From a virus: a stretch of 25,210 bases of DNA. The position numbers were made by a program, and so were the translations under genes. Below the pieces are notes generated by a model. It worked only from the letters and a program-made list of their open reading frames with translations, was not told the DNA's origin and did not search any database. Positions 1 through 25,210 of the stretch are shown here, in pieces (positions within the stretch are counted from its first letter, which is position 1; every line of letters begins with the position of its first letter). The stretch is taken from IMG/VR virus record IMGVR_UViG_3300028883_000132, positions 1 to 25,210 of that record. One strand, written 5' to 3'.

Positions 1-2728
1 TGACTGATGCGTTGACAATTGCCTGTTCCGCCGCCGTCACCATCTTGGCCGCAAAAGCGTCGCCTGCCGATGCGTAACCCTCAAAGTCATCAATACTGCT
101 GTAAATCGCCCGAGCAACCATCCCCGGCTCAATGCCAGTCACGGCAGCCGTCACCTCAGCGATGCGGGCCGCCTCGATGACCGCCAAATCCTGCTCGGTA
201 GCACCAAGGGCTTTAACCTGTTCGACCGCCAGCTCAGCCGATATATTGATCTGGTCAATCGCCAATGCAAGGTCTGTCCGGGCAAACGCACCAACAGATG
301 CCGAGGCAGAATCCATCACTCTCAAAAACTGAGTGAGGGCAGCGATTCCTTCCTCGCCACGATCCTCAAAAAGTCGGTACCCGGCAGGCTTCCCTGCAAG
401 GGTATAATCCGGCGTGTAGTTTTTGACCGCGTCGTATGAATATCCGCCTGCGGCCAAAAGCCCATACGAGTACGAGCCCCCTGCCGCCGCGCTCGACAGC
501 ATAGTGTCGTATGCTTGCATCCGCGCACTGTCACGCTGGGCCTTTCCGTCGTCGCCACCGAAAAGCGACAGAACGCCACCGATCACCCCGCCGATTGCAG
601 CACCGATTGGGCCGCCAACCTCAAGGCCAGCCAAGGCCATCGAGGACGCGGAGGTTATGAAATTACCGACCCCCCCACCAACATTCTGCCCAACAAAGCT
701 CGCGACATTAAGAACGCCCTCAAGGCCATTACCCGCCTTGCCGTCGGTTAACATTACGAGCCCGTCAGCCAGCGCAGAGATACCCTTAATACTATTCCCG
801 GTCGCGACCTCGAACGAATCAGAAACAGCATACATCGCGTTTGCAATCCTGTCGGTATCAGACTCAATCATCAGCGCAGCATCGTGCGATGCGCCATTCA
901 GCTCATCAAACTGTTTCGAGATGGCGTCGAGTTCAAACAACTCCAGAACATCTTGCTGATGCGCAAGCGCGGCAGTGTACTGATCAGCCGAAATAAGACC
1001 GGCCTTTTGCAGCACCCCGAGCTGTTCGACCGCCTCACCATACGCTTTTGTCGCCTCGAACATGCCATCGACGGACTCAGTCTCCTTCGCCCACCACACC
1101 GAGGCGTCCACAACTTTTCGGTTCCATTCATCCTGAGCTTTTGCCGCTTCTTGCGCGGCCCTTGCCACCGCGGTCTTAGCTAATGCCGCCGCTTTATCCG
1201 CATCAGCCGCTTCTTTTGCGGCCTTGGCGGCATCCTTTTCTTTTTTGCGCTTCTCGTCAATTGCATCAGCGGCAGCGTTTGCTGCCTCTTTCTGATTGAC
1301 AAGCATTTTCAAGTAAGCCGTCTCATCCGCAACAGAATTCCCTCCAGCTCCCGCTTTCGCTTTTTCGAGCCGCTCTTGCGCCTCGATGCTTTTAACAAGT
1401 GTCTGGTACGAATTATTGGCGTCCATCCGCGCAATCCACCGATCACCCTGATCGGCCAAATCCCACAGCTTTGCAGCCCAACTGAACGCCGTCTGAATCG
1501 ACTGGCCAACAGCAATCCAGCGTTTTTCCGAGTCGTTCGCCGCGTTGATCATCGCGACCCCAGCATTGTCCGCGTCCGTCGCGAGGCCGACAAAGAGGCC
1601 TTTGATGTCGCGGAGCACCTCCTTGTACGTCTCACTTTCGATGATCGCATCCCCAACCGCCCGCTTTGCAGCCTCGAACGCCTCACCTGCTTGCCGCTTG
1701 AGCACCTCAGACGACTCGGTCATTTGACGGTACGCCTCATCCGCAGCGCCAGTACTCTGCGCCAGCTTATCGAGATCATCAGCATAAGTCTGTGCGCCGC
1801 TTGACACCAGCGGAAAGATTGCCCGAAGCGCTTCTTGACTGCTCAGCAGTTTCCCGACGTCGGTATTCGTCTCGGCAGAGGCACGCTTAACGAGATCGAG
1901 CGCCCCAGTCAGACCACCACCAGTCTTAATGAGGTTGTCGGACTCAACACCAATAGCGGCCAATGCCTCCCTCAATTCCTTCGAGGGCTTGCTCAACTCA
2001 ACCATAGCCGAGTTGATCGCCGTAGCGGCCATCGCGGTGCTCTGCCCCTGCGTGGTGAGCGTGGCCATTGCCGCGCCTACCTCATCAAACGCCACCTCCA
2101 TCGGGCCAGCGGTAGCCAGAACCTGACCCATCGATGACCCAAGTTCCGTCATGGTCGTCTTGCCAAGACGGACAATGGTAAACATTTTATCGGAGTAAGA
2201 GGCGGCAGCGTCCGCGGACGCGCCGTAAGCGTTGAGTGCTGTCGTAAGCAGGTCAGCCGTTACACTCACCTCTGCCACACCAGCCGCCGCGAGCTTGCTC
2301 GATTGTTCAAGTAGCATGGCCGACGATGCCGCGTCACCAAAACCAGCAGAGACGATGTCGTACCGGGCTTTAGTGAGCGTATCGATAGCCTGGCCACTCT
2401 CGACCGCCAGCGCCGAAAGCTCGCCCTTCATCCGTTTCATTTCGCCGTCGGTAAGCCCGCCCATAAGCGTGCCTATTTCGCGCACGCCCTTATCAACCCT
2501 TGACGCCTCGTCAGCAGCATCGGAAAGAGCACCAACAAAAGCGACAACCGCACCAACCGAAAAAGCCCCGGCAATTTGCTTGCCGAGGCTCCCGAACGAT
2601 CTGTTGAGGGAGCCGACACGCTTATCAACCGCGCCGACGGAGGTTTCAAACTCCTTGATTGGCGCAGCACCATTCGATTTATAGTCGAACAGCACCTCGA
2701 TGTTGATATTGTCAGCGGCTCCGCTCAT
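1..2728 (-). CDS. Tail tape-measure protein (C-terminus beyond window)
   Basis: At least 909 residues are encoded; the 3' end lies off the left edge. The N-terminal third has the small-residue-rich TP901-type tape-measure core (for example GQSTAMAATAINSAMVELSK), an Ala/Lys/Glu-rich coiled coil follows in the middle (repeated AAKAAKEAADADKAAA), and further on there is a Gly/Ala-rich hydrophobic stretch (GGPIGAAIGGVIGGVLSLFG) likely to interact with membrane. Proteins of this family set tail length and are ejected with the DNA. The chosen ATG (2726-2728, MSGAADNINIEV) overlaps the stop of the frameshifted tail chaperone in an ATGA arrangement and is preceded by GGCAGG. It is the last gene of the visible minus-strand late operon. 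The class is firm; subfamily is not resolved. Confidence 0.93.
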   Translation of the reverse strand, partial: MSGAADNINIEVLFDYKSNGAAPIKEFETSVGAVDKRVGSLNRSFGSLGKQIAGAFSVGAVVAFVGALSDAADEASRVDKGVREIGTLMGGLTDGEMKRMKGELSALAVESGQAIDTLTKARYDIVSAGFGDAASSAMLLEQSSKLAAAGVAEVSVTADLLTTALNAYGASADAAASYSDKMFTIVRLGKTTMTELGSSMGQVLATAGPMEVAFDEVGAAMATLTTQGQSTAMAATAINSAMVELSKPSKELREALAAIGVESDNLIKTGGGLTGALDLVKRASAETNTDVGKLLSSQEALRAIFPLVSSGAQTYADDLDKLAQSTGAADEAYRQMTESSEVLKRQAGEAFEAAKRAVGDAIIESETYKEVLRDIKGLFVGLATDADNAGVAMINAANDSEKRWIAVGQSIQTAFSWAAKLWDLADQGDRWIARMDANNSYQTLVKSIEAQERLEKAKAGAGGNSVADETAYLKMLVNQKEAANAAADAIDEKRKKEKDAAKAAKEAADADKAAALAKTAVARAAQEAAKAQDEWNRKVVDASVWWAKETESVDGMFEATKAYGEAVEQLGVLQKAGLISADQYTAALAHQQDVLELFELDAISKQFDELNGASHDAALMIESDTDRIANAMYAVSDSFEVATGNSIKGISALADGLVMLTDGKAGNGLEGVLNVASFVGQNVGGGVGNFITSASSMALAGLEVGGPIGAAIGGVIGGVLSLFGGDDGKAQRDSARMQAYDTMLSSAAAGGSYSYGLLAAGGYSYDAVKNYTPDYTLAGKPAGYRLFEDRGEEGIAALTQFLRVMDSASASVGAFARTDLALAIDQINISAELAVEQVKALGATEQDLAVIEAARIAEVTAAVTGIEPGMVARAIYSSIDDFEGYASAGDAFAAKMVTAAEQAIVNASV

Positions 2729-2877
2729 CCTGCCAAATCTCGTTTTTCCTGTAAATACAACGCGCGTCCAAGGTGCCAGCTTTTAACCTCCTCAGGTAGG
2801 GCTATCACCTCATCGATGGTCTTTCCGAGAGTATCCCCAAGCTCAAACCAAAAGTTTAGGCCTGGGGAGTCCCAAAA
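2725..2877 (-). CDS. -1 frameshift extension of tail chaperone (GT-like)
   Basis: In the -1 frame relative to the chaperone, an open frame runs from inside the 3' end of that gene to a TGA at 2725-2727, overlapping the tape-measure ATG. It encodes about 50 residues beginning FWDSPGLNFWFELGD and ending ALYLQEKRDLAG, with a charged, aromatic character typical of coding sequence, and has no start codon of its own nearby. The -1 frame has a stop (TGA within GGATGATGCC) just upstream, so the shift must occur between about 2888 and 2856. The best candidate is T-TTT-GGG at 2871-2877 (minus strand), preceded by an AAGGAGG. The combined product would be about 158 residues. The slip codon is inferred; the conserved arrangement is well known in tailed phages. 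Confidence 0.68.
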   Translation of the reverse strand, partial: FWDSPGLNFWFELGDTLGKTIDEVIALPEEVKSWHLGRALYLQEKRDLAG

Positions 2878-3200
2878 GCCTCCTTGGCATCATCCGGAGT
2901 AATCGCCGGTTTGTGCATCGCTTCGTACAGCTTCTCCATGTCACCGACAAACGGCAAGGCCAGCAAGGCGGCATACTCGTCGTTTGCAAACATACGGGCG
3001 CCTTTCTCATCAAGGGATTTTATGCACATCGCCGCGGCCCAAAGGCTTGCATTCGTCCTCCTATCGCCTCTAAGAGTGTTAATGACCTCCAGTTCCGATG
3101 GCGTCGAGGTTGTATAATAGATTGTTCCAACACCAGGAAAGGGCATCGACTTTTTTGCGATGGTCTTCGCGACCTTTTGCAACTCGCTGAGATAACTCAT
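2856..3200 (-). CDS. Tail assembly chaperone, short form (gpG-like)
   Basis: A 114-residue protein (MSYLSELQKVAKTIAKKS) lying between the tail tube and tape-measure genes, the invariant place of the tail assembly chaperone in long-tailed phages. Function is assigned mainly from this position, from the size, and from a -1 frame extension that starts just before its stop and ends exactly at the tape-measure start (described separately). These chaperones bind the tape measure and recruit tube subunits. The start ATG at 3198-3200 has only a weak Shine-Dalgarno. A strong terminator-like hairpin lies just upstream, so expression is probably lower than that of the tail tube. Confidence 0.7.
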   Translation of the reverse strand: MSYLSELQKVAKTIAKKSMPFPGVGTIYYTTSTPSELEVINTLRGDRRTNASLWAAAMCIKSLDEKGARMFANDEYAALLALPFVGDMEKLYEAMHKPAITPDDAKEAFGTPQA

Positions 3201-3222
3201 AATTGGTTCTGTTTTGCCTGTT

Positions 3223-3250
3223 AAAAAAGCGCTAAACGCCTGTTTAGCGC
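3223..3250 (-). terminator. Rho-independent terminator / attenuator
   Basis: On the minus strand the RNA would form a perfect 9-bp stem, GCGCTAAAC with GTTTAGCGC, a 4-nt loop, then six U residues. It lies after the tail-tube gene and before the tail chaperone, so it probably attenuates transcription into the chaperone and tape-measure genes. Confidence 0.85.
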
Positions 3251-3275
3251 CCGTAAAATGTTCTGCGAATCTGCC

Positions 3276-3707
3276 TTAAGCAGTGTACGTACCGGGGGTC
3301 GGCTTGGCGGTCCAGACCAGCTTGTATGCTTCCTTGCGAGTCTTGTTCTCGTTCCCAGAGCTACCGCGGCGTGGAGGGCCGTAAACAAAGACCGATCCAG
3401 ATTCCATCGGCGACCCGTTAACCTTCCCTTCCCGGTAAAAGACAACGTTCTCAACGACCTGGCCATCGTCAAAACCAGAGAGCAAAACACCCTGGCCGTT
3501 GGTATCTTCAGAATCCGCCTCGACCGTCACGTCAATCGTCCGTGGGCCACCAACTGCTCCCACGCCCATAACCTCAATCTCACCATCCGTCAGGGCGTCA
3601 CTCTGAACGATGGGCCGTTCTGGCACATCATACGTGCAAGCCACAATATGCTGCACCAAATGAGAATCAATCTCTAACGCGGCGAGATTGGTTGTTTTCC
3701 TTGCCAT
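3276..3707 (-). CDS. Probable major tail (tube) protein
   Basis: A 143-residue protein without signal peptide or membrane segment, rich in beta-type sequence (for example GEIEVMGVGAVGGPRTIDVT). It sits directly upstream of the tail chaperone and tape measure, the standard place of the tail tube subunit, and is followed by a strong terminator, consistent with a highly expressed structural gene. No tail sheath gene (usually near 400-500 residues) accompanies it, so the tail is inferred to be non-contractile as in siphovirus-like Mu relatives. The ATG (MARKTTNLAALEID) begins two bases after the previous stop. Assignment is from position and size rather than a diagnostic motif. Confidence 0.62.
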   Translation of the reverse strand: MARKTTNLAALEIDSHLVQHIVACTYDVPERPIVQSDALTDGEIEVMGVGAVGGPRTIDVTVEADSEDTNGQGVLLSGFDDGQVVENVVFYREGKVNGSPMESGSVFVYGPPRRGSSGNENKTRKEAYKLVWTAKPTPGTYTA

Positions 3708-3709
3708 GG

Positions 3710-3904
3710 TTACTTGCTCCCAGGTTTATGTTGTTCAATCTTTCCCGCAGTAGGCGGGACTGCCGTCGGATCGACCTCCGGCTTTTTCCAGCCTTCCTTC
3801 AACAGTCGAGCCGCCGTTCTTGGGTTGGTCGGGATGACCTTCCCCGTCTGTGGGTGGACAAGGCGGATTTTCTCGCCCCCACGCTCTTCCCCTTTACTTG
3901 CCAT
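3710..3904 (-). CDS. Small basic tail-region protein, unknown function
   Basis: A 64-residue, Lys/Pro-rich hydrophilic protein starting MASKGEERGGEKIRL and carrying the phrase RTAARLLKEGWKKPE. It has a good ribosome-binding site (AAAGGATAACC before the ATG) and stops just before the tail-tube start. In position it corresponds to Mu gp38-type small proteins between the gp37 homologue and the tail shaft genes, but I do not recognise the family. Real gene status is supported by spacing, ribosome-binding site and operon fit. Confidence 0.6.
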   Translation of the reverse strand: MASKGEERGGEKIRLVHPQTGKVIPTNPRTAARLLKEGWKKPEVDPTAVPPTAGKIEQHKPGSK

Positions 3905-3924
3905 GGTTATCCTTTATGCTTTTT

Positions 3925-4407
3925 TTATGAAAACGCACCCTCGCGACCATAAGCCCCAAACGCAACAATTACGCTATGCCGCCACACGCCGGCGATCTTA
4001 TCGATAAATCCATCCTTACGGATTTCTCCAGCGCCCCAGCACCCTGCCGGCATGTACCCTTGCAGGCGTTCAATCACCTTTTCGACAAGCTCTTCCGCCC
4101 CAAGGCCACCACCTTCGGCTGCAAGCGACTTGGTGACGATTTCGCACTCAAACATCGGCATCCTGTCCTGATCACCGCCCTCAACCTTGCCGTAGTCGCT
4201 CCCGAGGTAGCGCACCAGCACCGCCCCGGCCCCACTCGAAAGTAGCGACAACTGCTGCTCGTTCGGCTCGTCCGGAAACCGTTCGACCCGTACAGCCACC
4301 TCCCTGCCTTGGATCGTCGCCGCGAAAGCGTCAATTCCATCTGCCGACAGGTCAGCTTGCAGCCGCGCCTCGATCTCTGCGCGGATTGATGTGGATGTCG
4401 CGATCAC
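3925..4407 (-). CDS. Mu gp37-like protein (DUF1834-type)
   Basis: A 160-residue protein, MIATSTSIRAEIEARLQADL at the N-terminus, with a central segment (GAVLVRYLGSDYGK) and a C-terminal strand-rich part ending FGAYGREGAFS. The overall pattern and size match Mu gp37-like head-tail joining proteins, as does its position after the DUF1320 gene and before the tail genes. It begins with GTG (complement of 4405-4407), four bases downstream of the lipoprotein stop, which suggests translational coupling. It probably acts at the head-tail interface or tail terminus; this role is inferred from synteny. Confidence 0.65.
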   Translation of the reverse strand: MIATSTSIRAEIEARLQADLSADGIDAFAATIQGREVAVRVERFPDEPNEQQLSLLSSGAGAVLVRYLGSDYGKVEGGDQDRMPMFECEIVTKSLAAEGGGLGAEELVEKVIERLQGYMPAGCWGAGEIRKDGFIDKIAGVWRHSVIVAFGAYGREGAFS

Positions 4408-4411
4408 AGCG

Positions 4412-4921
4412 TCACTCCGCAGTCAGAGTTTTGACCAAACCGGCGCGGGCGTCGTCATCCATCCCGTAGATCGCCATCATCGCTTCATCATTCAGGTCTT
4501 TGCCGGTCAACTGCGCGGCCTCGATCATTGTCGAAACAGTTTTGATTGGCAACGATGCAACCCTTGCACTTACCGCCTCGGCAACAAGCTGGTCGATAGT
4601 GTCGTTCTGCTGGTTGTCGGCCACGGGGGAAAGCACAGCCTCCTCGGCTTTGGCGTCAGCAACAGGCACTCCCATTTCCGAACCGACAACATTGAGCAGC
4701 CGCCGGGAAGCGTCCGTCACCGAAAGCACCATGCCGCCAGTCGTAGGGCTGATTGTTTTCGCCTGGACGGAACCATCCGCCTTGAGGCGGATCGCGGCGT
4801 TTGCGGCCACGGCGTAGCCCAGCTTTTCGCGGGGGGTCTCAGGGTCGGCAAGCTTTACGGCACTGCACCCCGTAAGCACCGACAGCACGCCCATCAGGGC
4901 AAGAGTAAAAAGCTTTTTCAT
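4412..4921 (-). CDS. Predicted lipoprotein next to the lysis genes
   Basis: A 169-residue protein with a textbook lipoprotein signal: MKK, a hydrophobic run (LFTLALMGVLSVL), and the lipobox LTGC, putting the lipidated Cys at residue 19. The mature part is polar, mostly helical and without further membrane segments. Its ATG overlaps the holin stop (ATGA). Position in the endolysin-holin cassette makes an outer-membrane spanin-like or other lysis role attractive, but it is longer than usual o-spanins and no spanin motif is visible, so this is inference. A lysogenic-conversion or exclusion lipoprotein is an alternative. Confidence 0.72.
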   Translation of the reverse strand: MKKLFTLALMGVLSVLTGCSAVKLADPETPREKLGYAVAANAAIRLKADGSVQAKTISPTTGGMVLSVTDASRRLLNVVGSEMGVPVADAKAEEAVLSPVADNQQNDTIDQLVAEAVSARVASLPIKTVSTMIEAAQLTGKDLNDEAMMAIYGMDDDARAGLVKTLTAE

Positions 4922-5346
4922 TTTCCTATCCGTTTAGTGGCTACGCCTTTGATTTTTTCGATTGTCCGGTATCCACCAAGGCCAAGCAACGGAGTCAGGA
5001 TACCAACAACCTCCGCAATACCGATTTCCGGGTAAGGGAGCATCTGCTGTTTTTGCCAGACAAGCATCGCCCAAAGCACAGCGCCGAGCACTGCTCGCGG
5101 CCAGAAATAGAGAGCAAGCGTCACGGAGCAAACCCAGATCACCGACGGACGCGCCCCAGCAACAAAGCCGCTGGAGTGGCCAGCCTCTATCTCATTCGCC
5201 CGAAGCTGAGACAGGAGCGGCTCCATTTTCAGCGCCTCAGCCCTCAGCCTCTCATCATCGGACGACTTGAAGCGCCCAATGATGCTGTCCAGCGCATTCA
5301 AAGGGTTCAGCTTTTCCGTCGACTTGTCAATTATTCCGTCAGACAT
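4918..5346 (-). CDS. Holin (3TM / GTA-holin-like)
   Basis: A 142-residue protein with a polar N-terminal third, then the motif ARPSVIWVC (about residues 65-73), hydrophobic segments at about 67-97 and 105-124, and GYRTIEK (125-131). The ARP...W and GYRTxEK pair is the hallmark I know from the GTA_holin_3TM family. The protein would permeabilise the inner membrane to let the cytoplasmic endolysin out. It follows the lysozyme gene by eleven bases with a GGAAGG ribosome-binding site and overlaps the lipoprotein gene downstream, forming a compact lysis cassette embedded in the head-tail operon. Confidence 0.82.
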   Translation of the reverse strand: MSDGIIDKSTEKLNPLNALDSIIGRFKSSDDERLRAEALKMEPLLSQLRANEIEAGHSSGFVAGARPSVIWVCSVTLALYFWPRAVLGAVLWAMLVWQKQQMLPYPEIGIAEVVGILTPLLGLGGYRTIEKIKGVATKRIGK

Positions 5347-5357
5347 CGTCCTTCCGT

Positions 5358-5867
5358 TTACACTTTTGCTTCAAACCGCGCCCGTTCCGCTTTGCGCCGA
5401 ACGAGCAGCCCGCCCATGATTTTACCACTACCAAAGACCCACTTCGAGAACTCTAAAGCGGCCCCGGCGTAATCGCCGGCGTTGATCTTACGGAGCATGG
5501 TAGACGGCTGGCCGTTTTTCAGCGTAACAAAGCCGTCTTTTACCCCCTTCCGGCCCGGCCCAACGTTGAACACAAAACTTACCACCGCATCATACTCTCC
5601 CTGAGTCATCGGCACCTTTACCGCACGACGGGCAATTCGCTCGGCGTCGGCGATGTCGGCATCGAGGAAGTCTTCCGCCAGGTCAGCGGTGATGGTCATT
5701 CCCTGCGTTACGCCTGACGTGTGGCCGTAGCCAATAGTCCATGGTGCGCCGCCCGAGGCCGGGTCAGGGTAGGCCTTCAGACGGAGGCCTTCCGACTCCT
5801 TCAGTTCAAGCCGAGCCGCCGCAGAAAACCGCAGCTCAGAAACCGGAATTCTTGCTTTCTCGCTCAT
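5358..5867 (-). CDS. Endolysin, GH24 (T4-type) lysozyme
   Basis: A 169-residue muramidase that would cleave the peptidoglycan glycan strand. The catalytic region is clear: ESEGLRLKAYPDPA followed by PWTIGYGHTSG gives Glu26, Asp35 and Thr44 as the usual E-D-T triad. The later signature YDAVVSFVFNVGPG matches the GH24 C-lobe. There is no signal peptide, so it depends on the neighbouring holin. Its ATG overlaps the stop of the upstream DUF1320 gene. In Mu the lysozyme gene precedes the head genes; here it lies between two head-tail joining genes. Confidence 0.93.
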   Translation of the reverse strand: MSEKARIPVSELRFSAAARLELKESEGLRLKAYPDPASGGAPWTIGYGHTSGVTQGMTITADLAEDFLDADIADAERIARRAVKVPMTQGEYDAVVSFVFNVGPGRKGVKDGFVTLKNGQPSTMLRKINAGDYAGAALEFSKWVFGSGKIMGGLLVRRKAERARFEAKV

Positions 5868-6289
5868 ACGTCCAGATCCATAAAATTTGCTCCAAAACGT
5901 TCCGTCTCACTCGACACCGCAATTCCGGCGCTGTCACCGGCGGCGGGTTCGATGCCCGGCAAGCCGAGGCTTTCGGGCGTGAGCTTTTCGAGGCTCCGCA
6001 TAACAGCCTTGTACATCTCTTGCACATCCTCCTCAAGGCCGCGCCTGGCATAAAGCCAGTACTTGGTCAGCGGCAGGATGAGCGCCTTAACCGATGCCGT
6101 CGCAGCGAGCGGCAGAGCGTAGTGCCTGGCCGCGTAGCGTTCCACGTCAGCGATGGCCTGAGCCTCTGCTTTGACCACCACGTCGAGCACAACTTCACCG
6201 GTACGATAATCGTCCGTCAGCTCGACGAGCGACTGCTCGCTCATCATCACCAAAAGGTCGTCTATCGTGATGTATTGCAAATCGGCCAT
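5864..6289 (-). CDS. DUF1320 / Mu gp36-like head-tail connector protein
   Basis: A 141-residue protein starting MADLQYITIDDLLVMM, with LTDDYRTGEV, a helix containing AIADVERYAARHYALPL and the segment KYWLYARRGLEEDVQEMYK. The Y-IT-DDL start, the TDD, the RY-LP motif and the YWLYARR segment are features of the DUF1320/gp36 family, and its place downstream of the major capsid agrees. The family is thought to sit at the portal-tail junction. The start ATG lacks a good Shine-Dalgarno. The terminal GTATGA overlaps the endolysin start. Confidence 0.82.
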   Translation of the reverse strand: MADLQYITIDDLLVMMSEQSLVELTDDYRTGEVVLDVVVKAEAQAIADVERYAARHYALPLAATASVKALILPLTKYWLYARRGLEEDVQEMYKAVMRSLEKLTPESLGLPGIEPAAGDSAGIAVSSETERFGANFMDLDV

Positions 6290-6468
6290 TGATCAAACGC
6301 GCGGAATAGTGTTCAAACCCGTAAAAGACCTGTTCAAAATCGGTTTTCGCCCCTCCTGTCGATTGTGTGGGCGCATCGCGCCAGATCGTCGATTGTGGGC
6401 GTTTTTCCGGAGGGGACGGAAAAACGCCCATCATCGACTATCCCCATGCACCAAGATGGGGAGAAAAA
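6290..6468. other. Intergenic region with two hairpins after the capsid gene
   Basis: This 179-base gap holds no convincing gene. Two inverted repeats are clear: a 13-bp perfect stem (GGGCGTTTTTCCG at 6397-6409 with its complement at 6417-6429, 7-nt loop) and CCCCAT/ATGGGG around 6444-6463. There is also an imperfect direct repeat of GTCGATTGTG followed by GGGCG, at about 6358 and 6388. No U-tract follows the stems, so they look more like 3'-end stabilising or processing structures for the abundant capsid mRNA than classic terminators. Confidence 0.6.
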
Positions 6469-7443
6469 TCAGCCCAGGTAAAAACCTTTCAGTCGAGCCA
6501 CACAACGCTTCGCCAAAGGCTGGATGTCAAGCTGGAGCTGAGGAGTGACCTGGTAGAAGTTGCCGACCTTCTGCATCGGGGAGATGTTGAACCCCTTTGT
6601 GGTAGTCATGGCGCTCAAATGCGCCTTTTCGGCGGACTTGAACGCATAGACCGAAGTACAGGTCGTAGCCGTGCCGACCGTCTCGTCGTAAGGGATGATC
6701 CTGTCGCCGTTATACTTACGGCTTGCGGGGATGATCGGAAGACCATCAAAGGCTCCGGTGCGAGTGCCGTCGGCGTTGGTCACGACCGAAAAGCGCTCTT
6801 TGTCCATCGACCTGAGGCTAGAAAGGAGCGTGTGATCCATGATAAGGCAGTCCGGAGACCCGTCGATAGACGCGATCAGCTCCTCGATCTTTTCGATCGC
6901 CTTCTGCGCGGCAGTCCTCGCGGTGTTGTCGTTGCCAAGCACCAAGGCAAGGCCGTTTGTGCCGGCAGACACGATTCTGCTGGTGTCGCCCGCAGAGACC
7001 TGGTCTGCAATGATCGCCTTGAGGCCGTCAAAATGGTACTCGCTTACCGCCGGATCACCACCATCATCGTCGTCGCTGTCGTCGTTGATAACCTTGTTCA
7101 TAAAGTCGCGGCCCGCATTTTCGCCCCAGTTCGACAATTTCAGCTTAAACTCGCTCGGAACATCGCCGCCACGTTCCTCATAGGCGGTATCGAGCTTGAT
7201 GTTTTTACCCATGATCTTGAGGGCAAATGTGCCATAGTTCGGCGCGAGCGTCTGCGAGGCAAAATCCTCGCCGATGGGGCGATTGTCGAACGTGCCGTCG
7301 ATGTCGTCCCCGTACCGCTCAGTCGTCCCCGCGCCGGGCGCAGAGAAGAAGTGCAGGTAGTTGAACACCGGAGCGTACTTGTAGAGCTGATTGAGCACCA
7401 TTGCCGACAACTCGTCGGAGGCGCTGGCCTGTCTTAGATACAT
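6469..7443 (-). CDS. Major capsid protein (HK97-fold expected)
   Basis: A 324-residue soluble protein, MYLRQASASDELSAM, directly downstream of the protease/scaffold gene and upstream of DUF1320, the position of the Mu T-type major head protein. Mid-protein phrases such as PSEFKLKLSNWGENAGRDFM and the C-terminal YQVTPQLQLDIQPLA fit a coat protein with an extended N-terminal arm, though I identify no single diagnostic motif. It has the strongest ribosome-binding site of the block (AAGGAG eight bases before the ATG) and its own structured 3' region. An acidic insertion (NDDSDDDDGG) around residue 121 is unusual and could be a surface loop. Confidence 0.82.
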   Translation of the reverse strand: MYLRQASASDELSAMVLNQLYKYAPVFNYLHFFSAPGAGTTERYGDDIDGTFDNRPIGEDFASQTLAPNYGTFALKIMGKNIKLDTAYEERGGDVPSEFKLKLSNWGENAGRDFMNKVINDDSDDDDGGDPAVSEYHFDGLKAIIADQVSAGDTSRIVSAGTNGLALVLGNDNTARTAAQKAIEKIEELIASIDGSPDCLIMDHTLLSSLRSMDKERFSVVTNADGTRTGAFDGLPIIPASRKYNGDRIIPYDETVGTATTCTSVYAFKSAEKAHLSAMTTTKGFNISPMQKVGNFYQVTPQLQLDIQPLAKRCVARLKGFYLG

Positions 7444-7476
7444 AGGAGTGTCTCCTTCTTGCGTTTTGATAAATCG

Positions 7477-7920
7477 TTATTCGCCCCTCACCCTGTCGTG
7501 CTGAGCGCGAAGCTCGTCCGTAGCTCCGGAGCCGTCGGGCTTTTTGTCGCCAGCACCAAACCCCTCGCCCTTTGTGGCGACCTCGCCAAGTGTGACCTTT
7601 GCGGGCAGGGCGGTGATGATGCGCTGCATCTCAGCATAGAGCGACTTGTCCTGAGTCGTGCCGTCGGCAGCTGCGAAAGCGACCGGCTTCCGGTCGAAAA
7701 GCACACCAAGCATCGCGGCAAAAACATCCTTTTCCGGCCCGAGTTTTTCGAGGTTGGCCTCGCAGAACGCGGTGATCTCAGCTTTTTTGGTCTCTTCGGC
7801 CTGCGCGGAGAACTTGGTTTCAAGCGCCTCCTTGTCGGTCTTGAGCGTGGCGTTCTCGGCTTCAAGCTGCTCGGCCTTTGCGGCTTTCGCCTGCAAGGCG
7901 GCGAGTTCTTCTGGTTTCAT
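7477..7920 (-). CDS. Possible nested scaffold protein (internal start)
   Basis: An in-frame ATG at 7918-7920 begins MKPEELAALQAKAAKAEQ, exactly at the start of the coiled-coil scaffold part of the protease gene. Mu gene Z and lambda Nu3 are made from such internal starts. The preceding GAGATAGAT is only a weak ribosome-binding site. The product would be 147 residues. This is an inference from architecture. Confidence 0.42.
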   Translation of the reverse strand: MKPEELAALQAKAAKAEQLEAENATLKTDKEALETKFSAQAEETKKAEITAFCEANLEKLGPEKDVFAAMLGVLFDRKPVAFAAADGTTQDKSLYAEMQRIITALPAKVTLGEVATKGEGFGAGDKKPDGSGATDELRAQHDRVRGE

Positions 7921-8637
7921 ATCTATCTCATGGTTTGATTCTGAAAATCCGGTTGCCGGAGTTACATCAAGCGTTGGCTCGTCGTCCGGCAGGTCGCCCT
8001 TGAAGTCGTCGATCACGTACTGCGGCATCTGTTTGTCGGCCTCTTCGACGCCCTTATCGGCTATGATAGACTCGCGCATCCGCTGGAGCCAGTCGGCGAG
8101 GTTGCGGAACCGCCAGCCAATCGCCCAGCGCAGCCCAGAGCCGAACATGGTGCCGACCGGATTAGCAAGGTCTGCCTCGGAAAACTCGACAACCTCAGAC
8201 TGCCCGGCGATCTCGCAGGTCTCGCACGCGCCGAAAGCGTCGCCCATCGTCTTGACGCCGGGCTTCGCAACGAATCCGACGTTTCCGATGTACTTCTCTT
8301 CACCCTGGGCAACCGGCGGCAGCCAGATCGAGGGCTTGGTGTGCTTCACCTCTTTGAGCGCGGGAATCATCTCCTCAGCGAAAGAGTCTGGCGTGATGTA
8401 GATCATCGCCTGGCCGTCCTTTTCCTCAAGGCGCATCGAGGACTTTTTCGCGTGACCGAGGATAGGGTAGCCGCTGGACGGGTGGCTGAATACATAAGGG
8501 ATGAGGTCAGGCGAACGCTCCATCGACGAGAAGTAGAGTGCCTTTACCTTTTCGGCGGGCCACACCTTGTCCCCTTCGTTGACGTGGATGCCTGACTTGA
8601 AAATCAGGTGCTCTTTGAATGGCGGCTTCTTTGCCAT
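7477..8637 (-). CDS. Capsid maturation protease with fused scaffold (Mu gpI-like)
   Basis: A 386-residue protein (start MAKKPPFKEHLIF, ATG at 8635-8637). An in-frame GTG extension to 8685 is possible but would run through a terminator-like hairpin and reads as non-native sequence. The N-terminal part has the strand-rich pattern of phage prohead proteases (PYVFSHPSSGYPILGHAKK). The C-terminal third is a long charged coiled coil (EELAALQAKAAKAEQLEAEN) typical of an internal scaffold, followed by an acidic tail. It lies immediately upstream of the capsid, as gene I/Z does in Mu. The pair CETCEI near residue 150 is unexplained. Catalytic residues cannot be assigned with confidence. Confidence 0.78.
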   Translation of the reverse strand: MAKKPPFKEHLIFKSGIHVNEGDKVWPAEKVKALYFSSMERSPDLIPYVFSHPSSGYPILGHAKKSSMRLEEKDGQAMIYITPDSFAEEMIPALKEVKHTKPSIWLPPVAQGEEKYIGNVGFVAKPGVKTMGDAFGACETCEIAGQSEVVEFSEADLANPVGTMFGSGLRWAIGWRFRNLADWLQRMRESIIADKGVEEADKQMPQYVIDDFKGDLPDDEPTLDVTPATGFSESNHEIDMKPEELAALQAKAAKAEQLEAENATLKTDKEALETKFSAQAEETKKAEITAFCEANLEKLGPEKDVFAAMLGVLFDRKPVAFAAADGTTQDKSLYAEMQRIITALPAKVTLGEVATKGEGFGAGDKKPDGSGATDELRAQHDRVRGE

Positions 8638-8668
8638 GCTGTAAAATTCTGGTTCAGAGCTGGTAAAA

Positions 8669-8711
8669 AAAAGAGGCGGGCACAAAAAGCCATCGGCTTA
8701 CCGCCTCTTTT
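8669..8711. terminator. Bidirectional terminator-like hairpin in divergent gap
   Basis: A perfect 11-bp inverted repeat, AAAAGAGGCGG (8669-8679) with CCGCCTCTTTT (8701-8711), encloses a smaller AGCC/GGCT hairpin. With A- and T-rich flanks it looks like a terminator in both directions. It lies upstream of two divergent genes, where a terminator would not normally be expected. Confidence 0.65.
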
Positions 8712-8845
8712 GCGCTTTGTGGGGCTCAAGCCCGCTTCGTTGATCTACCCACATGATACCGCCATTTTCCCGCCAAACTAAAGAGCAAAAGTACACTAAT
8801 AACGACATACGGAATAATAGGTTGCAGCGTTCTTAACTTTCAGAA
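8712..8845. promoter_or_regulatory. Divergent late-promoter region (inferred)
   Basis: No gene fits here. Since transcription must leave in both directions (protease/capsid to the left, terminase block to the right), late promoters are expected. I see a small GGGCT/AGCCC palindrome at 8722-8733 and an AT-rich stretch with AATAAT at 8813-8818 that could be a -10 for the right-hand block, but no good -35, which would fit an activator-dependent promoter. The exact sites are not resolved. Confidence 0.4.
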
Positions 8846-9316
8846 ATGAAAGGCGCACCACTGCGCCGTCTTTGCAACCATCTCCTTGAAGTAATGCCAG
8901 AATCGACAGCGATCACGGCGATGTACGAGCCGAGCGTGCAGCTCGGAATCGCGACTCTCCTTTTCGGAACAATCATCATCAGCCACTTTACCCAACGGAT
9001 TATGGCCTCGAATGAGCGCCGCCGGTGGGATGCTGAGATGAAACTGCGCGACAAGAAGTACGAGGGAGACCGATCACTCCTGACCAACCTGATCGAAAAG
9101 AACTACGAGATTTTAAGCGGAGCCATTGCCGACAGCCGGGCGGCAGTCTTGCAGATGACCAAACTGGTCGAGCGCGTCGGGACGATGCAACGCGACAACG
9201 ACGTGGCCTTCCGCGATCTTTTCGAAAAGACCGACGCAATCGCAAAACGAAAACCCTGCACTGAGCACCAGAGCTATGTCGATCTCGTCAAAAACAAGAA
9301 GCAAGACCCAAAATGA
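8846..9316 (+). CDS. Membrane-anchored coiled-coil protein
   Basis: Up to 156 residues: one hydrophobic segment (LGIATLLFGTIIISHF, about residues 33-48) followed by a long charged helical region (SNERRRWDAEMKLRDKKYEG onward). This single-TM plus coiled-coil build resembles inner-membrane spanins and the small membrane proteins often found ahead of terminase genes in Mu-like phages. The start is uncertain: ATG 8846 has no clear ribosome-binding site, while ATG 8894 (MPESTAITAMYEP) has GAAG nearby and 8921 is also possible. It overlaps the next gene by ATGA. A lysis role is a guess; there is no specific motif. Confidence 0.6.
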   Translation: MKGAPLRRLCNHLLEVMPESTAITAMYEPSVQLGIATLLFGTIIISHFTQRIMASNERRRWDAEMKLRDKKYEGDRSLLTNLIEKNYEILSGAIADSRAAVLQMTKLVERVGTMQRDNDVAFRDLFEKTDAIAKRKPCTEHQSYVDLVKNKKQDPK

Positions 9317-9561
9317 CCGCACGAACCATTGCTCTCGGAGAGCTTGAAAAACTCCGTAAACGCCTGCAAACACTCAAAGCGCAGGCGCAAAACTACAGCA
9401 GCGTCATCGAAATCCGCAACGCAGGGGCGCTCCTCGATCCTCTGAAGCTCGACGGCGACGCTATCTTGCAGGCCGCAAAAGACCTGAAAGCAGTGCTGGA
9501 CGAGGCCCGCGAAAAACAGGCGCAGCACGACCAGCTCTACGCAAGCCTTTACGACGAATAA
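9313..9561 (+). CDS. Small coiled-coil protein, unknown
   Basis: An 82-residue, almost wholly helical charged protein (GELEKLRKRLQTLKAQAQN) overlapping the previous gene by ATGA and ending five bases before the small terminase gene. It matches in position the small proteins (gp25/gp26 region) before the terminase in Mu, but I do not recognise the family. Translational coupling supports it as a real gene. Confidence 0.65.
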   Translation: MTARTIALGELEKLRKRLQTLKAQAQNYSSVIEIRNAGALLDPLKLDGDAILQAAKDLKAVLDEAREKQAQHDQLYASLYDE

Positions 9562-9565
9562 CCTT

Positions 9566-10009
9566 ATGGCCAAGCGAGATCAGCACTACGCCGAAGCCCG
9601 CCGCCTGTACGTCCAGGAGCGCTACACCTTCGAGCAGATCGAGGCGCACTTTGAAACGGCAGGTACGCCCGTCAGCGAGCGTTCGATTCGCGAGTGGGCC
9701 AAGGACGGGCAATGGGCAAACCAGCGCGAGAGCATCGAGGAGATACAGGCCAAGAGCAGCGAGAAGCTGCACAAGGTCATGGACAAGCTCCTCGACCGCA
9801 TCATCCGCACGCTCGACGACGGCAAAGAGCCAAACCCAGCGCTGCTCAACTTTGTGAAGGGCGTTGCGCCAAGCCTCGTGCGTTTGCAGGACTACGAAGA
9901 GGCGGCATCGCCTGACTCGGAGCCCGACAAAGCCAAAGCCGCCGAACGGCTTGAAGCGGCCAGCGACGAAATCCAGAAAACCCTCGCCCAGCTCGGTCTT
10001 TTACGATGA
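9566..10009 (+). CDS. Terminase small subunit / gp27-like (DUF1804 or DUF3486 type)
   Basis: A 147-residue protein with an N-terminal helix-turn-helix: ARRLYVQERYTFEQIEAHF then PVSERSIREWAKDGQW (about residues 11-50), the DNA-binding build of Mu-like small terminase subunits. A helical region and a charged tail (AAERLEAASDEIQKTLAQLG) follow. It overlaps the large terminase start by ATGA. It would recognise or hold phage DNA at the packaging motor. The DUF number is uncertain between the two related groups; the terminase role is well supported by synteny. Confidence 0.78.
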   Translation: MAKRDQHYAEARRLYVQERYTFEQIEAHFETAGTPVSERSIREWAKDGQWANQRESIEEIQAKSSEKLHKVMDKLLDRIIRTLDDGKEPNPALLNFVKGVAPSLVRLQDYEEAASPDSEPDKAKAAERLEAASDEIQKTLAQLGLLR

Positions 10010-11583
10010 CTGCCACGCCGAAACATCCCGAGGAGATTGCACGACACACCAAACTGCCGCCCGAAAAAATCTTTCTCCCCTTCCAGCTCGAAGTGATCGA
10101 GGACAGGCATGTCGCCGACCTCATCGAAAAGGGCAGGCAGGAGGGTATTTCGTGGGCCCTGGCGGAGAAAAGCCGCCAGATTTCCGGCATCGAGGGGCAG
10201 TGGGACACTTTCGTCGGCACGAAAACCAAGCTTCTTGCAAAGCAGTTCATCACCGACACTGCAGCATGGGCAAAGCTTTTCCGGCTCATCAAGAGCGTTC
10301 CCGATGCAGTCTACGAAGACGAGACCATCACCGAGAACCCGGAAACCGGCGAAACCGAAGCGGTCAGCACCTACCACATCCGGTTCCCGAACCGGCGCGA
10401 GGTGACGGCGCTTTCGAGCAACCCGGACGCCTGGCGCGGATGGCGCGGCTACAAAATCGCCGACGAGTTCGCGCTGCACAAGCAGCAGTCCGACGTACTC
10501 GACGCGCTCCTGCCGAGCCGCATGTGGCGGCAGCCGCTCACGATCTGCTCAACGCACAAGGGCAAAAACTCGGAGTTCAACAAGCTCATCGCCAAGTACA
10601 AAAAGGGCTTGCTGGGCGACGACTGGAACCTGCACACCATCCCGATCACGCGAGCGGTCGATGAAGGGATGCTTGAGAAGATTTACAAAAAGCCCTTCAC
10701 CGCAGAGATGCGCGCAGCATGGTTGCGCGCAAAAGAGCAGGAAGAGGGCATCCGGCGCTGGAATCAGGAGTACATGTGCATCCCGGAAGATGAGGAGGGC
10801 AGCTTTTTCACCTACGACCAGATCGTGCAGTGCGAGTACGACGATGCGCTCTGGTTCCCGCTCGATGGCGTCAAAAAGTTCAAGGGCAGCACCGAAGAGC
10901 AGGAGGCGCTTGCCTACTTCCGCAAAGTCGCCCGGCACGCCCGGCAGCACGCCGTCGGCGAGCTGTACATCGGAGAAGACATTGGCCGCGATGTCAACTA
11001 CACGGTTATCGCAATGATCGAGAACGTCGCCGGGATTCGCTTTGTTCGGGCAATTATCGCCCTCGACGACATGCGCTTCCAGATTCAGCAGGACTGCATC
11101 AGCGAGTGGATCACCCTGCCGAAACACCGCCGGACGTGCGTTGACAATCGCGGCATCGGTCGCGAGACCTCCGAGCGCTTGCAGGATCAGCATGGTACGT
11201 ACGCCGTCGAGCGCATCGACGCCACCGCAAAGCTCAAAGAGGTCATGGCTTACGCCGTGCTGCGGCTCATGCTCGACAAGATGCTTCGTTTCCCGCCAGA
11301 CGACACGCTCCGCGACGACTTCCACTCGATACGCAAGGAAAAGACATCCGCCGGGAACATCCGGTACGTCGCAGGTAAGAACGAGACCGATGAGAACAGC
11401 CACGGCGACTACTTTACCGCCATCGAGCTTGCCGTCCACGCCGCAGAAGGCGCAACGGGCAGCATGGACGACCTCATCGAACAGACCAAGCGCCCGCTCC
11501 CCGGATCACCGCTCGACTACCTCAGCGGCATCGGCGATATGGTGGGCGACGTCATCAACCTTTTTAGCCAGTCCAGAGCATGA
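10006..11583 (+). CDS. Terminase large subunit (Mu gp28-like)
   Basis: A 525-residue packaging ATPase/nuclease. The N-terminal ATPase has a variant Walker A (KGRQEGISW, about residues 42-50, in place of the usual RQIG-type loop of gp28) and a Walker B-type YKIADEFA (149-156). The C-terminal RNase H-like nuclease shows GEDIGRDVNYT (Asp325) and CVDNRGIGRETSERL (Asp380), plus a late acidic site in NSHGDYFTAIELAV. It pumps DNA into the prohead and makes the headful cut. It overlaps both neighbours by four bases (ATGA), forming a coupled terminase-portal cluster. Length is normal for the family. Confidence 0.94.
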   Translation: MTATPKHPEEIARHTKLPPEKIFLPFQLEVIEDRHVADLIEKGRQEGISWALAEKSRQISGIEGQWDTFVGTKTKLLAKQFITDTAAWAKLFRLIKSVPDAVYEDETITENPETGETEAVSTYHIRFPNRREVTALSSNPDAWRGWRGYKIADEFALHKQQSDVLDALLPSRMWRQPLTICSTHKGKNSEFNKLIAKYKKGLLGDDWNLHTIPITRAVDEGMLEKIYKKPFTAEMRAAWLRAKEQEEGIRRWNQEYMCIPEDEEGSFFTYDQIVQCEYDDALWFPLDGVKKFKGSTEEQEALAYFRKVARHARQHAVGELYIGEDIGRDVNYTVIAMIENVAGIRFVRAIIALDDMRFQIQQDCISEWITLPKHRRTCVDNRGIGRETSERLQDQHGTYAVERIDATAKLKEVMAYAVLRLMLDKMLRFPPDDTLRDDFHSIRKEKTSAGNIRYVAGKNETDENSHGDYFTAIELAVHAAEGATGSMDDLIEQTKRPLPGSPLDYLSGIGDMVGDVINLFSQSRA

Positions 11584-12896
11584 TAATTGATCCGAAAACC
11601 GGAAAGCCTTTTGCTACAACGCTCCCGACCAGCGAGGAGATCGCCACACGGCAGCTTGTCGAGGGCATGATGAACGCAACGGCGCAGCTCACCAACCCGT
11701 CGAAGACGCTGAGCACCATCGGTAAAATCATCACCGCCCTCGACCAGGTGCGCCGCCAGCCGGACGTGGCCGCCGCGTCGCTCAACTACCGGAGTGGAAT
11801 CTCGGCGCTGGAGCCCGACCTCAGCCAAAGCACAGAGCAGGGTGCTCGGGCCGATTTCCTGCAAGGCGTTCTCGACACGCTCGATCTCGGGCGCATCAGC
11901 GGCGGCATGGTCTCGGCGAGAGAGTACGGCTACGCCGTGCTGGAGGTGATCTGGGGCAAGGTCGATAACTGGCTCGTACCGATCCGGATCGAAGAAAAGC
12001 CGCGCGAGTGGTTCTTTTTTGACCAGGCGAACCGCCTCCGCCTCAAAAAGCAGGGCGTGCAGGAGGGCATCCTCTGCGGTGGCGACGACCCAGAAAGCGA
12101 GCACCCGCGCAAATTCCTGCTCATCCAGCACGAGGCGAGCTACCTAAACCCGTACGGAACCGGTTTGCTCGATACGCTCTACTGGTACGTCATGGGCCTG
12201 TACAGCAACTTCGAGTGGACGCTCCGGTTTGTGCAAAACTTCGGCCAGGACTTCGTAATCGCAAAAGTCCCCGGTAGCGCAAGCCAGAAATTCCAGGACG
12301 ACACACTTGCCGCTGCAAAAGTCTTACAGGCAAGGGCGATCGCGGTCTTCAAAGAAGGCACGCAGATCGAGATCATGGAAAACAAGGGCCGCAGCAGCTC
12401 CACCGACACCTACCTCGCTTTTGAAAAAATGGTCGTCGGCAAGATCAACAAGCTCTACCTCGGCACCGAACTGCTCGATAAAAACGACGCTTCGGGCGCG
12501 CGGGCCAGCTCCGAAACCGGCGCGGACATCCGCGACGACGCGCTCTCCGTCGGCAAAGCGCTGGTCGAGCACGGCTTCAACACGCTCATCCGCTGGATCG
12601 GCGAGGTCAACAGCTTACCCGGCAGCGACGACGAGCGCGTCCGTTTTGTGCTTAACCGCGCCGCCGAAACCAGCAAAGAACAGGCGGAGATCGACCAGAT
12701 TTACGCAACGGCGGGGAACTTTACCATTACCGAGCAGCTCCTTGCCAAGCGCAACTACGACCCCGGCGATTTTGAGCCAAAGGCCGCAGACGCCGCGACC
12801 AGCACAGGCACCGGCTTTGCCGCATCCACCTCCGGCTACGGCGAAGGGCTTGATGGCCTGCTCAACATCGCGGAGGCCGCAAAAAAAAAGCTCTGA
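11580..12896 (+). CDS. Portal protein (DUF935, Mu gp29-like)
   Basis: A 438-residue portal. Recognisable parts include the N-terminal TGKPFATTLPTSEEIATRQL, the central REYGYAVLEVIWGKVDNWLV, and the clip/stem region GTELLDKNDASGARASSETG. Twelve copies would form the ring through which DNA enters and leaves the head and to which terminase docks. Its 3' end carries an A9-G slippery run with a Shine-Dalgarno-like GGAGG upstream and a stem-loop downstream, and the next head gene lies in the -1 frame with no AUG. A minor portal-MuF fusion is therefore possible (see the frameshift element). Confidence 0.95.
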   Translation: MIIDPKTGKPFATTLPTSEEIATRQLVEGMMNATAQLTNPSKTLSTIGKIITALDQVRRQPDVAAASLNYRSGISALEPDLSQSTEQGARADFLQGVLDTLDLGRISGGMVSAREYGYAVLEVIWGKVDNWLVPIRIEEKPREWFFFDQANRLRLKKQGVQEGILCGGDDPESEHPRKFLLIQHEASYLNPYGTGLLDTLYWYVMGLYSNFEWTLRFVQNFGQDFVIAKVPGSASQKFQDDTLAAAKVLQARAIAVFKEGTQIEIMENKGRSSSTDTYLAFEKMVVGKINKLYLGTELLDKNDASGARASSETGADIRDDALSVGKALVEHGFNTLIRWIGEVNSLPGSDDERVRFVLNRAAETSKEQAEIDQIYATAGNFTITEQLLAKRNYDPGDFEPKAADAATSTGTGFAASTSGYGEGLDGLLNIAEAAKKKL

Positions 12897-12923
12897 CGGC
12901 GAGTGAGGCCAAGATCCTCGCCG
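12871..12923 (+). promoter_or_regulatory. Predicted -1 ribosomal frameshift element (dnaX-like)
   Basis: In order: GGAGG (12872-12876), a 7-base gap, the heptamer A-AAA-AAG (12884-12890) in the correct portal reading phase, a 6-base gap, then a 7-bp stem CGGCGAG/CTCGCCG (12897-12903 with 12917-12923). The portal stop TGA is at 12894. Slipping back one base places ribosomes in the frame of the MuF-like gene. The order and spacings resemble the known E. coli dnaX signal. A nine-A run could also give transcriptional slippage, or be a sequencing error. Confidence 0.62.
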
Positions 12924-13780
12924 CCGAGCCCGATTTCGATTTTATTGACTCCTGGAGTACGACCCTTGAACAGTCGCTGAACACGAGCTGGCGCGAAGGG
13001 TACGCCGACAAAGCCGCCGAGATGGAAGCCATCGAGCGCGAGGAGGCCGGGCAAGGCTTCGCCGCCGATCCGAAACTCAAGATTCCGACGAGCTGGGGCA
13101 ACGCCGATGCTGCGAAGTTCCACAAATTCAAGGGCTTCGTCTCTGCGCTCGTCACCGATCAGGAGCTTACCGACGAGCTATCAAAGAGCCTTGAGGACGC
13201 GCTGGCACAGGGCATCGGCTTCCAGAAGTGGGAAAAAACCATCGGCAAAACCTTCGACCGCCTCGGTTACACACGGCTTTCGAACTTCTCCGCGGAGACG
13301 ATCTTTCGCACCGAAACCTCGATGGCCTACGGCGCAGGCAGCTACGCCAAACAGGTCGAGATGGCCGACGCCTTCCCCTACTGGGAGTACAGCACGGCAG
13401 GCGACGAGCGGGTAAGGGATGACCACCGCGCGCTCGGAAAGCCGCCCGGTGGCGGGCATGGAAAAATCTTTGCCGCGACGGATCGGACTTTCTACCCTCC
13501 ACTTGGGTTCCGTTGCCGGTGCCGCGCGATTCCGGTCAGCAAGCGCCGCGCGAAGAAGTGGGGCATCACCAAACCCGACACCATAACGCCGGAGATGCGC
13601 GCCAACCTCGGCAACGCCGAGTTCGTAGGCGACAAAATCAAGAGCTTCGAGGACTACCTGGCCGAAAAGATGAAAACCCTGAGCGCCGCCCGCGCCGCCC
13701 TCATTACCGAAAAACTCGCCGAAATGATGGCGGCAAAAATTGCCAAGCTGGCGAGCAAAGCAAACCCGGATACGCCATGA
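12893..13780 (+). CDS. MuF-like head morphogenesis protein (no AUG start)
   Basis: The frame is open from 12854 and reads as family-like protein well before its first ATG (13022): AAEPDFDFIDSWSTTLEQSL, then the MuF hallmarks IFRTETSMAYGAGSY, YWEYSTAGDERVRDDHRALG and FYPPLGFRCRCRAIPVS. MuF-type proteins are minor head components bound to the portal. No ATG, GTG or TTG exists near the natural N-terminus. I give CTG at 12893, which overlaps the portal stop, as a nominal start, but -1 frameshifting from the portal gene is an equal or better explanation and would give a fusion of about 733 residues. An alternative is a start at 13022 with a lost N-terminus. Confidence 0.85.
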   Translation: MTASEAKILAAEPDFDFIDSWSTTLEQSLNTSWREGYADKAAEMEAIEREEAGQGFAADPKLKIPTSWGNADAAKFHKFKGFVSALVTDQELTDELSKSLEDALAQGIGFQKWEKTIGKTFDRLGYTRLSNFSAETIFRTETSMAYGAGSYAKQVEMADAFPYWEYSTAGDERVRDDHRALGKPPGGGHGKIFAATDRTFYPPLGFRCRCRAIPVSKRRAKKWGITKPDTITPEMRANLGNAEFVGDKIKSFEDYLAEKMKTLSAARAALITEKLAEMMAAKIAKLASKANPDTP

Positions 13781-13989
13781 GCGGTTTACGAACACGCCTG
13801 CGATGCGGCAAACAGTTGCCAAAACGCAAGAAAAAGTTCTGCTCTGACAACTGCAAGTTCTGGTATCATCAAGCGAAAAAGCAAGAATCAGGTGAAGACT
13901 ATAAACCTTACTCAAAAGCGCAAAACCTGAGAATGCTTCGCGCTGGACGAGCGCAGCGTGCCGGGCGAATCGGCGTGCGCTACAACTAA
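13777..13989 (+). CDS. Small zinc-finger-like protein (degenerate first knuckle)
   Basis: A 70-residue basic protein overlapping the MuF-like gene by ATGA. The N-terminus has RCGKQLPKRKKKFCSDNCKF followed by WYH, the look of a treble-clef zinc finger of the kind written C-x2-C-G-K...FCS-x2-C. Here the first Cys of the first pair is missing (Arg instead), leaving Cys10, the CSDNC pair and a His as possible ligands. The C-terminal half is Arg/Lys-rich. Function unknown; nucleic-acid binding is likely from charge. Confidence 0.62.
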   Translation: MSGLRTRLRCGKQLPKRKKKFCSDNCKFWYHQAKKQESGEDYKPYSKAQNLRMLRAGRAQRAGRIGVRYN

Positions 13990-14008
13990 ACAAAACGACA
14001 CCATAGCC

Positions 14009-14245
14009 ATGAGACACTGCGACCTTTGCGGTTCCAAAGAGCACGACGGCGACCGATCCACCGCGCTGGCCTTGTACCAGCTCCGTTCCGGCGAGATGCT
14101 TTTTATCTGCGAAAAATGCCTGAGCGACATTTTCCGGAAGCCGAAAACCTGGGGCGAGTGCGCTTCCTCCGTCGGCGGCTGTGACGGCTACGTCCGCGCC
14201 GACAACCCGGCCCCGAGCTTCGCAAAAACAAAACCAGCCCCATGA
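14009..14245 (+). CDS. Small CxxC/CxxC zinc-binding protein
   Basis: A 78-residue protein (start MRHCDLCGSKEHDGD) with two Cys pairs, HCDLCG at residues 3-8 and ICEKC near residue 35, spaced as in a zinc ribbon or treble clef. I chose ATG 14009 because the Cys pair follows at once; an upstream ATG at 13958 would add unrelated sequence overlapping the previous gene. It ends in an ATGA overlap with the next gene. Function unknown. Confidence 0.65.
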   Translation: MRHCDLCGSKEHDGDRSTALALYQLRSGEMLFICEKCLSDIFRKPKTWGECASSVGGCDGYVRADNPAPSFAKTKPAP

Positions 14246-14976
14246 CCCCGAAACTCTACACCCGGCGCGAAACCGCCACGCCGCGCACCGTCGTCATCGC
14301 CGCGCGGCTCTTGGTGCTCCGCCAGCAAGAGCAGCAGGTGCAGATGCTGCTGCACGGCAAGCGCCAGACCGGCAACCGTTTCGAGCAGGCCCGGCACGAA
14401 GCACAGACCCTCACCCGCCGGGCGACCGACCGCGAAATCGAGGCCGCCATCCGCGCCGTCGAAAAGAGCTTTTGTCGATCATACGCCAAAATCCAGCAAG
14501 CCAAAAAGCTCCCCATCGATACCAGCGCGGAAATCTTCGACCTGCTCAAAAGCCTTCGCATCACCGCCGGAGAGCTGGCCGCCTGGACGGACACCGTCCG
14601 AAAAACGCAGTTTCCGCTCGGCACCGGACACGCCCTGCAACCGCTCCCGAACCTTCCGGAAGCGAACGCCATCGTCACCATGGTGCTCAACGACCTCAAG
14701 CCCGATAAGGCGCAGGCCGCTGCGTTCCTTGCCGTCAAGACCGTGCCGCTCACCGACGACGAGATCATGGAAGCAATCGCGTTGGACTTCTGGGATGAGC
14801 TGCCGACCGCCGGAAAAGTCGAGGCATGGCGCATGATCCCCGATCCCGACAAAAAAGCGATCCGCCTCCGCGTTGGCGTTGATGCGCCCGACGAGGCAAA
14901 GTGGGCCGCCGTCCGCGACTACCACCTCGAAACCATCCGCCTCCAGCAGGCCAAAGAAAACAGCAAGGCATCATGA
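14242..14976 (+). CDS. Hypothetical helical protein between MuF and gpG genes
   Basis: A 244-residue soluble protein. The N-terminal half is strongly helical and basic (ARLLVLRQQEQQVQMLLHGK), and the C-terminal half contains DDEIMEAIALDFWDELPTAG and ends in a charged tail. No signal, membrane segment or motif I recognise. It is coupled by ATGA overlaps on both sides within the head operon, so a role in head assembly or DNA packaging is likely but unproven. Confidence 0.7.
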   Translation: MTPKLYTRRETATPRTVVIAARLLVLRQQEQQVQMLLHGKRQTGNRFEQARHEAQTLTRRATDREIEAAIRAVEKSFCRSYAKIQQAKKLPIDTSAEIFDLLKSLRITAGELAAWTDTVRKTQFPLGTGHALQPLPNLPEANAIVTMVLNDLKPDKAQAAAFLAVKTVPLTDDEIMEAIALDFWDELPTAGKVEAWRMIPDPDKKAIRLRVGVDAPDEAKWAAVRDYHLETIRLQQAKENSKAS

Positions 14977-15431
14977 GTTCCCGGTTCATCACGCTCACCA
15001 TCACCGGCCTGCGCGAGGCCGCCCGCTACGTCGAGGGCTACCCGACGCGCATCAAGCATACACTCAAAGACCCCGCCATGCTCCGCGAGGTCGGCATGGT
15101 GCTCGAAGGCGACGCCGTCCGGCACTTCGGCGAGGGCGGAAACCCAAAGTGGGCACCACTCAAAGACAGCACCAAAAAGGCCAAGCTGAAAAAGTACAAA
15201 AAGGCATCCGCCCCGATGGTTGCTACAAGCCAGCTTCTTCAGAGCCTCAGCAGCAACGTCAAAGGCAGCACACTCAACCTCACCAGCGCCGAGCACCTAA
15301 AATACCACCAATTCCCAGACGGTCGAAGCGGCAAGCTCCCGATGCGCCCCGTCTGGCCGAACGACCTCAGCGACTGGCCAGAAACCGAGGAAGAGGTGCG
15401 CGAAATCGTCATCGAGCGGCTCTCAAAATAG
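14973..15431 (+). CDS. Phage virion morphogenesis protein (Mu gpG / tail-completion type)
   Basis: A 152-residue protein, MSSRFITLTITGLREAARYV, with the family signature EGDAVRHFGEGGNPKWAPLK (a basic or aromatic W-PL segment after a Gly-rich turn), then TSQLLQSLSSNVKGSTLNL and KYHQFPDGR. This matches the gpG/gpS-like family needed for joining tails to heads. Order MuF then gpG is as in Mu, with one extra gene between. It starts in an ATGA overlap and ends with TAG, showing that TAG serves as a normal stop in this genome. Confidence 0.88.
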   Translation: MSSRFITLTITGLREAARYVEGYPTRIKHTLKDPAMLREVGMVLEGDAVRHFGEGGNPKWAPLKDSTKKAKLKKYKKASAPMVATSQLLQSLSSNVKGSTLNLTSAEHLKYHQFPDGRSGKLPMRPVWPNDLSDWPETEEEVREIVIERLSK

Positions 15432-15502
15432 TTGCCCGATTTGGAAATGTCGAAATTTTTGCATTTACTCCACCATATCCGAACGCACCAAAACCCCCGG
15501 AT

Positions 15503-15943
15503 ATGCCCAGACTCGCAACAGAGTGCGAGGCCCTGAGCTGGATCGCAACCCGACACGGAAAAGACATCGCCGAAGCCTTCTGGAAGCAGTTTAGCCGGGA
15601 GACCGTTCACGTCCGCAAGTATCGCGAGCCAAAAGCCGACCAGCTCGACCTCTTTGCCGAAAAGCCACAGCAATCCCTTCCGCACGAGGCCCTGCGATGG
15701 CTTGCCCAGCGGCTCGACTACGCAGCCGCGATAGCTTACTGGAAGCACTTTTCAGACTATCCGGTGTACATCCCGCTCTACCGCACCGAAATCGACCCGC
15801 TGACCGAAGAAATAGCCCGTCTCAACCGCGCAGGTAAGCGAGCCAAAGAGATCGCGCGCCAGCTTGGCGTTTCTCCCGTCGTCGTCTGGGCGCGCCTTCG
15901 CGGCCCCCGCAAGCGCAAACAGTACCTCCACCTCCCGGCATAA
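15503..15943 (+). CDS. Mor/C-like late transcription activator (putative)
   Basis: A 146-residue protein with an internal duplication: ALSWIATRHGKDIAEAFWKQF...VHVRKY (about 10-40) and ALRWLAQRLDYAAAIAYWKHF...VYIPLY (63-93), then a helix-turn-helix, GKRAKEIARQLGVSPVVVWARL (111-132; first part quoted only to show the motif). The A..W..F..-V.IP.Y unit followed by an HTH is the plan of the Mor/C activators of Mu, which have one such unit. It would switch on late promoters. Its ATG sits inside a 7-bp inverted repeat (CATATCC/GGATATG), a possible operator or start-masking hairpin. Confidence is moderate because the unit is doubled and the location differs from Mu. Confidence 0.58.
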   Translation: MPRLATECEALSWIATRHGKDIAEAFWKQFSRETVHVRKYREPKADQLDLFAEKPQQSLPHEALRWLAQRLDYAAAIAYWKHFSDYPVYIPLYRTEIDPLTEEIARLNRAGKRAKEIARQLGVSPVVVWARLRGPRKRKQYLHLPA

Positions 15944-15992
15944 AAAAATTTCCCCCCCCCATCAAAAAAAAACACTCTTTTTGTTTTGTTAT

Positions 15993-16021
15993 TTGCAAAA
16001 CATTCCGTAAAAAACTATCAG
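15993..16021 (+). promoter_or_regulatory. Candidate sigma70-type promoter
   Basis: TTGCAA (15993-15998) and TATCAG (16016-16021) are separated by exactly 17 bases, each 4 of 6 to consensus, in an AT-rich stretch after homopolymer runs (A7, C9, A9). It is 41 bases upstream of a gene with a strong ribosome-binding site, and so may give that gene its own early or lysogenic transcription. Confidence 0.45.
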
Positions 16022-16062
16022 AAGGCACAGGGAACAACAACTCGACAACAACGGAGGAAACA

Positions 16063-16311
16063 ATGACAGTGCGCAAAACGAAAGCAGGGTGGGTGGCTGA
16101 GATCACAGCAACCGAAAACGGGATGTTAGTGCAGGGAGATATATGCAATCGCGAAGAGTTGTACAAACGGGAGACGCCTGCAAAACACGGGATCGATTAC
16201 GATGCCGAGCCTGACCACTACGACATTTGCGATAACGCGCCCAATATTGAGTGGCTTGCCAATCAAGTCGGCTGTGACAAGGTGCTACGCAAAGGATACA
16301 CGGTCGAGTAA
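16063..16311 (+). CDS. Small acidic hypothetical protein
   Basis: An 82-residue protein (MTVRKTKAGWVAEITATENG) with a strand-like N-terminus, then an acidic middle (DYDAEPDHYDICDNAP) and a polar C-terminus. It has a near-ideal ribosome-binding site (GGAGG six bases before the ATG) and a candidate promoter of its own, set apart from the late genes by about 119 bases. No family recognised. Its independent promoter and place beside the convergence point hint at a lysogenic or accessory function, which is inference. A G/C hairpin without U-run follows at about 16324-16355. Confidence 0.6.
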   Translation: MTVRKTKAGWVAEITATENGMLVQGDICNREELYKRETPAKHGIDYDAEPDHYDICDNAPNIEWLANQVGCDKVLRKGYTVE

Positions 16312-16386
16312 CTCTTGAGACTCACCAGCCCCGCCATACGCGGGGGTTGGCGGTGACAGGCAAATCAACTAAAAACATGATGGATT

Positions 16387-16626
16387 ATGAACTTACCTGA
16401 AATTTCCCCACAATGGACTGCTGAAGAAAGGCTCATCGCAATCAGCTGGCTTGGGCGACGGAGAATCGACCGACTACGCGACGGAAAGGTTTTTACCCAG
16501 CAAGAGAGCTTTGATCTTATTGACAGGATCGATAAGATCGCCTCGGCGAGCAGCCCCTTTCTTGAGGCTAACCGAGGCGGGCTGTTTCGAGACATTGATG
16601 AATACGCAAAAAAACCGACATCATGA
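16387..16626 (+). CDS. Small hypothetical protein
   Basis: A 79-residue, charged, helical protein (MNLPEISPQWTAEERLIAIS) without signal or membrane segment. The ribosome-binding site is weak (GGA), and it overlaps the next gene by ATGA, the main support for it being real. No motif recognised. Confidence 0.52.
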   Translation: MNLPEISPQWTAEERLIAISWLGRRRIDRLRDGKVFTQQESFDLIDRIDKIASASSPFLEANRGGLFRDIDEYAKKPTS

Positions 16627-16877
16627 CCCCCTTCCGCCTCTCCATCGCCGACATCGAGCGCCGCACCGGATACACGCCGCAGCGGCAGCGGCACTTCCGC
16701 GACGGCAACCCCGCTCGCGGAGAAAAGCCGCTGCTTATCGATAGCATCGACTACCACCGCGAGCACTCGGAGCAACGCAACGGGCGCGTCCTGTACAGCG
16801 AGGCGGGAGCGCAAAAGCTTGAAGCGCACAAAAAAGCGGCCCGCCCTGGGCGCAAAAAGAAAAAGCCCGGCAAATAG
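16623..16877 (+). CDS. Small basic protein, possibly DNA-binding
   Basis: An 84-residue protein starting MTPFRLSIADIERRTGYTPQ and ending in a Lys/Arg-rich tail (RPGRKKKKPGK). The LSIADIERRTGYT segment could be the first helices of a helix-turn-helix, and the basic tail suits nucleic-acid binding, but no family is certain. It overlaps the previous gene by ATGA. Its stop TAG falls in the loop of the terminator hairpin that ends this plus-strand block. Confidence 0.55.
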   Translation: MTPFRLSIADIERRTGYTPQRQRHFRDGNPARGEKPLLIDSIDYHREHSEQRNGRVLYSEAGAQKLEAHKKAARPGRKKKKPGK

Positions 16878-16887
16878 CCGGGCTTTT
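16861..16887. terminator. Bidirectional Rho-independent terminator at convergence
   Basis: AAAAGCCCGGC (16861-16871) pairs with GCCGGGCTTTT (16877-16887) around a 5-nt loop. A/T runs flank both sides, so it can end the plus-strand late block and also the minus-strand early operon, whose last gene stops at 16910. Confidence 0.88.
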
Positions 16888-16909
16888 ACAGTTGCTGAAC
16901 GGTCGGAGG

Positions 16910-17155
16910 TCAGCTTTTGGCCTCTCCGCCCGTTATCCTTTGATACCACTCACGGCGCTCAACCGACCGGTCAACACCAACCAGACTCCACACCAAGGCC
17001 CCGACCCATCCAAAAAACGTCCACCCCGTCAAAAGGTTGAGCGCAAAGATCGCCCGGCGCTGCCCATGCCACCGATACCAGGCAATGATCGCTGGGCAGA
17101 AGTACAGCAGCGCCAACGGCCCAATCAACCAGAAAAGCAGAATCGTCTTAAACAT
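16910..17155 (-). CDS. Superinfection-immunity-like membrane protein (Imm family)
   Basis: An 81-residue protein with two hydrophobic segments (about 4-25 and 36-60) and the phrases YFCPAIIAWYRWHG and ALNLLTGWTFFGWVGALVWS. The P-AIIA...H...LN--GWT--GW--AL-W pattern is that of the Imm_superinfect family, named after T4 Imm, which blocks DNA injection by related phages at the inner membrane. A GGGAGT ribosome-binding site precedes the ATG. As the last gene of the early operon it would be made early in infection or in lysogens. Confidence 0.78.
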   Translation of the reverse strand: MFKTILLFWLIGPLALLYFCPAIIAWYRWHGQRRAIFALNLLTGWTFFGWVGALVWSLVGVDRSVERREWYQRITGGEAKS

Positions 17156-17207
17156 CAGTCACTCCCGTATTTTGAGTTGTTAAAACCCGTAAAACCAATG
17201 TACAAAA

Positions 17208-17651
17208 TCACCTCTTTTTCCCATCCTCTTGCTGCACCATCGCCTCCAGCGCGAGCTTGATCTTGCCAACGTCATCCTTCGTGATCCACGCGATCTTTGC
17301 GATGCCGAACCGCTTGTGCAACCACTCCTCAAACGCCGTGACCGCCTTCGCCCGCGTCGGCTGCCGCGTCACGCTCATCCAGAGTCTGTCGAGCAGCAAA
17401 TAGAGCTGCTTGTTGCTTGCCATCTCCGCCGAGCGCCCGTCGAGGCTCTTGTACGGCTCCAGCGTCCAGCGCGTCGTGCGCTTTGCAGGCTGCCCGGCGA
17501 TCCGCCGCAACCGCGCCACAGCCTCCGCAGCCTGCCGAGGCGTCAGCTCTTTTGACGACGACACGCCCTAGCCCGAAAGAAAAGCCCGGTACGCCTCATC
17601 ATCCATCCCTGCGCGGCTTTTGAGTACGTGGATTTCTGCGATTCTGTTCAC
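17208..17651 (-). pseudogene. gemA: GemA/gp16-like regulator (DUF1018) with in-frame amber codon
   Basis: Read from GTG at 17651 the frame gives a GemA-type N-terminus (VNRIAEIHVLKSRAGMDDEA, then YRAFLSG), then TAG at 17568-17570, then GVSSSKELTPRQAAEAV and the C-terminal core GRSAEMASNKQLYLLLDRLW with HKRFGIAKIAWITKDD. The two pieces join into one normal family protein of about 147 residues. The upstream start overlaps the previous stop (GTGA), so it is the native start. The usual call would be only the 118-residue part from GTG 17564, six bases after the amber. Mu GemA influences host gene expression. Either a nonsense mutation, a split gene with re-initiation, or readthrough; TAG is an ordinary stop elsewhere here. 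Confidence 0.8.
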
Positions 17652-17875
17652 CGTTCCCCCATTCGCTTTTTTGGCAAGTAACCGACTGAAACGAGGATAC
17701 AATCGGGATCAGTAAACCGGAGAGCAAAGTCAAAACCGTGAAAACGCCCCCTCACCTCGACCGACCTCAAAAAAACAGCCTCATCTTTGACTGAGGAACC
17801 AAGCGCTTCAGTAAAAAGACGGGCCACCTCAGAAGGCAGCGCCTCAACAATTTTTGTGTCTAACCTAAGAGACAT
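17648..17875 (-). CDS. Small hypothetical protein
   Basis: A 75-residue protein (start MSLRLDTKIVEALPSEVARL) with an ideal GGAGG ribosome-binding site six bases before the ATG at 17873-17875. A longer reading from upstream would start inside the tRNA-like element and is rejected. It ends FTDPDCILVSVGYLPKKRMG and overlaps the full-length gemA start by GTGA. No motif recognised; the tRNA-like element lies just upstream in its 5' leader. Confidence 0.66.
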   Translation of the reverse strand: MSLRLDTKIVEALPSEVARLFTEALGSSVKDEAVFLRSVEVRGRFHGFDFALRFTDPDCILVSVGYLPKKRMGER

Positions 17876-17921
17876 GAGATCCTCCTTATTTGATACAATT
17901 TTCGTGAACATGCTTTTTCGC

Positions 17922-18067
17922 GCCACCGGCAGGACTCGAACCCGCATTAATTCGCGCGATTACTCAGAAAGGAGAGAATTGAACTCTCGTGCAGCCAAAC
18001 TCACTCCGCCTATTGTTTCAAGGCTTCGGCATCATTCCGGGCGTCTACCAATTCCGCCACGGTGGCT
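17922..18067 (-). tRNA. tRNA-Leu-like element interrupted in the middle
   Basis: The minus strand has a perfect 7-bp acceptor stem (GCCACCG with CGGTGGC), a type II Leu-like D-arm (TGGCGGAATTGGTAGACGC) and a canonical T-arm (GCGGG-TTCGAGT-CCTGC), but spans 146 nt instead of about 85. Between D- and T-arms are 95 nt. CGGAA (18040-18036) can pair with TTCTG (17970-17966) as an anticodon stem, followed by a 19-nt variable arm, leaving a 65-nt loop holding extra hairpins, including GAGAG-TTCAATT-CTCTC. No CCA is encoded, the discriminator is G rather than Leu-type A, and U33 is not where expected. It may be a decayed tRNA, an intron-like insertion, or a tRNA-mimic regulatory leader. Confidence 0.5.
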
Positions 18068-18073
18068 AACGGC

Positions 18074-18658
18074 CTACGCCGCCTCTTCCTCAGCGGCAAC
18101 TTCTCCATTCCCGGCAAGCAACCGCCGCGCCTCATCGCGCATTGCGGGCTGCATATCCACCAGAAGCACCTCGCCGGTATTTGTCAGGTACTCAAGGTTT
18201 GCCAGCACAGCGCCGAGTAGTTGCCCGAGGTGCCGACGGTGCGGCCCATCAATGATTGTCCGGCGCTCCGTTTTTCCCAGGGCAATAACGTCGGCTGACG
18301 TACCAAGCAGCTGGCCAAGACGATCCACCGCCGCGCGGCGGTCCTTGATCTTGGGAGCAAGGTGCGTTTTACCCTGATACCCCGGCTTCCCGGCGATCTC
18401 GGCACAGACCACTTTGCTGCTGCGCGCGTGCCAGTGCTGCTTCTCAAACTGCTCACGGGCCGCAATAGCCTCGTCTGCGGTATCATACAAGCCGTGCGCC
18501 ACCTGCTTGCGGCCAATGTGCAGGTACGCCCGGTAGCACTGGTACCGCTCCGAGTAGGTCACGCCCGGTGGCAAATACTCCGGCGCGAAAAGCTTCACCT
18601 TCCGGTCATCCCGCCGCACCGGAGCCACTTCGGCAAACTCAGGCTTTTTCCTTCCCAT
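18074..18658 (-). CDS. AP2-like DNA-binding domain protein (putative)
   Basis: A 194-residue protein (ATG 18658, MGRKKPEFAEVAPVRRDD, ribosome-binding site AAGGGG). Residues about 31-75, with GVTYSERYQCYRAYLHIG then GLYDTADEAIAAREQFEKQH, have the form of an AP2-type domain: three strands with W/Y-R-A, then G-x-(Y/F)-D-T-x-x-E-A-x-x-A and a helix. In phages this domain is often attached to homing nucleases, but no HNH motif is seen here. The rest is helical, ending acidic (EVAAEEEAA). A role as early transcription or replication regulator is possible but inferred. Confidence 0.6.
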   Translation of the reverse strand: MGRKKPEFAEVAPVRRDDRKVKLFAPEYLPPGVTYSERYQCYRAYLHIGRKQVAHGLYDTADEAIAAREQFEKQHWHARSSKVVCAEIAGKPGYQGKTHLAPKIKDRRAAVDRLGQLLGTSADVIALGKTERRTIIDGPHRRHLGQLLGAVLANLEYLTNTGEVLLVDMQPAMRDEARRLLAGNGEVAAEEEAA

Positions 18659-18884
18659 CGTTTTCCCCTTCTGGTTCAAAAAAGATTCTTACATCCACGC
18701 GCGCGATCGGCTTGTCGCTTTTGACGAGAAAGGCGAACACCTCGCTAAACGCAGCAATCAAGCTGCTGGCGGCAACCCTGACTGGCTTGAACTTGATGCC
18801 GCCGGGCTCCCCAGCCGCCTCTTCGATGTTCCACCACTCCGAGTCGCCGGGAAACTTTTTAACCCTGAACCACTGCCCATTCAT
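18639..18884 (-). CDS. Small hypothetical protein
   Basis: An 81-residue protein (MNGQWFRVKKFPGDSEWWNI) with a GGAGG ribosome-binding site and a start overlapping the stop of a tiny upstream reading frame. Strand-rich with a C-terminal acidic/basic tail (FFEPEGENDGKEKA); its last 20 bases overlap the next gene. No recognised family. Tight packing supports a real early gene. Confidence 0.6.
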   Translation of the reverse strand: MNGQWFRVKKFPGDSEWWNIEEAAGEPGGIKFKPVRVAASSLIAAFSEVFAFLVKSDKPIARVDVRIFFEPEGENDGKEKA

Positions 18885-18955
18885 CTCGACCTCCGCATTT
18901 TGCGTTTACCCAGGCGGCGCACCGCGCGCCGCAACAACCACGCCGCCCAGCTCAC
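18881..18955 (-). CDS. Candidate 24-residue cationic microprotein
   Basis: A 25-codon frame from GTG 18955 to TGA 18881 is tiled exactly between neighbours: GTGA overlap with the upstream stop and ATGA overlap with the downstream start. It would encode a very basic amphipathic peptide (VSWAAWLLRRAVRRLGKRKM...). The exact fit in a chain of coupled genes is the only evidence; it may be only a re-initiation leader. Confidence 0.35.
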   Translation of the reverse strand: MSWAAWLLRRAVRRLGKRKMRRSR

Positions 18956-19143
18956 GATTCCACCTCCTCATCCATCGCCGCCACTTCCGGCGAAGCAATG
19001 ATTCGGTTCCGACGCTGCCGGTCAGCAAGAGCCGCCGCCAGCATCACCTGAGCCTCGTGCTCGCTCACGCCGTGGGCATACATCAGGTCGTCGATCAGGC
19101 TCCGCACCTCAGCGACCAATTGTGGGTTCAATCGTCCACTCAT
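18952..19143 (-). CDS. Small hypothetical protein
   Basis: A 63-residue, helical protein (MSGRLNPQLVAEVRSLIDDL) with a GGGAGG ribosome-binding site; its ATG overlaps the previous gene's stop. The segment VSEHEAQVMLAAALADRQRR may form a helix-turn-helix-like or ribbon-helix-like unit but I cannot name a family. Confidence 0.6.
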   Translation of the reverse strand: MSGRLNPQLVAEVRSLIDDLMYAHGVSEHEAQVMLAAALADRQRRNRIIASPEVAAMDEEVES

Positions 19144-19547
19144 ACCGTACCTCCCATAGCATCGCTCATCGGGCAGCCGTGCTGTTCCGTCATCTCGTCG
19201 TGGCGATCGGCAAAGTGCCGCACGGCCACACTCAGCATCATCGCGCCGTTCGCGACGTGCACGAGGTTTTCCGGAAGCTTCGGGTCAATCTCGAAGCCGC
19301 AACCCTCATTCTTGAAAAGCCCCGCATCAAAAAGCACCCGCATACGCTCGCGCAGAAACGCCCCAAGCACATTCAGCACGCGCGCCGGTCGGCCATCCTC
19401 AATCCACAGCCGCCACTCGGTTGTCGCCACCTCGTCTTCCGACTCCAGCGCCTCGCGCATCGCGTCCAAAAACTCCTGATCGAGCACATCGTTGTGCTCA
19501 GCAACGACCGACAGTTCCTGCCTGATCGCCTCACTCACATTACTCAT
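19140..19547 (-). CDS. Hypothetical early protein
   Basis: A 135-residue acidic protein. I chose ATG 19547 (MSNVSEAIRQELSVVAEHND) because of an AGGAGG ribosome-binding site; a longer frame upstream overlaps the previous gene. Contains REALESEDEVATTEWRLWIE and LGAFLRERMRVLFDAGLF. No recognised domain. Four-base overlaps on both sides show it belongs to the coupled early chain. Confidence 0.65.
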   Translation of the reverse strand: MSNVSEAIRQELSVVAEHNDVLDQEFLDAMREALESEDEVATTEWRLWIEDGRPARVLNVLGAFLRERMRVLFDAGLFKNEGCGFEIDPKLPENLVHVANGAMMLSVAVRHFADRHDEMTEQHGCPMSDAMGGTV

Positions 19548-19831
19548 AATCCCCTCCTGCATGGTTTTGGTCGTTCCTGATTCTCTCGGCAATGCCCAAA
19601 ATGCGGCTCGTAGCCCTTGACCGTCGCCGACGCTTTCCGGTGCGTAATGCCCTTGTGGTCGATCAGCGTCATCCGCCCATTGCCACGCCTCAGCTCAAGC
19701 TCACAAGGCATCTGGCGACCGTGCTCGGTCGGCATAAAGTGGATTTGCTTGCCGCAGATCGGGCACACCACATGAGGCCCCGTGCCCGCCAGCATCACCA
19801 CCGGAGCGGGCTTTATTCCTTTACTGGTCAT
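19544..19831 (-). CDS. Zinc-ribbon-type early protein
   Basis: A 95-residue protein (ATG 19831, MTSKGIKPAPVVMLAGTG). A CPICGK knuckle at residues 23-28 and a later HFGHC and C provide possible zinc ligands. The central GRMTLIDHKGITHRKASA looks strand-rich. GGAGGG lies upstream of the start. Probable nucleic-acid or protein-binding function, not identifiable further. Confidence 0.62.
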   Translation of the reverse strand: MTSKGIKPAPVVMLAGTGPHVVCPICGKQIHFMPTEHGRQMPCELELRRGNGRMTLIDHKGITHRKASATVKGYEPHFGHCRENQERPKPCRRGL

Positions 19832-20075
19832 CGTGCGGCCCTCCTTTTGCTTTTTCAGCTTTCTCGGCAAGCCACTGTAAAACCCCCTCTTCCGTCGTCT
19901 CCTTCATCTCCAAGAGATATGGCTTGCCTGCAACCTCAACCGGAAAGGAGACGACCAGCCCCGATTTCGTAAAGCCATACCGCGCACGTTCCATAACAAG
20001 CGCAGTTTTTACCAACTCGACGCCGATAATGTGCATGTCGCTGGCAGCTTGAACTATTTTTTTTGCATCTGTCAT
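19821..20075 (-). CDS. Small hypothetical early protein
   Basis: An 84-residue protein (MTDAKKIVQAASDMHIIGVE) with an AGGAGG ribosome-binding site and an ATGA overlap with the previous gene. It contains a strand-rich middle (TKSGLVVSFPVEVAGKPYLL) and a Lys-rich end. No recognised family. Confidence 0.62.
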   Translation of the reverse strand: MTDAKKIVQAASDMHIIGVELVKTALVMERARYGFTKSGLVVSFPVEVAGKPYLLEMKETTEEGVLQWLAEKAEKAKGGPHDDQ

Positions 20076-20335
20076 GCTACCCTCCTGACTGTTTCAGCTT
20101 TTGAGTGCCCGGCCTTGTAATTCCGTATCCGGCGCGATTTCGAGCGTTTTTTCGGTTCCGATGCCGGGCCGTGCTCACGCTCCCACGCGGATCGAGCCGC
20201 ATCGTAGCGCTTGCCGTAGCACTCCTGGCAAACCGTTTCGCCGTCGGTGACGATCACGCCGTAGTCAACATGGGTCATCGATACCACCGGCTGCGCCGTC
20301 ATCCGGCGGCAATCCCTGCAAATCTCGCGGCTCAT
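20072..20335 (-). CDS. Zinc-finger protein, CxxC/CxxC
   Basis: An 87-residue protein with Cys6-Cys9 (ICRDC) and Cys36-Cys39 (VCQECYGKRYD), a zinc-ribbon or treble-clef spacing, followed by a basic tail (EPKKRSKSRRIRNYKAG) suggesting nucleic-acid binding. It is stop/start-coupled on both sides. Function unknown. Confidence 0.65.
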   Translation of the reverse strand: MSREICRDCRRMTAQPVVSMTHVDYGVIVTDGETVCQECYGKRYDAARSAWEREHGPASEPKKRSKSRRIRNYKAGHSKAETVRRVA

Positions 20336-20628
20336 ACGACAGCTCCCCTCTCTTCAAGTCTGTTTTCAATCCTCGTCTTTTCATCCTTAAGGTCATCGAT
20401 CTCAGCCTCGATTTCGTCAAGGCGCCCCCGGAGCGCGGACAGCTCCCGCACTTCTCCACCATTCCACAGCGTCAGCGCCTCATTTTGCACCATCGACCGC
20501 TCGCCTTCGTGGCCGCAACAGAGGCAGACCATGCGCCCCTCCCGAGTCTCCATGTCTTCGACAAGGTCAAGGTGCGCGCCCTCGCAAACCGGGCAGACGT
20601 CCGCGTTAAAGCCGTATGCTTTGATCAT
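20332..20628 (-). CDS. Lar-like zinc-ribbon protein with coiled coil
   Basis: A 98-residue protein. Residues 11-56 hold VCPVCEG, a 19-residue spacer, MVCLCCGHEG and then NEALTLWN. The CPxC...V-C--CG--G...EA---WN plan is that of the Lar restriction-alleviation family, encoded by Rac prophage and many phages, where it relieves type I restriction. A C-terminal coiled coil (LRGRLDEIEAEIDDLKDEKT) is an addition to the usual short family. The start has GGAGGTGATAGG and overlaps the B gene stop. Family call is moderate; an anti-restriction role is inferred. Confidence 0.58.
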   Translation of the reverse strand: MIKAYGFNADVCPVCEGAHLDLVEDMETREGRMVCLCCGHEGERSMVQNEALTLWNGGEVRELSALRGRLDEIEAEIDDLKDEKTRIENRLEERGAVV

Positions 20629-21647
20629 CCTATCACCTCCTCGGTCACGCCCGTGCTCTTGGCCATCGCGTCGAGCAGGGAAACGGTTATCGGTAAACTC
20701 TTTTCGCGGCTCGCTTTAACGAGCTTCCAGAAAAACTTCTCGGTTTTGCGGATGTCTCCGCCAAAAAACCTGTGAAAGCCCTTCGCCAGCCCGTCCGGCA
20801 CAAGGGCAAGGGCGGACTGCAAAACCAGCTCGATGTCGGCAATCTCCTGCTGCGGAGAGCGGCGCACTTCGTGCGGCTGGCCAATGCGGCTGTTGATGTA
20901 GCCGTACTCCCGCGAGTTCGAGCGCAGGTTGCGCGTCAGCGTCGGAGAGCCGAGCAACAGCACGCCGATCTGCCCAAAGTCGTTGATGCGGCGAATCGCG
21001 CCAATGGTCTTCTGGCGCAGGTTTTCGGCCTCATCGACGATGATCACCATGTTCTTGCCGTGCAGCACGCGAGCAATCGCGCGGATTTTCTTGTCGATGG
21101 TGCCCGCTGTTTCCACACCCGCCTGCACGGCAACTTCATCGATGATGTCGCGCGTCGTCGAGGTCTCGCAGCACTCAACGAGGATCGTCGTCGAGGCGTA
21201 GCGGCGCTTGTAAGCCTTTGCCGAGCGGGTTTTTCCGGCTCCGTAAGTGGCCGATACCATGCAGATTTCGCCCTTGAGCTGGGCGTAAGAGAGTGCGCCC
21301 GTCACCATTTTAAAGACAAAAGTCTCGGCGGTGGCGGTAAAGCGCTCCGATTCCGGAACAATCAGCGCCGAACGAGCCTGCATCAGCTCCGCCGCCTCTT
21401 CGCGGCTGCTGAGGTACGCCTGCACGGCCTCCTCAATCGGCCCCCACTCGCCGGTGTAGGTGCCGTTCAACCAATCACCGAGGGCAGAGTGGGCCAGCGA
21501 ATCGCGCCCGGCAGCCTTGCGGATCGCCTCCGCCAAAGGCCGAAGCCCGAGCTTTTCGGCGTCCTTGATCTGCTGGACGGCCAACCGCAAGCGCGCCGAC
21601 TGCGGCGTCGCTTTTGTGGGTTGATTTTCTTGTGTACCTTGTGTCAT
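20625..21647 (-). CDS. Transposition target-delivery ATPase (MuB-like)
   Basis: A 340-residue AAA+ ATPase (ATG 21647, MTQGTQENQPTKATPQ). An N-terminal helix-turn-helix-like part (LRPLAEAIRKAAGRDSLAHS) precedes Walker A ATYGAGKT (133-140), Walker B VIIVDEAE (201-208) and a sensor-like VLLLGSPTL region. MuB-type proteins coat target DNA, stimulate the transposase and give target immunity. It follows transposase A, but separated by two microgenes and two hairpin repeats instead of directly. The ribosome-binding site is weak; an upstream extension in frame only overlaps the 55-residue gene and is rejected. Confidence 0.9.
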   Translation of the reverse strand: MTQGTQENQPTKATPQSARLRLAVQQIKDAEKLGLRPLAEAIRKAAGRDSLAHSALGDWLNGTYTGEWGPIEEAVQAYLSSREEAAELMQARSALIVPESERFTATAETFVFKMVTGALSYAQLKGEICMVSATYGAGKTRSAKAYKRRYASTTILVECCETSTTRDIIDEVAVQAGVETAGTIDKKIRAIARVLHGKNMVIIVDEAENLRQKTIGAIRRINDFGQIGVLLLGSPTLTRNLRSNSREYGYINSRIGQPHEVRRSPQQEIADIELVLQSALALVPDGLAKGFHRFFGGDIRKTEKFFWKLVKASREKSLPITVSLLDAMAKSTGVTEEVIG

Positions 21648-21660
21648 TGAAGTGTTCTTT

Positions 21661-21717
21661 TGATGTTTACTAAGGGCTGCCCTGTAGTTGCCGCTACCTG
21701 GCAGTTTTTTTGTTATG
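21661..21717. repeat. Hairpin repeat, copy 1 (imperfect stem)
   Basis: Starts TGATGTTTACTAAGGGCTGC and ends in a T7 run. The stem CTGCCCTGTAG / CTACCTGGCAG around TTGCCG carries mismatches. It is nearly the same as the copy at 21914-21967, in the same orientation. Both lie just after the stop of a microgene on the minus strand and just before the next ribosome-binding site. Confidence 0.8.
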
Positions 21718-21724
21718 CCCGCAG

Positions 21725-21892
21725 TTAAATGGCGCGCTTGTAGGCTCGTTTCCAGTGCTGCTCTGCAGCTCTGCGGCACCCAGCAAGCAAAATCTGTCCG
21801 TATGAACGCTTGACATACCTCACTTCTGGCCACTTCGTCGGGGTAGCCTTCCGCGCTTCTTCCCGCAATGCTTTTGCTCTTTTTCCGCTCAT
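21725..21892 (-). CDS. 55-residue basic microprotein
   Basis: A short gene, MSGKRAKALREEARKATPTK ... KRAI, with a good AAGGAG ribosome-binding site (AAGGAGATAGTT before ATG 21892) and stop TAA 21725-21727. It is Lys/Arg-rich with a central SYGQILLAGCRRAAEQHWK. It lies between two copies of a hairpin repeat, as though the unit gene-plus-hairpin were a cassette. Function unknown; a small basic protein between A and B might bind DNA or assist transposition. Confidence 0.68.
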   Translation of the reverse strand: MSGKRAKALREEARKATPTKWPEVRYVKRSYGQILLAGCRRAAEQHWKRAYKRAI

Positions 21893-21913
21893 AACTATCT
21901 CCTTATTTTTTTT

Positions 21914-21967
21914 TGATGTTGATTAATGGCTGCCCGGTAGTTGCCGCTACCGGGCAGCTTTTTTTAT
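21914..21967. repeat. Hairpin repeat, copy 2 (perfect stem)
   Basis: A perfect 11-bp stem, CTGCCCGGTAG / CTACCGGGCAG, with the 6-nt loop TTGCCG and a T7 run on the plus strand. As a plus-strand terminator it would be strong, although every gene here is on the minus strand; it could stop antisense transcription or act as an RNA element in the early mRNA. Confidence 0.85.
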
Positions 21968-22137
21968 GGAAAAACCGCTGAGAAAAACTCGATAAACCTT
22001 TGCTGCCAGTACGCCAGCTCCGTGGCGACGTTTGGCGGCAACCCGACCGTCGCAATTACGCAGGTCAGGAAGACCAGCACCCATGCAAACGCAAAAATTA
22101 GCGCGTCCAACTTTTTAGCTACTCCGTAGAGAGTCAT
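21964..22137 (-). CDS. 57-residue single-pass membrane microprotein
   Basis: Begins MTLYGVAKKLDALIFAFAWV and has one strong hydrophobic segment (about residues 12-32, LIFAFAWVLVFLTCVIATVGL), then a polar and aromatic tail ending FFSAVFP. GGAGGGG precedes a double ATG; the second (22137) has better spacing. Located between transposase A and the hairpin repeat. No family recognised; an exclusion or toxin-like membrane peptide is possible but unsupported. Confidence 0.68.
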   Translation of the reverse strand: MTLYGVAKKLDALIFAFAWVLVFLTCVIATVGLPPNVATELAYWQQRFIEFFSAVFP

Positions 22138-22158
22138 CATCCCCTCCGTGTTGTTTGG

Positions 22159-24294
22159 TTAAAAAAACGGGTCAAAATCCATGCCCTCCGGTGGCGCAGC
22201 GTCGAGGCCGAGGAACTCCACCGGAAAATCCATGTCCAACGCGTCATCCGTGCCGGTACGCTTGCGCTCGGCAGGCACCCGCATCGAGCCGTTTTCGAGC
22301 TGCTTGCTTCCGAGGCCCTTGCGCATCAGGATGTCGAGTCCGCTCGCGCCGCCGTCGGTCTTGATGGCCGACTTTATCAGCGACTTCTGGTCGCGCGTCT
22401 TGGCGATCACCTCCGCCACGCGGGCGCGATCCTCTTCGCTCTCTGCCAGTCCGTTCGTGCGGAAGTAGTCGAGCGATGCAGCACCGAGGTACTCGTGCGT
22501 ATCGGCGCTGAAAAACCACGCCAAGCGCGGGTTTTCGAGGTCTCGGCGGCTGTAAACCCGGCGTCCGTTGCCCTGCCAGGCATACATCCAGTCAGCCCAA
22601 TACTTTGCTTTGTAGCCGACAATTTGCGATACCGCTTTATCCTCGAACCCGTTTTTCTCTATCAGTCGCTGAGTACTCATCTTACCGGCGATCCGGTAGA
22701 TTACCTCCGGGTCAACCTGCGGGCGCGCCTCACCGAACTTCTCGAAAACCTCGTCCGGGCTAAGCCCGTTGAGGGCAAACTCCTTGCGCTTCATCGGTCG
22801 GGCATTCATTGATCCGACGTAAGCATCAAGCAGCATCGCCATATCTTCGTAGTGCAAAACGTTTCCGCTCTTGATGGTTGCGGCAAGTTCATCCACACGA
22901 TCAACCGTGGTCGATCCCGTGTACCCGGCATGGATCACCTTCTCGAATCGCTCGTGCCACTTTTTAAAAATTCGCTCGATGATCTTGGCTTTCGCGTTAT
23001 AGGGGATCGCAAAAAGCGGGCGGCGAACACCCGTCATGCCGAGTATCGATCCGAGATAAAGTTGGTTGTACTGGACGCGGACTGTACGGTTCTGTCCGCT
23101 GAAATCTTTCGATCTGAAATCCTTTCCGTTGTCCAGATACACCGTATCCGGAACGCCGTAAATCATCGCTGCAGCTATATAGACGAGCTTGATGTCTTCG
23201 GTCGATGGCTCGCGCATGTTGAGCGAGTAATAGAGCACCTTCCACGACCGCATGTCGGCAACCGCCGTCACCCAGAAGCGGCGCAAGGCAAAGCCAGTTC
23301 CATCCGGAACGCGCACCATCAAATCGAGCTGCATATGGTCAAAAACCCAGCACGCTCCAGCCGGGACACCGGATGTATCGCGATCAGCGTGGTTCCCGTA
23401 TTTCCGCTCAAACGCAGCCTGGCCAAATCGGGCATAATAGACGGCGCCGGGGCCGGAAACACCGCTCTCGCGCTCCAATTGGTCTTGAATTGCTCGAACA
23501 AACGTTGTGCAAGAGGGTAAAAGGTCTTCGGAATAGCCTTTATTCCGGGCCTCTTCCTTGACCATTTCGTAGCATTCCTGCTGTGTCGGGCCTTTGACTT
23601 GTAGCCAATTGCGGCGAAAAGTGGCAAAAAAGTGCTCGCGGAGGCCATCAGGAAGCGACGAAATCGCCCTGTGCTGGCCTCGATTCTGGCCATAATTCCC
23701 GAAAAACGCCGAATATCCCTCGGTTTCGAGCTTCTTGCGCATCTCATAGACCGATTTCACCGAGAGTTTCGCGTGTTCGGCGGCAGCATTCCAGTCCGCA
23801 ATCACCTTGCGGAGCTTCGTGCCGGTCGGCAGGCTTCCGGTCTCGAAATACCCGACCGAAAGAAAGAATGGATAGTACTTGTCGAACTTGCGCTTGTTGT
23901 AGATTGGCGCTTCGAGGTAGAGGGCTTGCAGCTCCTCAAGATCGAGCGCATCGGGGTGCAAAACGGGCAGATTTTCGCCGGAATCAAGTGCCGAAAGCTT
24001 CTCTTTCCGGTACTTCATCTGGGCTGTTTCCGGCAGCGAAGAGAGGGCGATTTCGTAGCGAAGCTGCCCCTTTTCGCTTCTGATTTTTCTGACCTTATCG
24101 GTGGCGTATTTTCCGTTCTTGCAAGCCTTCTGTATAGCCTGCACAGATACACCTCTGATGTTGGCGCTTTCCTCGACGGTCAACCAAACTTCTTTTTCTG
24201 CTAAACCATTATAACCGCTTACTTTACAGAAAGAACCAACTAAGTTTCTCTGGTTGGTGCTTTGGTTGGTGCTTTTTTTACTGATTCGAGGCAT
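22159..24294 (-). CDS. DDE transposase (MuA-like)
   Basis: A 711-residue transposase. The N-terminus has a MuA-type DNA-binding part (WLTVEESANIRGVSVQAIQK, residues 37-56). The catalytic DDE triad can be placed as Asp319 in WVFDHMQLDLMV, Asp388 in VYLDNGKDF and Glu440 in AKIIERIFKKWHERF; these distances (69 and 52) are close to those in MuA. The C-terminal tail ends GMDFDPFF and could contact B. It catalyses strand cleavage and transfer at the phage ends for integration and replicative transposition. It follows the Ner-like gene by two bases. Confidence 0.96.
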   Translation of the reverse strand: MPRISKKSTNQSTNQRNLVGSFCKVSGYNGLAEKEVWLTVEESANIRGVSVQAIQKACKNGKYATDKVRKIRSEKGQLRYEIALSSLPETAQMKYRKEKLSALDSGENLPVLHPDALDLEELQALYLEAPIYNKRKFDKYYPFFLSVGYFETGSLPTGTKLRKVIADWNAAAEHAKLSVKSVYEMRKKLETEGYSAFFGNYGQNRGQHRAISSLPDGLREHFFATFRRNWLQVKGPTQQECYEMVKEEARNKGYSEDLLPSCTTFVRAIQDQLERESGVSGPGAVYYARFGQAAFERKYGNHADRDTSGVPAGACWVFDHMQLDLMVRVPDGTGFALRRFWVTAVADMRSWKVLYYSLNMREPSTEDIKLVYIAAAMIYGVPDTVYLDNGKDFRSKDFSGQNRTVRVQYNQLYLGSILGMTGVRRPLFAIPYNAKAKIIERIFKKWHERFEKVIHAGYTGSTTVDRVDELAATIKSGNVLHYEDMAMLLDAYVGSMNARPMKRKEFALNGLSPDEVFEKFGEARPQVDPEVIYRIAGKMSTQRLIEKNGFEDKAVSQIVGYKAKYWADWMYAWQGNGRRVYSRRDLENPRLAWFFSADTHEYLGAASLDYFRTNGLAESEEDRARVAEVIAKTRDQKSLIKSAIKTDGGASGLDILMRKGLGSKQLENGSMRVPAERKRTGTDDALDMDFPVEFLGLDAAPPEGMDFDPFF

Positions 24295-24296
24295 GG

Positions 24297-24545
24297 TCAG
24301 CTCGCTTTAGAGGTTGCCTTTTCAAACTCACTCCATGCGGCGTCGATCTCGGCCTTTCTGGCGAGGAACGCCTCTTTATCGCGGTTGAGCGCCTCTGTGT
24401 AAACGATGTTGGTGTACACGACGGGCTGCGGCTTATCGAGCCTGCGAGCTACCTCTGCGTATATCCCACGATACTTCCCCTTTTTAGTATCCATCGATCG
24501 CAAAAGCCTCTTAAAAGAGGTCAGTGTGGCATCCGATTTTTCCAT
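24297..24545 (-). CDS. Ner-like early regulator (putative)
   Basis: An 82-residue protein (ATG 24545, MEKSDATLTSFKRLLRSMDT; a TTG at 24551 is also possible), first gene of the early operon, where Mu has ner. It contains a likely helix-turn-helix, YRGIYAEVARRLDKPQPVVY, and a charged helical C-terminus. In Mu, Ner represses the early and repressor promoters. No clear Shine-Dalgarno is seen, so the message may be leader-poor. Position and HTH support the call; it is not a sequence match I can confirm. Confidence 0.6.
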   Translation of the reverse strand: MEKSDATLTSFKRLLRSMDTKKGKYRGIYAEVARRLDKPQPVVYTNIVYTEALNRDKEAFLARKAEIDAAWSEFEKATSKAS

Positions 24546-24641
24546 CGTCAATGTTTTTTTGTCTTGCTATACACTAAGAACAGTATTAATATAACCGGAA
24601 TAGCGATAACGCGCAAGCGATACCGAACGAAAAATCGATAT
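24546..24641. promoter_or_regulatory. Divergent early-promoter/operator region
   Basis: On the minus strand TTGCGC (24611-24616) and TATATT (24588-24593) are exactly 17 bases apart, a good early promoter for the Ner-A-B operon. Ten-base direct repeats AGCGATAACG (24602-24611) and AGCGATACCG (24616-24625), with a related ATCGATA at 24635-24641, flank its -35, a likely operator. On the plus strand TTGCTA (24564-24569) and TAATAT (24587-24592) could serve the repressor-like gene, sharing the -10 region. Confidence 0.55.
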
Positions 24642-24676
24642 GACTATCGAAAAATTAAAGGCTTACCGGAATCGGC

Positions 24677-24979
24677 TTGGAAATACACCTGCAAAACGGG
24701 CTGAAAACACCTGTAAAACAGGCGGTCGAAGAAGAACGGGTTTTGTACAGCGCCTCGAACGGGCCGGCGCTGATCTACGTGGCGATGGGGAAGGCGATGA
24801 TGCCGGAAGGATCGAACATCCACTACGGCGACCGTCTTATAATAGATATAGAGGCAAAACCGAAGGCAGGGGACTACGTGCTGGCAAAAGTCGGCGACGG
24901 GCCGGGAATCGTCGCCTGGACGCCGGAGCTGAAGCAATGGACGGGCGTGGTCATCAAACTCACCCGCGACTACCGATAA
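24677..24979 (+). CDS. S24/LexA-fold repressor-like protein, no HTH, Ser-less
   Basis: A 100-residue protein starting at TTG (24677). Its body, MGKAMMPEGSNIHYGDRLII then AKPKAGDYVLAKVGDG, is the S24/LexA C-terminal fold (G-S-M-P-x--GD---, then P--GD-V-A). The catalytic Ser expected in G-x-S-M is Ala here and no catalytic Lys is evident, so it should not self-cleave. It sits where Mu keeps its c repressor, divergent from the early operon and transcribed toward the phage end, but lacks a DNA-binding domain. An ATG at 24640 in another frame starts MTIEKLKAYRNRLG, resembling the first helix of a repressor HTH, so a frameshift or internal deletion is possible. Confidence 0.6.
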   Translation: MEIHLQNGLKTPVKQAVEEERVLYSASNGPALIYVAMGKAMMPEGSNIHYGDRLIIDIEAKPKAGDYVLAKVGDGPGIVAWTPELKQWTGVVIKLTRDYR

Positions 24980-25100
24980 CCGGAAAAGCGCCGGAAAATT
25001 TTGGCGAATATTTCACCAACTATCTGCAAAATCCGGAAAAATCCGGCAGAAAACCGGATGCTCGGTGAAACGTCAAAAAATCCACGAAACCACCGGAAAC
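24980..25100. repeat. CCGGAAAA repeats and nested inverted repeats near phage end
   Basis: CCGGAAAA occurs at 24980, 24991 and 25033, CCGGAAA at 25093, with CCGG variants between. Nested palindromes TTTCACC (25011-25017) / GGTGAAA (25064-25070) and ATCCGG (25041-25046) / CCGGAT (25054-25059) enclose part of it. Repeated sites next to the repressor are where Mu-like phages carry transposase end-binding sites. A role as repressor-gene terminator is also possible. Confidence 0.45.
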
Positions 25101-25210
25101 CCGCATCAATAAGGCATTTCTTTCTTTTTCTTTTATGCTTTTAAGTTTCCGAAACTTCCGGTCTGCTTATAGCAGCACGGCGTCGTGCTCCTGTTGCAAT
25201 TCTGCCAGGT
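25101..25210. other. No gene seen; possible phage-host junction
   Basis: I find no reading frame to support. Two palindromes are present: AAGTTTCCGAAACTT (25143-25157) and AGCACG/CGTGCT (25174-25189). The phage end, if inside the window, would be somewhere here, but no duplicated target or unambiguous TG/CA terminus can be fixed without the other end. Confidence 0.4.

Follow-up and report, generated by a model that had tools for sequence, protein, structure and literature searches.

A conserved run of nine adenines at the portal-MuF junction of Mu-like phages is probably a slippage site producing a portal-MuF fusion

How is a phage MuF protein made when its reading frame has no start codon of its own? 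The question is raised by a junction in the 25,210-nucleotide stretch of viral DNA analysed here and referred to as the window (IMG/VR record IMGVR_UViG_3300028883_000132, positions 1 to 25,210), where a portal gene is followed by a MuF frame in exactly the -1 register. Both proteins exceed the curated Pfam cut-offs, with 175 bits for the portal (PF06074) and 76 bits for MuF (PF04233), and the elements of the junction, all on the + strand, are the following:

11580-12896, +, portal gene of the Mu gp29 type, zero frame, product ending in ...EAAKKKL* (Pfam Portal_Mu PF06074, E=2.9e-51; PHROG 113 portal)
12854-13780, +, MuF frame (-1), which from 12890 on would supply the fusion with its C-terminal portion (Pfam Phage_Mu_F PF04233, E=5.5e-21)
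12872-12876, +, GGAGG, resembling a Shine-Dalgarno (SD) sequence, which may act as stimulator in the window's clade alone (its duplex with the anti-SD, at -9.5 kcal/mol, ranks within the top 3% of the gene)
12881-12889, +, nine-A run, the conserved putative slippage site (A9 in 26/28 rows of group 1 and 41/44 rows of group 2, both defined below)
12894-12896, +, portal stop TGA directly behind the slippage site, forming with the preceding base a CTG in the -1 frame
12897-12923, +, 7-bp stem-loop CGGCGAG/CTCGCCG, an accessory element of the window's clade and L155, as judged from folding, shuffles and relatives

The portal gene ends with GGAGG..CAAAAAAAAAG CTCTGA, the junction as a whole reading GCGGAGGCCGC AAAAAAAAA GCTCTGACGGCGAGTGAGGCC... 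and the last portal codons being GCA AAA AAA AAG CTC TGA. The nine-A run, followed by G12890, contains an in-phase A_AAA_AAA as well as, at 12884-12890, an in-phase A_AAA_AAG heptamer of the dnaX type, from which the stem (arms at 12897-12903 and 12917-12923) is separated by the 6 nt CTCTGA. Two further A9 runs, at 15964-15972 (+) and 21906-21914 (A run on the - strand), bring the count in the whole window to 3.

The open MuF frame spans 12854 to 13780 and contains no ATG, GTG or TTG before 13022, where its first ATG lies inside conserved MuF sequence. Ahead of this ATG the frame encodes the conserved motif KKKxLTxSE...DFIxxWST and, among the group-1 relatives, the substitutions from the run to +132 are distributed 88/66/168 over codon positions 1/2/3 of the MuF frame, a pattern indicating translation in the -1 frame upstream of the point where the window has its first ATG. 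A preliminary description of this DNA had reported GGAGG, A-AAA-AAG, a 6-base spacer and a 7-bp stem at the portal end, a MuF-like frame at exactly -1, open across the site with no start codon at hand, and family-like protein upstream of the first ATG; re-reading and comparison bear out each of these statements, and the fusion of near 733 residues that it predicted agrees with the computed length (434+3+296 = 733 aa, the portal alone being 438 aa).

Group 1 consists of 28 rows, comprising the window, viral contigs and prophages of Chlorobiaceae assemblies (L033-L037), with two members (L154 and L155) found by a search of the same order; portal identity goes down to about 40% and that of MuF to 32%, the most distant members (L058-L061) having MuF proteins 32-35% identical. 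Nine A's, the -1 relation and a junction devoid of starts recur as in the window both in L002-L005 (79% portal identity) and in L006/L007 (43%). Overall the run is A9 in 26 of the 28 rows and A10 in two (L155, L025), and MuF is at -1 relative to the portal in 27; in L042/L255 (one contig), L155 and L256 the run is shifted in phase or length. At L042:2499-2515 (= L255) it has moved one codon phase via compensating one-base indels. At this junction an ATG overlaps the portal stop and the A run is nonetheless kept, a possible step towards separate initiation of MuF, and the contig may use both routes, slippage and an ATG start. An AUG-started MuF gene devoid of the run, which would have spoken against the preliminary description, occurs in no group-1 relative, whereas the plain fused gene with A10 that it had likewise named is found in a single relative: L025:2474-5164 (= L057, one contig) carries A10 within one 896-aa ORF encoding portal, MuF and an ADP-ribosyltransferase (ART). 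In this ORF the gain or loss of one A would give a portal-length product, so that the polarity may be reversed.

The MuF proteins of some group-1 members carry C-terminal domains, ART in L059 and L025 and PBECR2 in L050 (L050/L019). A different C-terminal domain of ~170 aa with an NPE..I...SDLKTP-like motif follows MuF in L021, L023, L033, L035, L036 and L156; the four of these that were scanned (L021, L023, L035, L036) gave no Pfam match for it.

The arrangement extends well beyond these relatives. EBPR siphovirus 4 (JF412299), whose portal is 26.5% identical to that of the window, has nine A's at the portal end and MuF in the -1 frame, and its portal used as query yielded about 40 further contigs with the run; the isolated phages possessing it are RcWaterboi (A9), RR1-B (A9) and RcapMu (A8). 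These remote Mu-like phages constitute group 2, counted as 44 non-identical junctions (L255 and L256, present in the same table, being assigned to group 1), with A9 in 41, A8 in two and A10 in one, and with the -1 relation in 43. In L184, an A8 variant or candidate assembly error, the portal frame continues beyond the usual stop and MuF is at +1. The run occupies codon phase 1 in 31/44 junctions, phase 2 in 3/44 and phase 3 in 10/44, and in most of them the in-phase A_AAA_AAG is missing. In each of the 33 group-2 loci scanned (57-71% GC) the junction run is the sole run of A>=8, and the pattern A8R occurs in the 39-kb RcapMu genome only once, at the portal-MuF junction. The first start codon of MuF is found at a median distance of 110 nt past the run, behind conserved sequence of the RHVCFAE type; 82 Mu-like junctions lacking the run served for comparison, and in most of them the start is no more than about 15 nt from the portal stop. 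In the annotations of RcapMu and RR1-B, MuF is given a GTG or TTG start some 80-100 nt further down, and the RcapMu record remarks that for the portal a 'possible +1 frameshift would allow readthrough' and that the MuF start is without a good ribosome-binding site. Another 'potential -1 frameshift' is marked in the RcapMu record just upstream of the portal gene (NC_016165, position 18511, RcapMu35). Virion proteomics of the Roseobacter phages vB_ThpS-P1 and vB_PeaS-P1 (PMC5488378) has no bearing on the matter, ordinary overlapping portal and MuF genes being annotated there.

Taken together, the run is exactly nine A's long in 67 of the 72 junction rows, and all except L025 and L184 have the -1 relation; the recurrence of A9 at precisely this position in some 70 non-identical junctions excludes chance. 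In both groups the homopolymer is kept at the frame transition, the rows that are not A9 being A8 or A10, and what is kept across relatives is the length of the run, including the A's beyond A_AAA_AAG, rather than its codon phase.

These data give good support to the premise that portal and MuF are joined in a fusion protein through slippage at the A run, a conclusion that we regard as very probable and that is in keeping with the single-ORF portal-MuF of L025 and with the occurrence of fused portal-MuF genes in Microbacterium phages (PMC7302621). On this reading the portal gene would carry, at its 3' end, a programmed slippage site in the form of nine A's. The majority of the transcripts, having nine A's, would yield the 438-aa portal protein that ends at the adjacent TGA, whereas in a minority the RNA polymerase would add one A, causing the MuF frame to be read and the 733-aa portal-MuF fusion to be made; transcripts having lost one A or gained two would meet an early stop in the third frame. 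MuF, lacking a start, would be produced only or mainly as this fusion, and one or a few copies of it would be incorporated into each ring of 12 portal subunits. Where the SD-like element and the hairpin are present, in the window and its closest relatives, ribosomes may in addition slip by -1 at A_AAA_AAA/A_AAA_AAG. Considered as a whole, this account of the run, of the fusion and of the minority status of MuF, with RNA polymerase as the slipping machine, seems to us reasonably probable on sequence grounds; that slippage takes place, its ratio and its role in the virion are what we infer from the observed conservation, frames and missing starts. The junction ATG of L042/L255, which would permit separate initiation there, counts against MuF being made by fusion only.

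The main alternative concerns the machine that slips. The same fusion would result from a -1 ribosomal frameshift of the E. coli dnaX type, by slippage at A_AAA_AAG/A_AAA_AAA or by sliding on poly-A, with the upstream GGAGG and the hairpin as helpers in the window. The heptamer in phase, the SD and a hairpin spaced by 6 nt are indeed present in the window, L012 and L013, and these elements, needless for polymerase slippage and placed at dnaX-like spacing in the window, count against the polymerase, as do the mere A8 of RcapMu and the fact that any A9 includes an in-phase A_AAA_AAA usable by ribosomes; ribosomes of E. coli are able to slide along poly-A (PMC4363877). The window hairpin folds better than 199/200 dinucleotide shuffles, ranks in the top 0-2% of the windows of 30-45 nt within the same gene and exceeds codon-preserving shuffles (p=0.03). 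A strong hairpin directly after the portal stop is also found in L012, L013, L047, L042 and L155, the sequences of the last two differing from that of the window and not being alignable with its stem, whereas the other stems hardly vary; the hairpins of the window's clade and of L155 surpass codon-preserving shuffles with p between 0.002 and 0.03, which most other relatives do not, weaker hairpins with p<0.05 being present in L024 and L019/L020/L035.

On the other hand, a strong hairpin is missing from the majority of group 1 and from nearly all of the 33 group-2 loci scanned, and SD-like pairing within the top 5% of the gene is limited, among the 28 group-1 loci scanned, to the window, L012, L013 and L042, and is found in 0/33 loci of group 2; these scans led us to reject a conserved SD or hairpin as universal stimulator. 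Furthermore, the run is found in all three codon phases in group 2, so that conservation does not concern a heptamer in a fixed codon phase. In group 1, the codon preceding the three Lys codons ends in A (GCA, TTA, CTA) in 25/25 of the A9 rows in phase 3, even though this A is outside the A_AAA_AAG heptamer; in the portals having Leu at this place A-ending codons are mostly 2-11% of the Leu codons, and the chance product for the kept A is ~2e-17 over 14 lineages taken as independent, a figure made too extreme by shared ancestry.

The hosts point in the same direction. A tRNA-Lys(CUU) is encoded besides the UUU species in four Chlorobiaceae genomes (G001, G002, G004, G005), which may not include the window's host, so that AAG would not be read by tRNA-Lys(UUU) alone in any of the four; in G003 a pattern-based search found no CUU tRNA gene and ARAGORN did not confirm the UUU tRNA. 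For Thermus, which has tRNA-Lys(CUU), a review suggests that this tRNA may favour slippage by RNA polymerase, and nine A's are a proven slippage length at which the bacterial polymerase slips efficiently (PMC5009743). In addition, in 7/7 Chlorobiaceae genomes (L162-L168: G077, G005, G003, G004, G001, G080, G002) host dnaX comprises two ORFs with an A10 linking the first to the second in the -1 sense, a pattern which, as read from the sequences, extends the published prediction that two-ORF poly-A dnaX genes use transcriptional realignment (Antonov 2013, PMC3711429). The kept A, the phases of the run, the sparse SD and hairpin, tRNA-Lys(CUU), the A10 of host dnaX and the slippage length of A9 together favour transcriptional slippage, so that RNA polymerase appears the likelier agent shared by the two groups and the ribosome an unlikely main one, although in the window, which has the heptamer, the SD and the stem together, it may act too; in the window's clade ribosomal frameshifting would possibly be added to slippage of the polymerase. 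Thus, of the mechanism proposed in the preliminary description, the portal and minor portal-MuF fusion made at a slippery junction is strongly supported by conservation of the nine-A run upon alignment with related phages, and its attribution to SD-stimulated frameshifting of the dnaX type is supported only in part, SD and stem not being conserved and the heptamer being mostly absent in group 2.

A separate MuF protein, initiated at the CTG that shares bases with the portal stop (CTGA) or, by translational coupling, at a weak GTG, TTG or ATG downstream, is a very improbable alternative. A C precedes the portal stop in most of group 1, thereby creating the CTG, an ATG occupies that place in L042/L255, and the annotators' GTG/TTG starts mentioned above would fit a later initiation. 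However, the CTG is changed to CTA in L036 and L059, to GTA in L060 and to TTA in L061 and is absent in L058, so that CTG initiation, which the preliminary description had considered damaging to its own proposal, is not general and was rejected as a mechanism; moreover, conserved protein is encoded in the MuF frame upstream of the later starts, the RcapMu record itself denies MuF a good ribosome-binding site and A9 would be left unexplained. More improbable still is DNA-level phase variation by replication slippage or a homopolymer sequencing error splitting one fused gene, as suggested by the A10 fused ORF of L025 and by single A8 and A10 variants, since mixed lengths would be expected and not nine A's in nearly all rows, from many unrelated assemblies and isolates, a repetition for which sequencing error was rejected.

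In SPP1 virions the portal ring binds no more than one or two copies of the MuF protein gp7 (PMC5576092), and the literature searched gives no explanation of how a low number of MuF is fixed on a twelve-fold ring; a simple and testable answer would be that a minority of the subunits is fused, in a proportion set by the rate of slippage, and slippage of 15-30% (PMC4256274) would mean about 2-4 fused subunits per twelve. The nine-A slip would also account for the start-less MuF gene that puzzled earlier annotators, and the MuF starts in this large group, including those of RcapMu and RR1-B, are probably misannotated. Should the fusion be the sole product, the ART and PBECR2 toxins of some relatives would exist only as portal-MuF-toxin proteins. 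More tentatively, and with somewhat less confidence than doubt, it can be envisaged that polymerase slippage at A9 is a widespread, possibly convergent device by which Mu-like phages set the number of MuF-bearing, in some phages toxin-bearing, portal subunits to one or few per ring, to be ejected or exposed with the DNA. Slippage on poly-A, frameshifts in phages and fusions of portal and MuF genes have each been described before; the literature searched, the search being incomplete, contained neither their combination, in the form of an A9 conserved at the portal-MuF junction of two remote Mu-like groups, nor a virion gene that a phage expresses through slippage in transcription.

Among the known systems, the -1 ribosomal frameshift of E. 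coli dnaX uses A_AAA_AAG, an SD and a stem in a cell having a single tRNA-Lys; the window has all three, similarly spaced, but they are not conserved among its relatives. The phage frameshifts described as ribosomal, namely those of the tail chaperone (lambda G/GT) and of the major capsid protein (T3, A2, A118), likewise concern virion genes in which recoding sets the ratio of the products, yet none of them joins portal and MuF. Genes 36-37 of Rhodobacter phage RcapMu display the same arrangement, with A8 and a MuF lacking a good start, noted in the record as a puzzle with no mechanism or family pattern. In the Microbacterium phages EA/EB (PMC7302621) the portal and MuF functions are also found in one polypeptide, but this is encoded by a single gene, so that every portal subunit would carry MuF. 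In Citrobacter tssM1 and Shigella mxiE/spa, transcriptional slippage on poly-A just upstream of a stop yields a longer product, at 15-30% in most cases (PMC4256274); these, tssM1 with A11, are secretion-system genes and not phage genes. The two-ORF dnaX genes of Chlorobi share both the polarity, a -1 extension through an A run, and the hosts, although they encode the host replicase, have A10 and owe their mechanism to prediction (PMC3711429). Finally, Thermus thermophilus dnaX, subject to transcriptional slippage at nine A's (PMC5009743, PMC1088944), resembles the present junction in its A9 coding run, in two products with a common N terminus, in a host tRNA-Lys for AAG and in the stops close by in the other frames; there, however, a replicase is concerned and the long product is the templated one, whereas here, in a phage head gene, the short portal is templated and slippage would be needed for the long product.
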